Assembly (NCBI GenBank): GCA_023667145.1
Contig: JAMPAQ010000001.1
Coordinates: 1,626,856-1,690,855, forward strand
Source: Pseudoflavonifractor sp.
Lineage (GTDB): Bacteria > Bacteroidota > Bacteroidia > Bacteroidales > Muribaculaceae
DNA length: 64,000 nucleotides
Reading direction: 5' to 3'
The position numbers were made by a program, and so were the translations under genes. Below, piece by piece: positions 1-64,000 of this stretch (position 1 is its first letter; the number at the start of each line of letters is the position of its first letter). The notes beneath the pieces are model-generated. The model worked only from the letters and a program-made list of their open reading frames with translations, ran no database searches and was not told the DNA's origin.

Positions 1-1398
1 GAGGTTATACTGGGTCACGCGCTCGGGATTGAGCTGGGAGTTGCCCATGTCGGCATAGTAGAGGTCGTTGAACGTGGGCATACGGAACGATTGCTTGACA
101 AATGCCCTGACCGAGAAGTCACGGTTGTGGAGCGGGTTTACCGACACATATACAGCCGGGGTGAAGACATGCTTGTCGTCGGGCGACTGTTGTCCGCGCA
201 GCTTGTCGTGGATGAATGTGCCGAGACCGCTCGCCTGTATCTTGACGCGCGGAAAGTCAGTGGCCATGGCCACACTGAGGAGATTGGTGTAGCGCGTTGG
301 GCGGGCAAAGCCATACATGTCGGCTGACAGGTCGTTCCACTGGAAGTCGTAGCTCAACGAGACATTCCACCATGGGAAGATGGAATACATGTTGGCGGTC
401 GACAGGTATATCTCGCGCTGGCGGTAGAGGTTGTCGACCTTTACCTGCTTGTCGTCATTGTTTACATAGTGGGTGCGGTAGAACGCGTACTTGACATTGG
501 CGAGTGTCGTGAAATCGCCGATATGCTTGGTGAAACGTCCCTGTACAAAGGAGTTTGTGTCCCAGATACGCTCGCCACGCCGCCATACATTGTTGACAAT
601 GGCGCCGGGAACACCGCGCTCCGAGTTGTAGTTGTAGGCTTTGGCGTGCCATGAGCCGCCGGGAAGCGTACCGTTGAGGTTGAGTTCGATGCGGGTAGCA
701 TTGATGTCTCCGTTCTGACGCACTGCGGTGGTGTCGTAGGCCAACTCACCGGCGGGGTTGACGCGGCGGTATCGGAACTTGTACTTGCCTGACGAGTTGA
801 CCCACTCGGTGCTAAGCGAGGCGTTGACACGTGACGAGAGTCGCAGTTCGACAAGCGCGGAGGGGTTGATGAGGTCAAACGATCCGAAACGCACGGTGGC
901 GCGGGCATGGTAATTCTCACCCTCCTCAAAGCGGGGAGTGCGGGTGCGCATATATATGCTCCCGGCGTTGCCGAAGTCGCGTGCAGGTTGGAGTATGTCG
1001 CTCTTCTGCCCGTTATAGAGCGAGATGGCCTCCATGTTGTCGAGTGAGAACTGCCCGAGGTCAATCTGTCCGTTCTGAGCATTGCCGAGTTGCACACCAT
1101 CATATATGACCCCGGTGTGGTTAGTGCCCATCGAGCGGATGTTGACGGTCTTGATGCCCCCGACCCCACCGTAATCTTTAATCTGCACTCCCGAGAAGTA
1201 GCGCAGCGCGTCGGCGACGCTGAGGCTGTTGAGACGGCGCAGCTCCTCGCCGTCAAGTCTCTGGGCCGGAATGACATCCTTCTCGGGGCGACGTGCGGTC
1301 ACTTCCACCTCCTTGAGGTGGACCGAGTCGGGCATCTCGCGGGCCTGCGTCACAATCGCCCCGCACAGTATTAACATCAGTGGAAATCCGCGCCACAT
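1..1398 (-). CDS. btuB: BtuB-like TonB-dependent outer-membrane receptor (C-terminus cut by window edge)
   Basis: The 466 residues present begin with a signal peptide (MWRGFPLMLILCGAIVTQA), then a TonB-box-like segment (EVEVTA) and a plug domain. The plug has the usual receptor landmarks: SVADALRYFSGVQIKDYGG, VNIRSMGTNHTGVIYDGVQ and the following LDNMEAISLY. Beta-barrel strands follow up to the window start, so perhaps the last quarter of the barrel is missing. The protein should import a large nutrient across the outer membrane using TonB energy. Assignment to vitamin B12 or another corrinoid rests mainly on the cobalamin riboswitch 160 bases upstream, a typical arrangement in Bacteroidetes. 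The start at 1398 is the only ATG that gives a complete signal peptide. Substrate identity is inferred, not seen. Confidence 0.85.
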   Translation of the reverse strand, partial: MWRGFPLMLILCGAIVTQAREMPDSVHLKEVEVTARRPEKDVIPAQRLDGEELRRLNSLSVADALRYFSGVQIKDYGGVGGIKTVNIRSMGTNHTGVIYDGVQLGNAQNGQIDLGQFSLDNMEAISLYNGQKSDILQPARDFGNAGSIYMRTRTPRFEEGENYHARATVRFGSFDLINPSALVELRLSSRVNASLSTEWVNSSGKYKFRYRRVNPAGELAYDTTAVRQNGDINATRIELNLNGTLPGGSWHAKAYNYNSERGVPGAIVNNVWRRGERIWDTNSFVQGRFTKHIGDFTTLANVKYAFYRTHYVNNDDKQVKVDNLYRQREIYLSTANMYSIFPWWNVSLSYDFQWNDLSADMYGFARPTRYTNLLSVAMATDFPRVKIQASGLGTFIHDKLRGQQSPDDKHVFTPAVYVSVNPLHNRDFSVRAFVKQSFRMPTFNDLYYADMGNSQLNPERVTQYNL

Positions 1399-1556
1399 AA
1401 TGATTGGTTTTGACAGTTAGACATCATCCATCTGCCAAAAATCATCGCGGAATGTAAAATCTGACCTGATAGGAGAAATGGAAACCCATTATGTGACGGT
1501 TGCCACCTCCTGAAGTCTGAAGCCCGTATCCACGCAAGCCTTGACAGATAGTGAAA

Positions 1557-1720
1557 TGGCAGGTCTTCTGACTCGTTTCTATCCTGTCGGTGCCTTCCCG
1601 GGTCAGCGACCCAGTGGCATCATACCGTGGATTGAGCGAAACTCACAGCAGCGGGACTGTCCGGGATTCTCACCCGATTCCCTTTTAATCCGTCACGACC
1701 TCGGCCGCTACGGAACCAAT
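1557..1720 (-). ncRNA. Cobalamin (adenosylcobalamin) riboswitch
   Basis: Read on the minus strand, the segment shows the conserved order of a B12 riboswitch: a GGTTCC 5' arm, AAAAGGGAATCGGGTGAGAA, CCCGGACAGTCCCGC with CTGCTGTGA, then GCCACTGGG and CGGGAAGGC, and finally the B12 box GTCAGAAGACCTGCC near 1558. It lies between a promoter-like element and the TonB receptor start, so cobalamin binding should shut down receptor expression. An open reading frame crossing this stretch on the plus strand is not a gene. Confidence 0.93.
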
Positions 1721-1727
1721 TTCACTG

Positions 1728-1759
1728 CAAAGGTACAAAATAACTTTGACATCTCGCAA
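1728..1759 (-). promoter_or_regulatory. Bacteroidetes-type promoter for riboswitch and btuB-like gene
   Basis: The minus strand has TACCTTTG (fits -7 TAnnTTTG) at 1735-1728 and TTGC at 1759-1756 as a -33 element, with 20 bases between. Transcription would start just before the riboswitch. Confidence 0.6.
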
Positions 1760-1798
1760 CTGACAAAAATTTTTACGTGAGTAGCAGTGCGACTAACT

Positions 1799-1831
1799 GA
1801 CGGCGGCATGTTGTCGCAACATGCCGCCGTC
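1799..1831. terminator. 15-bp perfect hairpin in the spacer after the porin-like gene
   Basis: GACGGCGGCATGTTG and its exact complement are separated by a 3-base loop. No T-run follows on either strand, so it may act as a terminator or as an RNA 3'-end stabiliser for the minus-strand gene ending at 1919. Between 1399 and 1918 only this hairpin, the promoter and the riboswitch were recognised. Confidence 0.5.
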
Positions 1832-1918
1832 GAAGAAGAAACACGTAAAATATAGAGTCTTGTTTTTATGTCATGCCGTTAATCACGGCTGTAAAGATTG
1901 TAGATGTAGAGGGACGCG

Positions 1919-2680
1919 TCAGAACTGAGGTACGAGGCTCACACCAAAGACTATGTGGGCGTCTGACGCTCGGGGATTGAAGATGACCTGCGAGAACAGC
2001 GGGATGGAGAGCGCGTCACATGCCTTGACGGTATAGGTGGCCTTGAGGGAGACATCGGTCACGGCAAACGAGTCGCACCCGTATATCCCCTGCGACTTAT
2101 AGGGGGACATCCCGACATTGACATCAAAGTCAAAGCGCTTGATCGAGAACGGATAGGTCAATTGCAGATAGGAGGAGTAGGCCCGGTCTCCGTCAAAATT
2201 CTTGTCGTCACCCGCAAACATTGTGTACCATGCCAGCGAGAGCGGGAATTTCTTGAAAGGCAACTGATAGGACACCCCGGCTTCCCATCGGTGGTCGGTA
2301 CCCGACCCATAGTGGAAGTACCGCCCCGCTCCCTGACCGGCCCACCAGTAATCGGTGACATTGATTGACAGTCCGCAATCAAATGTGTAGGCCAGCGTAA
2401 GGTCAAACTCCTTGGCCGCACGTCCTGCCGACGAGCTTGTGCCGTCAAAGTCGGTGCTGCCCCAGGCGGTCAATGACAAGCCCTTGTATCCGACTCCGAG
2501 TGTCGGCTGAATGCTGACTCCGGTCTGATACATACCGCGCCACACGTAGCTGCTGACGATATCCCCCTGCATCATGACCTCGATGTCATCAACTGATGCC
2601 GATGCACACAGCGGGGATGCCAGTACCCCGAGACACGCAATTCCGATAATTTCATTTCGCTTTTTCATATCCTTTATCAT
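1919..2680 (-). CDS. Putative outer-membrane beta-barrel protein
   Basis: A 253-residue protein with an N-terminal signal peptide (hydrophobic segment after MKKRNE, ending near ASAS). Alternating hydrophobic and aromatic strands follow throughout (SSYVWRGMYQ, LTLAYTFDCG, EAGVSYQLPF, LSLAWYTMF), ending in the aromatic C-terminus VPQF typical of outer-membrane barrels. Early residues resemble the family of small putative porins that start with a V-x-S-x-Y-V-W-R-G segment. No ligand can be named. A second in-frame ATG at 2668 (MKKRNE) is an equally good start. It has its own promoter and no operon partner; a hairpin follows it. Confidence 0.72.
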   Translation of the reverse strand: MIKDMKKRNEIIGIACLGVLASPLCASASVDDIEVMMQGDIVSSYVWRGMYQTGVSIQPTLGVGYKGLSLTAWGSTDFDGTSSSAGRAAKEFDLTLAYTFDCGLSINVTDYWWAGQGAGRYFHYGSGTDHRWEAGVSYQLPFKKFPLSLAWYTMFAGDDKNFDGDRAYSSYLQLTYPFSIKRFDFDVNVGMSPYKSQGIYGCDSFAVTDVSLKATYTVKACDALSIPLFSQVIFNPRASDAHIVFGVSLVPQF

Positions 2681-2729
2681 TTTTACAGCATATAGACTTT
2701 TCTATATACCCTTTGTTATTAATACGGCA

Positions 2730-2761
2730 CAAAGTAAAGCAAAATGTTTTTAATGTGCAAA
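2730..2761 (-). promoter_or_regulatory. Promoter for the porin-like gene
   Basis: On the minus strand a perfect -33 TTTG (2761-2758) is followed after 20 bases by TTACTTTG (2737-2730), one mismatch from TAnnTTTG. It leaves an untranslated leader of about 45 bases. Confidence 0.5.
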
Positions 2762-2817
2762 TTTTTATGGCAAAAAGTTACGCTAATACCACAACTTCGT
2801 CTCACAGCTTCCAACGC

Positions 2818-3279
2818 CTAATATCGACCGAGCACCTTGTCCATTGGCCACATGGGTTTCTTCGACTCTTTCAGTGACTCCATGCCTGAATAGCCGTCCT
2901 CGTATCCCTCATCATACCCCTCACGATAGCGGGCATTGTAGTAATCTCCATCATCATAGTAATCGCTGGAGTCGTCATACCCGGCACCATGGGCCCGACC
3001 CTCGCGGCTATCATTACGACCCTGCTCAAATCCCCGGTCATATCCCTCATAATAGGCATTGTCAGAGGAGACAGACCTTGACCGCGAGTGTGCCTTACCC
3101 CGAGCATGGGACGTAGCAGGGGGATAATCGTTAGCAGGGACAGGTTGTCGGGTCTCCTGTCGTGGGGATGAGTCCAACTTCCCATTGACCAGGTTAACCG
3201 CCGTCCTGGAAGCTATCATTACCGCACATACTAATCCGATGGCATAGACACAGCCACATCCACGGTTCAAGACATTCAT
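2818..3279 (-). CDS. Small membrane-anchored protein coupled to the Type ISP enzyme
   Basis: I do not recognise this 153-residue protein. It has one N-terminal hydrophobic segment (about residues 10-25, with paired cysteines). A Ser/Arg/His-rich middle follows, then a Tyr/Gly/Asp/Glu-rich region with repeated EGYDxG motifs (YYEGYDRGFEQGRN and later YREGYDEGYEDGY). The C-terminus is short and basic. Its ATG overlaps the stop of the upstream restriction-modification gene by one base (TGATG), which predicts translational coupling. The GTG one codon earlier is a possible start. The position suggests a link to the R-M enzyme or a passenger gene; no function can be assigned. Confidence 0.65.
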   Translation of the reverse strand: MNVLNRGCGCVYAIGLVCAVMIASRTAVNLVNGKLDSSPRQETRQPVPANDYPPATSHARGKAHSRSRSVSSDNAYYEGYDRGFEQGRNDSREGRAHGAGYDDSSDYYDDGDYYNARYREGYDEGYEDGYSGMESLKESKKPMWPMDKVLGRY

Positions 3280-6200
3280 CACAAGGTCAGTTTAGGGAGT
3301 GAGTTGACAATATCGACGGACTGCACGGAGAGATTTATCACCGATAGCAGGAGGTCGAGGATATACGACGGATTACCGTGCTCGCGCCCCCAAGCATTGG
3401 GGTCGTTGATGATGAGCGATTTGGAGTCTTGTGTGATGGCATAGCGCTCCATAATCCACTCAATGGCCGACTTGCCATTGACGATATATTCATAGGCTTT
3501 GGGGGGAATATTCTCAATGGCGATTTTACCGTTATAGATGATGCGCGACTTGTCGGCAATGAGTTTCCCGGCTTCATTCCTGACTTTCGGAAAAGTCATT
3601 TTATCCACAGCATAGTAGTCATATTCAGTGTAGCCCCGTTTCGGGTCAACACAGGCTTGAATAATGTTGACATCAGATGATGGTGGCACTTGCTCATAAT
3701 TCAAGTGCAAATTGGCAAGGGCTTTTCCGGCCTTGTAGAAAGCCATAAAATCCTCGACTTTTTCAACTATCGGGATGCGCGGCAGCGACTTCTTTAGGTC
3801 GGCTGCAAACCGCTCCCGGTATTGCGGGGAGTGGAGCAGCCCATAGACATAATAGAATATATGCTCTTTTGTGATGGCTCTTGAGTTGCCGAAGCGTCTG
3901 CGTACTTCCTTTAACATCCAGTCGGTGATGCCGTCACGACGGACAAACGTCCCCTCGTCGGAGTCCTCGTCAAAAAGAGACTTGGCAGACTCCTCGCGTC
4001 CCTCGTACCAATAAAGCGGGTAGCACTGACTTTTACCTATAAGCTCGAGGTCGGGCAATTGGTCGGTGATTATGCACGTGAAGTCCTTGCTGACACCTAC
4101 TCCGCTCACGCAGATTACTTTGTTTACCGCCTCTCGGCAAGGGAAGAGATGCGGTACTCTGTACCGCATCTCGACAAGGGGCCGGTACCAGAGGAGATTT
4201 TGCTTGAAAAACGGACGATAGAGGGCTGGCCTAATTTCAGCATCGGAGTAGTCATATGTTACTCCACGGGTCAAGTCGTTGGTGACAGCCCGCGTCCAAC
4301 TGATCTTGGTTGAGTTATAGTCGGGCTGCTCGATCTCGCCTTTTGACAATGCTTCCCGCGTGCGGTTAAAGAAATCTATGCTTTCTTTACCTGCGTCCTC
4401 CACACTCCCGACAGAGGAATTGTAGGCCCACGAATCCCGTTGTGTCTTGGCCCCGTTGGAGCTTAGACTAAAGACAGATTTGGCATTGAGATTAAATTTA
4501 TCTTCAGGTGTAACGGGAATGAGATTTTCAAACTCGCCGTCACGTTGGTTTATCCAATCGTGCCGGTCAGTCGGCCCGATGATCTGCCAATCAAGAGAGC
4601 GGCCATAGATGGATTTGAAATTCTCGACGAGCGACAATTTTTGTTCGCGGGTCAGGTAATCGCCTATGTCGTGGTAATGGATGGTTGCCTTCTGCCCTGC
4701 TTTCGCGGGATTCTTAATCAGAAACGTTATTGCAATCGGAGTGCGGGAACCACCGCCAAAGATTTTACCTCCTTCTTTACGGGAAAGCTCACCACTCGTA
4801 CGTTGGTTGCCACGCAGATTGAGTACGTAGATGTCGCTAAACTCTGATTCGAGACAGGCACGGAAACCATCTTGTGCGTTTCCGTCAATCCACGAGCCGT
4901 TGCTGATGAACGCGACAATACCACCGTCGGGATTAGCCGCGATGCGGTCAGAGGCCCAACGGAACGCCTTGATGTAACTGTCGTACAGCGAGTTTTTGTT
5001 CTGATGTGAGGTCCCGGAGGCATAGGTCTCTGCAATCCTCCTGTCGAGTATGGGATAAGAGAGGTTCGCGGCATTATCGTTGGCCGATTTCTGACCGACC
5101 GAATATGGAGGGTTGCCGATGATGACGCGGATGGGTGCGTGTTTCTGACGCAAGACCTCCTCGGAGTTTTCACGGAAGAACTCTTGCGAGAGGGTCTGCT
5201 GTGGTGCCTCGGCAAGCTGGAAAGTATCGGTCAGGCATATACCATCGTAATTGACATAATGGCCGGGCTTGACAAGGTCGTGGTAGACAGCCTCGATATT
5301 GACATCGGCGATGTAGTATGCAAGCAACACGATCTCATTACAGTGGATTTCGTGGAGATATTTGCGCTCCATATCCTTGGTCTTGATGAGGCCGGATTGG
5401 AGCAAACGGGTGATGAATGTGCCGGTGCCGGTGAACGGGTCGAGGATATGGACGTTCTCATCCGAAAGCGAGGAGTTGAACTCCCTCTTTAATATGTCGT
5501 TGACAGAATGTATTATGAAGTCGACGCACTCAACAGGAGTATAGACGATACCAAGTTTCTCTACGGTCAGTGGGAAAGCGCCCTTGAAGAATTTTTCATA
5601 GAGATTCTTGATGATGGTCTGCTTACCCTCCAAGTTGTCAATGTTGCCGACATTGACACGCACGGAGTCGTAAAACTGTTCAAGTTCAGCGGTATCTTTA
5701 TCAAAACCTCCGACTTCAGTCAGCAACTCAATCATGCGGTGCATGGAGCGGCTGACAGCATTGTTGTCGACAAAATTATAGTCTTTGAACAATGCGTCGA
5801 AAACCGGTTGGGAGATGAGATGTTGGGCCAGCATCTCAACAGCCTGTCCCTCATTGACTGAAGGGTTGAGATTTTCCTGTAATCCGCTGACAAAGGTGTC
5901 AAACTCGGATTTAATAGCGGGCACGTTATTGACAAGCCGGGCAATGCGTTCTATAAATTTGTGGGCAATCAGCCCGACTTTCTTAGACCAATTTTCCCAA
6001 TAGAGCCGGTCGCCGCATTTCTCAACAAGTTTGGCGTAAATATGGGATTGCATCTCGCCGAAACGTAATTCGAGCTGGCGGGCTATCGCAGCATTTTCAA
6101 GCTGTTGAGCATCATGTTGGTCTTGGCTATTGCCACTGAGCACATTGTGTCCGATGCCGGGAGCACCGACCACGACTTTCGAGGTCTTGTTTTTATTGAG

Positions 6201-8216
6201 GGCTATTTTGTTGACCTCGGCGTTGAAGCAATCGTCATGGGAGCGGAGGGCGTTGAGGATGCTCCACACAGTCGCAAAATATTTGCTGTCACTAAGCGCG
6301 TCCTCAGGCTTGACATCCGATGGAACGACAATCGGGATGATGATGTAGCCGTATCTCTTTTCGCCGGGTTGATTTTTACGGAAGTTACGCATCACGCGAC
6401 CTACCGACTGGACGACATCAACCTGTGAGTTACGGGAAGAAAGGAACAGCACAGCATCAAGAGCAGGGACATCAATCCCCTCAGAAAGGCAACGGACGTT
6501 GGTAAGGACCCGACATTCGTTAGGTGAGAGGTTATCTTCAGCGAGCCACGCGAGCTGTTCGTTACGCGCTTGCGAGTTCATCGAGCCGTCGATGTGTCGT
6601 GCCGAGACCTCAACGACATGGCCGCGTTCCTCGGGGTCTATGGAGTCGCGGTAGGTTTCGCAAATTTTCGGAAGCACCAACGAGGTGTTGACAGAGGTGC
6701 CCGGGCTTTTCGCATCGCCGATAGCGGAACAGAATGCGATAGCGCGTTGCATAACACAAGGGTCATTATCCCATGTAACGCGATTATCGCCACGGATTAT
6801 TTTAGAAAGGCCGTTGATGACACCTATCAGCTTAGGGGTATCTTCAAAGTCTAACTCTTTCTTGTTGGAATCCCTTATTTCAGCAAGAACATTTTCGGGC
6901 AGGTCACTTTCATTGACGGTCAGGACGAGAACTTTATAATCGGTGAGGAGTCCTTGATCGACCGCGTAAGAGAAGTTGACACGAAAAAACTCTTTGCCAT
7001 ACAGAGTCTCGTCGTCCATAGAGCAAAGGATAGCGTCTTTCTCTGATGCCTTTGCCTTAGCGTTGTCTCCGTAAAGGCGAGGAGTGGCAGTCATATAAAG
7101 ACGCTTCACGCCTTTGATGTAATCAGCATCATGAATTTTTGTGAAGTTACTTTCATCCGCATTTGAGAGTTTGACGCCAGTCGTGCGGTGGGCCTCATCG
7201 CATACAATGAGGTCAAATGTCCCGTAAGAGTTGCCTGTCTCCTTGAGAGTCTCAACTTGCGCTGCGTGGACGGCCTCGATGGACTGATATGTGGAGAATA
7301 CGACGGTCAATCCATCATGATTTCTATAAGATTGAAGTTGTTTGGCGATACTCTTTGGATTGGTGGAAGCCGGAACAGCAAGGTCAACGACAGAATCGGT
7401 TGTATCGTCAAAATCCTTCTTGATTTTGCGGGAAGCCTTAGCGTCAGAACATATGCAAATAGCCTTGATTGGCTTGGTTGCGTCAGCACACCAGGCATTA
7501 AGGGTCTGGCCAAGCAGCGAGATAGATGGAACGAGGAAAAGAACGAGTCCCTTGTCGGGGAACATCTGCTCGGCAATCTTGAGGGCTGTATAGGTCTTAC
7601 CTGTGCCACACGCCATAATCAATTTACCCCTGTCGTTTTCTGCGAAGTGCAAGTTTGCGGCAGACATTGCCCTGAGCTGATGCTCATGCGGCTGCTTGCC
7701 GGGGAGCATAGCTTCCTTGCCTTTCAGCCCATCGAGAAGGAGTTGCCAATCAACGGGAGAATTTTTCAGGTCAACAAGTCCAACACGGTTAAACGGTGGC
7801 TGCTGATTTTGGATGGCATCTTCGGCATTCTTACCCCAATAATTAGTGGTTGAGATCCACAACCTTTGAGAAAAGGAGGTGGTTTGCAGCGTATCAATAT
7901 CGGTGAACTGTCGACTCGATGTTGCAAGGAAAGAATCTACAGCCGGTTTATCAATAATTGTACCCGCTTTGTAACATTTGCATTGGATTGCCCAATAATC
8001 GCCGGTGTCAGTGTGTGCCACCAAATCAATGCCTGTATCAGAACCTCCAAAGTCTTTCCGGCAAGGAAAATCCTCCCACAACCAAACTTCTGTAAGGTTG
8101 GAATAGCGAGGGTCAGTAAGCAACCAAGAGCGCATAAGACGCTCAAATTGTGTTCCCTTATCCTTTTGGGTAAATGATTCAGTCCTGAATTTATTTAGGA
8201 TTTCGTTAAATGTCAT
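3279..8216 (-). CDS. Type ISP restriction-modification enzyme (nuclease-helicase-methylase fusion)
   Basis: This 1645-residue single-chain enzyme resembles LlaGI/LlaBIII-type ISP systems, which methylate one strand of an asymmetric site and cut unmodified DNA after translocation. Domains in order: Mrr-like PD-(D/E)xK nuclease (Asp64, then AIQCKCY with Gln78 and Lys80); superfamily 2 helicase with Walker A ACGTGKT (202-208), DEAH (340-343), MTAT (375-378) and motif VI QSVGRVMR (603-610); a linker; gamma-type N6-adenine methyltransferase with DPFTGTG (926-932) and NPPY (1035-1038); and a C-terminal target-recognition region. All key residues are present and length fits the family, so it should be active. 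It lies 57 bases downstream of the META lipoprotein on the same strand, and the small membrane protein is coupled behind it. Confidence 0.92.
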   Translation of the reverse strand: MTFNEILNKFRTESFTQKDKGTQFERLMRSWLLTDPRYSNLTEVWLWEDFPCRKDFGGSDTGIDLVAHTDTGDYWAIQCKCYKAGTIIDKPAVDSFLATSSRQFTDIDTLQTTSFSQRLWISTTNYWGKNAEDAIQNQQPPFNRVGLVDLKNSPVDWQLLLDGLKGKEAMLPGKQPHEHQLRAMSAANLHFAENDRGKLIMACGTGKTYTALKIAEQMFPDKGLVLFLVPSISLLGQTLNAWCADATKPIKAICICSDAKASRKIKKDFDDTTDSVVDLAVPASTNPKSIAKQLQSYRNHDGLTVVFSTYQSIEAVHAAQVETLKETGNSYGTFDLIVCDEAHRTTGVKLSNADESNFTKIHDADYIKGVKRLYMTATPRLYGDNAKAKASEKDAILCSMDDETLYGKEFFRVNFSYAVDQGLLTDYKVLVLTVNESDLPENVLAEIRDSNKKELDFEDTPKLIGVINGLSKIIRGDNRVTWDNDPCVMQRAIAFCSAIGDAKSPGTSVNTSLVLPKICETYRDSIDPEERGHVVEVSARHIDGSMNSQARNEQLAWLAEDNLSPNECRVLTNVRCLSEGIDVPALDAVLFLSSRNSQVDVVQSVGRVMRNFRKNQPGEKRYGYIIIPIVVPSDVKPEDALSDSKYFATVWSILNALRSHDDCFNAEVNKIALNKNKTSKVVVGAPGIGHNVLSGNSQDQHDAQQLENAAIARQLELRFGEMQSHIYAKLVEKCGDRLYWENWSKKVGLIAHKFIERIARLVNNVPAIKSEFDTFVSGLQENLNPSVNEGQAVEMLAQHLISQPVFDALFKDYNFVDNNAVSRSMHRMIELLTEVGGFDKDTAELEQFYDSVRVNVGNIDNLEGKQTIIKNLYEKFFKGAFPLTVEKLGIVYTPVECVDFIIHSVNDILKREFNSSLSDENVHILDPFTGTGTFITRLLQSGLIKTKDMERKYLHEIHCNEIVLLAYYIADVNIEAVYHDLVKPGHYVNYDGICLTDTFQLAEAPQQTLSQEFFRENSEEVLRQKHAPIRVIIGNPPYSVGQKSANDNAANLSYPILDRRIAETYASGTSHQNKNSLYDSYIKAFRWASDRIAANPDGGIVAFISNGSWIDGNAQDGFRACLESEFSDIYVLNLRGNQRTSGELSRKEGGKIFGGGSRTPIAITFLIKNPAKAGQKATIHYHDIGDYLTREQKLSLVENFKSIYGRSLDWQIIGPTDRHDWINQRDGEFENLIPVTPEDKFNLNAKSVFSLSSNGAKTQRDSWAYNSSVGSVEDAGKESIDFFNRTREALSKGEIEQPDYNSTKISWTRAVTNDLTRGVTYDYSDAEIRPALYRPFFKQNLLWYRPLVEMRYRVPHLFPCREAVNKVICVSGVGVSKDFTCIITDQLPDLELIGKSQCYPLYWYEGREESAKSLFDEDSDEGTFVRRDGITDWMLKEVRRRFGNSRAITKEHIFYYVYGLLHSPQYRERFAADLKKSLPRIPIVEKVEDFMAFYKAGKALANLHLNYEQVPPSSDVNIIQACVDPKRGYTEYDYYAVDKMTFPKVRNEAGKLIADKSRIIYNGKIAIENIPPKAYEYIVNGKSAIEWIMERYAITQDSKSLIINDPNAWGREHGNPSYILDLLLSVINLSVQSVDIVNSLPKLTL

Positions 8217-8273
8217 ATATAATTTTGCTTAATCGTAGAAGCCCGTAACGGCTATGACAGAGGTGTGTGATGG

Positions 8274-9128
8274 CTATTTGTCGTCAATCTTGTGCAGGGA
8301 CAAGACCTCGTGGCCGTGGTTGTCATACATGGTCACGCCTCGCGACGTCTTGCGCGCGCTCTCCACCTCCTCAAGGGCGATGAGCAGCTCCCGCTCCACA
8401 TCCATCTCCACGTCACTTCCCCTCATGCGAGTGGTGGCAATATCCTGAAATTGTATCGAGTTGGTCTTGTCGGGATCTATATATATGCTGCCGTTCAGCA
8501 CATTGCATCCCGTGTTGCCATGGAGTTTCAGTTCGGGAATGTCTATGACAAACTGCACCTCGTCACTCCTCACCGCCTTGCCATTGATAGCGCCGACACG
8601 CCATGCCCCGTTGAGATAGTCCATATTGTGCTTGCGCAGGGTCATGACCTTACGGCGTGACTTGTCATAGAGGTTAAGGTAATATTCGTGTCCGCGCTTC
8701 TCGACCGCGTACGAGTCGATGTGGGCAAGGCCATCGTTTATCTCATATTCAAACGGAGCATCGGCGCAAGCCCTCATCCCGGTTATTATGTCACCGAAAC
8801 GCAGACCTTTCTCCCCCTCCACAGCGAACGAGCCATTGATGATGTTGCAGCCGTTTGAGCCATATACGCGGTTGTCGGCCGTGCTAAAGGTTATGTAAGG
8901 TCTCTCCTCCCCCGTCACCTTGCGGTCATTGACCTCGGCTATAGTCCACTCGCCATCGAGCAGGCGTTTTGACAATTTCATGTAGCGGTCGTCCGAGACA
9001 GCCGGTGTCAGACGCGACTCGGTGTTTTCAGCCGCCTTGTCCTTGGCGTCAGACTTTTTCAATATCGAACATGACGCAGCAAGCGATAAGAGTGCTGCGA
9101 GAGTAAGAATCCTGAATGATGTGCGCAT
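8274..9128 (-). CDS. META-domain lipoprotein
   Basis: A 284-residue lipoprotein precursor: signal peptide with lipobox LAASC, then two tandem META/HslJ-like domains. The first runs about 55-150 (LDGEWTIAEVND, then YGSNGCNIINGSF), the second about 165-275 (LNGAWRVGAING, then HGNTGCNVLNGSI). The repeated W-x-x-x-x-I/V-N and GxTGCN/GSNGCN motifs define the family. HslJ-type proteins are linked to envelope stress and novobiocin resistance in enterics; that role is not shown here. The gene runs divergently from the outer-membrane gene at 9460 and the shared spacer contains the inverted-repeat element. Only a weak minus-strand -7 candidate (TAATATTG, 9162-9155) is seen. Confidence 0.85.
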   Translation of the reverse strand: MRTSFRILTLAALLSLAASCSILKKSDAKDKAAENTESRLTPAVSDDRYMKLSKRLLDGEWTIAEVNDRKVTGEERPYITFSTADNRVYGSNGCNIINGSFAVEGEKGLRFGDIITGMRACADAPFEYEINDGLAHIDSYAVEKRGHEYYLNLYDKSRRKVMTLRKHNMDYLNGAWRVGAINGKAVRSDEVQFVIDIPELKLHGNTGCNVLNGSIYIDPDKTNSIQFQDIATTRMRGSDVEMDVERELLIALEEVESARKTSRGVTMYDNHGHEVLSLHKIDDK

Positions 9129-9235
9129 AATTGAGTCGGTAAATTGTGATGATACAATATTATATAACTATAACGGAGATTAATACCGTGAGCGTATGTC
9201 GCACAGTCGTTTTTAAGACATAAGTCTTGCATGTC

Positions 9236-9418
9236 GCTCTCTTGGCAAGAGATACACGTCATATCTAAAAACTTATTAACCAGCATATAACACGATTGCA
9301 ATTTGCATTTGACAAAACATCATGTTAAGCAATCCAAAATTTTTAACAATTGCAATGCACGCTGTAATAGATTTTTAGTTAAATTTGCGTCATAAAGTGT
9401 ATCTCTTGCCAAGAGAGC
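9236..9418. promoter_or_regulatory. Putative invertible promoter segment bounded by 22-bp inverted repeats
   Basis: Positions 9236-9257 and 9397-9418 are exact reverse complements of each other. Each copy contains an odd-length dyad, TCTCTTG-G-CAAGAGA. The 139 bases between hold one clear promoter -7 box (TAAATTTG, 9380-9387) pointing to the plus-strand gene at 9460, and no matching box on the minus strand. This is the layout of invertible promoters known from Bacteroides. The alternative is a pair of operator sites for a dimeric regulator. No recombinase gene lies in the window. The spacer 9129-9459 holds nothing else recognised. Confidence 0.6.
9380..9387 (+). promoter_or_regulatory. -7 box inside the inverted-repeat segment
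   Basis: TAAATTTG matches TAnnTTTG exactly. The predicted start near 9394 is just inside the right-hand repeat. No strong -33 element is visible at the usual distance. If the segment flips, this box would map to about 9267-9274 on the minus strand and face the META/Type ISP genes. Confidence 0.5.
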
Positions 9419-9459
9419 CGTGCATTAAAACCAATTTATCATTAAAATACTATACTGCA

Positions 9460-10323
9460 ATGAGAAAACTTTTATTACCCGTCTTGGCGGCGATGGCGGT
9501 ATCGTGTCCCGCTTTCGCACAAGTATCAGAGACAGCCGCTACAGAACAGACTTCGTCCACACAGATTGACTCCCTGCGTCAGGAGGTGGCAGCGCTTAAG
9601 TCAGAGAATGAGCAACGTCGCACCGACGAGAAAACCAAATCGATATGGAAGCGCACCAAGTTTTTTGACATCGCGTTTGTAAGCTCCCACATCAAGCCTG
9701 AGTATGGACTTGAGAAAGACAGTAAGTTTGGTGTCGCCCTTAACCTCGGTAACACTTATTTCCTGCACCGTAAACCGCTCGCGGGAATGGTGAAGATAGG
9801 TCTCGACGCTATCTGGGCCGACATCAACTACGTCAACTATGACAAAGGCAGCTTCTCATTCAGCAACCTGCCCAGCGTGAGCGATTATGACGACTACAAC
9901 GACTTTGACTACGATGAGGAAGACTTTGAGCTTGGTTCGCTCGGTTGGCACAAGCTCGACATCGGTATGGGAGTCGGCCCGTCGGTACATGTCGCACCAT
10001 TCGCCTCGTTCTCAAACGGACTCGAACACCTGCGTGCTCAGCTTTATTTCCACTTCACACCGTCATTCTCTGCCCTCATTGTGAGCGATGACAACGAGAC
10101 AAAGGCCCATTATGGATTCTCACCCGTCGTCAACTTCGGTGGTGTAATAAGCTACAAGATGATTGCCCTCGGAGTTGAGGGACGCTGGTGCTCGGCAAAA
10201 TACAAGAACCTCAGCTTTGACGACGAGGATGAAGACGAATTTGGCGAAATGGTACCCGAGAACAGCGGCAAGACAAAATTCAAGACTTCGTCTGTCAGGG
10301 CCTTTATCCGCCTCTGCTATTGA
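9460..10323 (+). CDS. Putative outer-membrane beta-barrel protein with short coiled coil
   Basis: A 287-residue protein starting at the ATG at 9460 (MRKLLLPVLAAMAVSCPAFAQ), which gives a clean signal peptide; an upstream in-frame ATG at 9385 would add a non-signal extension crossing the inverted repeat. A short heptad-like segment (QIDSLRQEVAALKSENEQ) precedes amphipathic strands (FGVALNLGNTYFLHR, AQLYFHFTPSFSALIV) and an acidic loop rich in Asp/Tyr. The C-terminal RAFIRLCY ends with an aromatic residue, as in barrel proteins. It is followed 8 bases later by a lipoprotein gene, suggesting a two-gene surface operon controlled by the putative invertible promoter. Function unknown. Confidence 0.7.
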   Translation: MRKLLLPVLAAMAVSCPAFAQVSETAATEQTSSTQIDSLRQEVAALKSENEQRRTDEKTKSIWKRTKFFDIAFVSSHIKPEYGLEKDSKFGVALNLGNTYFLHRKPLAGMVKIGLDAIWADINYVNYDKGSFSFSNLPSVSDYDDYNDFDYDEEDFELGSLGWHKLDIGMGVGPSVHVAPFASFSNGLEHLRAQLYFHFTPSFSALIVSDDNETKAHYGFSPVVNFGGVISYKMIALGVEGRWCSAKYKNLSFDDEDEDEFGEMVPENSGKTKFKTSSVRAFIRLCY

Positions 10324-10331
10324 TAATAACC

Positions 10332-11357
10332 ATGACAGCCAATATGAAAGGTATAAGATTGACAGCGGCGCTGTTGTCGGCCATACTGTGCTGTGGTCCG
10401 TTGGTCTCATGCGGCGACGATGACGACCCCAAGAAGCCTATTGAGGTTCCCGAACTTCCGACACCGGCCTACGAGAGCGCGAGCGCCAAGTATGAGATAA
10501 GCACCCCCGGCTCCGAGTGGTCGTCGATTGAGCTTACGGCATCGGGTGAGTATATCATCATAGAGAACTCCAACAGCTACGACTATTGGAGCATGTCAAA
10601 AGTACCCGTGCCCAAGGGCGCGGCTCATGCCGGTGGCCTGATTGTGCCACGGTCGGTAAAGTCACGTGCTTGGTACAACAACATCATACATGGACGATAT
10701 ACCAAGGTGAGCGACAACGAGTTCAACCTCATAGGGTTTGGTAAGATCGTCATCGAGGGAGGCCAGTCTGATGCCGTATCGCTGTCGATCACCACTTCGA
10801 GCGGTCAACCTGTCACTGTCACAGCCATAAAGGCATCGCAAGACCCCTCAAGCAAGTTGACCGATGCCGTGTGCCGTACATGGAACATTGACGATCTCGG
10901 CCTGCGCATCAAGATCAACAAGGACATGGTGTTTGAGGGCCGTCGTCCCCGTGGTGAGTTCAACACCCTGATGTCAGAGGCCAATGCCGCCATGTTTGAC
11001 TACATGCGTTCCCACTATCCCGAGTATTATGATGACGATGATGAATATGATGATGAGCTTGAGGGCCTCGACTTCAACGCCAAGTCAATAACCTTCACCA
11101 AGTCGGGTACCTATCTCGTGACATACTCCAACGACATTCTCGCCATATCAACCTGGCATTGGGAAAATGAGTCGCAGGGACGCCTCTACTACTCATGGGA
11201 TTACAATGTCGGTATGGATTACAACGGAGGGCGCTCCGGGACAGCACTCGTGTCATTCGAGGGTCAGAACCTGGTCATACGTGAATCAAGCGCCGCTGAA
11301 GAGGATGGCGTAAGACTGGCTGTCGAGACCGCTTACTACTGCTCGGAGAGCAAGTAG
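10332..11357 (+). CDS. Hypothetical lipoprotein, partner of the preceding outer-membrane gene
   Basis: About 341 residues with a signal peptide and lipobox (GPLVSC) followed by an acidic GDDDDP tether, typical of surface or periplasmic lipoproteins of Bacteroidetes. The rest is beta-rich, with a very acidic stretch (YDDDDEYDDELEG) in the second half. I do not recognise a family. Starts at 10332 (MTANMKG) and 10344 (MKGIRL) are both plausible; the second leaves the usual MK start. The stop of the upstream gene is only 8 bases before, so they are probably cotranscribed; a 17-bp hairpin follows the gene. Confidence 0.72.
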   Translation: MTANMKGIRLTAALLSAILCCGPLVSCGDDDDPKKPIEVPELPTPAYESASAKYEISTPGSEWSSIELTASGEYIIIENSNSYDYWSMSKVPVPKGAAHAGGLIVPRSVKSRAWYNNIIHGRYTKVSDNEFNLIGFGKIVIEGGQSDAVSLSITTSSGQPVTVTAIKASQDPSSKLTDAVCRTWNIDDLGLRIKINKDMVFEGRRPRGEFNTLMSEANAAMFDYMRSHYPEYYDDDDEYDDELEGLDFNAKSITFTKSGTYLVTYSNDILAISTWHWENESQGRLYYSWDYNVGMDYNGGRSGTALVSFEGQNLVIRESSAAEEDGVRLAVETAYYCSESK

Positions 11358-11381
11358 CGCCGATATTACCTGTACACACTT

Positions 11382-11431
11382 ATAAATGATGGCGTATGTC
11401 AGCCCAATCGGCGGCATACGCCATCATTTAT
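11382..11431. terminator. 17-bp perfect hairpin after the lipoprotein gene
   Basis: ATAAATGATGGCGTATG (11382-11398) pairs exactly with 11415-11431; a 3-bp inner stem can form in the loop. No T-run follows. It separates the surface-protein operon from the nrnA operon. Confidence 0.55.
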
Positions 11432-11461
11432 CATCAAAACCCACGTATGTGGCGATTCAGA

Positions 11462-11493
11462 TTTCATTATATCGGGGGATTGGATTATCTTTG
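11462..11493 (+). promoter_or_regulatory. Promoter of the nrnA-DUF4827-glmM operon
   Basis: TATCTTTG at 11486-11493 is a perfect -7 box; TTTC at 11462-11465 is a near -33 element at 20-base spacing. The leader to the ATG at 11525 is about 25 bases. Confidence 0.7.
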
Positions 11494-11524
11494 TACGACA
11501 AAACCACGACAATCACGCCGATTG

Positions 11525-12595
11525 ATGATAAAACGAATAATCAAGGAATCAAAGATAAAGGCGCTCAGAGAGCTGCTTGAGCGCAGTGAGAATATAGTCA
11601 TAACGTGCCATCTCAACCCCGACGGTGATGCCATCGGCTCATCGCTTGGACTCTATCACGTCTTGCAGGCCATAGGCAAGAAAGTGTCGGTGGTGACTCC
11701 CGACCTGCCTCCCCGCTCGCTGACGTTTCTCCCCGGGGCCAAGGAGATACTGCCGTTCACGCAGTATGCCGAGTTTGCCACCAAGCTGTTCAACGACGCC
11801 GACCTCATCTTCTGTCTCGACTTCAATGCCTACAGCCGCGTCGACCGCATGAGCGGCGTGCTGTCGGCGGCGACAGCCCCCAAGGTGCTCATAGACCACC
11901 ATCTCGACCCGGAGGAGTTTGCCGACATCACCATCTCCCACCCCAACATGTCATCGACATGCGTGCTGGTGTTCAGGGTGCTGTGTCGTCTTGAGCTGTT
12001 TGACATGATAGACCGCAAGGCCGCCGAGTGCATCTACACAGGCATGATGACCGACACCGGCAACTTCACCTACAACTCCAACGACCCCGACCTGTATGTC
12101 ATCATCGCCGAGCTGCTGCGCAAGGGGGTCAACAAGGACAGGATATATTCGCTCGTCTGCAACACCAACACCTCCAAACGGCTGCGGCTCAACGGCTACT
12201 CCATCTACCGCAAGATGGAGTTGTTTCCCGAGCATCAGGCCGCTCTGATAACCCTCACGAGAGACGAGCTCAAGGAATTTGACTATGACAAGGGCGACAC
12301 GGAGAGCCTTGTCAATGTCCCGCTGAGCATCCCGGGCATAACCTACTCGGTGTTCATGCGCGACGACACAAAATACATCAAGGTATCATCGCGCAGCAAG
12401 GGGGACTTCCCGGTCAACCGCATTTGCGAGAAATACTTCAACGGCGGCGGTCATAAGAACGCTGCCGGAGGCGAGTTCCGTGGCTCGTTGACCGAGGCTG
12501 TCGGCCTGTTTCTCTCGATCCTTGACGAGAATGACAGCTACCTGCCGTCAAACCAAACCGTACACTCACAAAAACAAAATAAATCACAGAAATGA
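11525..12595 (+). CDS. nrnA: DHH-family phosphoesterase, NrnA-like oligoribonuclease/pAp phosphatase
   Basis: A 356-residue protein with the DHH domain motifs NPDGDAIGSS (31-40), a second Asp in CLDFNA (about 99) and DHH (124-126), and the C-terminal DHHA1 nucleotide-binding motif GGGHKNAAGG. NrnA degrades 2-5 nt RNA and dephosphorylates 3'-phosphoadenosine 5'-phosphate; a cyclic-dinucleotide phosphodiesterase role is possible in the same family. The start at 11525 follows the promoter by about 30 bases; an upstream extension in the same frame would include the promoter and is rejected. Its stop overlaps the next ATG (ATGA), so the three genes are probably one operon. Confidence 0.88.
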   Translation: MIKRIIKESKIKALRELLERSENIVITCHLNPDGDAIGSSLGLYHVLQAIGKKVSVVTPDLPPRSLTFLPGAKEILPFTQYAEFATKLFNDADLIFCLDFNAYSRVDRMSGVLSAATAPKVLIDHHLDPEEFADITISHPNMSSTCVLVFRVLCRLELFDMIDRKAAECIYTGMMTDTGNFTYNSNDPDLYVIIAELLRKGVNKDRIYSLVCNTNTSKRLRLNGYSIYRKMELFPEHQAALITLTRDELKEFDYDKGDTESLVNVPLSIPGITYSVFMRDDTKYIKVSSRSKGDFPVNRICEKYFNGGGHKNAAGGEFRGSLTEAVGLFLSILDENDSYLPSNQTVHSQKQNKSQK

Positions 12596-13164
12596 AACTG
12601 TCGTACAGATTATCGCTGGCCGCAATCGCCGTGTTGTCGGTGCTCATGGTATCTTGCAAGGACTCCAAGAGCTACTCCAAGATGCTCAACGAGGAGCAGA
12701 AGGCCGTCAATCTATACCTGTCAAACCAGCGTGTGGTCCCCGAGATTCCCGCCGACTCGGCTTTTGAGGTCGGAGCCGACGCACCGTTCTACAAGATGGA
12801 TACCGACGGAAACGTCTACATGCAGGTCATAAATCCCGGCAACAAGGATGAGCGTGCGGTCTCTGACCAGCTCATATACTTCCGCTACATGCGTGCCAAC
12901 CTGTATGCCTACGTCCCCGGCACTCCGCTCGAATGGGCCGGTAACGCCGATGACATGGCCCAGCAGTCCACAAGTTTCAGGTTTGGCAACACAAGTCTCA
13001 GTTCGTCATACGCCTGGGGCTATGGACTACAGCTGCCGCTCTATTACCTCGGCTTGGGATGTGAGGTAAATCTCGTGATAAAGTCACAGTACGGGTTGCC
13101 CAGTGAGCAGGCCAATGTGATTCCGTTCCTATATAATGTACGTTATTTCAAAAGCCAGATATAA
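12592..13164 (+). CDS. DUF4827-type lipoprotein
   Basis: A 190-residue lipoprotein precursor (signal peptide, lipobox LMVSC). Its body resembles the DUF4827 family found next to glmM in Bacteroidetes, with a weak likeness to FKBP-type folds (PLEWAGNADDM, then GYGLQLPLYYLGLGCEVNLVIKS). Location should be the inner leaflet of the outer membrane or the periplasm. The ATG overlaps the nrnA stop by 4 bases and glmM starts immediately after its stop. Family name is from recognition of the context and pattern; no activity is known to me. Confidence 0.75.
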   Translation: MKLSYRLSLAAIAVLSVLMVSCKDSKSYSKMLNEEQKAVNLYLSNQRVVPEIPADSAFEVGADAPFYKMDTDGNVYMQVINPGNKDERAVSDQLIYFRYMRANLYAYVPGTPLEWAGNADDMAQQSTSFRFGNTSLSSSYAWGYGLQLPLYYLGLGCEVNLVIKSQYGLPSEQANVIPFLYNVRYFKSQI

Positions 13165-14556
13165 ATGTCTCTCATCAAATCAATATCGGGAATACGCGGC
13201 ACTATAGGCGGTGCTCCCGGTGACGGACTCAGTCCGCTTGACATAGTGAAATTTACGGCGGCATACGCCACATTCATCAACCGCACCACGACACGCACAA
13301 ACCGCACGATAGTGGTTGGCCGCGATGCGCGTCTGTCGGGACGGATGGTCAACGACATAGTGACCGGGACACTCACCGGGATGGGTTTTGATGTCATCAA
13401 CATAGGACTTGCCTCCACCCCCACGACCGAGATTGCCGTGGTGGCCGAGAAAGCCTGTGGCGGCATCATCCTGACAGCCTCACACAATCCCCGCCAGTGG
13501 AATGCCCTCAAGCTGCTCAATGAGGACGGCGAGTTTCTCAATGACGCGCAGGGACGTGAGGTACTCGACATAGCGGCCCGTGATGCCTACGAGTTTGCTA
13601 CGGTCGACAACCTCGGCCACGAGTACACCAACAATACCTACAACCTCAGGCATATCGAGAGCGTCCTCGCCCTCGACCTTGTCGACCGCGACGCCATCGC
13701 CAAGGCCGGATTTACCGTTGCCGTCGATGCTGTCAACTCGGTGGGCGGTGTCGTCATACCGCAGCTGCTCCGTGCCCTTGGCGTAAGCAATATCATCGAG
13801 CTTAACTGTGACCCGTCAGGCAACTTCGCCCATACTCCCGAGCCTATCCCTGAGAATCTGACTCAGATAGCCGAACTGATGAAGTCGGGCAAGGCCGACG
13901 TTGGCTTTGTGGTCGATCCCGATGTCGACCGTCTTGCCATAGTGATGGAGAATGGCGAGATGTTTGTCGAGGAATACACCCTCGTCGCCGTAGCCGACTA
14001 TGTGCTGTCCCACACTCCCGGCTCCACAGTGTCGAACCTCAGTTCATCGCGTGCGCTCCGCGACATAACCCGTGCGCATGGATGTGACTACAATGCCGCC
14101 GCCGTCGGTGAGGTCAACGTCGTGACCAAGATGAAGGAGACTGGGGCCGTCATAGGCGGTGAGGGCAACGGTGGTGTCATTTATCCGGCATCCCACTATG
14201 GGCGTGATGCCCTCGTCGGTGTGGCGCTGTTCCTGTCGCTCCTCGCCAAGAGTGGCAAGAAAGTGTCGGAACTCAAGGCCGGATACCCCCCCTATGCCAT
14301 CGCCAAGAACAAGATTGAGCTTACCCCGACCATTGATGTCGATGCGATACTCGACGCTGTCAAGCGTAAGTATTCCAACGAGACCATCACCGACATAGAC
14401 GGTGTGAAGATTGACTTTCCCGATAAGTGGGTGCATCTGCGCAAGTCAAACACCGAGCCTATAATCCGCATCTATTCCGAGGCCGCGACAATGGAGGATG
14501 CCAATCTCCTTGCCGAGGATATCAAGGCTGTGATAGCCGGCTTAGTCAACGGATGA
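13165..14556 (+). CDS. glmM: Phosphoglucosamine mutase (alpha-D-phosphohexomutase)
   Basis: 463 residues. The phosphoserine loop is TASHNP with Ser106, the metal loop is DPDVDR (about 252-257), the sugar-binding loop is in GGEGNGGVIYP, and the phosphate-binding loop is RKSNTEPIIRIY near the C-terminus. The enzyme interconverts glucosamine-6-phosphate and glucosamine-1-phosphate on the way to UDP-GlcNAc. It is a little longer than the E. coli GlmM (445), and a phosphomannomutase/phosphoglucomutase role cannot be excluded from sequence alone. The gene follows the DUF4827 stop with no gap, and the NlpC/P60 gene starts one base after its stop. Confidence 0.87.
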   Translation: MSLIKSISGIRGTIGGAPGDGLSPLDIVKFTAAYATFINRTTTRTNRTIVVGRDARLSGRMVNDIVTGTLTGMGFDVINIGLASTPTTEIAVVAEKACGGIILTASHNPRQWNALKLLNEDGEFLNDAQGREVLDIAARDAYEFATVDNLGHEYTNNTYNLRHIESVLALDLVDRDAIAKAGFTVAVDAVNSVGGVVIPQLLRALGVSNIIELNCDPSGNFAHTPEPIPENLTQIAELMKSGKADVGFVVDPDVDRLAIVMENGEMFVEEYTLVAVADYVLSHTPGSTVSNLSSSRALRDITRAHGCDYNAAAVGEVNVVTKMKETGAVIGGEGNGGVIYPASHYGRDALVGVALFLSLLAKSGKKVSELKAGYPPYAIAKNKIELTPTIDVDAILDAVKRKYSNETITDIDGVKIDFPDKWVHLRKSNTEPIIRIYSEAATMEDANLLAEDIKAVIAGLVNG

Positions 14557-14557
14557 C

Positions 14558-15511
14558 ATGAGGATACGGACAATATTGATAGCCCTGTTAGCAGCCTCGT
14601 CAGTGACCGTCAAAGCGGCCTCTGACGAGGCTGTTGATACTGTCCCTGCCGAGCCATGGGCACTTGTCAATGTGTCGGTGGCCAACGTCAGGACCGAGCC
14701 GAGACATGGGGCCGAACTATCGACCCAGGCGTTACTCGGCACCCCCGTAAGGCTCACGGCCAAGGTCGGGGACGATTGGTACAGGACGGTACTGCCCGAC
14801 GGATATATGGGATATATCATCGGCAACTCCCTTACGCTTAAATCGGAAGCTGAGATGGCGCGGTGGCGCGATGCCGACCGTGTCGTCGTGATAACACCGT
14901 CGGAAATCAAAGCCTACCGCGACTCCATGACCACAGACTGCGAGCTGATTGTGTCAGACCTCGTCGCGGGAGACATCCTTGAGCGTTCTCCCCGCTCGAC
15001 ATCCCGCTACGTCAATATCATTTATCCCGACGGACGCGAGGCATGGGTGCCGCGAGGTGAGGTATCCGACATCCGCGCGTGGGCTGACACTCCGTTCAAC
15101 GACGACATAATATTGTATTATGCCTACAGTTGTCTCGGCACTCCCTATCTGTGGGGCGGCACTTCGTCAAAGGGCATGGATTGCTCCGGGCTTACCAAGC
15201 TCGCGTACTATGCCAATGGCCTGATGATATTGCGCGATGCCTCCCAACAAGCCCGTACGGGCATCCCGGTCTATAATGACGACTACGAGAGCGGTGACCT
15301 TCTCTTTTTTGGAGACAAGGAGACCGGCAGGGTCAATCACGTAGGCATATACATCGATGGAGGACGCTACATTGAGTCGGCGGGACGTGTCAGGCTCAAT
15401 GAACTGTCAGCGTCGCCAAAATTCCTTTTCGGCCGACGGCTGCGCTACAACGTCGGGTGTCCAGACGTACTGCCGGTGTCTCAGCACCCATGGTTTTTCA
15501 ACCAACCGTGA
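14558..15511 (+). CDS. Secreted NlpC/P60 endopeptidase with two SH3-like domains
   Basis: 317 residues: signal peptide (1-20), bacterial SH3 domains at about 33-95 (NVRTEPRHGAELSTQALLGT) and 105-170, then an NlpC/P60 domain from 180. Catalytic Cys209 lies in GMDCSGL and His261 in VNHVGIY; the third polar residue is likely in RYIESAGR. Such proteins cut the D-Glu-diamino acid bond of peptidoglycan peptides and resemble dipeptidyl-peptidase VI-type enzymes of Bacteroides. It probably recycles or remodels cell-wall peptides in the periplasm. It is the last gene of the nrnA-glmM cluster; a 10-bp hairpin (15555-15591) follows. Confidence 0.88.
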   Translation: MRIRTILIALLAASSVTVKAASDEAVDTVPAEPWALVNVSVANVRTEPRHGAELSTQALLGTPVRLTAKVGDDWYRTVLPDGYMGYIIGNSLTLKSEAEMARWRDADRVVVITPSEIKAYRDSMTTDCELIVSDLVAGDILERSPRSTSRYVNIIYPDGREAWVPRGEVSDIRAWADTPFNDDIILYYAYSCLGTPYLWGGTSSKGMDCSGLTKLAYYANGLMILRDASQQARTGIPVYNDDYESGDLLFFGDKETGRVNHVGIYIDGGRYIESAGRVRLNELSASPKFLFGRRLRYNVGCPDVLPVSQHPWFFNQP

Positions 15512-15554
15512 CATCCCGGCCAGATACAATTGTATCGCAAATCTGCCAGTTGGA

Positions 15555-15591
15555 TGCTATGATTGATGCTTATGGATGGAAAATCATAGCA
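15555..15591. terminator. Hairpin after the NlpC/P60 gene
   Basis: TGCTATGATT (15555-15564) pairs with AATCATAGCA (15582-15591) across a 17-base loop. No T-run follows, so termination is only a suggestion. A 14-base palindrome GATACAATTGTATC (15523-15536) precedes it. Confidence 0.35.
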
Positions 15592-15662
15592 AAATAATAC
15601 CGATAAATCATCGTTTGATGAAATTTTTTAAGATTTTGCAAGGTTTTATTATTATTAATGAG

Positions 15663-15670
15663 TATCTTTG
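15663..15670 (+). promoter_or_regulatory. -7 box of the Crp/Fnr-type regulator gene
   Basis: TATCTTTG is a perfect TAnnTTTG element 32 bases before the ATG. The nearest TTTG upstream is about 24 bases away, longer than usual. Confidence 0.6.
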
Positions 15671-15701
15671 TGCTGAATAACATCATTTTCAAACACGCAA
15701 G

Positions 15702-16400
15702 ATGATTAAAAGCGCTCTCGAAAAGGTAATAAGTGAAGACCTCGCGGAAATCTGGAAGATATTGAACGGTGACGAAAAGCGGCGTATCATCGACAATTTT
15801 GCTGTGCATACGTTCAAGAAAAATCAGATTATCTATGCCGAGAATGATGAGCCTGAATACCTGTGGTGCCTGCTCAAGGGTAAGGTAAAGAAATATAAGG
15901 ACGGAGTCGGTGGACGTGTCCAGATTCTGCGTCTCATTCGCCCTGTACAATACTTCGGCTACCGCGCCTACTTTGCCAACGAGCCATACGTGTCGAGTGC
16001 CGCCGCCCTTGAGCCATCAACCCTCGGGGCAATACCGATGACCCTCGTCGAGGAGCTGATCACCAACAATATCAAGCTCGCGTGGTTTTTCATCCACGAG
16101 TTGTCGCGCAACCTCGGAGGTTCCGACACAAAGATTGTCAACCTTACCCAAAAGCACATACGCGGACGTCTTGCCGAGGCCCTTATGGTACTCAAGGAGA
16201 ATTACGGTTACGAGGACGACAACTCCACGCTGCGCATCTACATGGCCCGCGAGGACCTGGCCAACCTGTCAAACATGACCACGTCAAACGCCATACGCAC
16301 TCTGTCAGGATTTGTCAACGAGAAGATAATCGTCGTGGACGGCCGTCGCATCAAGATAATCAACGAACCGATGCTCAAGAAGATAAGCAAGTTTGGATAA
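15702..16400 (+). CDS. Crp/Fnr-family transcription regulator
   Basis: 232 residues with an N-terminal cyclic-nucleotide-binding-like beta barrel (about 20-120, including YAENDEPEYLWCLLKGKVKKY), a dimerisation helix and a C-terminal winged helix. The HTH segment LANLSNMTTSNAIRTLSGF lies near 183-201. There is no Fnr-type N-terminal cysteine cluster, so it is not an iron-sulfur oxygen sensor of the classical kind. The effector is unknown. It has its own promoter and stands alone, converging on the menaquinone genes; a hairpin with a T-rich tail follows. Confidence 0.85.
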   Translation: MIKSALEKVISEDLAEIWKILNGDEKRRIIDNFAVHTFKKNQIIYAENDEPEYLWCLLKGKVKKYKDGVGGRVQILRLIRPVQYFGYRAYFANEPYVSSAAALEPSTLGAIPMTLVEELITNNIKLAWFFIHELSRNLGGSDTKIVNLTQKHIRGRLAEALMVLKENYGYEDDNSTLRIYMAREDLANLSNMTTSNAIRTLSGFVNEKIIVVDGRRIKIINEPMLKKISKFG

Positions 16401-16431
16401 CAATAAGCTCCGATTATATCGCAACCTATAG

Positions 16432-16461
16432 AGCGCTGTCACTTTCAATAGTGACGGCGCT
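16432..16461 (+). terminator. Terminator of the regulator gene, overlapping the end of menE
   Basis: AGCGCTGTCAC (16432-16442) pairs with GTGACGGCGCT (16451-16461) with one T-G wobble and is followed by TTATCTTT. The right arm encodes the last codons of the convergent menE on the other strand. Confidence 0.7.
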
Positions 16462-17425
16462 TTATCTTTCCTGAATCCGTGCGCTCAAACCGACTCACTA
16501 CCACAATCTCCTTTGGGGCGAGAACACGTCCGATATGCCTCGTGATACTGTCGTGGAGCAAGAGTATATCTATGCTTGCAGATTCATCCTCAATATAAAG
16601 CACAACCTCCTCCCCCCACTTGGGACTCGGGCGACCTATGATGAAAAATGGCTTATCTATGAAATCGAGCCTCCTCTCCAACTCCTCGGGAAAAATCTTG
16701 ATGCCCCCCGAATTTATCACGTTGTCATGGCGTCCGCGCCACTCAAACGTGCGGTTGTCGGCCAACGTGACTATGTCGTTGGTCACGACGCGGCCAAACG
16801 AGAATGCCGGCATGTCGATTGCAAGACATCCACGGTCGTCGGTGGAGAATGTTATGCCCGGGAGAGCCTTGAACAGCCTCTCGCCCGCCGACACATCGCG
16901 TAGGGCAACGTGCGAGCATGTCTCGGTCATCCCATACGTCGCGTAGGCATGCCATGGCAGTGCCGCTGCCTGTTTCTCTTGCTCGGGCGACATTGCCCCT
17001 CCACCAATTATCACAGACTTGACGCGGGATGCCATGGAAGGGTTGGATATAAACCACGCCAACTGGCTCGGAACTATGGCCAACAGGTCAATCAATCCGT
17101 AATCACGCTGCTTCGGTTGGTTGGACGGTTGCTCGACAATCAGTCGCGCCCCCGACAACAGCGACCGCACTATCATCATCTTGCCCGCGATATATCCCGC
17201 CGACAATGGCAGCAGCAGGGTAGACCGCCCGTCTATCCCGAAAAAGCGGCATGTGGCCTCGGCCGATGCCCGCATGTCGCTCTTAAACAGCCGTATCTCC
17301 TTGGGTCGTCCTGTCGAGCCGGATGTATGGGCTGTGATATAATCATTGCTGTCAAACCACTGGTCGAGAAACTTCTCCACCTCGGGTGTCATCCCCTGGA
17401 TATTTACAGTGCCTGATGTCCTCAT
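16445..17425 (-). CDS. menE: o-Succinylbenzoate-CoA ligase (short AMP-binding enzyme)
   Basis: 326 residues from the ATG at 17425, which overlaps the menC stop (ATGA); a longer in-frame extension lies inside menC and is rejected. AMP-binding motifs are TSGSTGRPKEI (about 35), YGMTETCSHVA, the ribose-binding GRHDNVINSGGIKIFPEELE and the terminal Lys in DSGKIKRRHY. The enzyme activates o-succinylbenzoate to its CoA ester for MenB. It is shorter than the E. coli enzyme (about 450), as is usual in Bacteroidetes. It is the last gene of menD-B-C-E. Confidence 0.88.
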   Translation of the reverse strand: MRTSGTVNIQGMTPEVEKFLDQWFDSNDYITAHTSGSTGRPKEIRLFKSDMRASAEATCRFFGIDGRSTLLLPLSAGYIAGKMMIVRSLLSGARLIVEQPSNQPKQRDYGLIDLLAIVPSQLAWFISNPSMASRVKSVIIGGGAMSPEQEKQAAALPWHAYATYGMTETCSHVALRDVSAGERLFKALPGITFSTDDRGCLAIDMPAFSFGRVVTNDIVTLADNRTFEWRGRHDNVINSGGIKIFPEELERRLDFIDKPFFIIGRPSPKWGEEVVLYIEDESASIDILLLHDSITRHIGRVLAPKEIVVVSRFERTDSGKIKRRHY

Positions 17426-18468
17426 TGCCAGTCCATGTCGGGTATCATCCACTCGCGCCCGGTGTCGTAGCGTAGTATGTCTCGCTCTTGCACGAGCGGC
17501 GAGGCAATGTTGTCGGTATAGAGATTTCCCGTGCCGAGTCCTTGCGGCATGTCGGTGCCGAGGGTCGAGACCCATTGGGCTATCGCGTTGAGACCGACGT
17601 TTGACTCAAGCGCCGAGGTGGCCCACCATCCGATTTCCTCTGCCGATGCTTGCTCTATCCATGCCGCCGCACCCGTGAACCCGCCGCACAGTGAGGGTTT
17701 GAGTATGATGTAACGTGGCTGTATGAGATGCAGCATGCGTCTCATCCCGTCAGGGTCGGAGATGCCGATAAGCTCCTCGTCAAGGGCGATGGGTATGGGA
17801 GACTCCCTGCATATCCACGCCATATCATCCCACTGCCGAGGCTTTATCGGCTGCTCAATGGAATGGATGTCATAGACGGCGAGTCTGTCGAGCCGCGACA
17901 TGGCGTTATCGGGCGAGAATGCCCCGTTTGCATCAAGGCGCAGTTCGAGCGTACCTGCCGGAAAGGCACGTCGTATATGGTCGAGCAATCCCAGCTCGTG
18001 CCCGAAGTCTATGCCTCCTATCTTGAGCTTGACACACTTGAACCCGGCACGCAGTTTCTCGTCAATGCGGGCAAGCATCTCATCCCGGTTTCCCATCCAC
18101 ACCAGCCCGTTTATCACAATCTCTGACTGCCCCTCGCTCCACGGCGACGGGAACACCTGCCGGCATCCACCGTTCGCGAGGTCGAGCAACGCCGTCTCCA
18201 GCCCGAACCTGATAGAGCCGTAGCCTGTCAGGTCGTAGCTCTCCCCGTTGCTTATGCGCCGGCATAGGTCGGCAAGGCGTTTCTCATAGTCGGGCCGGTC
18301 ATCAGCACCGAGTCCGCGAAACACGGCACACTCCCCTATCCCGAAGATGTCGGGAGCATCGTCATGCCACACTTTTATAAAAAATGTCTCCTTGTCGGTC
18401 ATGACCGCACGCGAGGTCACAGCCGGCTGACGGAAATGCAGCAGGTATCGGCAATAAGCGGCTTTCAT
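17422..18468 (-). CDS. menC: o-Succinylbenzoate synthase (enolase superfamily)
   Basis: 348 residues. The catalytic pair is in KLKIGG (Lys147 and Lys149); metal ligands are Asp179 (RLDANG), Glu205 (IEQP) and Asp230 (ALDEE), with Lys257 in ILKPSL. This residue set defines the OSBS/muconate-lactonizing subgroup. It dehydrates SHCHC to o-succinylbenzoate. The gene overlaps menE by 4 bases and starts 5 bases after the menB stop, so the operon is tightly packed. Enolase-superfamily members can also epimerise dipeptides or amino acids, but the context argues for MenC. Confidence 0.9.
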   Translation of the reverse strand: MKAAYCRYLLHFRQPAVTSRAVMTDKETFFIKVWHDDAPDIFGIGECAVFRGLGADDRPDYEKRLADLCRRISNGESYDLTGYGSIRFGLETALLDLANGGCRQVFPSPWSEGQSEIVINGLVWMGNRDEMLARIDEKLRAGFKCVKLKIGGIDFGHELGLLDHIRRAFPAGTLELRLDANGAFSPDNAMSRLDRLAVYDIHSIEQPIKPRQWDDMAWICRESPIPIALDEELIGISDPDGMRRMLHLIQPRYIILKPSLCGGFTGAAAWIEQASAEEIGWWATSALESNVGLNAIAQWVSTLGTDMPQGLGTGNLYTDNIASPLVQERDILRYDTGREWMIPDMDWQ

Positions 18469-18473
18469 GGCGG

Positions 18474-19298
18474 TTATCCGGGAAATTTGGGGAACTGGCC
18501 GAAATCGGGGTCACGCTTTTCAAGGAACGCGTTCTTCCCCTCCTGTGCCTCCTCCATGAGGTAGTACATCAACGTAGCGTCGCCGGCAAACTCCATCAGG
18601 CCGCGCTGTCCGTCGAGCTCGGCGTTGAGCGCACGCTTAATCATGCGTATGGCCATGGGGCTGCGCTTGAGTATCGTCTCACACCACTCCACCGTCTCGT
18701 CCTCAAGGCGATCAAACGGCACGACCTTGTTCACCATCCCCATCTCCATCGCCTCTATCGCCGAGTACTGACGGCAGAGAAACCATATCTCCCTGACCTT
18801 TTTCTGACCCACGCAACGTGCGAGGTACGACGAGCCAAACCCCGCGTCAAAGCTGCCTACCTTGGGCCCGGTCTGCCCGAACCGTGCATTATCTGACGCG
18901 ATGGTGAGGTCACACACCACGTGAAGCACATGCCCACCCCCGATGGCATATCCGTTGACCATCGCGATCACCGGCTTGGGCAACGAGCGTATGGCCTTGT
19001 GCAGGTCGAGTACGTTGAGGCGTGGCACGCCGTTCTCGTCGATGTAGCCACCGATGCCCTTCACCTTCTGGTCACCGCCCGAGCAGAATGCCTTGTCACC
19101 AGCGCCGGTCAGTATCACCACGCCGATGTCGCTGCGCTCGCGGCAGATGGCCATGGCGTCGAGCATCTCACGGTTGGTCTGCGGGCGAAACGCATTGTAC
19201 ACCTGCGGACGGTTTATCGTGATACGCGCTATGCCGTTGTAGAAGTCAAACAGGATATCCTCATAATCCTTTATCTTGGTCCATTCTCTTGTTGCCAT
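18474..19298 (-). CDS. menB: 1,4-Dihydroxy-2-naphthoyl-CoA synthase
   Basis: 274 residues of the crotonase fold. Motifs: oxyanion-hole loop [37 protein letters not shown], and the conserved [18 protein letters not shown] typical of MenB. It closes the naphthoquinone ring from o-succinylbenzoyl-CoA. I chose the start at 19298 (MATREW), 4 bases after the menD stop; the longer start at 19325 would overlap menD and add a non-conserved stretch. Confidence 0.92.
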
Positions 19299-19302
19299 TA
19301 TC

Positions 19303-21003
19303 TTATGTTGTTTTGTTGGTTTCACGTGTGAAATATCCCCTCAACACCTCGGCGCTCTCCATCGGGGGGGTATGGATGGCGAGCATGGCGGGACGCGCTG
19401 TCTCGGCGGCAAATCCGCCCCACTCCCTGCGTAATTCCGACTCGTCTGATGCCTCAAAGAACGCCAAGCCGTAGGCATCGGCGAGTTGGCGCGCCGGAAA
19501 CTCCGCTGATGCAGCAAAGTATCGCTCACACTCAGGAAGTGCCGATGTGCTGTCAATAAACCTGAATATGCCGCCACCTCCGTTGCACATCACTATCATC
19601 TTGAAGCGCGGCGGCATCTCCATGCACGCCAGCGCCCCGACATCATACTGGGCGCTCATGTCGCCCGTGACAAGCAGTGTCGTGCCATTGTAACCCATCG
19701 AGGCACCGATCGCGGTCGATGTGCAGCCGTCGATGCCGCTCACGCCCCGGTTGCAGTCGCAACGGTGCAGACCGCCCGACGGGAAAAGCTGGGCATAGCG
19801 TATGGAGGTGCCGTTTGAGAAGTGCAGGTTCCATCCCCGGGGAATGCGGTCAAACAACATGGAGAAAGCCTTGAGGTCGCTCCACGGCACGGTATCGACA
19901 TAGGCGGCGTGGCTCTTGCGGGCACGCCGCCTGATAGCATCCCACCTGCACGAATAGTCCGAGGGGGCATCATGGGGCTGCAAGGCCGATGCAAGTTGGG
20001 TGAAGAATATCGCCGGCGACATCTCGACCCGGGTCGTGAGCGCCTGAAAGCAGTCTATGGTATTTTCAGTGATGCCCACATGCCAGTGGCGGGCGGGCTT
20101 GCAGTCACGCAGATATTGCTTTATCATGCGTGACACAATCGCGCCGCCAAAGGTGATGACCATATCGGGGCGCATAACTTGCCGCTCCTCCTCGCTCATG
20201 ACGCTGAGCGTGCTGTCTATCGAGTCGATGAAGTCATCGCCGTGGAGGTTTGTCAGGTTCTCGCACATGACGGTGACATTGGACTTGCTCGACAGTTTTG
20301 CCAGCGCACGGTTGAGCTTCTCGTCAGGCGGCATGAATCCACCGATGATGAGCACACGGCATGGCGAGGCGATGCTGTCGCCAAGCCGCCGCGACTCGGC
20401 TACGGGGAGGTCGGCACGGGGCTGCACGCAATCTATGACACGTTCCGGCCTGACAGTGCAGTCAGCCATGCGTCCAAGCGGTGCGTCAAGCTGCACGTTG
20501 ATATGCACCGGGGCCGTGCGTCCTGTGACGGCAAGCAGCAGCGCGTCATTGACGATGCGGTTGCAATACCATCGGGCATTGTCGTCATCACATCTCGCGG
20601 GTATGTCATAGCTGCGCTTGACATAGTGGGACAACGCCTCATACTGCCGCAAGGTCTGGCTGTCATCCTGGTCTATCCACTCCATAGGCCGGTCAGCCGA
20701 GATGACAATCAGCGGCACGCGGCGGTAATATGCCTCGGCCACCGCCGGGGCATAGTTGAGCAAGGCTGTCCCCGAGGTACACACAAGCGCGACCGCCCTA
20801 CCCGAGACAGTCGCGAGACCAAGGGCGACAAACGCCGCGCTGCGCTCATCGACAACCACCGTGGTACTAATCGTCCCGCTCCGCGACAGCGCCACGAGCA
20901 ACGGGGCATTGCGTGACCCCGGGGACACGACGGCATGTCTGACCCCATGAGCCTCAAGCAGCGAGACGATTATGCGGCATGATTGCTTGTCTGTGGTAAC
21001 CAT
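19303..21003 (-). CDS. menD: 2-Succinyl-5-enolpyruvyl-6-hydroxy-3-cyclohexene-1-carboxylate synthase
   Basis: 566 residues of a ThDP-dependent enzyme: N-terminal Pyr domain ([20 protein letters not shown]; conserved Glu in [16 protein letters not shown]), a central domain, and a C-terminal PP domain ([30 protein letters not shown], then NNGGG-like MCNGGGGIF). It condenses isochorismate with 2-oxoglutarate, the first committed step of menaquinone synthesis here. The isochorismate synthase gene is not next to it but lies 11 kb away at 31742. Transcription starts from a promoter only about 20 bases before the ATG, back to back with hsdM. Confidence 0.92.
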
Positions 21004-21021
21004 TCTGGAGATGTTTTACCA

Positions 21022-21029
21022 CAAAGGTA
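21022..21029 (-). promoter_or_regulatory. -7 box of the men operon
   Basis: TACCTTTG on the minus strand fits TAnnTTTG exactly. The transcript would have a leader of only about 10 bases. It sits within 30 bases of the divergent hsdM box. Confidence 0.6.
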
Positions 21030-21051
21030 ATAATTTCACCCCGAAAATCAT

Positions 21052-21059
21052 TAATTTTG
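21052..21059 (+). promoter_or_regulatory. -7 box of the hsd operon
   Basis: TAATTTTG fits TAnnTTTG; the start ATG of hsdM is 28 bases further. Divergent transcription with the men operon within 84 bases may create interference between the two. Confidence 0.55.
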
Positions 21060-21086
21060 TATTCCACCAAACATCCATACCCCGTT

Positions 21087-22673
21087 ATGCCAACAGCCAC
21101 ACAACAGAAACAGGAGCTTTTCAAGGCCATCTGGGCCATCGCCGAGGACCTTCGCAACTCGGTCGATGGCTGGGACTTCAAGTCTTACGTCCTCGGCATA
21201 TTGTTCTACCGCTTTATTTCGGAGAACATCACAAACTATATCAACCGTATGCAACGTGAGGCAGGTGATGCCTACTTTGATTATACCTCATTCCCCGATG
21301 AAGAGGCCATTGCTGCCAAGTATGACCTTGTGCGCGAGAAGGGATTCTTCATTCTACCCTCGCAATTATTCTGCAACGTGCGAAAGCGAGCCAAAAATGA
21401 CCCCAATCTAAATGTGACACTCTCTGAAATATTCAAGAGCATTGAGGCATCGGCTGTCGGAACAGAGAGCGAGGATGACCTCAAAGGGCTGTTTGCCGAC
21501 ATTGATGTCAACTCCAACAAGCTCGGAGGCACGGTTGAGAAGCGAAACGAACAGCTCACCAAGATACTCAACAACATCGGCAGCATCGATCTGAGAGGCG
21601 ACTATGAGGATAATCAGATTGACCTTTTTGGCGACGCATACGAATACCTCATGGCGATGTATGCCTCCAATGCCGGAAAGAGCGGGGGCGAATACTATAC
21701 ACCACAGGAAGTCAGCGAACTGCTTGCCCGCATAGTCAGCTACAACCGCCAGTGGGTAAACAAGGTTTACGACCCGGCTTGCGGCTCCGGCTCTTTGCTG
21801 CTTAAATTCGCCAAGATACTTGGTGCTGACAATGTGAAGCAAGGATTCTTCGGACAGGAGTTAAACATCACCACCTACAACCTGTGCCGCATAAACATGT
21901 TCCTCCACAACATCAACTACAATAAGTTTGACATCCACAATGGCGACACTCTGCTTGAGCCATACCATTGGGACGACGAGCCGTTTGACGCGATTGTCAG
22001 CAACCCTCCCTACTCCACCAAGTGGGTCGGTGATGACAACCCCCTGCTCATCAACGACCCCCGCTTTGCGCCTGCCGGAGTGCTCGCGCCCAAGAGCAAG
22101 AGCGACCTCGCTTTCACGATGCACATGCTCGCATGGCTGTCGACCGAGGGTACTGCCGCTATCGTAGAATTTCCCGGGGTGCTTTATCGCGGAGGCAAGG
22201 AGCAAAAGATTCGTCAATATCTGATTGACAACAACTATGTTGACACCGTCATTCAGTTGCCATCAAACCTATTCTTCGGTGTGACCATCGCCACCTGCAT
22301 CATCGTGCTGAAGAAATCGAAGAAAGAGAATAAGACACTGTTTATTGACGCATCGCGGCTCTTTGTCCATGAGGGCAACAAAAACAAGCTGTCGCCCGCG
22401 AACATTGAGGCGATTGTTTCGGAATATGCCAAAAGCAGGGACGCTACAGGTGATGTCCGCGACAAGCACTTCTCTGCGCTCATTGACAACAATACAATTG
22501 CCAAGAACGGCTACAACCTATCCGTCAGCTCCTACGTCGAGGCAGAGGACACCCGCCCGCAGACCGACATCAAGGAACTGAACGCCCGCATTGCCCGCAT
22601 CGTCGAGCGTGAGAACCAACTCCGTGCCGAGATAGACGCCATAATCAAAGAACTTGAAGCCGAAACAGCATGA
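21087..22673 (+). CDS. hsdM: Type I restriction-modification methyltransferase subunit
   Basis: 528 residues from the ATG at 21087 (MPTATQQKQ); an upstream in-frame start would overlap the promoter. An N-terminal helical HsdM domain (1-160) precedes the N6-adenine methyltransferase core with DPACGSG (229-235) and NPPY (306-309). A C-terminal coiled coil (IARIVERENQLRAEIDAIIKELE) probably contacts HsdS. It modifies the bipartite site recognised by HsdS, and with HsdR it forms the restriction complex. The last four bases overlap the ORF6N start. Base composition is similar to the core genes, unlike the AT-richer genes that follow. Confidence 0.93.
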   Translation: MPTATQQKQELFKAIWAIAEDLRNSVDGWDFKSYVLGILFYRFISENITNYINRMQREAGDAYFDYTSFPDEEAIAAKYDLVREKGFFILPSQLFCNVRKRAKNDPNLNVTLSEIFKSIEASAVGTESEDDLKGLFADIDVNSNKLGGTVEKRNEQLTKILNNIGSIDLRGDYEDNQIDLFGDAYEYLMAMYASNAGKSGGEYYTPQEVSELLARIVSYNRQWVNKVYDPACGSGSLLLKFAKILGADNVKQGFFGQELNITTYNLCRINMFLHNINYNKFDIHNGDTLLEPYHWDDEPFDAIVSNPPYSTKWVGDDNPLLINDPRFAPAGVLAPKSKSDLAFTMHMLAWLSTEGTAAIVEFPGVLYRGGKEQKIRQYLIDNNYVDTVIQLPSNLFFGVTIATCIIVLKKSKKENKTLFIDASRLFVHEGNKNKLSPANIEAIVSEYAKSRDATGDVRDKHFSALIDNNTIAKNGYNLSVSSYVEAEDTRPQTDIKELNARIARIVERENQLRAEIDAIIKELEAETA

Positions 22674-23272
22674 AAAATATCATAACATTACCCGAAAACA
22701 TTGGTCCACGACTTATAATGCTACGTAACCAACCCGTATTACTTGACACAGATGTCGCAGTAATATTTGGAGTTGAGACGAAAAGAATTAATGAGGCTGT
22801 GAAGAGAAATATTGAAAAGTTTCCTGATGACTATTTGTTCACTCTTGATAAACAAGAATTTGCAGACTTGAGGTCGCAAAATGCGACCTCAAGTCTCGGA
22901 CATGGTGGGACACGCTACGCGCCTAAAGCCTTTACCGAGAAAGGTCTCTACATGCTCGCAACAATTCTCAAAAGCAAACAAGCTGTTGAAGCCACATTTG
23001 GAATAATCGAAACATATGCACAGGTTCGAGAGCTACAGACCACACTAAAATCATTACATACTAAAAACGGGAATGATAGAACCTTAATGAGCAGGTTCTC
23101 CGAATTGTTATCTAATATTGTCTTACCTGAATTACAACCCGACGAGTCTGAAACATCAATAGAGCTTAACTTCTTCATCGGCAAACTCAAGCACACCGTC
23201 AAGCGCAAACGCCGCGATAATGGTCCCGACATAGTGGAGGAGCCGGAAGTTGAGTATGGCCAAAAAGAATAA
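22670..23272 (+). CDS. ORF6N-domain protein inside the hsd operon
   Basis: 200 residues. The ORF6N (KilA-N-related) DNA-binding domain spans about 10-95 (MLRNQPVLLDTDVAVIFGV, then AVKRNIEKFPDDYLFTL and RYAPKAFTEKGLYMLATIL). A helical and then basic C-terminal part (LKHTVKRKRRDN) follows. ORF6N domains are common in phage proteins and often occur between hsdM and hsdS in Bacteroidetes; the role there is not established. Coupled to hsdM by ATGA. AT-richer than hsdM. A 14-bp perfect hairpin lies inside at 22865-22895, encoding the LRSQNATSS stretch. Confidence 0.82.
   Translation: MKNIITLPENIGPRLIMLRNQPVLLDTDVAVIFGVETKRINEAVKRNIEKFPDDYLFTLDKQEFADLRSQNATSSLGHGGTRYAPKAFTEKGLYMLATILKSKQAVEATFGIIETYAQVRELQTTLKSLHTKNGNDRTLMSRFSELLSNIVLPELQPDESETSIELNFFIGKLKHTVKRKRRDNGPDIVEEPEVEYGQKE
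22865..22895 (+). other. 14-bp perfect hairpin within the ORF6N coding sequence
   Basis: GACTTGAGGTCGCA (22865-22878) and its complement (22882-22895) flank an AAA loop. It lies inside codons for DLRSQNATSSL. In mRNA it would form a strong stem between hsdM and hsdS. Confidence 0.7.
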
Positions 23273-23314
23273 TTCATCCGAGACCTTAAAACAACTCTAT
23301 CAAGACAACGCCAA

Positions 23315-24604
23315 ATGAGCAATCTACAAGAACTGATCACCCGTCTCTGCCCCGATGGCGTGCCATTCAAGCCATTGGGAGAAATTGGAACGTTTATACG
23401 TGGCAATGGTCTTCAAAAGAAAGACTTTACCGAAAGTGGTGTCGGCTGTATTCATTACGGTCAAATATACACCCACTATGGTACATTCGCCTCAGAAACA
23501 AAATCATTTATTTCTGAGGCTATGGCAAGAAAATTAAGAAAGGCTCAACCAGGAGACCTTATTATTGCAACTACAAGTGAAAATATCGAGGATGTTTGTA
23601 AGGCAGTTGCATGGGTGGGCAATGAAGAAATTGCCATTAGTAGTGACGCTTTTGTGTTTCATCACACACTAAATCCAAAATATGTAGCATATTTTTTTCA
23701 GACAGAAGATTTTCAATCTCAAAAAAGACCATTTGTAAGCGGAGCAAAAGTAATGCGTCTTTCTGGAGAAAGTCTTGCAAAAATTGTGATTCCTGTGCCG
23801 CCGATTGAGGTACAGGAGGAGATTGTCAGAATTTTGGACACGTTCAGCGCTCACGCAGCGGAGCTGCAAGCGGAGCTGCAAGCGGAGCTGCAAGCACGTA
23901 AAGAGCAATACGAGTATTATCGCAATCTTTTACTCACCTTCAATCCCTCCGCCTCCGGCTGCGGGACCGATGATGAGCAAAAGATAAGTAATCAGGCGGG
24001 AGAAATTACCCCCCCCCATCGGTTAACAGACGTTAAGTGGATGACAATGGGCGAGATTGGGACAGTAAAGATGTGTAAACGGATAATGAAACATCAGACA
24101 TCAAGTAGCGGCGAGATCCCGTTTTATAAAATTGGGACATTTGGTAAAATCGCTGATGCCTATATCTCAAGGGAGCTATATGAAGAATATAAATCAAATT
24201 TATCATTTCCATCAAAAGGTTCAATTCTTATTTCCGCAGCCGGCACCATAGGACGTTGTGTAATATACAATGGAGAGGACGCTTATTTCCAAGACTCCAA
24301 TATTGTGTGGCTTGAAAACGACGAGAGACACATATTAAACAGATTTCTATACTATGTCTATCAGACATTAAATTGGGAAACAGCAGGAGGAACGATAAAG
24401 CGGCTATACAATGACAGGATTGCCGCCACAATCATCCCCATCCCTCCTATGGTGTTGCAAGAAAAGATAGTGGCAATCCTTGACCGCTTCGAGACATTGG
24501 TGAAGGACCTGACAACCGGCTTACCTGCCGAAATCGCCGCCGTTAAGGAGCGCTACGAATATTACCGAAACAAACTATTGACATTCCCTGAAAAATCCGC
24601 ATGA
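23315..24604 (+). CDS. hsdS: Type I restriction-modification specificity subunit
   Basis: 429 residues built as a duplication. TRD1 (from VPFKPLGEIGTF) is followed by central conserved helices (VPPIEVQEEIVRILDTFSA, then RKEQYEYYRNLLLTF). TRD2 (from VKWMTMGEIGTV) is followed by distal helices (IPPMVLQEKIVAILDRFETL, then KERYEYYRNKLLTF). Each TRD should read one half of a split DNA site. Between them lie three AELQ repeats (12-bp tandem units, 23861-23896), which by analogy with EcoR124 set the spacer length. A C9 tract (24009-24017, residues 232-235) follows. TRD1 is AT-rich, consistent with exchange. The stop overlaps the RAYT start (ATGA). Confidence 0.92.
   Translation: MSNLQELITRLCPDGVPFKPLGEIGTFIRGNGLQKKDFTESGVGCIHYGQIYTHYGTFASETKSFISEAMARKLRKAQPGDLIIATTSENIEDVCKAVAWVGNEEIAISSDAFVFHHTLNPKYVAYFFQTEDFQSQKRPFVSGAKVMRLSGESLAKIVIPVPPIEVQEEIVRILDTFSAHAAELQAELQAELQARKEQYEYYRNLLLTFNPSASGCGTDDEQKISNQAGEITPPHRLTDVKWMTMGEIGTVKMCKRIMKHQTSSSGEIPFYKIGTFGKIADAYISRELYEEYKSNLSFPSKGSILISAAGTIGRCVIYNGEDAYFQDSNIVWLENDERHILNRFLYYVYQTLNWETAGGTIKRLYNDRIAATIIPIPPMVLQEKIVAILDRFETLVKDLTTGLPAEIAAVKERYEYYRNKLLTFPEKSA
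23861..23896 (+). repeat. 12-bp tandem repeat in the hsdS central spacer
   Basis: Three copies of GAGCTGCAAGCG (last copy ends in A) encode AELQ repeats between the two target-recognition domains. Copy number change would keep the frame and alter the distance between the TRDs. Confidence 0.9.
24009..24017 (+). repeat. C9 homopolymer in hsdS
   Basis: Nine consecutive C encode T-P-P-H at the start of the second half of HsdS. With eight C the reading frame meets TAA three codons later (ATC GGT TAA); with ten C it meets TAA within about seven codons. Such tracts are typical slipped-strand sites. Confidence 0.85.
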
Positions 24605-25320
24605 CCGACAAAAACAACGGCTGCACCGGGGTGCAGCCCTACAATAAACCCGAAAATCCACAACCCAACGTGGGGTTGCACCCTGCCAACGTAGGGCTGC
24701 ACCCCGGTGCAGCCGAAACCCGACAAACGCCACCTCCTGCCAACGTAGGGCTGCACCCCGGTGCAGCCGCAACCCAACAAACGCCACTCCCCGCCAACGT
24801 AGGGCTGCACACCGGTGCAGCCGCCATTACAGGTGCAACCGCGTTGCCGCAACGGAAAAATATTCGCGCCGAATTCCACGATTATTCTGGTGGGGATTAC
24901 TTCATCACAATATGTACCCGTGACAAGGAGCATTACTTTGGTAAAATCATTAATGACGAGATGATTTATACACAAATCGGAAATGAAGCCAAAAGAAGTC
25001 TGGAAACCCTTGCCTCACATTACGGTTACGTTGAAGTGCCTGTGTTTGTGATTATGCCTAATCATGTTCATACGATAATTTGCATACGCGAATCTGCGGA
25101 TGCACCAGAGAGCTTTCCTACAATTCGGACAGCGCTTGGTGTTGTGGTTGGAGGTTACAAGCAGGCGGTGACTCGGTTTGCCCGTCGAAACAATATTGAG
25201 TTTGGATGGCAATCGCGCTACAACGACCATATCATACGTGACTCTCGTGATGGCAATCAAATTGCCGAATATATTGAAAATAACGTGGCCCGATGGGCAA
25301 ATGATTGCTTTTATGATTGA
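24601..25320 (+). CDS. REP-associated tyrosine transposase (RAYT, Y1/HUH) with REP-encoded N-terminal extension
   Basis: 239 residues. The catalytic domain spans about 84-239: YFITICTRDKEHYFG, the HUH motif MPNHVH (His155, His157), a candidate nucleophile Tyr186 in GGYKQAVTRFARR, and the RAYT-typical WQSRYNDHIIRD. The domain looks intact. Residues 1-80 are unusual: they are translated from GTAG-headed palindromes and read as repeats of NVGLHPGAA plus a Pro/Thr linker. The ATG overlaps the hsdS stop and its stop overlaps the hsdR ATG, so the gene is embedded in the R-M operon. RAYTs bind and nick REP hairpins with a 5' GTAG; the matching repeats are found here and in hsdR. Confidence 0.88.
   Translation: MTDKNNGCTGVQPYNKPENPQPNVGLHPANVGLHPGAAETRQTPPPANVGLHPGAAATQQTPLPANVGLHTGAAAITGATALPQRKNIRAEFHDYSGGDYFITICTRDKEHYFGKIINDEMIYTQIGNEAKRSLETLASHYGYVEVPVFVIMPNHVHTIICIRESADAPESFPTIRTALGVVVGGYKQAVTRFARRNNIEFGWQSRYNDHIIRDSRDGNQIAEYIENNVARWANDCFYD
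24619..24822 (+). repeat. REP-like palindrome array inside the RAYT gene
   Basis: The unit is GTAG followed by the 20-base palindrome GGCTGCACCCCGGTGCAGCC. Units: 24619-24638 (reverse orientation, its GTAG on the minus strand), a truncated copy near 24670-24683, then 24695-24714, 24749-24768 and 24803-24822, exactly 54 bases apart. All are in frame with the transposase and have no stop codons. Confidence 0.92.
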
Positions 25321-28300
25321 CAAAAACAACGGCTGCACCGGGGTGCAGTCCTACAATAAACCCGAAAATCCACAACCCAACGTGGGGATGCACCCCGGTG
25401 CTGCCGAAACCCAACACATGCCGCACCCCGCCAACGTAGGGCTGCACTCTGGTGCAGCCGCTGCCCAACACACGCCTCTCCCTGCCAACGTAGGGCTGCA
25501 CCCCGGTGCAGCCGCAACCCAACAAACACCGCCCCCCGCCAATGTAGGGCTGCACCCCGGTGCAGCCGCTAAATACGAGATGGTGTCGGAAAATCCCGAA
25601 TCGACGGTCGTTGCCGAGTTTGAGCCGGGTTATTACAGTGCGGCGCAGTATCAGAGCGAGGCCGAGATGGAGCGTGACTTCATCAAACGGCTTACTCGCC
25701 AAGCCTACGAATATCTGACTATCAATTCGGAAAAGGATTTGATAGCCAACCTCCGCCACCAAATCGAACGGCTCAACAATATCATTTTTGAAGATAAAGA
25801 GTGGGCCGATTTCTTCAACGAATTTATCGGCAACCCCAACATGGGTATCGTTGAGAAGACAAGGACAATACAGGAGGACAACGTCAAGGCGTGGACACGC
25901 CCCGACAGCTCCATAGTCAACATCTCGCTTATTGACAAGGCCAACATCCACAACAACTCTCTCCAAGTCATCAACCAGTATGAGGTTGTAGGGCTGCACC
26001 ATGGTGCAGCCGAGGATAACGCATCAAAATTCACAAACCGTTATGATGTGACCATACTCGTCAACGGTCTGCCGCTCGTCCATGTCGAATTGAAGAAACG
26101 CGGAGTCAGCATCAAGGATGCCTTCAACCAGATTGACCGCTATCAACGTGACTCGTTCTGGGCCGGCAGCGGCCTCTATGAGTTCGTACAAATCTTCGTA
26201 ATCTCCAACGGTACACTGACCAAATATTACAGCAACACCACCCGCGATGCCGTAGCCAAATCCACCCCAAAAGTAGGGATACACCCCAGTGCATCCGCCA
26301 AAAGCAAGAAGCAAACCTCCAACTCTTTTGAGTTTACTTCCTACTGGGCAACCAAGGATAACACGCCAATCTACGACCTTACCGACTTCACTCAGACGTT
26401 CTTCTCAAAGCATACCCTACTCAACATCCTGACAAAATACTGCGTATTCACGTCAGAGAATCTGCTGCTTGTGATGCGCCCGTATCAAATAGCCGCCACC
26501 GAGGAAATTCTGCTACGTATCAAAACCTCCACCAACGCTAAGACATACGGCAAACGTGAGGGCGGTGGCTACGTATGGCATACAACAGGCTCCGGCAAGA
26601 CCCTCACATCATTCAAAACCGCACGGCTTGCATCGCGGCTCGATGAGATAGCCAAAGTCCTTTTTGTCGTCGACCGCAAAGACCTTGACTATCAGACCAT
26701 GAAAGAGTATGACCGCTTTGAGAAAGGCGCGGCCAACTCAAACGGTTCTACCGCCGTGCTGAAAAAGCAGCTCGATGACCCGAACGCCCGAATAATCATC
26801 ACCACTATTCAGAAGCTCTCCAATTTCATAGCCCGCAATCCGCAGCATAAAGTATACAATCAACATACGGTACTTATTTTTGACGAGTGTCACCGCTCGC
26901 AGTTTGGCGATATGCACAAGGCCATCACCAAGAAATTCAAGAAATATCACATGTTCGGTTTTACGGGCACACCGATATTTCCCGACAATGCCGGAGCAAT
27001 CCGTAATGTTGAGTTCACGACCACAGAAGGTGCGTTTGGCGACCAACTCCACAGCTATACGATAGTGGATGCCATCCGCGACCAAAACGTGTTGCCGTTT
27101 AAGGTTGACTACATCCGTACCATGCGCGAGGAAGATGAGATACTCGATGAACAAGTGAACAACATCGACCGTGAGCGGGCACTGATGGCCCCTGAGCGCA
27201 TCACATTGGTGTCTAAATACATCATGGAACACTTCGCACAGAAAACTCGCCGTGATGCACGCAGCTACACCTTCTCCCGAATAATCAATGTCAGCGAAGT
27301 AGCCCGCGCCCGCAATGTAGGGGTACACCCTGGTGCAGCCGCTATTAAGGAAGTCAAATCAAAAACACGACTCACAGGCTTCAACTCTATCTTCGCAGTC
27401 GCCTCCATCCCGTTTGTCAAACTATATTATACAGAGTTGCAGAGACAAAATGCCCTGCTGCCGCCCGACAAGCGGCTGAAAATCGCGACAATCTTCAGCT
27501 ATGCGCCCAACGCCGACATCGAGGACGAGTCGCCCGAGGACACCGATGGACTCGACCAGTCGAGCCGCGACTTCCTCGAAAAATGTATTGCCGACTACAA
27601 CGCCATGTTCGGCACAAGCTACGACACTTCTGCTGACAAATTCCAAAGCTATTACAAAGACCTGTCACTCCGCATGAAAAATCGCGAGGTCGACATGCTC
27701 ATAGTCGTCAACATGTTTCTGACAGGCTTTGACGCGACAACGCTCAACACGCTATGGGTTGACAAGAACCTGCGATACCACGGGTTGCTGCAAGCCTACT
27801 CGCGCACCAATCGCATACTCAATCCCATCAAGGATCATGGCAATATCGTGAGCTTCCGCAACCTCGAAAAAGCCACAAACGACTGTCTCCAACTGTTTGG
27901 CAACAAACACGCCTCGGGCCTGATAATGCTGAAGACTTTTGATGACTATTTCTTCGGTTATGACGATGAGCCGGGCAAGCATCATCCCGGATGGAAAGAA
28001 TTGATTGAGGAACTGCTTGCCAAATTTCCTCTTGGCTCTCCGATACTTGGAGAAACCGCCGAGAAAGAGTTTATCAAACTCTTCGGCACAATTCTTCGTG
28101 CGCACAACATCCTCGTGACCTTCGATGAATTTGCCGGTAATCATATCATCTCTGATGATGATTTTGTCGATTACCGTGGCTTCTATAATGAACTGCATGA
28201 TAAATACCGCCCTAAGAAAGGTGAGTTGACAAACATCAATGACGACCTTGTCTTTGAGATGGAGCTGATGAAGTCGATTGAGATTAACATCGATTACATC

Positions 28301-28753
28301 TTGTTTCTTGTCAGCCAACTTGACGGCAACGAGAATCATGACCGCGAGATTGTCATCAAGGCCATCAAGTCGGTACAGGCATCCCCCGACCTACGCGACA
28401 AGGAAGAACTCATCCGCGAGTTTATCGAGCGGCATACACCCGGCAACGATGTGCACGACCATTGGGCAGAATATGTGCGTGCCTCCCAACGCTCGCAGAT
28501 TGAGGATATAATAGCGAACGAAAATCTCCGGCGCGACAAGACCCTCACTTTTATGAGCCAATCGTTCCGTGACGGCGCGATCATGGCAAACGGCACAGCC
28601 ATCGCCGAGATATTGCCGCCGATGGGACTCTTTGGCGGAGCGGGTCGGCGACGTGCCGAAAAGAAGAAGACAGTCATCGCCCGTCTGAGAGAATTTTTTG
28701 AGCGATTCTACGACATCTCGGGTGGAGAGTTTTACGGCGCTGACAACATGTGA
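25313..28753 (+). CDS. hsdR: Type I restriction-modification endonuclease/translocase subunit with REP-encoded insertions
   Basis: 1146 residues from the ATG at 25313, which overlaps the RAYT stop; a later ATG at 25580 (MVSENPES) may be the ancestral start. The nuclease PD-(D/E)xK motif is Asp245 (YDVTILVNG) with E259-L-K261. The translocase has Walker A HTTGSGKT (Lys429), DECHRSQ (Asp524), GFTGTPIF and an AYSRTNR motif VI, then a helical C-terminal part that contacts the methylase. Residues about 5-86 come from a REP-like array, and single REP-encoded peptides (VGLHHGAA, VGIHPSAS, VGVHPGAA) interrupt the body near residues 227, 322 and 670. The core motifs are intact, so the insertions appear tolerated. 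Confidence 0.92.
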   Translation: MIDKNNGCTGVQSYNKPENPQPNVGMHPGAAETQHMPHPANVGLHSGAAAAQHTPLPANVGLHPGAAATQQTPPPANVGLHPGAAAKYEMVSENPESTVVAEFEPGYYSAAQYQSEAEMERDFIKRLTRQAYEYLTINSEKDLIANLRHQIERLNNIIFEDKEWADFFNEFIGNPNMGIVEKTRTIQEDNVKAWTRPDSSIVNISLIDKANIHNNSLQVINQYEVVGLHHGAAEDNASKFTNRYDVTILVNGLPLVHVELKKRGVSIKDAFNQIDRYQRDSFWAGSGLYEFVQIFVISNGTLTKYYSNTTRDAVAKSTPKVGIHPSASAKSKKQTSNSFEFTSYWATKDNTPIYDLTDFTQTFFSKHTLLNILTKYCVFTSENLLLVMRPYQIAATEEILLRIKTSTNAKTYGKREGGGYVWHTTGSGKTLTSFKTARLASRLDEIAKVLFVVDRKDLDYQTMKEYDRFEKGAANSNGSTAVLKKQLDDPNARIIITTIQKLSNFIARNPQHKVYNQHTVLIFDECHRSQFGDMHKAITKKFKKYHMFGFTGTPIFPDNAGAIRNVEFTTTEGAFGDQLHSYTIVDAIRDQNVLPFKVDYIRTMREEDEILDEQVNNIDRERALMAPERITLVSKYIMEHFAQKTRRDARSYTFSRIINVSEVARARNVGVHPGAAAIKEVKSKTRLTGFNSIFAVASIPFVKLYYTELQRQNALLPPDKRLKIATIFSYAPNADIEDESPEDTDGLDQSSRDFLEKCIADYNAMFGTSYDTSADKFQSYYKDLSLRMKNREVDMLIVVNMFLTGFDATTLNTLWVDKNLRYHGLLQAYSRTNRILNPIKDHGNIVSFRNLEKATNDCLQLFGNKHASGLIMLKTFDDYFFGYDDEPGKHHPGWKELIEELLAKFPLGSPILGETAEKEFIKLFGTILRAHNILVTFDEFAGNHIISDDDFVDYRGFYNELHDKYRPKKGELTNINDDLVFEMELMKSIEINIDYILFLVSQLDGNENHDREIVIKAIKSVQASPDLRDKEELIREFIERHTPGNDVHDHWAEYVRASQRSQIEDIIANENLRRDKTLTFMSQSFRDGAIMANGTAIAEILPPMGLFGGAGRRRAEKKKTVIARLREFFERFYDISGGEFYGADNM
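25331..25567 (+). repeat. REP-like palindrome array at the 5' end of hsdR
   Basis: One reverse-oriented unit (25331-25350), then four direct units at 25386, 25440, 25494 and 25548 with an exact 54-base period. All are in frame. The peptide repeat is NVGLHPGAA followed by a nine-residue Ala/Thr/Gln/Pro linker. The first about 80 bases nearly match the 5' end of the RAYT gene. Confidence 0.92.
25988..26011 (+). repeat. Single REP-like unit within hsdR
   Basis: GTAG plus the palindrome GGCTGCACCATGGTGCAGCC, translated as VGLHHGAA between the N-terminal helices and the nuclease core. Confidence 0.85.
26273..26296 (+). repeat. Single REP-like unit within hsdR (diverged)
   Basis: GTAG plus GGATACACCCCAGTGCATCC, an imperfect palindrome, translated as VGIHPSAS and followed by a Lys/Ser-rich stretch. 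Confidence 0.75.
27317..27340 (+). repeat. Single REP-like unit within hsdR (third)
   Basis: GTAG plus GGGTACACCCTGGTGCAGCC, imperfect palindrome, translated as VGVHPGAA in the middle of the translocase domain. Confidence 0.78.
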
Positions 28754-28906
28754 TTTGACGTAAAATGGTTTATTTGCCATTAACAGTAATTCGTAAAGTT
28801 ACCCAAAATATTTTACAATATACTAATAATCAAAATATTACATTTTATATTTCGATAGAAAGTTATCCAAAACGGAAATTTTATCAGAATTTTAACAAGC
28901 CAAAAG

Positions 28907-28937
28907 TTGCACGGATGATAAAATCTGCATAGATTTG
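28907..28937 (+). promoter_or_regulatory. Promoter of nrdD-nrdG
   Basis: TTGC (28907-28910) and TAGATTTG (28930-28937) are separated by 19 bases and fit the -33/-7 pattern. The leader is about 75 bases. The AT-rich stretch 28754-28906 between hsdR and this promoter shows nothing else. Confidence 0.7.
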
Positions 28938-28960
28938 CAACACCATCAAGAGACGAGCCA

Positions 28961-28986
28961 TCAGGCCATCATTTCTGATGGCCTGA
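28961..28986 (+). other. 11-bp hairpin in the nrdD leader
   Basis: TCAGGCCATCA pairs with TGATGGCCTGA around a TTTC loop, about 17 bases after the predicted transcription start and 32 before the ATG. It could modulate nrdD mRNA stability or translation, or be an operator; no known riboswitch is recognised. Confidence 0.5.
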
Positions 28987-29018
28987 ACTTGTAAATCAAC
29001 CAAAACAATTCCAAGAAA

Positions 29019-31226
29019 ATGATACAGACGGTAGTGAAACGTGATGGCCGCGTCGTGGGCTATAATGAGGAAAAAATCAAGGCGGCAATACGCAAGGCCA
29101 TGCTCCAGACCGAGATGGGCGAGGACGAGGCCCTGATACATAAAATCACTGACCGTATAGGTGTCACCGGCAAGGAACGCATGACTGTCGAGGAGATACA
29201 AGACCGCGTCGAGCTTGAGTTGATGAAAAGCCCGCGCAAGGAGGTGGCCAAGCGTTACATCGCCTACCGCGACCAGCGCAATATCGCCCGCCGTGCCAAG
29301 ACCCGCGACATGTTCCTTGAGATTATCGAGGCCAAGAACAACGACATCACCCGCGAGAACGCCAACATGAACACCGACTCACCGGCGGGAATGATGATGA
29401 AATTTGCCAGCGAGACCACCAAGCCGTTTGTAGACGACTACCTGCTGTCCCATGAGGCCCGCGATGCCGTGCGCAACGGCTACCTGCACATCCACGACAA
29501 GGACTACTACCCCACCAAGAGCCTCACATGCGTGCAGCATCCGCTCGACCGCATACTCAAGTATGGATTTACCGCCGGACATGGCGAGTCGCGTCCCGCC
29601 AAGCGCATCGAGACAGCCAGCATCATAGGATGTATCTCGCTTGAGACGGCACAAAACGAGATGCACGGAGGGCAGGCCATCCCGGCGTTTGACTTCTATC
29701 TCGCACCCTACGTGCGCTCTTCGTTTGTCGAGGAGGTTAAGAATGTCGAGAGTCTTACCGGCGAGGACTACTCAGACCTCTACGAGGTCGAGCTTGATGA
29801 CTTTGTCAAGCGTCCGCTCGACGGCCTCAAAGGACGCGACCGCGCCCTGCAACATGCCATGAACAAGACGGTTGAGCGCGTGCATCAGGCCATGGAGGCA
29901 TTTATCCACAACATGAACACCATCCACTCCCGTGGGGGCAATCAAGTGGTATTCAGTTCGATAAACTATGGCACTGACACCTCGGCCGAGGGGCGCTGCA
30001 TAATCCGCGAGCTACTGACCTCGACCTACGAGGGTGTCGGCAACGGGGCGACGGCCATCTTCCCCATACAGATATGGAAGAAAAAACGCGGGGTGAGCTA
30101 CCTGCCCGAAGACCGCAACTACGACCTCTACAAGTTGGCATGTAAGGTAACCGCCCGCCGGTTCTTCCCCAACTTCCTCAATCTCGATGCCACATACAAC
30201 CACCACGAGAAGTGGGACATCAACGATCCCGAGCGTTACAAGTATGAGGTGGCGACGATGGGATGCCGCACGAGAGTGTTTGAGAACCGTTTTGGCGAGA
30301 AGACCTCAATCGGTCGCGGCAACATCAGTTTCTCGACCATAAACATCGTGAGAATAGCCATCGAGTGCATGGCGATAAAGGATCGGGAGGAGCGTATATC
30401 GCGGTTCTTTGACAAGCTCGACAACGTACTCGACATAACCGCCCGTCAGCTCAACGACCGTTTTGATTTCCAGAAGACGGCGATGGTGAAGCAATTCCCG
30501 CTGTTGATGTCGCGTCTGTGGAACGGCAGCGAGAACCTCAATCCCGAGGACACGATTGAGTCGGTCATCAACCAAGGGACTCTCGGCATCGGGTTTATCG
30601 GTCTCGCCGAGTGTCTTGTGGCGCTCATGGGCAAGCACCATGGCGAGAGCGAGGAGTCACAGGCCCTTGGACTCCGCATCATCTCCCACATGCGTAGCCG
30701 AGTGAACGAGTTCAGCGAGAAATATTCCCACAACTTCTCTGTCCTCGCCACCCCGGCAGAGGGACTGTCGGGCAAGTTCACCCAAAAGGACCGTAAGTCA
30801 TTCGGCATAATCCCTGGTGTCACCGACCGCATCTACTACACCAACTCCAACCATGTGCCGGTGTACTACAAGTGCTCACCGCGCCACAAGGCCAAAATCG
30901 AGGCCCCGTACCACGCGCTGACCGGCGGTGGCCACATATTCTACGTGGAGATTGACGGCGACGCCACCCACAACCCTGAGGCAATAAGCGACATCGTCGA
31001 CCTGATGGACAAATACAACATTGGCTACGGCTCGGTGAACCATAACCGCAACCGCTGCATGAAGTGCGGCCACGAGGATGCCACTGACAATCTTGAGAAG
31101 TGTCCCGAGTGTGGCAGCACGGCCATCGACAAGCTGCAACGCATCACCGGCTACCTCGTCGGAACCACCGACCGATGGAACAACGCCAAACTCGCCGAAC
31201 TCAACGACCGCGTCGTACATAAGTAA
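29019..31226 (+). CDS. nrdD: Anaerobic ribonucleoside-triphosphate reductase
   Basis: 735 residues: N-terminal ATP-cone (3-95, VVKRDGRVVGYNEEKIKAAI), the ten-stranded glycyl-radical barrel, a C-terminal zinc site (CMKCGHEDATDNLEKCPECG) and the glycyl radical site RITGYLV with Gly711. It makes deoxynucleotides without oxygen using a radical generated by NrdG, encoded 8 bases downstream. The ATP-cone suggests allosteric control by ATP/dATP. The gene agrees with an anaerobic gut lifestyle. Confidence 0.95.
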   Translation: MIQTVVKRDGRVVGYNEEKIKAAIRKAMLQTEMGEDEALIHKITDRIGVTGKERMTVEEIQDRVELELMKSPRKEVAKRYIAYRDQRNIARRAKTRDMFLEIIEAKNNDITRENANMNTDSPAGMMMKFASETTKPFVDDYLLSHEARDAVRNGYLHIHDKDYYPTKSLTCVQHPLDRILKYGFTAGHGESRPAKRIETASIIGCISLETAQNEMHGGQAIPAFDFYLAPYVRSSFVEEVKNVESLTGEDYSDLYEVELDDFVKRPLDGLKGRDRALQHAMNKTVERVHQAMEAFIHNMNTIHSRGGNQVVFSSINYGTDTSAEGRCIIRELLTSTYEGVGNGATAIFPIQIWKKKRGVSYLPEDRNYDLYKLACKVTARRFFPNFLNLDATYNHHEKWDINDPERYKYEVATMGCRTRVFENRFGEKTSIGRGNISFSTINIVRIAIECMAIKDREERISRFFDKLDNVLDITARQLNDRFDFQKTAMVKQFPLLMSRLWNGSENLNPEDTIESVINQGTLGIGFIGLAECLVALMGKHHGESEESQALGLRIISHMRSRVNEFSEKYSHNFSVLATPAEGLSGKFTQKDRKSFGIIPGVTDRIYYTNSNHVPVYYKCSPRHKAKIEAPYHALTGGGHIFYVEIDGDATHNPEAISDIVDLMDKYNIGYGSVNHNRNRCMKCGHEDATDNLEKCPECGSTAIDKLQRITGYLVGTTDRWNNAKLAELNDRVVHK

Positions 31227-31234
31227 CAACACAG

Positions 31235-31720
31235 ATGTCACTACGTGTACTTGACATAGTGGAGGGTACGTCGGTCGATGGTGTCGGTCTGCGTACCTCC
31301 ATCTATTTTGCGGGATGCAGCCACCGCTGTCCCGGTTGCCACAATCCCCAGTCGTGGGATGCAGAAGGGGGCCGGCCGATGGAGATTGACGAGATAATGG
31401 AGATTGTCGCCGATAATGACTATAACGTGACCTTCAGCGGTGGCGACCCATTCTATCAGGTCGATGAACTGGTACCCCTTGCACGTGCCATCCGTGAGCA
31501 TGGCTACGGGATATGGTGTTACACGGGATACACCTACGAATCTATTTGCACCGATGCCGCCCTATCACGTCTGCTGCCCTATCTCGACGTATTGGTCGAT
31601 GGCCCGTTCATCAACGACCGGCGCGACATCAACCTGCTGTTCCGGGGATCTGACAACCAACGGCTCATTGACGTGAGGATGTCGAATCCGGGCAATGTCG
31701 TCTTATGGCACAGGGACTAA
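31235..31720 (+). CDS. nrdG: Anaerobic ribonucleotide reductase activating protein
   Basis: 161 residues of a short radical-SAM enzyme. The [4Fe-4S]-binding motif is CSHRCPGC (about 29-36), followed by VTFSGGDPF, the SAM-binding GGD region, and the conserved VLVDGPF segment. It uses SAM to form the glycyl radical on NrdD. It is cotranscribed with nrdD. Its end faces menF with 21 bases between the stops. Confidence 0.94.
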   Translation: MSLRVLDIVEGTSVDGVGLRTSIYFAGCSHRCPGCHNPQSWDAEGGRPMEIDEIMEIVADNDYNVTFSGGDPFYQVDELVPLARAIREHGYGIWCYTGYTYESICTDAALSRLLPYLDVLVDGPFINDRRDINLLFRGSDNQRLIDVRMSNPGNVVLWHRD

Positions 31721-31741
31721 TCTTAGAACCGCCCTAAGTGC

Positions 31742-32818
31742 TCACTGTCGGTGGCGAGCCAGCACATTGACAAGCGGCTTCATCTTGGCCTCGGCCTCGG
31801 CCCACTCGTCGGCAGGGGATGATTGTGCCGTGATGCCCCCGCCACCATAGACACACACGCTGTCACTGCCAAAATTGGCACAACGGATATTGACAAACGT
31901 CCGCAGACGATCGTCCGAGATAATCCCCACATATCCCCCGTACATATGTCGCGGATGACGCTCGACAGCCGCTATATCCTCCAACGCCGCCTCAAGTGGA
32001 TAGCCCGCCAAGGCCGGGGTCGGACTCAACCGGTTGACAAGCGCGAGAGGCGACACACCGTCGAGATGCCCCGTTATGTGATGGCAAAGATGCTCCACCG
32101 TCCCATATCTCAGGCTCGTGGCATCAGAGACTTCATGTCTTATACCGAGGTCATCGAGCGTGTCACTGATATAGCGTGTCACCATGTCATGCTCACGCAC
32201 ATTCTTATCATCCCATGGCAGCTCATGGTCAGTGACCGGGCGCGTCCCCGCAAGCGACATGGTCGAGAAGCAGCCTGTCGGGAGATTGCAGTCGAGAAGC
32301 AGTTCAGGAGTAGCCCCAATCCAAAATCCCGACAACGGATGATAGAAGCAATAGCGGAAACAAGACGGGAACATGCCGAAGTATTCATCCACCACCGCTA
32401 CCCAGTCATACCCGCCGCACGACTCACACATCACGCGGCTTATCACCGTCTTTCCACCGTCGCGCTTCAGCCGGTCGATTACCGCGCCGACACCTGACAG
32501 ATAGTCCTCACGCGTCGTGGTGACATCATAGGGTCTTTGGATTATGCCGGAAACCGTCTCAGTCTGGGCTGACGCGACCACCGATGTGGCATCCATCATC
32601 GGGCGTATTGCCAACGGTGGATAAAATGTCTTATTGAAATCTGCTGCCACAAACACTTTGAGCCCCGTTCCCGTCAACGCATCGTCAGCATAGTAACAAT
32701 CGGCATCCGGGTCGGCAAAGTAGACCGTATCCTCCTCCATCGGCATACTGTAGCAGACAAATGGTATCCTTCGGTCTATCGACAGGGCGAGCGCCCGGGC
32801 TATGTCATCGGTCATCAT
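31742..32818 (-). CDS. menF: Isochorismate synthase (chorismate-binding enzyme)
   Basis: 358 residues. The chorismate-binding fold is visible in the C-terminal half: HHITGHLDGVSPLALVNRLSP, then PALAGYPLEAALEDI and the YGGYVGI/FVNIRCANF segments containing the metal-binding acidic residues. Product isochorismate feeds MenD. ATG at 32818 is followed directly by a second ATG (32815); both overlap the end of rimO. In many Bacteroidetes this gene heads the men operon, but here it sits with rimO, ftsY and is 11 kb from menD. A siderophore-type or salicylate role is not suggested by the neighbours. Confidence 0.85.
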   Translation of the reverse strand: MMTDDIARALALSIDRRIPFVCYSMPMEEDTVYFADPDADCYYADDALTGTGLKVFVAADFNKTFYPPLAIRPMMDATSVVASAQTETVSGIIQRPYDVTTTREDYLSGVGAVIDRLKRDGGKTVISRVMCESCGGYDWVAVVDEYFGMFPSCFRYCFYHPLSGFWIGATPELLLDCNLPTGCFSTMSLAGTRPVTDHELPWDDKNVREHDMVTRYISDTLDDLGIRHEVSDATSLRYGTVEHLCHHITGHLDGVSPLALVNRLSPTPALAGYPLEAALEDIAAVERHPRHMYGGYVGIISDDRLRTFVNIRCANFGSDSVCVYGGGGITAQSSPADEWAEAEAKMKPLVNVLARHRQ

Positions 32819-34112
32819 CGGCTATCTCGCCTATAAGTTCAAACGGCATCGCCTGCAATATCCTCACATCGTAGAACTCACCACGTTTTAACTCTCGGTC
32901 TTTCTTGATGAGAACTTCGGGATCTACCTCAGGCGAGTCCCACTGCGTGCGCCCGACATAGTAATCGGTATCCTCGCGGTCTATAATCACCTTGAGCACC
33001 TTACCGACCTTGGCCTCGTTATGCTCAAGTGCAATCTGCTCCTGCACTGCCATTAGGCGTGCAAGGCGCTCCTCCTTGACCTCCTGAGGGATGGTGTCGC
33101 TGAGATGGCTGGCGGCGTATGTGTCATCTTCCTCACAGTATGCGAATGCCCCCATACGCTCAAACCTCTGCTCCTTCACAAAGTCGAGCAGTTCCTCAAA
33201 CTCCTCCTCACCCTCGCCGGGAAATCCGACCATGAGGGTCGTGCGGATATGTATGCCGGGGACGCGGCTCCTTATCTCGTCAAGCAAGCGCCGGGTCTCA
33301 TCCCCGGTGATGTGCCTCCGCATGTTGGAGAGCACGTTGTCACTGATATGCTGCAACGCGATGTCAAGATATGAGCACACATTGTCGTGACGTGCCATGA
33401 CATCAAGTACATCATGGGGAAATTCAGCCGGATAGGCATAGTGAAGCCTTATCCACCCCACCCCGGGTATCGTGGCCATGCGGTCGATAAGTTCAGGCAG
33501 CTTGAGCGAGCCGTATATGTCGCGGCCATAGCTCGACAGGTCTTGGGCTATGATGTTAAACTCCTTGACTCCGCGATCGACAAGCGTCTTGACCTCATCG
33601 AGTATATCCTCCATCGGGCGCGAAGTGAACCGCCCCGTTATGAGCGGTATGGCACAGAACGCACAAAAGCGGTTGCATCCCTCGGCAATCTTCACATAGG
33701 CATGATGGGATGGCGTGGTTATGACCCTCTCGTAGGCCGTGGTGGCGGGATTCTTGCGCGACAGGTCGGTGACAAGCGCTGGCCAGTCAAACTTGCCATA
33801 CCATCCATCGACCTCAGGTATCTCTGCGGTAAGCTCGTCGCGGTATCTCTGCGAGAGGCATCCCATCACGTAGACCGACCTCACCCGTCCCTCCGACTTT
33901 GCCCCGACATAACGCAATATCATGTCAATCGACTCCTCCTTGGCATCGCCGATGAAACCGCATGTATTTATCACCACAATCTCCCCAGCCTCTCCCTCCG
34001 GCTCATGCCTGGCATCAAATCCCGCCTCGCGGAACATGTTGAGTATGCGCTCCGAGTCAACGAGATTTTTGGAGCATCCAAGAGTGATTACATCAAGACG
34101 TTTGCGCGACAT
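32805..34112 (-). CDS. rimO: Ribosomal protein S12 methylthiotransferase
   Basis: 435 residues: UPF0004 domain with three Cys (LGCSKN, NTCGFIGD, MGCLSQRY), radical-SAM domain with CNRFCAFC, and a C-terminal TRAM domain. It adds a methylthio group to Asp88 of S12. I prefer the ATG at 34112 (MSRKRLDV), 4 bases beyond the ftsY stop; the start at 34130 would overlap ftsY. The 3' end overlaps menF by 14 bases, so ftsY-rimO-menF look like one transcript. Confidence 0.93.
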   Translation of the reverse strand: MSRKRLDVITLGCSKNLVDSERILNMFREAGFDARHEPEGEAGEIVVINTCGFIGDAKEESIDMILRYVGAKSEGRVRSVYVMGCLSQRYRDELTAEIPEVDGWYGKFDWPALVTDLSRKNPATTAYERVITTPSHHAYVKIAEGCNRFCAFCAIPLITGRFTSRPMEDILDEVKTLVDRGVKEFNIIAQDLSSYGRDIYGSLKLPELIDRMATIPGVGWIRLHYAYPAEFPHDVLDVMARHDNVCSYLDIALQHISDNVLSNMRRHITGDETRRLLDEIRSRVPGIHIRTTLMVGFPGEGEEEFEELLDFVKEQRFERMGAFAYCEEDDTYAASHLSDTIPQEVKEERLARLMAVQEQIALEHNEAKVGKVLKVIIDREDTDYYVGRTQWDSPEVDPEVLIKKDRELKRGEFYDVRILQAMPFELIGEIADDDR

Positions 34113-34116
34113 GCCG

Positions 34117-35076
34117 CTACTCCTCGCCAAATAATGATTTCACAAATTCATTTTTATGAAATACCTGAAGATCCTCGATTCCCTCGCCGAGACCTATATA
34201 TTTCACAGGTATCTTGAACTGGTCGCTGATGCCGATGACGACACCGCCCTTGGCCGTGCCGTCGAGCTTGGTTATGGCAAGCTCGTTCACCTTGGTAGCG
34301 GCGACAAACTGACGGGCCTGCTCAAACGCGTTCTGCCCCGTCGAGCCGTCAAGCACGAGCAACACCTCATGGGGCGCGTCGGGCACAACCTTCTGCATCA
34401 CGTTGCGTATCTTGGTCAGCTCGTCCATCAATCCCTTTTTGTTGTGGAGACGTCCGGCTGTATCTATTATCACGACATCGACATCATTGGCGACAGCCGA
34501 TGACAGCGTGTCGTATGCCACTGACGCCGGGTCAGAGCCGAGTTTCTGCTTAATCACGGGCACCCCGGCACGCTCACCCCATATATCAAGTTGCTCCACG
34601 GCGGCTGCACGGAACGTATCGGCGGCCCCGAGCATCACCTTGTTGCCGGCCTTCTTGAAGAGGTAGGCCATCTTGCCGATGGTGGTCGTCTTTCCAACGC
34701 CATTGACACCGACTACCATGATTACATGGGGCTTGTGACCCTCGGGGACAGTAAAGTCCTCAAGTGACGATTCATTGTTGTTTTCGGCAAGCAATTCCGA
34801 TATCTCCTCACACAACAGCTTGTTAAGTTCCGATGAGTTGACATACTTGTCGCGGGCAACGCGCTTTTCCAAACGGTCAATGATGCGCAATGTCGTCTCT
34901 ACCCCGACATCGGAGGTGATGAAAACCTCCTCAAGATTGTCGAGTATCTCGTCGTCAACCTTTGATTTTCCGGCAACAGCACGCGCTATCTTTGAGAACA
35001 CGCCTTGCTTGGTACGCTCAAGCCCCTTGTCGAGGGTCTCTTTTTTCCCTTTGGAAAAGAAATTGAAAATTCCCAT
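34117..35076 (-). CDS. ftsY: Signal recognition particle receptor
   Basis: 319 residues of the NG domain: N-terminal helices (to about 95), P-loop GVNGVGKTTTIGKM, DTAGR, and TKLDGTAKGG. It lacks the long acidic A domain of E. coli FtsY, so membrane contact probably uses the short basic N-terminus (FNFFSKGKKE). It receives the SRP-ribosome complex at the inner membrane. Confidence 0.94.
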   Translation of the reverse strand: MGIFNFFSKGKKETLDKGLERTKQGVFSKIARAVAGKSKVDDEILDNLEEVFITSDVGVETTLRIIDRLEKRVARDKYVNSSELNKLLCEEISELLAENNNESSLEDFTVPEGHKPHVIMVVGVNGVGKTTTIGKMAYLFKKAGNKVMLGAADTFRAAAVEQLDIWGERAGVPVIKQKLGSDPASVAYDTLSSAVANDVDVVIIDTAGRLHNKKGLMDELTKIRNVMQKVVPDAPHEVLLVLDGSTGQNAFEQARQFVAATKVNELAITKLDGTAKGGVVIGISDQFKIPVKYIGLGEGIEDLQVFHKNEFVKSLFGEE

Positions 35077-35174
35077 TAGTCTATCGCTTTATAGCATAGG
35101 CAGCAATGCCAATACTTTATGAGGTGCAAAGTTAGTCATTTGTCAACGCTCTTGCAAGATTTCGCGGCAAAACA

Positions 35175-35209
35175 AGTCCCGCGCACTGCTCTTGGCAATA
35201 CGCGGGACT
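35175..35209 (-). terminator. Terminator after the coiled-coil lipoprotein
   Basis: AGTCCCGCG (35175-35183) pairs with CGCGGGACT (35201-35209). Read on the minus strand, a TTGTTTTG tail follows. It separates rsmI-lipoprotein from ftsY. Confidence 0.65.
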
Positions 35210-35237
35210 CTTTATGATATCATATCGTCAATTTATG

Positions 35238-36098
35238 TCAATCAACTTGGATGACAAGATAGTTGGTCAGGCTCCAGAACTTGGCGGGGTCGGTGATTTT
35301 GAGTACCTTCATGCCGTCCACATCCTCGATTGTATAGCTTCCAACAGGTTGATTGGTGAGAATCTGAGCCTTGTCAGAGTGCAGGGGTATGGTGGTGATG
35401 GTACGCTTGTCACCCTTGGTGAAGTAATTTTGCTGATAGTCGCCACGCATAATCTTGGTCTTGCGCAGGAAACCGGTCTCGATAATCTTGTTTTTCTTCA
35501 GCTCACCCTTGGTACCAATGGCATAGTAGCAGGTGTTGAGCTCATTGGCGAGCTCGACCGACTCCTGTTCGGCAGCATCCTTGGCCTGGGTCACGTTGGC
35601 CACTGTGGTGTTGAGCGAGTCAACACGTGTGCCGAGTTCGGCAATCTGGATATTGGCAGCGGCAAGGTCGTTGCGCAACGATGCTATTGTCGTCTCCTGG
35701 GTTGCTATCTCAGCTTTGAGATTATCGACTGTACGCTTGAGGGTGGCATTGTATCCCTCAGTCTTTGACAGCTTGGCCTCAAGCTGCGCGAGTCGCTCGC
35801 GGCGATCCTGAAGGGCCTGTTGTATCGCCATCATGTCGTTACGTATCTGATCCTTACGGGTCTGCGACTCAGAGCTGATGTCGGGAGTGCTCGACATGAT
35901 TTTCTCAAGGTCGCGTATCTGGTTCATACCCTCGGTAATATCATTCAGGAGGCTGAAAAGGCTATCCTGATTGGCAAGTGCAACATGCAATGAATCGTCG
36001 AGAGCGATGTTCTCTGCCTCCGCTTCCTTTAACTTACCGGAATTACATGCCGTCAACAACGACATTCCGATTACAGCAATTGAAACTAACTTCTTCAT
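35238..36098 (-). CDS. Coiled-coil lipoprotein of unknown function
   Basis: 286 residues: signal peptide with lipobox (SLLTAC) and a long heptad-rich coiled coil (about 20-180, e.g. LAQLEAKLSKTEGYNATLKR and VDSLNTTVANVTQAKDAAEQ). A globular C-terminus follows (YYAIGTKGELKKNKIIE, then IPLHSDKAQILTNQPVGSY). The start at 36098 gives the signal peptide; the longer frame upstream overlaps rsmI. Related proteins occur in Bacteroidetes envelopes, but I cannot name a role. It follows rsmI by 22 bases and ends in a terminator. Confidence 0.78.
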   Translation of the reverse strand: MKKLVSIAVIGMSLLTACNSGKLKEAEAENIALDDSLHVALANQDSLFSLLNDITEGMNQIRDLEKIMSSTPDISSESQTRKDQIRNDMMAIQQALQDRRERLAQLEAKLSKTEGYNATLKRTVDNLKAEIATQETTIASLRNDLAAANIQIAELGTRVDSLNTTVANVTQAKDAAEQESVELANELNTCYYAIGTKGELKKNKIIETGFLRKTKIMRGDYQQNYFTKGDKRTITTIPLHSDKAQILTNQPVGSYTIEDVDGMKVLKITDPAKFWSLTNYLVIQVD

Positions 36099-36120
36099 AA
36101 ATTTATAGTTATTAAAAATT

Positions 36121-36867
36121 CTATTCATCAAGATTTTCTCCGTCATCGTCACGGGTCTTGTATTTGTTGACATGACGACCCTTGCCGGATGAATCTTTCA
36201 GACCGCTTACGATTATAACAATCTCTCCTCTTGGAATGTTTTCCTTGAAATATTCGGCGAGTTGTGACAGTGTCCCTCGATGGGTCGTGTCATGTATCTT
36301 GGATATCTCACGCGACACCGACGCCTCCCTGTCACCCCCGCACACCTCGGCGAGTTGCGACAAGGTTTTCTGAAGTCGCAGCGGTGACTCATATAGGATG
36401 AACGTGCGGCTGTCAGCAGCCAGTTCTCTCAACCGCGTGGCACGTCCTTTCTTTGGCGGGAGGAATCCCTCAAACACAAACCTGTCGCACGGAAGCCCCG
36501 AATTGACAAGCGCGGGAACAAAGGCCGTCGGACCCGGCAGCGTCTCCACCTCGATGTCATTACGGCGGCACTCACGCGACAGCATGAATCCGGGGTCTGA
36601 AATTCCCGGTGTGCCGGCATCGCTTATGAGCGATATGGTCTCGCCACCTTTCAGCCGCGAGATTATTGGCTCAAGGGTATCATGCTCGTTAAACTTATGA
36701 TGACTGATAGTGGGCACGTCTATGCCGAAATGTTTCAGCAGCACGCCGCTTGTGCGCGTGTCCTCGGCAAGTATCAGGTCGCAGCCACGCAACGTCTCGA
36801 TGGCCCTTGGTGTCATGTCGCCAAGGTTTCCCACCGGGGTCGGTACTATGTACAGTTTTCCGCTCAT
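36121..36867 (-). CDS. rsmI: 16S rRNA (cytidine1402-2'-O)-methyltransferase
   Basis: 248 residues of a tetrapyrrole-methylase fold: PTPVGNLGDMTPRAIETL at the N-terminus, AEDTRTSGVLLKHFGI, then ISDAGTPGISDPG and FEGFLPPKKGRATRL, all typical of RsmI. It methylates C1402 in the ribosomal decoding centre with SAM. The C-terminus carries a charged tail (GRHVNKYKTRDDD). Its ATG overlaps the stop of the acidic protein gene upstream (ATGA). Confidence 0.93.
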   Translation of the reverse strand: MSGKLYIVPTPVGNLGDMTPRAIETLRGCDLILAEDTRTSGVLLKHFGIDVPTISHHKFNEHDTLEPIISRLKGGETISLISDAGTPGISDPGFMLSRECRRNDIEVETLPGPTAFVPALVNSGLPCDRFVFEGFLPPKKGRATRLRELAADSRTFILYESPLRLQKTLSQLAEVCGGDREASVSREISKIHDTTHRGTLSQLAEYFKENIPRGEIVIIVSGLKDSSGKGRHVNKYKTRDDDGENLDE

Positions 36868-37562
36868 AGCCCCGCGCCGCCGATTGGTGAATTAAAATAG
36901 CGGGATATTACATCCATGAAGTCCTTTACCTCTTCATTGTCAGCATCCCACTCAAGGTCACCGTAAAAGTAGTCCTCGGCCTCCGACAGACTACCCATGG
37001 CCGAGACAAGATTGAGCGTGTCGGCAAACTCAGTCTCGCTGTTGCCGAACAGCTCACGACGGAAGCGGAACTTATCATTGATGGTAAACGACCTGCGCAA
37101 CATCGACGCACGGTGACCGACCTCCTCTCCGACATTCTCCTCAATATCACTATCTTCATCTTCCGATTCAATATCCTCAGTTCCCATCTCAACAATATCC
37201 GTGGAGACATCGGCATCTGAATCGGCTTCAAAATCAGAGTCAGTATTGATCTCAGTATAAGCGTCAGCATCGGCATGGTCAACAACAGCGTCAGCGGCAA
37301 CGGTAACAGTTTCATCCCCTGCTTCCATATCATCGGCTACCCTCTCCTCGACCACGAGGCCGACTCTTTCCAAGTCTTCGGTGTCATCCTCATGGCATTC
37401 ATTGACCATGGTACCAAGCGCCTTGACTTTATCTGCAATAAGCGCCTGTACCCGCTCGGGCAATTCCTCGCGGCGGTCGGCGGCCAGTAGCAGCAATCCC
37501 TCAAGCTCATAGCACGTCCGCAATGCCTCGTCTATTTTGTTCATATTCATTTCCAATCTCAT
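36864..37562 (-). CDS. Acidic hypothetical protein preceding rsmI
   Basis: 232 residues, not recognised by name. A helical N-terminal part (KIDEALRTCYELEGLLLLAA) is followed by a very acidic, probably disordered middle (about 70-145). A C-terminal conserved-looking segment follows (FTINDKFRFRRELFGNSETE, then NLVSAMGSLSEAEDYFYGDL). This C-terminal block recurs in Bacteroidetes proteins next to rsmI. No signal peptide, so cytoplasmic. Alternative ATGs at 37550 and 37544 are possible. Translation is coupled to rsmI by a 4-base overlap. Confidence 0.7.
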   Translation of the reverse strand: MRLEMNMNKIDEALRTCYELEGLLLLAADRREELPERVQALIADKVKALGTMVNECHEDDTEDLERVGLVVEERVADDMEAGDETVTVAADAVVDHADADAYTEINTDSDFEADSDADVSTDIVEMGTEDIESEDEDSDIEENVGEEVGHRASMLRRSFTINDKFRFRRELFGNSETEFADTLNLVSAMGSLSEAEDYFYGDLEWDADNEEVKDFMDVISRYFNSPIGGAGL

Positions 37563-37606
37563 TTTGGTTAGAAATATGCGATTTTGACAAATCGGTTACA
37601 AAGCTA

Positions 37607-38953
37607 TTAAAAAATTTCTAATAAATAACGTTCTACCGCCTTTCTAATTTCTACGGGCTTACATAAGAAGTTATTTACCATAATCACCACAACGTGGGTC
37701 GGACGCCCATCCGAGTTAGTCTTGTAACCGGCATAACACAATACACCGCCCATGCTGCCGCTCTTCAGCGCCAACCGCCCGTCGAGCTTCGTGCCATTGA
37801 GCAACCTCTTCACTGTCCCCTCACGGCCTACCTTGGGGAAAAGGGACACATACTCCTCACGGTCAGACATCCGCGAGAGCAGTCCACCCATAAACAGTGG
37901 CGACAGCAAAGTGTTGCGGGCGAGTCCGCTTCCATCAACCACCTTTTGCCCCGACATGTCGATACCCGCCCCGGCAAAAAGTCTCCGTTCCACCTCTATC
38001 GCCCGTGATGCCGATTTGATGCCGCTGCTGTCACTGACAAGCGCCCGCAGCATACCCTCGGCATAGAGATTGTCGCTCCTGACCATCATGCTGCGCAATA
38101 TCTCATCGCGGCTCGGAGAGCGGTGTACGGTCAACAGTGTCCTGTCACTTCCGTTGGTCACCTCCTCGTTGTCAAATTGGCATACAGTCTCAAGCTCCGT
38201 GGCAAAAGCGAGGTACGGCGACGGATTGGCAACAGTAGCCGAGACCGTGACTCCCGACTTGGGCCGTGAGCCATAAAGCAATAATGCCCCGAGTTCGGGC
38301 ACGGGATAACTGTTGACATCATTACGGCAGACCGAAAGCATGTCAATGGCATCAATCCCTGACACCGGGCAACTTACACTCCCATCAGCCGCCACTGTCA
38401 GGCGCACTGTGTTGTCCCTGTAATTAAATCCATACAATCCCGCGCCATAGTCACAACCAATATCCTCAACCATCCAGCTGCCGGAGTACCCCATCGCCGG
38501 ATATCCATCCGTGTCAATGACAAGCGACCCTGACACGCCCGACACCCCATGACGGTTGAGCGCATCGTATATCTCACTGACAAATCCGGGTGACGATTGA
38601 AAGTGGGACGATTCGAGCGTAGGGTCTCCACAGCCGTCAATCACGAGATTGCCGCATAACTTACCGTTATCCACCGTCCCGGCCATCCACACCGATGTCT
38701 CAAACCTGAAATCCGACGGCAATCCGAGTACACAGGCCGCTGCGGTGACACACTTGGTCGTTGACGCGGGGACCAACAGCCTTGACGCATTGTCGGCCAC
38801 TATAGGCTCCTTGCCAATCGGGGCGATATATATTCCAATAGCCGCCTGGTCACCACCCTTAAAAGTCAGTGACGGCTTCGAGGCCGACAACATCATCGGC
38901 ACCAATGCCGCTACAAGTACAAGACACCTATATATCATAATCCGTTTTTTCAT
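37607..38953 (-). CDS. dacB: D-alanyl-D-alanine carboxypeptidase/endopeptidase (PBP4 type)
   Basis: 448 residues from the ATG at 38953, which gives a signal peptide (MKKRIMIYRCLVLVAALVP); the longer frame has a non-signal extension. Penicillin-binding motifs: SxxK as ASTTK (Ser64, Lys67), SxN as SDN in VRSDNLYAEGML, and KSG (ALKSGSMGG) in place of KTG. Class C PBPs trim peptidoglycan peptides and cross-links in the periplasm. No close neighbour partner. A possible -7 box TATTTTTG lies at 38972-38965. Confidence 0.9.
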   Translation of the reverse strand: MKKRIMIYRCLVLVAALVPMMLSASKPSLTFKGGDQAAIGIYIAPIGKEPIVADNASRLLVPASTTKCVTAAACVLGLPSDFRFETSVWMAGTVDNGKLCGNLVIDGCGDPTLESSHFQSSPGFVSEIYDALNRHGVSGVSGSLVIDTDGYPAMGYSGSWMVEDIGCDYGAGLYGFNYRDNTVRLTVAADGSVSCPVSGIDAIDMLSVCRNDVNSYPVPELGALLLYGSRPKSGVTVSATVANPSPYLAFATELETVCQFDNEEVTNGSDRTLLTVHRSPSRDEILRSMMVRSDNLYAEGMLRALVSDSSGIKSASRAIEVERRLFAGAGIDMSGQKVVDGSGLARNTLLSPLFMGGLLSRMSDREEYVSLFPKVGREGTVKRLLNGTKLDGRLALKSGSMGGVLCYAGYKTNSDGRPTHVVVIMVNNFLCKPVEIRKAVERYLLEIF

Positions 38954-39047
38954 ATAAATGATTGCAAAAATACCCAAAAGAACAATTACCACACCATCCA
39001 TAATGCAAATAATTGCATCAAAGGTCGATAATGTCAACTTTAATTTG

Positions 39048-39055
39048 TAAATTTG
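39048..39055 (+). promoter_or_regulatory. -7 box of the TetR-type regulator
   Basis: TAAATTTG is an exact TAnnTTTG match 30 bases before the ATG; no good -33 element is visible. Confidence 0.5.
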
Positions 39056-39084
39056 CACACATAACTATAATATGTGCATAAAAC

Positions 39085-39666
39085 ATGGTGCTAAAGACAC
39101 GCGAGAAACTCATTGAGGTGGCACGGCAGCTCTTTACCTACAAGGGTATTGAGAATACCACCATGAACGACATCGCGGCCGCATCAGAAAAAGGCCGGCG
39201 CACCATCTACACATACTTCAAGAACAAGCGCGAGATTTACAATGCCGTCATCGAGCGCGAGAGCGAGCACCTTGTCGTCAACCTGCGCAAGGTCATGGAG
39301 ATGCCCGTCTCTCCCACCGAGAAGCTGGAGCGCTTCATAAGCGTCAGGTTTGACATAATCGAATCATCCACCTATCGTCACAACCCTATACGTGCATTTT
39401 TCACTAGGGACATGCGGCGTGTCGAGCATGTCAGGCGGCTTGCCGTGTCCAAGGAGCTTGAGATGCTCGATGAGCTTATCGCCCAGGGAGTAGCGGCGGG
39501 AGAGTTCGGGCGTGAGTCAGCCGCGCAGCTCAAGCCGCTGATGGTGATGATTTTCCAGGGTGTTGACTTCTCGTTCCTACGCGACAATTTTGAGGAGCTT
39601 CACATTGACCGTTCCATCTTGCGCGGACAGATTATAAAATTCATATTACACGGCATAAAACCATAA
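39085..39666 (+). CDS. TetR-family regulator
   Basis: 193 residues. The N-terminal HTH is at about 8-55 (LIEVARQLFTYKGIENTTMN, then KGRRTIYTYFKNKREIYNAV). An all-helical ligand-binding domain follows. It precedes a FabH-like gene by 4 bases and fabG is close behind, so it probably regulates fatty acid or related acyl metabolism and responds to an acyl ligand; this is an inference from context only. Confidence 0.85.
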   Translation: MVLKTREKLIEVARQLFTYKGIENTTMNDIAAASEKGRRTIYTYFKNKREIYNAVIERESEHLVVNLRKVMEMPVSPTEKLERFISVRFDIIESSTYRHNPIRAFFTRDMRRVEHVRRLAVSKELEMLDELIAQGVAAGEFGRESAAQLKPLMVMIFQGVDFSFLRDNFEELHIDRSILRGQIIKFILHGIKP

Positions 39667-39670
39667 AAAC

Positions 39671-40615
39671 ATGTTTATTAACTCAACCGGATTCTATATC
39701 CCCGAGGGCAGAGTATATAACGATTACTTCCTCAATGTAAATGGCCTGACTGACGATTGGATTACCAAGCGCACGGGTATCAAGTCCCGCTCCAAGGCCG
39801 GAGAGAATGACAACCACAATTCGATGGGCCTTGCGGCTATCGAGGATGCCATCAAAACATTGCCCTACGATATAAAGGATGTTGACCTTATCGTGTCTGC
39901 GTCCTATTCACCCTACGACACAGTGGCTACCCTGGCTCATGTCGCCCAGCAGAAATATGACATCGACGACATCAAGGCGGTGTACGCGTCGTCGGCATGT
40001 TCATCGTTTGTCAACGGCCTTGAGATTGTTGAGGGATATTTTGCCTCGGGCAAGGCCCGCAAGGCACTCCTTGTATGCTCGGAACACAATACCTATTATA
40101 GCAATGAGAGCGACCCCAAGTGTGGCCACCTGTGGGGTGACGCTGCGGTGGCTTTCTTCCTGTCAGCCGAGCGGCAGAGCGACAGCGATGCCGAGATAAA
40201 GACAATATACACCCGTGGACTCGGCAATGTCAGCAAAGGCCCCGAGGGTGTATGCCTCCGTCCCAAGGAGGGTGGCATCGACATGCCGTTTGGCAAGGAT
40301 GTATTCATGCACGCCTGCAAGTACATGATACAGGCTCTTGACGGAGTCACGGCCCCCAACGGTATGACCATCCAGGACCTCAACTATATAATATGCCATC
40401 AGGCCAACAAGCGCATCGTTGCCAACGTGGCCGGACAGCTTGAGATGGGCGACGAGCGTTTCCTCAACAACATTGAGGAACTGGGAAATACCGGTTCGGC
40501 AAGCGCGGCGCTCGTCTTTGCCCAAAACCGTGACCGTTTCCGCAAGGGAGACCGTATAGGACTGACCGTATTTGGCGGTGGATATTCATGCGGAGCTTTT
40601 TTGGTCGAGGTTTAG
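39671..40615 (+). CDS. 3-Oxoacyl-ACP synthase III-like ketosynthase
   Basis: 314 residues of the thiolase fold with the KASIII triad: Cys110 (SSACSSF), His242 (CHQANKRI) and Asn272 (GNTGSASAAL). It should condense an acyl-CoA with malonyl-ACP. It differs from standard FabH in several loops (CGHLWGDAAVAFFLSAE) and stands behind a TetR gene rather than in a plsX-fabH operon, so it may be a specialised paralogue. fabG follows 52 bases later with its own promoter. Confidence 0.82.
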   Translation: MFINSTGFYIPEGRVYNDYFLNVNGLTDDWITKRTGIKSRSKAGENDNHNSMGLAAIEDAIKTLPYDIKDVDLIVSASYSPYDTVATLAHVAQQKYDIDDIKAVYASSACSSFVNGLEIVEGYFASGKARKALLVCSEHNTYYSNESDPKCGHLWGDAAVAFFLSAERQSDSDAEIKTIYTRGLGNVSKGPEGVCLRPKEGGIDMPFGKDVFMHACKYMIQALDGVTAPNGMTIQDLNYIICHQANKRIVANVAGQLEMGDERFLNNIEELGNTGSASAALVFAQNRDRFRKGDRIGLTVFGGGYSCGAFLVEV

Positions 40616-40626
40616 GATTTTTTTGT

Positions 40627-40634
40627 TAATTTTG
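40627..40634 (+). promoter_or_regulatory. -7 box of fabG
   Basis: TAATTTTG matches TAnnTTTG and lies 33 bases before the fabG ATG, in the short gap after the FabH-like gene. Confidence 0.55.
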
Positions 40635-40667
40635 CACAAGCAAAAACTATATCATAATTATATAAGT

Positions 40668-41414
40668 ATGAAATTACTTGAAGGAAAGACGGCTCTCATC
40701 ACAGGAGCCGCACGCGGTATCGGCAAGGCCCTGGCCTTGAAGTTTGCACAGGAAGGCGCGAATATCGCTTTCACCGACCTCGTGATTGACGAAAACGGGA
40801 AGGCCACCGAGGCTGAGATAGCCGCACTCGGTGTCAAGGTTAAGGGATATGCCTCCAATGCCGCAGATTTTGCGCAGACAAAGGAGGTTGTCGCGGAGGT
40901 ACACAAGGACTTCGGCTCGATTGACATTCTCATCAACAACGCCGGCATCACTAAGGATGGCCTCATGATGCGTATGACCGAGCAACAGTGGGATGCCGTC
41001 ATCGCCGTCAACCTCAAGAGCGCGTTCAATTTCATCAACGCCGTGCTTCCCATCATGCTCCGCCAGCGTTCAGGCAGCATCATCAACATGGCATCGGTTG
41101 TCGGCGTGCATGGCAATGCCGGACAGGCCAACTACGCAGCATCAAAGGCCGGCCTCATAGCCCTCGCCAAGAGCATCGCCCAGGAGGTTGGCTCACGCGG
41201 CATCCGTGCCAACGCCATAGCCCCCGGCTTCATCGAGACAGCGATGACCGCCGCCCTGCCCGACGAGGTACGCAAGGAGTGGGAGAAGAAGATACCCCTC
41301 CGTCGTGCCGGACAGGTGGAGGATATCGCCAATGTGGCTACATTCCTCGCTTCCGACATGTCGGCTTACGTCACCGGTCAGGTGATACAGGTCGATGGCG
41401 GTATGAACATGTAA
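40668..41414 (+). CDS. fabG: 3-Oxoacyl-ACP reductase
   Basis: 248 residues of a classical short-chain dehydrogenase: cofactor motif TGAARGIG (12-19), NNAG (90-93), catalytic Ser143, Tyr156 and Lys160 (YAASK), and the C-terminal TGQVIQVDGGMNM ending typical of FabG. It reduces 3-oxoacyl-ACP with NADPH in fatty-acid elongation. The start at 40668 follows the promoter; an upstream extension would overlap the preceding gene. A terminator follows. Confidence 0.92.
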   Translation: MKLLEGKTALITGAARGIGKALALKFAQEGANIAFTDLVIDENGKATEAEIAALGVKVKGYASNAADFAQTKEVVAEVHKDFGSIDILINNAGITKDGLMMRMTEQQWDAVIAVNLKSAFNFINAVLPIMLRQRSGSIINMASVVGVHGNAGQANYAASKAGLIALAKSIAQEVGSRGIRANAIAPGFIETAMTAALPDEVRKEWEKKIPLRRAGQVEDIANVATFLASDMSAYVTGQVIQVDGGMNM

Positions 41415-41435
41415 TCAATCACGACCGTTATAATG

Positions 41436-41467
41436 GGGCCGGTGTCACTTGCGACATCGGCCCTTTT
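41436..41467 (+). terminator. Rho-independent terminator of fabG
   Basis: GGGCCGGTGTC (41436-41446) pairs with GACATCGGCCC (41453-41463) with one G-T wobble and is followed by TTTT. Confidence 0.8.
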
Positions 41468-41476
41468 CCATTCGAT

Positions 41477-41507
41477 TTTGCCAATTGATTTTTTAATATT
41501 ACCTTTG
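41477..41507 (+). promoter_or_regulatory. Promoter of DUF4290-murA-rimM
   Basis: Perfect -33 TTTG (41477-41480) and -7 TACCTTTG (41500-41507) with 19 bases between, one of the best promoter matches in the window. Confidence 0.75.
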
Positions 41508-41557
41508 GATGAAATTAGGCACTGACTATTGTGGGACGTGCCGTATACCCGATACAA

Positions 41558-42151
41558 ATGCTCAGCTATAACACTCAATTAAAGAAACTCGTACTGCCCG
41601 AGTATGGGCGAAACATACAGCAGATGGTCGACCACTGCGTCAGCATCCCCGACCGCGAGGAGCGCACGCGGTGTGCCTACTCCATCATAGCCACCATGGG
41701 TAACCTGTTCCCCCAACTGCGCGATGTCGAGGACTTCAAGCACAAACTGTGGGATCACCTTGCCATCATGTCTGATTTCAAGCTCGACATCGACTATCCC
41801 TGCGAGGTCATCCGCAAGGAAAATCTCGACACCCGCCCCGACCGGGTGGACTATGGCCTCTCGCCCATACGCTACCGTCACTACGGCAAGGGTGTGGAAC
41901 TGATGATAGCCAAGGCTTCGGTTATGGACGATGGCGAGGAGCGCGACCAACTCATCATGCTCATCGCCAATCACATGAAAAAACTGATGCTCGCCGTAAA
42001 CAAGGATGGAGTCGATGATGCCAAGATATTCAAGGACTTGGCTGAGTACTCCCATGGAGCTATCAGACTCGACCCGGCGACCCACAGGCTGCACGAGTTT
42101 AAGGAGGCACCCGCCCCGCAACCTGTTGGCAAACGCAAGAAGAAAAAGTAG
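41558..42151 (+). CDS. DUF4290 protein
   Basis: 197 residues from the ATG at 41558 (MLSYNTQLKKLVLPEYGRNI); a GTG upstream in frame (41531) would add nine residues. The opening YNTQLKKLVLPEYGRNIQ is characteristic of the Bacteroidetes family DUF4290. The protein is cytoplasmic and helical with a basic tail (GKRKKKK) that could contact nucleic acid. It begins an operon with murA and rimM, which is conserved in the phylum. Biochemical function unknown. Confidence 0.82.
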   Translation: MLSYNTQLKKLVLPEYGRNIQQMVDHCVSIPDREERTRCAYSIIATMGNLFPQLRDVEDFKHKLWDHLAIMSDFKLDIDYPCEVIRKENLDTRPDRVDYGLSPIRYRHYGKGVELMIAKASVMDDGEERDQLIMLIANHMKKLMLAVNKDGVDDAKIFKDLAEYSHGAIRLDPATHRLHEFKEAPAPQPVGKRKKKK

Positions 42152-42154
42152 GTC

Positions 42155-43477
42155 ATGAGCACATTTATCGTAGAGGGCGGCAATCGCCTGCATGGTGAGA
42201 TTGAGCCGCAGGGAGCCAAGAATGAGGCGCTTGAGATAATATGCGCCGTGTTGCTCACCGACGAGAAAGTCGTTGTCGAGAATGTCCCCGACATCCTCGA
42301 CATAAACAACCTCATAGCGTTGCTGAGCGACATGGGGGTGAAGGTGGAGAAACTCAGCCCCTCCTCATACGCCTTTTGCGCCCACGACCTCAATTTGAGC
42401 TATCTCGATACTCCCGAGTTCATCGCCAAGGCGGCCTCGTTACGCGGTTCGGTCATGATTGTCGGCCCGCTCCTCGCCCGCATGGGCTACGCGGTGCTGC
42501 CCAAACCGGGTGGCGACAAGATCGGTCGTCGTCGTCTCGACACCCACTTCATCGGCATCCAGAAACTCGGGGCCGAGTTTGAGTATCTGTCAGAAAAACG
42601 TGTCTACGAGATAAAGGCCGACCGCCTGACCGGCTCATACATGCTGCTCGACGAGGCGTCAATCACCGGCACAGCCAATATCATAATGGCGGCGGTGCTC
42701 GCCAAGGGAACGACGACGATATACAATGCGGCATGTGAGCCATACATACAGCAGCTCTGCCGGATGCTCAACTCCATGGGGGCGCATATAAGCGGTGTCG
42801 GTTCCAATCTGCTGACGATAGACGGTGTCGAGTCCCTGCACGGCACAACTCATCGCATATTGCCTGACATGATTGAGATCGGCAGCTTCATAGGCATGGC
42901 GGCCATGACCGGCTCGGAGGTGACAATCAAGAATGTCTCCTATGACAACCTCGGCATAATGCCCGAATGTTTCCGCCGGCTTGGCATAACGGTTGACTGC
43001 ATCGGCGATGACATACTCATCCCCGCCCGCGACGGCTACGAGATTGATACGTTTATTGACGGATCAATCATGACCATAGCCGACGCTCCATGGCCCGGCC
43101 TCTCTCCCGACCTGCTCAGCATCATGCTCGTAGTGGCGACACAGGCATCAGGCAGTGTGCTGATACATCAGAAGATGTTTGAGAGCCGGTTGTTTTTTGT
43201 CGATAAGCTCATCGACATGGGCGCCCGCATAATACTCTGCGACCCTCACCGTGCAGCCGTGATAGGTTCGGGACGGCTTAACTCGCTCAAAGCTACCAAT
43301 ATGGTCTCTCCCGACATACGTGCCGGAATCGCCATGCTCATCGCCGCCATGGGAGCCAAGGGGACAAGCCTCATCCACAACATCGACCAAATTGACCGTG
43401 GCTATCAGGATATAGACAAGCGCCTCAACGCGATTGGGGCCAACATAATGCGTGTATCTCAACAAGTGTGTCCATGA
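42155..43477 (+). CDS. murA: UDP-N-acetylglucosamine 1-carboxyvinyltransferase
   Basis: 440 residues with the EPSP-synthase-like fold. Motifs: GGNRLHGEIEPQGAKNEALE at the N-terminus, and RRLDTHFIGIQKLGAEFEY. The region of the usual PEP/fosfomycin-binding Cys loop reads LPKPGGDKIGRRR: an Asp is in the Cys position, which in other bacteria gives fosfomycin resistance. The first committed step of peptidoglycan synthesis. It begins 3 bases after DUF4290 and overlaps rimM. Confidence 0.92.
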   Translation: MSTFIVEGGNRLHGEIEPQGAKNEALEIICAVLLTDEKVVVENVPDILDINNLIALLSDMGVKVEKLSPSSYAFCAHDLNLSYLDTPEFIAKAASLRGSVMIVGPLLARMGYAVLPKPGGDKIGRRRLDTHFIGIQKLGAEFEYLSEKRVYEIKADRLTGSYMLLDEASITGTANIIMAAVLAKGTTTIYNAACEPYIQQLCRMLNSMGAHISGVGSNLLTIDGVESLHGTTHRILPDMIEIGSFIGMAAMTGSEVTIKNVSYDNLGIMPECFRRLGITVDCIGDDILIPARDGYEIDTFIDGSIMTIADAPWPGLSPDLLSIMLVVATQASGSVLIHQKMFESRLFFVDKLIDMGARIILCDPHRAAVIGSGRLNSLKATNMVSPDIRAGIAMLIAAMGAKGTSLIHNIDQIDRGYQDIDKRLNAIGANIMRVSQQVCP

Positions 43478-44007
43478 TTAAGTCTGACCAGCTCACAGAG
43501 ATAGGCAAGTTCAACAAGCCTCACGGCATCAACGGCGAGTTGTCGTTGACGCTCCATGACAACGTTGACCCCGACCTGCTGCGGTGTGTCATCGTGGATA
43601 TTGATGGCATTAATGTACCGTTTTTCATCGAGTCCATACGTCCCAAGACCTCGGAGACCTATCTTGTGACAATTGATGGCATAGACACCGAGGAGGACAC
43701 ACGGTTGCTTGTCAACAAGACAGCCTACGTGTCTGATGACGACACGGCTCTCATCGACGAGGAGCCTGATGGCGATGGACTTTATGCCTCATCGCTCATC
43801 GGCTACACCGTGATTGACGGCAACACCGGCAACACCATCGGACACATAACCGACATAGAGGACAGCACCGCCAATGCCCTGTTTATCGTGGAAGACGACA
43901 ACGACGCTACATTCTATATCCCTATCGCCGATGAATTTATAACAGATATCAACCCCGACGCACCAACCATCACCGTCAATCTCCCCGAGGGACTGCTGCA
44001 ACTTTAG
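43474..44007 (+). CDS. rimM: Ribosome maturation factor
   Basis: 177 residues from the ATG at 43474, overlapping the murA stop (ATGA). The N-terminal RimM barrel begins IGKFNKPHGINGELSL and the C-terminal PRC-barrel includes LIGYTVIDGNTGNTIGHITD and FYIPIADEFI. It assists 30S head assembly by binding S19. The protein is unusually acidic (e.g. SDDDTALIDEEPDGDG). Unlike many Bacteroidetes loci, no peptidase or dxr gene follows; a 350-base spacer with REP-like elements does. Confidence 0.88.
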   Translation: MIKSDQLTEIGKFNKPHGINGELSLTLHDNVDPDLLRCVIVDIDGINVPFFIESIRPKTSETYLVTIDGIDTEEDTRLLVNKTAYVSDDDTALIDEEPDGDGLYASSLIGYTVIDGNTGNTIGHITDIEDSTANALFIVEDDNDATFYIPIADEFITDINPDAPTITVNLPEGLLQL

Positions 44008-44106
44008 TGCCAGTCCAATGTCGATTCACACGCAGTGAGGTAACCGACACTCTGGAATAGTGTAACTGTTCAGCGATTTAATGAATCGCCGAAATATTGA
44101 TTCAAT

Positions 44107-44186
44107 GTAGGGATGCTCCATGGAGCATCCGATTCCCGTACATAATCCCAATATAGACGAGCGACGGCCTCATGAAGCAGCCCTAC
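44107..44186. repeat. Inverted pair of GTAG-headed REP-like elements (BIME-like)
   Basis: On the plus strand GTAG (44107-44110) precedes the perfect palindrome GGATGCTCCATGGAGCATCC (44111-44130). On the minus strand GTAG (44186-44183) precedes GGCTGCTTCATGAGGCC, an imperfect palindrome. The two point toward each other about 55 bases apart. The head and stem design match the repeats in the RAYT/hsdR locus. The rest of the 44008-44357 spacer holds a 6-bp stem (44083-44099) and AT-rich DNA without a clear promoter match. Confidence 0.75.
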
Positions 44187-44357
44187 AAATATTTGGTTGT
44201 CAATATGTATTTGATTGTTAATATTTCTGATTGACTGTATAGTTACGGAATAGTTGCTAAATATTAATAATACAAAATTTTTGTGGTTTTTTGGCCGATA
44301 TATCCTTATATTGGCTATATTAGCATGTTATTAGAATAAGAACTACAATATCTTGTT

Positions 44358-44672
44358 ATGGCAGAGATGGAATATGACGAGGATCTCGCGATAAAGCATA
44401 TACGCGGTCTCCTACCCGACAACATAAGTGAGAAGTACAGCGACGATGACATACTCAACGTCATTGACATGATATGGGACTACTATGATGAGAACGGGTT
44501 CCTTGACATGAGCGACGATGACGACGACAGCATAGATATTGATGATGTAGCCGATTACGTGAGGCGTATGCTCCGCAAGGACAAGGAGGCGCATATCTCT
44601 TCCGACGATGTGGCGCTGATTGTCAACAGCGAGATTGACTACGAGCGCTCTATTGGACTTGAGGAGTGTTAG
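44358..44672 (+). CDS. Small acidic conserved protein
   Basis: 104 residues, strongly acidic, with two helical halves around a poly-Asp stretch (SDDDDDSIDIDD). The pattern DLAIKHIRGLLPDNISEKYS and VADYVRRMLRKDKE looks like a small helical domain present in Bacteroidetes; I cannot name a function. No signal peptide. It is followed 28 bases later by the OmpA-like gene. Confidence 0.68.
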   Translation: MAEMEYDEDLAIKHIRGLLPDNISEKYSDDDILNVIDMIWDYYDENGFLDMSDDDDDSIDIDDVADYVRRMLRKDKEAHISSDDVALIVNSEIDYERSIGLEEC

Positions 44673-44700
44673 GCCGGAATGACCATGTATCATAAATGAC

Positions 44701-45426
44701 ATGTCAGCACGTAAGTTCATATTACAGTCCTTGGTGGTCATCGCGTCGATGACCGCCTCTTCGGCATATTCCCAAAATATATTCAGCGAAATCAAGGGAA
44801 TATTCGGAGGTGGCGACAAGGAGCAGACCGCGCCCAAGAGCGGTAAACAGGCAGACAAGTTAGACGCTGTGTCAACCTCTGCCGTCGATGATGACATTTA
44901 CGACATAGACCTCGACCGCAATCTCCACACCCCACGCGTAGGCAACAAGCAGAAAGAGGCCGTCCGCGAATACCAGTATCGCGTCGCCCGGCAGCTTGCC
45001 AACAAGAAGGAGCAGGTCGAACTGATGCGTGACAAGGAGGTGGTGGTCATCACCATTCCGTCAGACAACCTGTTTGCCCCCAACGATACAGTCCTGTCAG
45101 CCACCGCCCCCAACTACCTGCGCCCGCTCGTGAGCTACCTGCGTGTCCCCGAATTCTACAAGATGATACTCGTGATGCACAGTGACGACACCGGGTCGGA
45201 GGAATACACCGACCGACTCACCGAGCAACGTGTGTCGGCCGTCTACGACTGGCTCGACGACAACGGGGCCGATGTCACAATGGTGGTACCCTACGGACAA
45301 GGTGCCGACGAGCCTCTGTTTCCCAACAACTCACGCACCAACCGCGAGAAAAACAGGCGGCTTGAGGTCTATCTCGTGCCGGGTCCCGAGATGATACGCA
45401 AGGCCAAGGATGGGACATTGCTGTAG
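44701..45426 (+). CDS. OmpA-family (peptidoglycan-binding) protein
   Basis: 241 residues: N-terminal signal peptide (ending near SSAYSQ), a linker, and a C-terminal OmpA-like domain (about 118-230). The domain has ITIPSDNLFAPNDTVLSATA, then VMHSDDTGSEEYTDRLTEQR and the TNREKNRRLEVYLVP end that corresponds to the NRRVE motif. It lacks a beta-barrel, so it is probably a periplasmic, peptidoglycan-attached protein. The NIFSEIKGIFGGG part near the N-terminus is a short hydrophobic helix. Confidence 0.82.
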   Translation: MSARKFILQSLVVIASMTASSAYSQNIFSEIKGIFGGGDKEQTAPKSGKQADKLDAVSTSAVDDDIYDIDLDRNLHTPRVGNKQKEAVREYQYRVARQLANKKEQVELMRDKEVVVITIPSDNLFAPNDTVLSATAPNYLRPLVSYLRVPEFYKMILVMHSDDTGSEEYTDRLTEQRVSAVYDWLDDNGADVTMVVPYGQGADEPLFPNNSRTNREKNRRLEVYLVPGPEMIRKAKDGTLL

Positions 45427-45488
45427 CGTCACCGCAGATTTTTGGTCAATCTGCAATGCAATCATTCCTGTATATGCGAAATTATGAT

Positions 45489-45496
45489 TAATTTTG
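45489..45496 (+). promoter_or_regulatory. -7 box of proS
   Basis: TAATTTTG fits TAnnTTTG, 39 bases before the proS ATG; no strong -33 element. Confidence 0.5.
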
Positions 45497-45534
45497 CATC
45501 ATAATAACCATGTAAATCATATACATTACATACA

Positions 45535-47016
45535 ATGGCAAAGGAACTGAAAGACCTGACCAAGCGTCAGGACAACTACTCTCAATGGTATAACGATCTT
45601 GTAGTCAAGGCCGATCTTGCCGAGCAGTCGGCTGTGCGCGGATGTATGGTAATCAAGCCCTATGGATATGCCATCTGGGAGAAGATACAGCAGCAGCTCG
45701 ACAAAATGTTCAAGGAGACAGGTCATGTAAACGCATATTTCCCCCTTCTCATACCCAAGTCATTCCTTAGCCGCGAGGCCGACCACGTCGAGGGCTTTGC
45801 CAAGGAGTGTGCCGTCGTGACACACTACCGCCTCAAGAACGACCCCAACGGCAGCGGCGTGGTCGTCGACCCTGGTGCCAAACTTGAGGAGGAACTGATA
45901 ATCCGTCCCACATCCGAGACCATCATCTGGAACACATACAAGAACTGGATTCACAGTTACCGTGACCTGCCCATCCTCTGCAACCAATGGGCCAACGTGC
46001 TCCGTTGGGAGATGCGCACACGAATGTTCCTTCGCACAGCCGAATTCCTATGGCAGGAGGGCCACACGGCCCATGCCACCAAGGAGGAGGCACAGGAAGA
46101 GGCCACCAAGATGCTCAATGTCTATGCCGACTTTGCCGAGCGCTACATGGCTGTCCCCGTGATAAAGGGCGTAAAGACGGCCAACGAGAGGTTTGCCGGC
46201 GCGTTGGAGACCTACACTATAGAGGCCATGATGCAGGACGGCAAGGCGCTGCAATCAGGCACATCCCACTTCCTCGGCCAGAATTTTGCCAAGGCATTCG
46301 ATGTCAAGTTTGTCAACAAGCAGAATGAGCTTGAATACGTGTGGGCCACCTCATGGGGCGTGTCAACCCGCTTGATGGGTGCGCTCATCATGACCCACTC
46401 CGACGACAACGGCCTTGTGCTGCCGCCACACCTCGCCCCCATTCAGGTGGTCATCGTGCCCATATACAAGAACGACGAGCAGCTTGCCGAGATTGACAAG
46501 GCCGTCGAGCCTATCGTCAATGAATTGAGGTCACTCGGCATCAGCGTCAAGTATGACAACGCCGACAACAAGCGTCCGGGCTTCAAGTTTGCCGACTACG
46601 AGCTCAAGGGCGTTCCCGTGCGTCTCGCACTCGGTGCCCGCGACCTCGCCAACGGCACCGTTGAGGTGATGCGCCGTGACACCCTTGAGAAGCACGAGGC
46701 TTCTCTCGCCGGTATCGCGGGATATGTCAAGGATTTGTTGGAGGATATACAGGACAACATCTATCAGAAAGCCCTCGCCAACCGTGAGGCACGCACTATC
46801 ACCGTCGACTCGTATGATGAGTTTAAGGAAAAAATCGAGGAGGGATACTTCATCATGGCTCATTGGGACGGCACCACCGAGACCGAGGAGAGGATAAAGG
46901 AGGAGACCAAGGCCACAATCCGCTGTATTCCCCTCGACGGCGACACTACCCCAGGAGTGTGCATGGTTACCGGCAAGCCGTCGGCTCGCCGTGTGCTCTT
47001 TGCCCGCAACTATTGA
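45535..47016 (+). CDS. proS: Prolyl-tRNA synthetase (archaeal/eukaryotic-type short form)
   Basis: 493 residues of a class II aminoacyl-tRNA synthetase. Motif 2 is seen in [20 protein letters not shown] followed by [10 protein letters not shown]. Motif 3 lies in [20 protein letters not shown]. Anticodon-binding and C-terminal ProS domains follow ([27 protein letters not shown]). It lacks the YbaK-type editing insertion of E. coli ProRS, as is usual in Bacteroidetes. Confidence 0.94.
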
Positions 47017-47064
47017 TAAGCCGCAACAAGTCATCACATTGTCTTACGCAATACCACAACTACC

Positions 47065-48012
47065 ATGTCAAAGCCACGTCTTGCCATCGTAATCCCTTGC
47101 TACAACGAGGAGGAGGCACTTCCATTCACAGCGACAAAGCTCATAGAGATTCTCGACCGCATGGCGGGAGAGGGTCTCGTGGCTGCCGACAGTTTCATCC
47201 TGTGTTCCAACGACGGGAGCCGTGATGGGACGTGGAATGTCATATGCCGCCTCCATCAGGACGACAACCGCATCAAGGGTATATCCCTCGCCCACAACCG
47301 GGGTCATCAGTACGCTCTGTTGGCCGGACTGATGACCGCAAAGGATATGTGCGACGCTGCGGTGTCGATAGATGCCGACTTGCAAGACGACCCCGAGGCC
47401 ATTGTGGAGATGGTGCGTCAATTCAACGCCGGCAAGGAGATAGTGTATGGCGTGCGGTCAAGCCGCAAGACCGATACATGGTTCAAGCGCACCACCGCCC
47501 ATGGGTTCTACAAGTTCCAATCCATCATGGGATTGCAGACGGTCTTTGACCATGCCGACTATCGGCTCATGAGCGCACGCGCCCTCGACCTGCTGTCGGG
47601 CTATACCGAGAGCAACCTGTTCTTGCGCGGTATTGTCCCCCAGATTGGCCTTGACACCGCCGTTGTCAAGTATGAGCGCCACGAGCGTGTGGCCGGGGAG
47701 TCAAAATATCCGTTGGGCAAGATGATCAGTTTCTCGGTCGATGGCATCACCTCATTCTCAGCCAAGCCTATAAGGCTGATATTCTTTGTCGGCTTGTTCT
47801 TCATGATTCTCGACATCCTGGTGGCGATATACGTCTTCATATCTTATTTCCGGCATGACACGATATGGGGTTGGTCATCAATCATGTTGTCAGTATGGTT
47901 TCTCGGTAGCCTCATGCTCATGGGCATCGGCATTGTCGGGGAGTATATCGGCAAGATATTTGTCGAGGTCAAGCAGCGCCCGCGCTATGCCATCAAGGAG
48001 AGTATGCTCTGA
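47065..48012 (+). CDS. Family 2 glycosyltransferase, polyprenyl-phosphate type
   Basis: 315 residues: GT-A domain (VIPCYNEEEALPF, then SIDADLQDDPE as the DxD region and RSSRKTDTWFKR), and two C-terminal transmembrane segments (about 232-258 and 270-295). This architecture is that of GtrB/DPM1-like enzymes that load a sugar on undecaprenyl phosphate for envelope glycan modification. Sugar unknown. It lies 48 bases after proS, and umuD starts 9 bases after its stop, an odd partner suggesting shared transcription. Confidence 0.86.
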   Translation: MSKPRLAIVIPCYNEEEALPFTATKLIEILDRMAGEGLVAADSFILCSNDGSRDGTWNVICRLHQDDNRIKGISLAHNRGHQYALLAGLMTAKDMCDAAVSIDADLQDDPEAIVEMVRQFNAGKEIVYGVRSSRKTDTWFKRTTAHGFYKFQSIMGLQTVFDHADYRLMSARALDLLSGYTESNLFLRGIVPQIGLDTAVVKYERHERVAGESKYPLGKMISFSVDGITSFSAKPIRLIFFVGLFFMILDILVAIYVFISYFRHDTIWGWSSIMLSVWFLGSLMLMGIGIVGEYIGKIFVEVKQRPRYAIKESML

Positions 48013-48021
48013 TTAACGGCT

Positions 48022-48465
48022 ATGAGTGACTCTATTGACATATATGCCGCCGACACCGAGTCGAGCCTGCCCATCCCCTACACCGAGGACGGGATAAAGG
48101 CCGGATTCCCCGCCCCGTCCTACAATGGCATCACCGACACCATCGACCTCAACCACGAGTTGATAAAGCACCCCGCGTCCACCTTTTTCGGACGTGTGTC
48201 GGGCGACTCCATGATCGACGAAGGAATCGACGAGGGCGACCTGCTCGTCATCGACCGCTCCCTTGAGCCCCACAACGGTGACCTCGCTGTGTGCTGCATC
48301 GACGGGGAGTTCACGCTCAAGCGTATCCGCATCGAGCGCAACGCCGTCTGGCTCATCCCGTCCAATCCCCGTTACCGCCCGATACGCGTCACCGAGGAAA
48401 ACGAGTTTACGGTATGGGGCATCGTCACATACACCATACGCAAGAACCGCCGTCCGAGACGATAG
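48022..48465 (+). CDS. umuD: UmuD-type SOS protease subunit
   Basis: 147 residues of the LexA/UmuD S24 family: autocleavage site Ala27-Gly28 (KAGFPAP), catalytic Ser63 (SGDSM) and Lys100 (FTLKRI). RecA-stimulated self-cleavage gives UmuD', the partner of the UmuC polymerase encoded next. No LexA-like box was recognised in the 9-base gap before it. Confidence 0.92.
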   Translation: MSDSIDIYAADTESSLPIPYTEDGIKAGFPAPSYNGITDTIDLNHELIKHPASTFFGRVSGDSMIDEGIDEGDLLVIDRSLEPHNGDLAVCCIDGEFTLKRIRIERNAVWLIPSNPRYRPIRVTEENEFTVWGIVTYTIRKNRRPRR

Positions 48466-48498
48466 GTGCGTCCCCATGGCATCCAATCACGCGCCACG

Positions 48499-49785
48499 AT
48501 GATAGGGCTTGTCGACTGCAACAACTTCTTTGTGTCCTGCGAGCGGGTTTTCAGGCCCGAGCTGCAGGGACGGCCGGTCATCGTGTTGAGCAACAACGAC
48601 GGGTGTGTGGTGGCAATGTCAGAGGAGGCCAAGCGACTCGGCATCAAGCGTGGAGTACCCGTCTACCGCGTGCGCGAGATTGTCGCCCGCAACAATGTCA
48701 CAACGTTGTCGGGCAACCATCGCCTCTACTCCGACATGTCTTCCCGCGTCATGGCCACCATCTCGTCGGTAGTGCCTGGGATGGAGATATCATCGGTCGA
48801 TGAGGCATACCTCGACCTGAGCCATCTCCCCTCCGACCCGGAGAGCATCGCTGAGTTTGGCCGCTCGTTGGCCCACAAGGTCAGGCGCGACACCGGCATC
48901 CCCGTGTCGATAGGCATATCATCGACTAAGACTCTCGCCAAGGTCGCGGCACGTTTTGCCAAGAAGTATCCGGGATACCGTGGCGCATGTGTCATCGACT
49001 CTGACGACAAAGTCCGCAAGGCGTTGGCACTCCTTCAGGCGGCCGACGTGTGGGGCATCGGGCGCAAGCTCGCCCGGCGTCTTGCCGACATAGGCATAAC
49101 CACGGCGATTCAGTTTTATGATATGGCCGAACGTGACATCAAGACGCGATTTCATGTGACCACCTTGCGCACATGGATGGAGCTGCACGGTATCCCCTGC
49201 GTGACATCCGACAGCGACACCTCTGACATCCAGAAGCAGATGTGTGCCACGCGCTCCTTTGCCGGAGCCGGGCTACAGGACTGCGACAGCATGGTTGAGG
49301 CTATGGCGGCATTCGCGTCATCGCTATGTCGCAAGTTGCGCCGTATGCGCTGTCATGCGGCATCAATCTCGGTGTTCATTCACACCAATTCATTCAACAA
49401 CGACCTGCCCCAATACTACAACTCGGCCCACCGCACCCTCGATGAGCCGACCAATGACACTCTCACGGTCACCACCGCCGCCATTGATGCCGTCCGCAGC
49501 ATATACCGCAAGGGGTTCAGCTACAAGAAGGGAGGACTCATAATAACCGAGATTGTACGGGACGACCATATGCAACTCGCCTTGTTCACCTCGTCAGACG
49601 ACCGCGAGAAACGCGCACGTCTCATGTCGGCCGTCGACCGCATCAATTCATCACCATTGACGGGCGACAGCGTCCATGTCGCCACCCACCGACCCATATC
49701 GTCATTTCTCCGTCAAGACCACATGTCGGGTCACTACACCACCGACATCAACAGCGTCATCACTATAAACTGCAACGGCAAATAG
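48499..49785 (+). CDS. umuC: Y-family DNA polymerase V catalytic subunit
   Basis: 428 residues: N-terminal palm with MIGLVDCNNFFVSCERVF and the SSVDEAYLD catalytic acids, HhH region (VWGIGRKLARRLADIGI), little-finger domain and C-terminal UmuC-like tail. It performs error-prone translesion synthesis with UmuD'. The start at 48499 places the metal-binding Asp at residue 6 as in the family; the GTG at 48466 would add a non-conserved extension. Confidence 0.93.
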   Translation: MIGLVDCNNFFVSCERVFRPELQGRPVIVLSNNDGCVVAMSEEAKRLGIKRGVPVYRVREIVARNNVTTLSGNHRLYSDMSSRVMATISSVVPGMEISSVDEAYLDLSHLPSDPESIAEFGRSLAHKVRRDTGIPVSIGISSTKTLAKVAARFAKKYPGYRGACVIDSDDKVRKALALLQAADVWGIGRKLARRLADIGITTAIQFYDMAERDIKTRFHVTTLRTWMELHGIPCVTSDSDTSDIQKQMCATRSFAGAGLQDCDSMVEAMAAFASSLCRKLRRMRCHAASISVFIHTNSFNNDLPQYYNSAHRTLDEPTNDTLTVTTAAIDAVRSIYRKGFSYKKGGLIITEIVRDDHMQLALFTSSDDREKRARLMSAVDRINSSPLTGDSVHVATHRPISSFLRQDHMSGHYTTDINSVITINCNGK

Positions 49786-49786
49786 G

Positions 49787-49817
49787 TTGCGGGGTTGTGA
49801 GATTTTAGCTAAGTTTG
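49787..49817 (+). promoter_or_regulatory. Promoter of the HU genes
   Basis: TTGC (49787-49790) and TAAGTTTG (49810-49817) separated by 19 bases; the -33 element overlaps the umuC stop region. Confidence 0.65.
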
Positions 49818-49842
49818 CACTACAATTTAGAGACTATCACGT

Positions 49843-50124
49843 ATGGACAACAAGACTGTCGTCGCCACCCTGTCACGCAAGCTCGGACGCGACGCTAAAG
49901 ACATAAACTCGCTTCTTGAGGGACTTGGGGCGATACTCAAGGAAAAGTGCGGCAACATGGATTCCGTGGCGATACCCGGATTTGGCACTTTTGAGCCGGA
50001 GAAAAAAGATGAGTATGTCATGACCGACGGGACAACTGGGCGCAAGACTCTATATCCCCCCAAGATAGAATTACAATTCAAGGCCGGCTCGATGCTGCGC
50101 AAACGACTGACTTCCGCACAATGA
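49843..50124 (+). CDS. HU-family DNA-binding protein
   Basis: 93 residues of the HU/IHF fold: helical N-terminus (KTVVATLSRKLGRDAKDINS), the VAIPGFGTFEPEKK hinge and a beta-arm ending in KAGSMLRKRL. The arm is shorter and less basic than in classical HU. It overlaps the next gene by 4 bases; the pair encode two HU-like proteins and may form a heterodimer. Confidence 0.88.
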   Translation: MDNKTVVATLSRKLGRDAKDINSLLEGLGAILKEKCGNMDSVAIPGFGTFEPEKKDEYVMTDGTTGRKTLYPPKIELQFKAGSMLRKRLTSAQ

Positions 50125-51287
50125 ACAACACTATACCACTTCCGCGTCTCATCGAGTCGCTTGCCGCCATCACCGGCTCGTCCGAGAGCCTGTGTGACTC
50201 GTTTCTGCGTGAACTGTTCGCGCTTATCTCTGATGGTCTCGCAGCCGGAAATACTGTGAGAATAAAATACATCGGCTGTTTCTCACCCGCCAACGACGGA
50301 CTTGTCTCCTATACCCCCGACAAGGAGATTGAGTCAGCGATAAACCGCCCGTTTGAATTTTTCGAGCCGGTCGAGCTATCCGACGACGTGACCGAGGATA
50401 TGCTCGCCAACGCCGATGCCCCCATACCCACACCCGCCACCTCCGAGACAGAGACAGAGACCAAGGCAGAGCCCGAGACGGAGACTGAGACAGAAGCAAA
50501 AATAGAGTCCGAAACAGCTACGGAGACCGGCTCCGAGTCCGAGACAGCCACCGGGACAGCCACCGGGACAGAGTCCAAGTCTGAGACAGTTACAGAGACC
50601 GCTCCCGAGGCCGAATCAGCCACCGAGATAGCCGAGCCAGCTGTCATAGAGACCCCGGATTCTCCTTGTCCTCCCTACACTCCTTATAACAACACTCCAT
50701 CCGAGTCCTCCGAGCCCAACGACACCCCACAACGGCTGATATACCCCGCGCCACCCGAGCGCCATACTCACCATTGCAGCCGTCGGCGATTCCTCGCGGG
50801 ACTGGCAATCGGGCTTGTCGCAGGTATCATGTCAGGAGCCGGCATCACCTATCTGATGCTAAACAATCGGCAAAAAAACGCTGTTATAATAGAACGGATA
50901 ACACATGCCGCCGGCACTGCCACCATCGACACCATCGACACCATCGACCGACCGATGCCCGACACAGTCTCACCGCAACCCACGGCAAAGGCCGTGGCTG
51001 ACGTTATCCCCGAGACACCGGCAACCACACCCGCCAAAGAGCGACTCGACACCATACGCCAGGATCGGTTCCTCACCACGATGGCTCGCAAATATTACGG
51101 AGAGATGATATTTTGGGTATACATCTATGAGGAAAACAAGGACAGGTTGTCACATCCCGACAAGATCAGGCCCGGCACAGTCGTGAGAATCCCCGATGCG
51201 GCCAAGTATGGCATCGACCGCGACGACCCGCAGTCAACAGCCGCAGCACGCGCCAAGGCGGTTGAGATTTACGGTCGCTACGAGTGA
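50121..51287 (+). CDS. HU-domain protein with transmembrane segment and LysM-like C-terminus
   Basis: 388 residues: an HU-like domain (1-85, with TVRIKYIGCFSPAN), a Thr/Glu-rich low-complexity linker (about 105-175), a basic HHCSRRRF stop-transfer motif and one transmembrane helix (224-247). A C-terminal LysM-like domain follows (about 304-355: DTIRQDRFLTTMARKYYG, then EENKDRLSHPDKIRPGTVVR). Topology would place the HU part in the cytoplasm and the LysM part in the periplasm, so the protein could tether DNA to the cell wall. Related HU-containing envelope fusions (HU-SPOR) exist in Bacteroidetes; the LysM version is unusual to me. Confidence 0.8.
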   Translation: MNNTIPLPRLIESLAAITGSSESLCDSFLRELFALISDGLAAGNTVRIKYIGCFSPANDGLVSYTPDKEIESAINRPFEFFEPVELSDDVTEDMLANADAPIPTPATSETETETKAEPETETETEAKIESETATETGSESETATGTATGTESKSETVTETAPEAESATEIAEPAVIETPDSPCPPYTPYNNTPSESSEPNDTPQRLIYPAPPERHTHHCSRRRFLAGLAIGLVAGIMSGAGITYLMLNNRQKNAVIIERITHAAGTATIDTIDTIDRPMPDTVSPQPTAKAVADVIPETPATTPAKERLDTIRQDRFLTTMARKYYGEMIFWVYIYEENKDRLSHPDKIRPGTVVRIPDAAKYGIDRDDPQSTAAARAKAVEIYGRYE

Positions 51288-51365
51288 AATGGCGGTTTTT
51301 TAACCGCCTAAACTTATAATAGATAAAATTAACAACTGCTTTTCACAATTCAATTGTCAAATTTA

Positions 51366-51373
51366 TAATTTTG
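51366..51373 (+). promoter_or_regulatory. -7 box of the moxR-bat operon
   Basis: TAATTTTG fits TAnnTTTG, 45 bases before the moxR ATG. The -33 region is AT-rich without a clear TTTG. Confidence 0.5.
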
Positions 51374-51417
51374 CAGTCAACGAAAAACTTTAACAACATA
51401 TATAATCAGACTTAATT

Positions 51418-52413
51418 ATGAGCGATTCGGTAAACATCAGGGAACTCAATGAACTTGTAGCCGGAAAAAGCAACTTCGTGAATCTCGTCACTCACGGCAT
51501 GGACCAGACCATCGTGGGACAGAAACATCTTGTCGATTCGTTGCTTATAGCGCTGCTGTCCAACGGCCACGTGCTTCTTGAGGGTGTTCCCGGTCTTGCC
51601 AAGACATTGGCCATAAAGACACTCGCGCAAGTAATCGACGCCAAATACAGCCGTATACAGTTTACCCCCGACCTTCTCCCTGCCGACGTGACCGGTACGA
51701 TGGTATACAGCGTGCAGAAAGAGCAATTCCAGGTAAAGAAGGGTCCTATATTCGCCAACTTCATCCTCGCTGATGAGATAAACCGCGCTCCTGCAAAGGT
51801 GCAGAGCGCCCTGCTTGAGGCCATGCAGGAGCGTCAGGTGACCATCGGGGACCACACATTCCGTCTTGAGGAGCCATTCCTTGTCATGGCTACGCAGAAC
51901 CCCATCGAGCAAGAAGGCACCTATCCCCTCCCCGAGGCTCAGGTCGACCGTTTCCTCCTTAAGGTGGTAATAGGCTACCCGACAAAGGACGAGGAGAAGC
52001 TCATAATCCGGCAGAATATCTCAAACGAGAAAAAGGAGGTCAAGCCGCTGCTGCGTCCCGAGGAGATAATCGAGGTACAGAAGGTGGTCGAGCAGATATA
52101 TCTTGATGAGAAGATTGAGCGCTATATCGTTGACATCGTGTTTGCCACACGTTTCCCCGCCGACTTCGGCCTCAATGACCTCACGAGCATCATCGCCTTT
52201 GGCGCGTCACCCCGTGCCTCGATAAGCCTCGCCCGCGCCTCGCGTGCCTACGCTTTCCTCCGTGGTCGCGGCTACGTGATACCCGAGGATGTCCGCGCCG
52301 TATGCCACGACGTGCTCCGTCACCGTATCGGAGTCACCTACGAGGCCGAGGCCAACAACATCACCCCCGACGAGATTATTTCTGAGATACTCGACAAGGT
52401 GGAGGTACCCTGA
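51418..52413 (+). CDS. moxR: MoxR-type AAA+ ATPase
   Basis: 331 residues: Walker A GVPGLAKT (about 55-62; Gly replaced by Ala as in MoxR), Walker B with LADEINRAP, sensor ATQNPIEQEGTYPLPEAQVD, and the MoxR lid domain. It is a chaperone-type ATPase partner of the VWA proteins encoded downstream; known MoxR/VWA pairs help metal-enzyme maturation or stress survival. First gene of the moxR-DUF58-bat operon that runs to 59908. Confidence 0.92.
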   Translation: MSDSVNIRELNELVAGKSNFVNLVTHGMDQTIVGQKHLVDSLLIALLSNGHVLLEGVPGLAKTLAIKTLAQVIDAKYSRIQFTPDLLPADVTGTMVYSVQKEQFQVKKGPIFANFILADEINRAPAKVQSALLEAMQERQVTIGDHTFRLEEPFLVMATQNPIEQEGTYPLPEAQVDRFLLKVVIGYPTKDEEKLIIRQNISNEKKEVKPLLRPEEIIEVQKVVEQIYLDEKIERYIVDIVFATRFPADFGLNDLTSIIAFGASPRASISLARASRAYAFLRGRGYVIPEDVRAVCHDVLRHRIGVTYEAEANNITPDEIISEILDKVEVP

Positions 52414-52443
52414 TGACAGGCCGACATAATAACCGTTAAGATT

Positions 52444-53319
52444 ATGGATGCTAACGAGCTGCTGAAAAAAGTCCGCAAAATCGAGATCAAGACACGTGGA
52501 TTGTCTCAGAACATATTCGCGGGCGAATACCACTCGGCCTTCAAGGGACGTGGCATGACATTCTCGGAGGTGCGCGAGTATCAGTATGGCGATGACATCC
52601 GCGATATTGACTGGAATGTCACCGCACGCCATAACCACCCCTATGTCAAGGTCTACGAGGAGGAGCGTGAGCTCACGGTGATGCTGCTCATCGATGTCTC
52701 GGGAAGCCGCAACTTCGGCGCGGTGGGCACTGACAAACGCGAGATGATAGCCGAGATTGCCGCCACACTGGCATTTTCGGCCATACAGAACAACGACAAG
52801 ATTGGTGTGATATTCTTTTCTGACAAGATTGAGAAATTCATTCCCCCCAAGAAGGGACGCCGCCATATCCTGTTCATCATACGCGAGCTGCTCGACTTCT
52901 CCCCCGAGAGCAAAGGCACCGACATCGCCGCCACGCTACGCTACATGACCGATGCACTCAAGAAGCGGTGTACCACGTTTCTCATCTCCGATTACATCGA
53001 CACCCACGATTACTACAAGGCGCTCTCGATTGCCAACAACAAGCATGATGTCACGGCCATACAGGTCTATGACAAGCGTGACGCCCAACTGCCCGATGTG
53101 GGATTCATGAGAGTCTCCGACCTTGAGACGGGAGCCGACAGATGGATTGACACCTCATCGTCTGCCGTGCGCAAGGCTTACAACAAGTGGTGGTATGAGC
53201 GCCAGCAATACATGAACGAGACCATGCAACGTTGCCATGTCGATGTGGCCTCCATCGCGACCGACGAGGATTTTGTCAAGTCTCTGATGGGGCTGTTCAA
53301 GAAGCGTAGCGTAAGATAA
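52444..53319 (+). CDS. DUF58 domain protein (VWA-like)
   Basis: 291 residues. DUF58 signature YGDDIRDIDWNVTARHNHPY then a VWA-like core starting LTVMLLIDVSGS (MIDAS DxSxS). No transmembrane segment, so cytoplasmic. DUF58 proteins nearly always follow moxR. In this operon it may bridge MoxR to the membrane-bound Bat proteins. Confidence 0.9.
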   Translation: MDANELLKKVRKIEIKTRGLSQNIFAGEYHSAFKGRGMTFSEVREYQYGDDIRDIDWNVTARHNHPYVKVYEEERELTVMLLIDVSGSRNFGAVGTDKREMIAEIAATLAFSAIQNNDKIGVIFFSDKIEKFIPPKKGRRHILFIIRELLDFSPESKGTDIAATLRYMTDALKKRCTTFLISDYIDTHDYYKALSIANNKHDVTAIQVYDKRDAQLPDVGFMRVSDLETGADRWIDTSSSAVRKAYNKWWYERQQYMNETMQRCHVDVASIATDEDFVKSLMGLFKKRSVR

Positions 53320-53332
53320 CCTATTTGATAAT

Positions 53333-54364
53333 ATGAGACGTAACATTGTTAACTTGATATTGCTCCTATCCCTCCTTGTGACGGCGTTCCCGGCTCTCGC
53401 AGCGGGAAATGTCACGGTAAAGGCGACCCTCGACTCGGCCTATATACTGATGGGCAAGCAGACCACCCTCCACGTTGAGGTGGTGCGTGATGGCTCGGCT
53501 GACGGATACATGGTCATGCCACAGGGCGACACCCTCACCCGTGAGGTGGAGATTGCCGGTACACCCGCGACCGACACTGTCGATCTCGGCAACAACCGCG
53601 TGCAGATACTCCACGACATCATCATACAATCCTTTGACTCCGGACTTTACACACTGCCCCCGTTGATGTATGTGTCGGGCAATGACACATTCCGTTCCAA
53701 TGAGCTTGCTCTCAAGGTCATCCCCGTTCAGGTCGACTCGCTCAAGACCATCCACGACTATGCGGGTGTCGAGGAGCCGGACACGCGCTTCTACGACTAC
53801 TTGCCTGACTTTGTCACCGATTATTGGTGGATATTTGTCATCCTTGTGGTCATAGCCGCTGGTACGTGGGTATACTGGAAATATCTGCGCAAGGGCGAGT
53901 TGCCGCTCGTTCCCAAGAAAAAGGAGATTCCACCCTACGAGGTGGCCATTCAGGAGCTCAACAGACTCAAGGAGTCACACCTCTGCGAGCGTGGTCAGGA
54001 AAAGGAATACTACACCCGTCTCACCGATATTCTGCGCACTTATCTCGACAAGCGGTTCGGCATCAACGCCATGGAGATGACCTCGACCCAGATTGTATCC
54101 GCGCTGTCGTCCAACACGGAGACCAATGGTCCTGACCGCTACATGAAGCGCATACTTGAGATTGCCGATTTCGTCAAGTTTGCCAAGGTAAGGCCATTGC
54201 CCGATGACAATGTCAACGTCTTGCAATGGGCCATGCAGTTTGTCGAGGGCACGCGACCCGTGGTCACCCCGGCAGAGGGAAGTGCCGACGGCGCGGCGGC
54301 AGCATCGTCCGTCGCCGACAGCGACACTCCACCTGCCATCGGGAAAAATGACAACGAGAAATAA
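53333..54364 (+). CDS. Bat-operon membrane protein of unknown function
   Basis: 343 residues: signal peptide (1-23), a beta-rich periplasmic domain (about 24-160), one transmembrane helix (WWIFVILVVIAAGTWVYW, about 163-183), and a cytoplasmic helical domain (EIPPYEVAIQELNRLKE, then YYTRLTDILRTYLDKRFG). The layout resembles a shortened BatD, whose N-terminal domain is also beta-rich and whose cytoplasmic part has the same YYxxxxxxLRxYL pattern. It sits between DUF58 and batA, as in other Bacteroidetes operons. Confidence 0.82.
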   Translation: MRRNIVNLILLLSLLVTAFPALAAGNVTVKATLDSAYILMGKQTTLHVEVVRDGSADGYMVMPQGDTLTREVEIAGTPATDTVDLGNNRVQILHDIIIQSFDSGLYTLPPLMYVSGNDTFRSNELALKVIPVQVDSLKTIHDYAGVEEPDTRFYDYLPDFVTDYWWIFVILVVIAAGTWVYWKYLRKGELPLVPKKKEIPPYEVAIQELNRLKESHLCERGQEKEYYTRLTDILRTYLDKRFGINAMEMTSTQIVSALSSNTETNGPDRYMKRILEIADFVKFAKVRPLPDDNVNVLQWAMQFVEGTRPVVTPAEGSADGAAAASSVADSDTPPAIGKNDNEK

Positions 54365-54405
54365 CCGTTTATCCGTATCAGTCTAATCTCAACATTGATT
54401 ATAAC

Positions 54406-55392
54406 ATGGAATTGGCTCATCCTCAATATTTATGGTTGTTCCTGATATTTGTGCCGCTCATCGCGTGGTACATCATCAAGCACCGCAACGCACACCCCGC
54501 GCTTGAGGTATCGACCACCTTACCCTATGCGTCACTGCCCCGCTCCTACAAGGAATACCTGCTCCATCTGCTGTTCCTGTTGCGGCTGGCCGCCATAGGA
54601 TGTATCATCATCGTACTTGCCCGACCACAGACCCGCGACAGCTGGCGCACGTCATCGACCGAGGGTACCGACATAATCCTTGCACTTGATATCTCGACCT
54701 CGATGCTCGCCCGCGACTTCAAGCCCGACCGCTTCGAGGCGGCAAAGGATGTGGCCAACAAGTTTGTGTCGGGACGCGAGAGCGACAACATAGGCGTAGT
54801 GATATTCGCCGGCGAGAGCTTCACCGCCGTCCCCATGACCACCGACCGCGCACTCATCGCCAATTACATAAACAGCATCAAGATGGGCATGATTGAGGAT
54901 GGCACCGCCATCGGCGACGGCCTCGCGACGGCCATTAACCGCATCAAGGATGGCAAGGCCAAGTCAAAGAGCGTTATACTGCTCACCGACGGATCCAACA
55001 ACACTGGTGTCGTCGCCCCGGTGACCGCAGCCGAGATAGCAAAGAAATACGGCATAAAGGTCTACACCATCGGTATCGGCCGCAACGGCACGGCACCGAT
55101 GCCCCAGCAAAACTACTTCGGCGGCATCGACTATGTCAACATGCCGGTTGTCATTGACGAGGCTACCCTCAAGACGATAGCGTCAACGACGGGCGGTAAA
55201 TACTTCCGCGCTACCGGCAATACCGTGCTCAAGGAGATATTTGCCGAGATAGACCAGCTTGAAAAGACACAGATGGACGTGAAACATTTCTCCCATACCG
55301 AAGACAACTACATGATGTGGGCATGGCTCGCCATCGGACTGTTCATGCTCGAATTGCTTTTGCGCCACACCGTCTTGCGCACGATACCTTAG
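54406..55392 (+). CDS. batA: Aerotolerance VWA protein BatA
   Basis: 328 residues: two N-terminal transmembrane segments (about 8-22 and 56-73), a VWA domain with MIDAS motif DISTSMLARD and later TDGSNN, and one C-terminal transmembrane helix (MMWAWLAIGLFMLELLL). VWA domain faces the periplasm between the membrane helices. BatA-E help survival of oxygen exposure in Bacteroides fragilis; the molecular activity is not settled. batB follows 28 bases later. Confidence 0.9.
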   Translation: MELAHPQYLWLFLIFVPLIAWYIIKHRNAHPALEVSTTLPYASLPRSYKEYLLHLLFLLRLAAIGCIIIVLARPQTRDSWRTSSTEGTDIILALDISTSMLARDFKPDRFEAAKDVANKFVSGRESDNIGVVIFAGESFTAVPMTTDRALIANYINSIKMGMIEDGTAIGDGLATAINRIKDGKAKSKSVILLTDGSNNTGVVAPVTAAEIAKKYGIKVYTIGIGRNGTAPMPQQNYFGGIDYVNMPVVIDEATLKTIASTTGGKYFRATGNTVLKEIFAEIDQLEKTQMDVKHFSHTEDNYMMWAWLAIGLFMLELLLRHTVLRTIP

Positions 55393-55420
55393 TTAGTTTA
55401 ATTGTTTATTTGACTCGCTT

Positions 55421-56467
55421 ATGTTCAGTTTTGCCAATCCGGTTCTATTATACCTGTTGCTGCTTATCCCGGTGACAGGACTCCTCTTTTTTCTCGCGCA
55501 GACTGCCCGCGTGAGAAAGCTCAAGAAATATGGCAGGCTCGCGACCCTTGCCCCGCTGATGCCCGACGCGTCGCGCTACAAGCCGTGGGTCAAGATCACG
55601 TTACAGCTGCTTGCCATAGCGGCGCTTGTCATCGTGCTGGCGCGTCCGCGTGCCGGTGCCAAGGAGGAGACCAGTACAGTCCACGGCATCGAGGTGATGA
55701 TATGTGTCGATGTGTCCAACTCAATGCTCGCTTCATCCACCGATGATGTCAACGGTGTCTCAAGGTTACAGCGTGCCAAGTTCATACTTGAGAAACTCAT
55801 TGACAAGCTCGGCAACGACAAGGTGGGACTCATCGTGTTTGCCGGCGATGCCTACACCCAGTTGCCCATAACAAGCGACTTTGTGTCGGCCAAGATGTTT
55901 CTCAACAGCATTGACACCAATATGGTACCCACGCAGGGGACGGCGATAGGATCGGCCATATCAATGGCCATGAACTCCTTTACCCCCGATGAGGAGGCCG
56001 GCAAGGCCATCATCATATTGACCGATGGTGAGAACTTTGAGGATGATGCCCTCGGCATGGCGCGTGAGGCCCACAAGCGCGGCATTCAGGTCGATGTCAT
56101 CGGCCTTGGTTCCCCCAAAGGTGCCCCGATACCTATCGACGCGTCAAAGGGCGTGTTCCTCAAGGACGACAGCGGTAAGCCCGTCACCACCTACCTCAAC
56201 GAGAAGATGGCACGCGACATAGCCTCGGCGGCCGATGGTGTCTACGTGTCGGGGAACTCCCCGGCAGCTGTAAGCGATATAGACAACCGGCTCAAGACGC
56301 TCGCGAGTGCAGAGCTTGAGCGAGTGGTCTATGCACAGAGCGCCGAGCAGTTCCCGGTGTTCGCTTGGCTTGCACTTGCACTGCTCGTTGCCGACATTTT
56401 TATCCTCGATCGCAAGATAGGATGGCTTAAAAAAATCAACTTCTTTACGAAAGGAGACAAGAAATGA
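55421..56467 (+). CDS. batB: Aerotolerance VWA protein BatB
   Basis: 348 residues, a paralogue of BatA: N-terminal transmembrane segments (YLLLLIPVTGLLFFLA and a second at about 60-75), VWA domain with DVSNSMLASS and TDGENFED, and C-terminal helix (FAWLALALLVADIFIL). The conserved MIDAS suggests metal-dependent protein binding. Its stop overlaps batC (ATGA). Confidence 0.9.
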   Translation: MFSFANPVLLYLLLLIPVTGLLFFLAQTARVRKLKKYGRLATLAPLMPDASRYKPWVKITLQLLAIAALVIVLARPRAGAKEETSTVHGIEVMICVDVSNSMLASSTDDVNGVSRLQRAKFILEKLIDKLGNDKVGLIVFAGDAYTQLPITSDFVSAKMFLNSIDTNMVPTQGTAIGSAISMAMNSFTPDEEAGKAIIILTDGENFEDDALGMAREAHKRGIQVDVIGLGSPKGAPIPIDASKGVFLKDDSGKPVTTYLNEKMARDIASAADGVYVSGNSPAAVSDIDNRLKTLASAELERVVYAQSAEQFPVFAWLALALLVADIFILDRKIGWLKKINFFTKGDKK

Positions 56468-57285
56468 AAAGGATAGCACTGCTCTTAGCCGTTATCTGCA
56501 CCGGTGTCCTCTCGATGCCGGCAGCCGATAACTCCACCAAAAAGGAGCGTAATTACATACGTGAGGGAAACGGCTACTACAACGACAAGAATTTCTCCGA
56601 GGCCGAGAAAGCCTACCGTAAGGCCCTTGAGCTTAACGAGGCATCGGAGCTTGCCGCCTACAATCTTGCCGTGTCACTGATACGCCAGTCGGGCAATGCC
56701 GACCCAAACGCCGACAATAACCCGATGCAAGAGGCCACCAATCTGCTCAACGACCTTGCCAAGGGCGCTAATGACTCCCGTCTTGCTGAGCTGGCATTCT
56801 ACAATCTCGGCAACGTGGCGTTCAACCAACAGCAATATCAGCAGAGCATCGACATGTATAAGGGTGCCTTGCGCCGCAATCCCGACAATGACAAGGCCCG
56901 GCAGAATCTGCGTCTCGCGCAGCTGAGATTGCAGCAACAGCAGCAAGACAAGGATAATCAGGACAAGGACAACAAGGACAACAAGGATAATAAGGATCAA
57001 GACAAGAACAAGGATAAGAACCAAGACCAGGACAAAAATCAGGACAAGAATCAGGATAAGGACAAGGATAACAAGGACCAGCAGAACCAACAGGACAAGC
57101 AGCAGAACAACAATGACCGTCAGCAACAACAGCAGCAACAACAGCAAGGCGGTATCAGCGACGAGAACGCTGCCAAGATATTGAAGACAATGGAAAATGA
57201 GGAAAACGCCACCCGCAAGCGCGTCAACGAACTGAAGAAACAGGAAGAGAAAGCCGCACGGCGACGCACCGGCAACCAGTGGTGA
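56464..57285 (+). CDS. batC: TPR protein BatC with a low-complexity Asp/Lys/Asn/Gln tail
   Basis: 273 residues: signal peptide (1-20), three or so TPR helices (NGYYNDKNFSEAEKAYRKAL, then LAFYNLGNVAFNQQQYQQSI and MYKGALRRNPDNDKARQNLR), then residues about 158-222 made of repeated D-K-N-Q-D units ending in poly-Gln. The GxEN-ILKTMENEE part after it is helical. The tail DNA is internally repetitive (near-repeats of GACAAGGA/AACAAGGA type), so its length may vary among strains. It should be a periplasmic scaffold with BatA, BatB and BatE. Confidence 0.88.
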   Translation: MKRIALLLAVICTGVLSMPAADNSTKKERNYIREGNGYYNDKNFSEAEKAYRKALELNEASELAAYNLAVSLIRQSGNADPNADNNPMQEATNLLNDLAKGANDSRLAELAFYNLGNVAFNQQQYQQSIDMYKGALRRNPDNDKARQNLRLAQLRLQQQQQDKDNQDKDNKDNKDNKDQDKNKDKNQDQDKNQDKNQDKDKDNKDQQNQQDKQQNNNDRQQQQQQQQQGGISDENAAKILKTMENEENATRKRVNELKKQEEKAARRRTGNQW

Positions 57286-57316
57286 TATTTCCGCGAGACA
57301 CAAAGACTGACGATTT

Positions 57317-59908
57317 ATGAGACGATTTTTATACATATTCATTTTGCTGATAGCCGGAATCGGTACTATCGCGGCTCAGACATCATTTACCGTCATCCCG
57401 CCGCGACAAGTGATTGCCGGCAATAAATTCTCGGTGACTTTCCGCGTGGCCAATGGCGACGGCAGTTCGCTGAAAGTCCCCGAGATTGACGGTTGTACGC
57501 TGCTCTACGGGCCATCGACCTCCACGATGCAGAGCTATCAGTTTGTCAACGGACAGCAGACATCATCACGCAGTACCGATTACTCCTACATCTACCGTGC
57601 CGACAAGGCAGGGACTTTCACCATCGGAGAGGCATCCGTGGTCATTGACGGCAAGAGATACACCACACGTCCCGTCTCATTCAAGGTACTCCCTGCCGAC
57701 AAGTCACAGCAGGGCGCGGGCAACCAGCCCGGAGTCAGGGTCGATGACTACTCCACACAGACATCCGACCGCTCTGTCAGTGCCAACGATGTCTTTGTCC
57801 GCATCATCCTCAGCCGCTCCAAGGTCTACGAACAAGAGGCGGTCGAGTGTACCATAAAGCTGTATACCAAGTATCAGATCAGCTCTTTCATGGCCACGAC
57901 ACAGCCGAGTTTTGACGGATTCCTCATCCAGGAACTCAACCTCCAGCCGTCGCTCAACGAGATAGAGCATTACAACGGTCAGAACTACATGACCGCAATA
58001 CTCAAGAAATGTATCATATTCCCGCAAAAATCAGGCAAGCTCACCATCAACTCGGGCAAGTATGACATCACGGTCGTGCAGCATGAGCGCATGGGTGGAT
58101 TTTTCGGCGGCTCCCGCCCCGTCGAGCGTCAGATAAAGGTAAGTTCCAACTCGGCGTCAGTCAATGTGGATGCCTTGCCCCAGCCGCAGCCCGACGGATT
58201 CTCCGGGGCAGTGGGACAATTCTCAATCAGCAGCGAGCTGCGGGGCGATTCATTCCGCACCAATGAGGCGTCGTCACTCGTCTACACCATCAAGGGTACC
58301 GGCAACATCAAGTATCTCAAGGAGCCGGTGATTGACTTCCCGTCAGAGTTTGAGCAATATACCCCCAAGAGTGACATTCAGGCATCGGTCAGTGGCAACA
58401 CTGTGACCGGGACTATGACTGTGGAATATACCTTTATACCTCAATCGGTGGGCGACTTCACTATCGGCAGTGACAAGTTCGTTTACTTCAATCCCGCCAC
58501 ACGACAGTATGTTACGCTGACCACCCCTACCTACGACATCAAGGTCGCCAAGGGTGTCGGGACAACCACCGCCACCTCTGTCGATAATCAAAGCGTGACA
58601 GCAAAGAACACCGACATACGCCACATCAAGACCGGCGACAAGAAGCATTCCATGCACCATCAGTTGGTTGTCAACACAGCCTGGTACTGGATACTCTATG
58701 CCGTCCTCTTGTTACTGCTCATTTTGGCCGTTTACATCTATGGCCGCAAGGTACGCGCCGCTGCCGACCTGCGCGGCACGCGACTCGCCCGCGCCAACAA
58801 GGTGGCACGCCGTCGCCTCAAGGTCGCCCGCAAGTTTATGGACTCACACCAGAGCGACAAGTTCTATGAGGAGATGCTGAGAGCCACATGGGGATACCTC
58901 AGCGACAAGCTCGACATCCCCGCCTCGCAGTTGTCGAGGGAAAACATATCCTCCGTGCTTGAGTCCTACGGTGCTCCGGCCCAACTTACCGACAAATTCA
59001 TCTCCGTCCTCGACGACTGCGAGATGTCCCGCTATACCCCGATGGGTTCCGACGAGGATATGTCGGTCATCTACACCCGTGCATCCGAGGCGATGGACTC
59101 AATGGCCTCACTCAAACGCGCAAAGACTAACTCAATGAAGACAATCATAGCCATAGTGGCTGTCGCGTCGGCCCTCTCGCTCAACGCCACGCCCCTCACC
59201 GAGCAAGCCGACTCGGCCTATATGCACGATGATTTCACTCAGGCCGCACAGCTCTATTCCACCGCCATAGCGACCGAGGGGACATCATCGGTACTCCTCT
59301 ACAATCTCGGCAACGCTCAGTATCGCCTTGGCCAGCTCGGCGAGGCTATTGTCAGCTACGAGCAGGCGCTCCGTCTCGACCCCACCAACGAGGACGCGAG
59401 AGTCAACCTTGAGTTTGTCAACTCGCGCATCACCGACAAACCCATCGACTCGGGGACATTCATCAGCAACACCACCGACCGCGTGCTCGACCTCGCCACG
59501 CCGAACACCTGGGCATGGCTCGCGTTCGCGTCATTCGCGCTGCTGCTCGGATGTGGAGCGCTCTATATCTTTGCCTCCAACGTGGCGGCCCGCAAGAGCG
59601 GATTTTTTATCGGTCTCGTGTTGATTGCCGTAACAATCATCCTCGTCATCCTCGCCCTCAACGCCGCACACCGTGCCGAGGCCCACGACTCGGCTGTCGT
59701 CACCGTACCGTCGACCATCCTCAGCACCTCTCCCCGGGCGCCCAAGGACCGCTCCGAGGAGGCCATCCTCCTCCATGAGGGGACAAAGGTCGAGATTACC
59801 GACTCAGTGACCTCGCGGGTTGACTCGGTCAGCGTCAAATGGTATGAGGTGAAGCTCGACAACACCAACCGCGCCTGGGTAAACGCCGGAGCGGTCAAAA
59901 AGATATGA
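57317..59908 (+). CDS. BatD-BatE fusion protein
   Basis: 863 residues. Residues 1-605 are BatD-like: signal peptide, three beta-rich domains with GxRVDDY and FFGGSRPVERQIKVSS segments, a transmembrane helix (WYWILYAVLLLLLILAVYIY, about 456-475) and a cytoplasmic helical part. From residue 607 (ATG at 59135) a complete BatE follows: its own signal-like segment (MKTIIAIVAVASALSLNA), TPRs (SVLLYNLGNAQYRLGQLGEA), two transmembrane helices and a C-terminal SH3-like domain (AILLHEGTKVEITDS ending in WVNAGAVKKI). In other species these are separate genes. A TAA in another frame lies 8 bases before the internal ATG. Confidence 0.88.
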   Translation: MRRFLYIFILLIAGIGTIAAQTSFTVIPPRQVIAGNKFSVTFRVANGDGSSLKVPEIDGCTLLYGPSTSTMQSYQFVNGQQTSSRSTDYSYIYRADKAGTFTIGEASVVIDGKRYTTRPVSFKVLPADKSQQGAGNQPGVRVDDYSTQTSDRSVSANDVFVRIILSRSKVYEQEAVECTIKLYTKYQISSFMATTQPSFDGFLIQELNLQPSLNEIEHYNGQNYMTAILKKCIIFPQKSGKLTINSGKYDITVVQHERMGGFFGGSRPVERQIKVSSNSASVNVDALPQPQPDGFSGAVGQFSISSELRGDSFRTNEASSLVYTIKGTGNIKYLKEPVIDFPSEFEQYTPKSDIQASVSGNTVTGTMTVEYTFIPQSVGDFTIGSDKFVYFNPATRQYVTLTTPTYDIKVAKGVGTTTATSVDNQSVTAKNTDIRHIKTGDKKHSMHHQLVVNTAWYWILYAVLLLLLILAVYIYGRKVRAAADLRGTRLARANKVARRRLKVARKFMDSHQSDKFYEEMLRATWGYLSDKLDIPASQLSRENISSVLESYGAPAQLTDKFISVLDDCEMSRYTPMGSDEDMSVIYTRASEAMDSMASLKRAKTNSMKTIIAIVAVASALSLNATPLTEQADSAYMHDDFTQAAQLYSTAIATEGTSSVLLYNLGNAQYRLGQLGEAIVSYEQALRLDPTNEDARVNLEFVNSRITDKPIDSGTFISNTTDRVLDLATPNTWAWLAFASFALLLGCGALYIFASNVAARKSGFFIGLVLIAVTIILVILALNAAHRAEAHDSAVVTVPSTILSTSPRAPKDRSEEAILLHEGTKVEITDSVTSRVDSVSVKWYEVKLDNTNRAWVNAGAVKKI

Positions 59909-60059
59909 TTGCAGCCACATGCCAGCCACATGCCGTCAAACCATGTTGTATAACACCTCGACTTTAGGCCGTTGAAATTTGTTTATGTCAGATATTTTGT
60001 GTACATTCACTCCATCTTAATAATTCACTGAATTTCTAACACTCAAAACTTATAGTATC

Positions 60060-60320
60060 ATGACAAAAACTATTTCATTCAACGACCTGCGCCGTATCAA
60101 AGACAGTCTGCCCGATGGCTCGATTCACCGCATCGCCGACAAGCTCAACATAACAGCCCAGACTGTCCGCAACTATTTTGGCGGCAGCAACTACGCATTT
60201 GGCAAAAACTGTGGCGTGCATATCGAACCCGGTCCCGACGGCGGCATAGTAGTCCTCGATGATACTACAATATACGACATGGCCATAGAGATACTGCAAG
60301 AGCAGCAGCCCGCCGAGTAA
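60060..60320 (+). CDS. Small HTH-like DNA-binding protein
   Basis: 86 residues: an HTH segment (SIHRIADKLNITAQTVRNYF, about 21-40), a beta-like middle (GVHIEPGPDGGIVVLDD) and a helix (TTIYDMAIEIL). The pattern occurs in small conserved Bacteroidetes proteins annotated as DNA-binding. Probably a local regulator or nucleoid protein. A pyrimidine-rich stretch (60336-60378) separates it from the next gene. Confidence 0.75.
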   Translation: MTKTISFNDLRRIKDSLPDGSIHRIADKLNITAQTVRNYFGGSNYAFGKNCGVHIEPGPDGGIVVLDDTTIYDMAIEILQEQQPAE

Positions 60321-60422
60321 CATCAACCACAGACTACCTCTCATATTCTCCTCTCTCCTCCCTCTCCACCCCTCCCTCATGACCGACACGACACACAATC
60401 TATAGAAACATAAAGAGATAAA

Positions 60423-61526
60423 ATGGATACTGACAGACTCATTACCATCGCCATACACACCTACGAGAAAGCGGTGATACTAAAGACACTCCTTGAAAAC
60501 GAGGGGATACCCGTGGCGCTCCATAACGTCAACCTCATCCAACCCGTCGTTTCGTCGGGTGTCCGTGTTCGCATCCATGAGAAAGACCTACCTCTCGCCC
60601 TGCGCATAATCGAGAATGCCGAGATAATCAACATTCCCGAGCCGGAAAACGAGTCACAACCTACCCCCGAGATTACCGTCCCGGTCGATTTCTCACCCCA
60701 CTCCACCGAGGCTTGCAAACTCGCGTTCCGGCTTGCCGACTCACTCTCAGCGTCAGTCAAACTGATACACACATTTATCGACCCATACTTCTCGACCGGC
60801 TTCCAGCTCACAGAGACTGTCAATTACGACATTTCAGAAAACGTCATGCGTCAACAACTTGAGGACGATGCTAACCGCCGTATGAAAAACTTTTGCGCCT
60901 CGCTCCGCGAGGGCATAAAGTCAGGTATGCTCCCCGCCGTGCGCTTCACGTCCGAGGTCATCGAGGGTGTCCCCGAGGAGGTCATAGTCGAGCAAGCACG
61001 CACCACTCCCCGCACGTTCATCGTCATGGGAACCCGTGGAGCCGGCAACAAGGAGCGTGACCTTGTCGGCAGTGTGACAGCCGAAGTCCTCGACTCATGT
61101 CGCGTCCCCGTGCTCACCGTCCCCGAACATGCCTCCTACGACAAGATTGTCAACATCGCCGTGTACACATCGCTCGACCAGACTGACCTTATAGTGCTCG
61201 ACTCGCTCCACCGCTATTTCCCCGGTCGCGCAATGACCATCACATTCATTGCGCTCCCCTCCCGCAAGATTTCCGACCCCACCAACCTGCTCGACAAGCT
61301 GACTGAATATGACCGCACACATTACCCCACCGATGACTGCTCCTCGCGCATCATCTCCCAGGAATCACTTGCCGATGGAACATCACTTCCATCAGCCCAC
61401 GCCGACTTTGACATGGTGGTCGTCCCCAACCGAAAGAAAAACATCTTTGCCCGCCTCTTCAATCCCGGCATAGCCCACCGCCTCCTCTTCCACGCCGACA
61501 TCCCCATCCTCGCCATCCCCGTCTGA
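60423..61526 (+). CDS. DUF2007-universal stress protein fusion
   Basis: 367 residues: an N-terminal DUF2007-like signal-transducer domain (1-75: HTYEKAVILKTLLENEGIPV), a Usp domain (about 85-235: ITVPVDFSPHSTEACKLAFR, ATP-binding VMGTRGAGNKERDLVGSVTA) and a second, diverged Usp-like half ending FDMVVVPNRKKNIFARLFNP. The first Usp half keeps the GxRG-x(9)-G(S/T) nucleotide-binding motif; the second does not. A cytoplasmic stress protein is likely. Confidence 0.85.
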   Translation: MDTDRLITIAIHTYEKAVILKTLLENEGIPVALHNVNLIQPVVSSGVRVRIHEKDLPLALRIIENAEIINIPEPENESQPTPEITVPVDFSPHSTEACKLAFRLADSLSASVKLIHTFIDPYFSTGFQLTETVNYDISENVMRQQLEDDANRRMKNFCASLREGIKSGMLPAVRFTSEVIEGVPEEVIVEQARTTPRTFIVMGTRGAGNKERDLVGSVTAEVLDSCRVPVLTVPEHASYDKIVNIAVYTSLDQTDLIVLDSLHRYFPGRAMTITFIALPSRKISDPTNLLDKLTEYDRTHYPTDDCSSRIISQESLADGTSLPSAHADFDMVVVPNRKKNIFARLFNPGIAHRLLFHADIPILAIPV

Positions 61527-61600
61527 CCAACAAAAAAACGGGCAAAATCAAAAAGCACTGATACCAACATTACGTTATCAAGGCAATCATACCATCACAG

Positions 61601-61634
61601 CAATGAGTCAAATCCATACAGACTTGACTCATTG
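61601..61634. terminator. Bidirectional hairpin between convergent genes
   Basis: CAATGAGTCAA (61601-61611) pairs exactly with TTGACTCATTG (61624-61634). It lies between the Usp gene and the minus-strand gene ending at 61653. Confidence 0.6.
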
Positions 61635-61652
61635 TAATATCTAATAGACCGC

Positions 61653-62102
61653 CTAATAGATTCCTTTTTCCTTAATCATCACGACCCACTTGCCATTCTC
61701 TTTCCACACAATCACTTGTGTCAGAATATCCCCCTTTCCCACGAGCAGCGCATTATCTGAAAGCCCATACAGAAATGATTTTGAGAAATTTTTTCTATAT
61801 GCCGTTAAGCCTGTCGCAGTATTTCTGACCTTTACTCTGACGCCCTTATTCTCACCGGCCTTTAATGTCACAATGTAATTTCCTGATAATGAATCGTCAC
61901 CAATAATCACATCAGACACTTTTCGTTCCAATTCCACATCAAATGTCGGTTTTACCCTCTCATCATCCGACAATTGCATCAATAGAATAGATACTTTTCC
62001 TCCCAAAACTGCATTTGAGGATAGTTTAGTTTCTTCAACTTCAGTGGCCTGTACTGACAATCTCGCCCCTAAAAGCAGACTTATCATTATAAAAATTTTC
62101 AT
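61653..62102 (-). CDS. Small secreted hypothetical protein
   Basis: 149 residues from the ATG at 62102, with a signal peptide (MKIFIMISLLLGARLSVQA). The upstream extension of the frame lacks signal features. The body has a beta-like pattern (GGKVSILLMQLSDDERVKPT, NYIVTLKAGENKGVRVKVRN) and ends in a WKENGKWVVMIKEKG segment. AT-richer than its neighbours. No family recognised. Confidence 0.62.
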   Translation of the reverse strand: MKIFIMISLLLGARLSVQATEVEETKLSSNAVLGGKVSILLMQLSDDERVKPTFDVELERKVSDVIIGDDSLSGNYIVTLKAGENKGVRVKVRNTATGLTAYRKNFSKSFLYGLSDNALLVGKGDILTQVIVWKENGKWVVMIKEKGIY

Positions 62103-62373
62103 CGCACCATAACGATTACAAATCTGTTCCAGTCTGACGATTTCAAATATTTTTCTCATAACTCGTATTCCAGGCTCTCCAGTTACCAAAAGAACCATTC
62201 AATTAATTCATGAAACGTGGAACTGTAATGCCGCTACATCAATAATCATGAGACGGGCATAACGCTTCCTTCTTAAATGCAGATGGAGACGGCTCTCCAC
62301 CCATTGATGCAAAATTAATCAATTTTCGCAAATGCCACCGTGGCGTGATGTTAATTTATCGGCGGGATTTTTG

Positions 62374-62381
62374 TATCTTTG
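62374..62381 (+). promoter_or_regulatory. -7 box of uvrB
   Basis: TATCTTTG is an exact TAnnTTTG match 20 bases before the uvrB ATG, leaving a leader of about 13 bases. Confidence 0.65.
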
Positions 62382-62400
62382 CAGATTATCATAGCGCAAC

Positions 62401-64000
62401 ATGAAATTTCAGCTCGACTCACAATATAAGCCCACAGGAGACCAACCGCAGGCCATCGACCAGCTTGTCGAGGGGGTCGAGGCGGGACTGCCGGCCCAGA
62501 CATTGCTCGGAGTCACAGGCTCGGGAAAGACGTTCACCATGGCCAACGTCATCGAACGCGTCCAAAAGCCCACCCTCATCCTGTCACACAACAAGACCCT
62601 GGCCGCACAGCTCTACAGCGAGTTCAAGTCATTCTTTCCCAACAACGCCGTCGAGTACTTTGTCAGCTACTACGACTACTATCAGCCCGAAGCATACATC
62701 CCGTCGGTCGATAAATACATCGAGAAAGACCTGATGATCAACGACGAGATCGACAAACTGCGGCTTGCCACCACCTCGGCGCTTTTGTCGGGGCGACAGG
62801 ATGTTATAGTCGTCTCATCAGTGTCATGCCTGTATGGTATCGGCAATCCAGACGACTTCCATGCCAATGTAATAGATATACGCGTCGGCCAACGCATCGC
62901 CCGCAACATGTTCCTCCGTCGGCTTGTCGATGCCCTTTACTCGCGCAACGAGCTTGACCTCCAGCGAGGCAACTTCCGCGTCAAGGGCGACACCGTCGAC
63001 ATACGCCTCGCCTACGAGGAGATAATGTTGCGCGTCATCTTCTGGGGCGATGAGATAGAGTCAATCTCGACCATCCATCCCGACGATGGGACATCGCTCG
63101 GCACCCACGACCAGTTCAAGATATTTCCCGCCAACATCTTCGTCACCTCCAAGGAGCGTGTCGGCGCGGCTCTCGGACAGATTGAGGTCGACCTCGGCGA
63201 GCAGGTGGCATTCTTCAACAAGGAGATGCGCGAGCTTGAGGCACGCCGCCTTTATGAGCGCGTCACCTACGACATCGAGATGATACGCGAGGTAGGCCAC
63301 TGCTCCGGCATCGAGAACTATAGCCGCTACTTTGACGGCCGTCAACCGGGTATGCGCCCATTCTGCCTCCTCGACTACTTTCCCAAAGACTATCTCACCA
63401 TCATAGACGAGAGCCACGTCACCATACCGCAGATACGCGCTATGTATGGCGGCGACGTATCCCGCAAGATGAATCTCGTCGAATATGGATTCCGGCTACC
63501 CGCCGCCCTCGACAACCGCCCTCTCAAGTTCAACGAGTTTGAGGAACTAAACCGCCAGACCATCTACGTCAGCGCCACCCCTGCCGACTACGAGCTTGAG
63601 AAGAGCGAGGGCGTGGTCGTGGAGCAGATCATACGTCCCACCGGGCTGCTCGACCCGCTGATTGAGGTACGCCCGTCGCTCAATCAGATTGACAACCTGC
63701 TTGAGGAGATACAGCTGCGCGTGGAGCGCGACGAGCGCGTGCTTGTCACCACGCTCACCAAGCGCATGGCCGAGGAACTCAACGCCTACCTCACCAAGTT
63801 GCGCGTCAAGGCCGCCTACATCCACAGTGACGTTGAGACCCTCGACCGCATTAAGATACTCGACGACCTCCGTACTGGTGTCTACGATGTGCTCATCGGT
63901 GTCAACCTGCTCCGCGAGGGCCTTGACCTCCCCGAGGTATCGCTTGTGGCCATCCTCGATGCCGACAAGGAGGGATTCCTGCGCTCCCACCGCTCGCTAA
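62401..64000 (+). CDS. uvrB: Excinuclease ABC subunit B (C-terminus beyond window)
   Basis: The first 533 residues are present. The Walker A is LGVTGSGKT (Lys43), the beta-hairpin region is in [20 protein letters not shown], helicase motif II is DESH ([11 protein letters not shown]), and motifs V/VI start at [20 protein letters not shown]. It loads on damaged DNA with UvrA and recruits UvrC. The C-terminal UvrC-binding helices lie outside. Confidence 0.96.

What the first reader, a model, noticed from the sequence alone, without database searches (positions are those of the whole stretch)
24601..25567. RAYT transposase inside a Type I R-M operon, with its REP-like repeats translated in frame
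Between hsdS and hsdR lies an intact RAYT (HUH MPNHVH, Tyr186, WQSRYNDHIIRD). Its 5' end and that of hsdR are made of GTAG-headed 20-base palindromes with an exact 54-base (18-codon) period, in frame and stop-free. RAYTs are known to recognise GTAG-headed REP hairpins, but REPs are normally intergenic. Here they are amplified inside two coding regions and produce the peptide NVGLHPGAA plus a Pro-rich linker. This may be a domesticated or coding-tolerant REP/RAYT system in which spread of a repeat extends the N-termini of restriction proteins. I know of no described example.
Basis: partly seen in the sequence, partly recalled or inferred. Interest (0 to 1): 0.88.

Follow-up and report, generated by a model that had tools for sequence, protein, structure and literature searches.

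The report
REP transposase inside restriction-modification operon
A bacterial transposase-like gene and the short DNA hairpins it is thought to spread have settled inside an antiviral restriction operon and are read through as protein; the hairpins-in-genes part is already known, but the survey made here suggests that such transposases turn up just before the DNA-cutting gene of restriction operons again and again across Bacteroidota, which appears to be undescribed.

Summary
An intact RAYT gene (24601-25320) lies between hsdS and hsdR, overlapping both. GTAG-headed palindromes with an exact 54-bp period are read in frame in the RAYT and in hsdR. Tyr186 is wrong: the conserved Tyr is Y224.

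The REP/RAYT biology is mostly known. In-frame intragenic REPs (PMC3733652) and in-frame REPs inside RAYT genes of Bacteroidetes (subclass 2.4, PMC6006769) are published. The genome carries about 85 related REP hits and only this one intact RAYT, so this is an ordinary REP population whose RAYT sits in an R-M operon. REPs also lie in frame, three times, in a second helicase gene.

What looks new is the location. A second species has hsdS-RAYT-hsdR. Among 80 Bacteroidota RAYTs (one per genome), 10 lie in type I or III R-M operons, all co-directional, nine of them upstream of the R gene with at most one gene between. On the RAYT tree they are scattered, so there were many independent arrivals. 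Whether this reflects target preference, tolerance or function is open. HsdR remains under purifying selection. Translation from the upstream starts is likely, not proven.

The parts
21057..22673 (+). hsdM, type I methyltransferase subunit
   Evidence: N6_Mtase E 1e-110, HsdM_N
22670..23272 (+). ORF6N-domain accessory gene inside the R-M operon
   Evidence: PF10543 E 2e-30
23315..24604 (+). hsdS, specificity subunit
   Evidence: Methylase_S E 7e-40
24601..25320 (+). RAYT (TnpA_REP) ORF, 239 aa; ATGA overlap with the hsdS stop
   Evidence: NF047646 REP_Tyr_transpos E 4e-15; Y1_Tnp; folded core residues ~86-235, residues 1-84 disordered
25054..25071 (+). MPNHVH, HUH motif (residues 152-157)
   Evidence: M152, P153, N154, H155 and H157 invariant in 30 RAYTs
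25270..25272 (+). conserved, presumed catalytic Tyr224 (YIENN)
   Evidence: invariant in 30 RAYTs; fits the Y motif of subclass 2.4 (PMC6006769)
24619..24642 (-). REP in inverted orientation, translated as GCTGVQPY
   Evidence: 0 mismatches; with 24691-24714 it folds into one long hairpin, z -9.2
24691..24714 (+). REP, RAYT array unit 1
   Evidence: hairpin -15.6 kcal/mol
24745..24768 (+). REP, RAYT array unit 2
24799..24822 (+). REP, RAYT array unit 3
25098..25121 (-). decayed REP inside the RAYT between HUH and Tyr
   Evidence: aligns with the intact internal REP of L138/L094 and other relatives at the same site
24607..24683 (+). leader plus first REPs, duplicated at 25319-25395
   Evidence: 95% identity over 83 nt; no other copy of the leader in the genome
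25313..28753 (+). hsdR, 1146 aa, from the ATG that overlaps the RAYT stop
   Evidence: TIGR00348 547 bits; EcoR124I HsdR 2w00 E 2e-245; dN/dS ~0.05
25331..25354 (-). REP in inverted orientation at the hsdR 5' end
   Evidence: 1 mismatch
25382..25405 (+). REP, hsdR array unit 1
   Evidence: 3 mismatches
25436..25459 (+). REP, hsdR array unit 2
25490..25513 (+). REP, hsdR array unit 3
25544..25567 (+). REP, hsdR array unit 4, joined to the native HsdR N-terminus (AAKYEMVSENPEST)
25988..26011 (+). single in-frame REP (VGLHHGAA) in the nuclease domain, in the loop before NRYD
26273..26296 (+). single in-frame REP (VGIHPSAS), partly decayed
   Evidence: hairpin weakened
27317..27340 (+). single in-frame REP (VGVHPGAA), hairpin lost

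Best explanation
This is a REPtron (a RAYT gene with its GTAG REPs) lodged in the hsdS-hsdR junction of a type I R-M operon of a Muribaculaceae-like bacterium. The RAYT is the only intact one in the assembly and very likely the enzyme that spreads the genome's ~85 REPs. REP copies that land in coding sequence survive only if the frame stays open and the site is a tolerant loop. This filter explains the in-frame REPs in the RAYT 5' end, the hsdR 5' end and three HsdR loops. The 5' leader with its REP pair was copied from the RAYT start to the hsdR start. Both arrays then grew in 54-bp steps (18 codons), by slippage or unequal recombination, so frame was never lost. Shown: anatomy, absence from relatives, purifying selection, genome-wide REP population, single intact RAYT, recurrence of RAYTs in R-M operons. 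Inferred: RAYT-mediated spread, array growth mechanism, translation from the upstream ATGs, and that most of this is tolerated rather than selected.
For: 85 REP matches genome-wide with 0 for the reversed control; one intact RAYT, one fragment at C11:1266594, and three PF01797 genes that do not match the RAYT model. Internal and N-terminal REPs absent from every HsdR orthologue aligned, 59-89% identical for all but a 45% one, REP sites at positions of variable length. Same pattern in a second gene: three in-frame REPs in a ResIII helicase, absent from 14 homologues. HsdR dN/dS 0.04-0.06 against the nearest orthologues. RAYT relatives carry REPs right after the start codon; in eight of them (L039, L138, L139, L141, L143, L144, L146, L148) no ATG/GTG/TTG lies between REP and core, so the REP must be translated if standard starts are used. 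Array differences fall on third codon positions more than chance (Fisher p 0.009; linker alone 0.024). Junction hsdS-RAYT-hsdR also in L094/L138; a broken REP of the same type in the same junction of L104, which has no RAYT.
Against: Translation may start downstream: TTG 24844 for the RAYT, ATG 25580 for HsdR, making the arrays 5' leaders; PMC3733652 argues this for many N-terminal REPs. No second strain of this species is available to show change in array copy number. That the RAYT moves these REPs is inferred from the literature. The window's HsdR branch carries more amino acid change than its neighbours (computed: ~0.054 against 0.017 and 0.026), so slight relaxation is possible.
Confidence: 0.78

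Rival explanations
1. Functional recruitment: RAYT/REP cassettes are recurrently kept just upstream of the restriction gene because they help the R-M system, either by hairpins and coupled translation that hold down or delay R relative to M and S, or because the HUH nuclease acts as an accessory factor.
For: 10 of 80 Bacteroidota RAYTs lie in R-M operons, all co-directional, 9 of 10 upstream of R with at most one gene between; scattered on the RAYT tree (11 changes for 12 rows, shuffled mean 11.5), so convergent; catalytic motifs intact in all ten; a mod-RAYT-mod-res order in a Monoglobus plasmid, another phylum; long REP-pair hairpin 17 nt after the RAYT start codon, z -9.2.
Against: The nearest HsdR orthologues do well without RAYT. 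The junction also takes up other genes (four-helix-bundle-like protein, RhuM-like protein), so it may simply be permissive. RAYTs generally sit between co-directional genes (43 of 80). No expression or phenotype data. No RAYT match in PADLOC.
Confidence: 0.2
2. The arrays are untranslated 5' leaders: HsdR starts at ATG 25580 and RAYT at TTG 24844, and the open frame across the repeats is accidental because the unit is GC-rich and open in several frames.
For: Those start codons exist and HsdR orthologues start at that position; the array is open in antisense frames too.
Against: Does not explain the three internal HsdR REPs, which must be translated. The start codons overlapping the preceding stop are kept at 24601 and 25313, and in L094 at the equivalent places. 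Third-position bias in the array. RAYT relatives with no alternative start.
Confidence: 0.2
3. The R-M operon is decaying and its hsdR tolerates repeats because it is no longer used.
For: Seven REPs plus an inverted copy in one gene; somewhat elevated amino acid change on this branch.
Against: No stops or frameshifts over 1146 codons; all domains present; dN/dS 0.04-0.06; hsdM, hsdS and RAYT intact.
Confidence: 0.08

Closest known systems
RAYT / TnpA_REP subclass 2.4 (Quentin et al. 2018, PMC6006769)
   Same: HUH motif NHVH, WQ, YIxNN motif; found in Bacteroidetes; GTAG REPs around the gene; REPs inserted in frame in the RAYT gene between HUH and Tyr, as in the relatives here
   Different: P of YIxNNP is V; REPs also in frame right after the start codon and amplified as a 54-bp direct array; the gene lies in an R-M operon, a context on which that paper is silent ('restriction' occurs 0 times)
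Intragenic GTAG/CGTC REPs (PMC3733652)
   Same: REPs inside ORFs in frame, single or clustered, up to 43-82 aa, often in genes for DNA-acting proteins
   Different: Here four separate sites in one hsdR, next to the RAYT itself, with the leader copied from the RAYT 5' end
Rickettsia palindromic elements (RPE), cited in PMC3733652
   Same: Palindromic repeats inserted in frame in functional genes
   Different: Different sequence; the window's repeats are GTAG REPs with a RAYT, while PMC3733652 groups RPE-4 and RPE-6 with CGTC repeats, which it found not associated with transposase genes
Type I R-M of EcoR124I type (HsdR 2w00)
   Same: HsdM/HsdS/HsdR with HSDR_N, SWI2/SNF2 motor and EcoR124_C domains
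   Different: RAYT between S and R; REP insertions in N-terminus and loops

Membership tests
RAYT / TnpA_REP | HUH motif and single conserved Tyr of the Y1 fold | tested here: met
   N154-H155-x-H157 and Y224 invariant in 30 relatives; confident core fold
RAYT / TnpA_REP | Profile score over the curated cut-off (NF047646, 80 bits; Y1_Tnp 23 bits) | tested here: inconclusive
   NF047646 58 bits, E 9e-16, under cut-off; Y1_Tnp 21.2, 23.2 with its neighbours in the frame
RAYT / TnpA_REP | Flanked by GTAG REPs in opposite orientations; low copy number | tested here: met
   REPs 24619(-), 24691(+), 25331(-), 25382(+); one intact copy
RAYT subclass 2.4 | NH[IFV]H, WQ, YIxNNP motifs | tested here: inconclusive
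   NHVH and WQ met; YIENNV has V for P
RAYT subclass 2.4 | In-frame REP inside the gene between HUH and Tyr | tested here: met
   intact in 13 of 31 family RAYTs at core+256 to 274 nt; decayed in the window
RAYT / TnpA_REP | Binding, cleavage or spread of REPs | not testable with these tools
   needs biochemistry
REP element | GTAG at the foot of a 20-40 bp palindrome, many copies per genome | tested here: met
   85 hits, control 0; hairpin -15.6 kcal/mol
REP element | Extragenic location | tested here: not met
   internal hsdR and helicase copies are coding; exceptions of this kind are published (PMC3733652)
Type I R-M system | hsdM, hsdS and hsdR with their domains | tested here: met
Type I R-M system | Restriction and modification activity | not testable with these tools
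   indirect: dN/dS 0.04-0.06

The most novel reading that the evidence does not exclude
RAYT/REP cassettes are a recurrent working part of type I and III R-M operons: acquired many times independently just upstream of the R gene, where the REP hairpins and/or the HUH nuclease tune or assist restriction. This would give RAYTs, whose benefit to the host is unknown, a role in defence.
Probability: 0.2. Interest if true: 0.88.

Novelty: new variant of a known kind. Interest (0 to 1): 0.62.

Why it matters
RAYTs are single-copy 'domesticated' transposases kept in bacteria for unknown reasons. A repeated, convergent placement directly before restriction genes gives a concrete hypothesis about their value or their insertion preference that can be tested with deletion strains. 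The window also shows one gene hit at four separate sites by its neighbour's repeats while staying under purifying selection, a clear case of a mobile repeat adding protein sequence.

Tried and rejected
Copies in viral contigs: none for HsdR or RAYT. Plasmids and phages: distant RAYTs only. Single origin of the two hsdS-RAYT-hsdR junctions: HsdR of window + L094 as a clade is rejected (p 9e-63), RAYT window + L138 is not rejected (p 0.34), so one joint insertion inherited with hsdR is unlikely; two insertions or exchange of the junction remain. RAYTs in R-M operons as one specialised clade: rejected by the tree. R-M RAYTs lacking flanking REPs: 4 of 10 against 35 of 70 have them, no difference. 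Rotation test inside the 20-kb loci is weak (400 bp: 6 observed, mean 2.7, 87 of 3000; 1 kb: 369 of 3000), because it conditions on an R-M operon being in the stretch; the argument rests on gene order and background density. HsdR fold: low confidence (pLDDT 58), not used; the loop statement rests on alignments. Bertels 2017 (PMC5581495), the RAYT classification paper, was not readable, so a mention of R-M context there cannot be excluded.
Full report
WHAT IS THERE. The window lies in a 2.62-Mb assembly (G000, contig C11). The family is inferred to be Muribaculaceae from the names of the closest HsdR relatives, such as Heminiphilus faecis and Candidatus Amulumruptor. The operon reads hsdM (21057-22673), an ORF6N gene (22670-23272), hsdS (23315-24604), RAYT (24601-25320) and hsdR (25313-28753), all on the + strand. 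The RAYT start codon overlaps the hsdS stop (ATGA); the first ATG of hsdR overlaps the RAYT stop by 8 nt. Eleven copies within 3 mismatches stand against none in shuffles. Both arrays begin with an inverted REP, and the RAYT leader is copied at the hsdR start (95% over 83 nt; the leader has no other copy in the genome).

The conserved Tyr is Y224, not Tyr186. hsdR holds three further single REPs in frame at 25988, 26273 and 27317. In every orthologue aligned (59-89% identical, apart from one 45% relative) the REPs are absent, and REP-free HsdRs start at the equivalent of ...AAKYEMVSENPEST. The sites have variable length among orthologues. The RAYT itself holds a decayed REP (25098-25121) at the place where relatives carry an intact one.

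GENOME-WIDE REPS. A pattern scan of the own genome gave 85 REP hits within 2 mismatches and none for the reversed control. Most of the other copies are inverted pairs 49-56 nt apart. The genome has one intact RAYT; the other RAYT match is a fragment, and the other PF01797 genes do not match the RAYT model. A second gene, a ResIII-domain helicase on contig C22, has three in-frame REPs absent from all 14 homologues aligned. So coding-tolerant REPs are general in this genome.

IS IT TRANSLATED AND FUNCTIONAL? The internal HsdR REPs must be translated if the protein is made. For the N-terminal arrays there is a possible later start (TTG 24844, ATG 25580). Favouring the upstream starts: the overlaps with the preceding stop codons, the same arrangement in L094, eight RAYT relatives with no ATG/GTG/TTG after the REP, and a third-codon-position bias in array differences (10 of 18 third positions against 7 of 36 others, p 0.009; the units share descent, so this is suggestive only). 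HsdR has dN/dS 0.055 and 0.039 against its two nearest orthologues. The RAYT model shows a confident core and a disordered REP-encoded N-terminus. The REP pair after the RAYT start can fold into one long RNA hairpin (z -9.2); an effect on translation is inference.

RAYT RELATIVES. In 13 of 31 family RAYTs an intact REP sits inside the gene at core+256 to 274 nt, on the minus strand. It matches the REPs flanking the same gene better than those of other loci (mean distance 1.7 against 4.5; 0 of 10000 permutations; shared ancestry not removed). In-gene REPs of subclass 2.4 are already described (PMC6006769); the matching with the flanking REPs may be an addition.

RAYTS IN R-M OPERONS. L094/L138 (G317; Muribaculaceae RGIG8609) also has hsdS-RAYT-hsdR (RAYT 78%, HsdR 79% identity). 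HsdR of L104 (86-88% identity) has no RAYT, but a broken REP of the same type lies in the same junction. The HsdR tree rejects window + L094 as sisters, so a single insertion inherited with hsdR is unlikely. A distant RAYT in a Monoglobus plasmid lies in a mod-RAYT-mod-res locus, which prompted a survey: 80 Bacteroidota RAYTs, one per genome, taken by profile score, with up to 20 kb around each. Ten lie in R-M operons, confirmed by Pfam domains for the R and S or Mod genes in nine and by HsdM/HsdR similarity for L256. Orders: S-RAYT-R in L182, L200, L204 and L234; S-RAYT-x-R in L195 and L197; RAYT directly before R in L233 and L256; M-RAYT-S-x-R in L219; type III mod-RAYT-res in L220. All ten are co-directional. 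R-M coverage is 4.1% and 3.4% at 0-2 and 2-4 kb from the RAYT, and 0.5%, 0.9% and 0% beyond. Two more pairs appear from the coordinates (G765: C16 and C11). Rough expectation (my calculation): even with seven hsdR per genome of 2,000 genes, fewer than one of 80 RAYTs should have hsdR among the next two genes; eight do. The label is not clustered on the RAYT tree (11 changes for 12 rows), so arrivals were independent. Catalytic motifs are intact in all ten, and eight carry the in-gene REP.

MECHANISM. Most likely: RAYTs and REPs enter junctions between co-directional genes (43 of 80 RAYTs have co-directional neighbours on both sides). The S-R junction, which also takes up other accessory genes, is a favoured or permissive place. 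REPs spread locally, and selection for an intact HsdR keeps only in-frame copies in loops. Array growth in 54-bp steps is frame-neutral. A selected role in controlling or assisting restriction is possible but untested.

WHAT IS KNOWN. In-frame intragenic REPs: PMC3733652. In-frame REPs in RAYTs: PMC6006769. RAYTs as domesticated transposases of unknown benefit: PMC8266576. No held paper joined RAYT or TnpA_REP with R-M operons (PMC6006769 and PMC8266576 contain the word 'restriction' 0 times). Bertels 2017 could not be read.

Noticed in passing
G000:C22:1298-3784 (L034:1-2487, minus strand): ResIII-domain helicase (over 829 aa) with three in-frame REPs in loops, absent from 14 homologues: a second REP-decorated DNA-acting gene.
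   Followed up: yes
L178:4998-5363 (Monoglobus pectinilyticus plasmid NZ_OY725736.1): RAYT-like transposase between two site-specific DNA methyltransferase genes, with a RhuM gene and helicases nearby: an R-M locus with a RAYT in another phylum.
   Followed up: partly
L182, L195, L197, L200, L204, L219, L220, L233, L234, L256: RAYTs inside type I and III R-M operons of diverse Bacteroidota, usually just upstream of the R gene.
   Followed up: yes
L138-L144, L146, L148, L150 (Muribaculaceae RAYTs): REP inside the RAYT coding sequence at a constant site whose sequence tracks the REPs flanking the same gene.
   Followed up: partly
L104:4879-4960: RAYT-less hsdS-hsdR junction with an ATGACC leader and a broken REP of the same type, possibly the scar of a lost RAYT.
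   Followed up: partly
G000 C11:1009265, 1188632, 1364081, 1567105, 1697926; C28:241 (L018, L117, L122, L132): Family of ORFs of ~350-535 aa with no Pfam match (four scanned), 21 matching stretches in the own genome, several with in-frame REPs at similar places; unknown.
   Followed up: no
L145:1483-2520 (minus strand): RAYT with a 346-aa ORF whose N-terminal half is made of six alternating in-frame REPs.
   Followed up: no
hsdS-hsdR junctions in L092, L098, L099, L103: The same junction holds a small conserved gene (looks like a four-helix-bundle protein; family not tested) in place of the RAYT: the junction is an accessory-gene slot.
   Followed up: partly
window 24619-24714: REP pair just after the RAYT start can form one long RNA hairpin, possibly limiting translation.
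   Followed up: no
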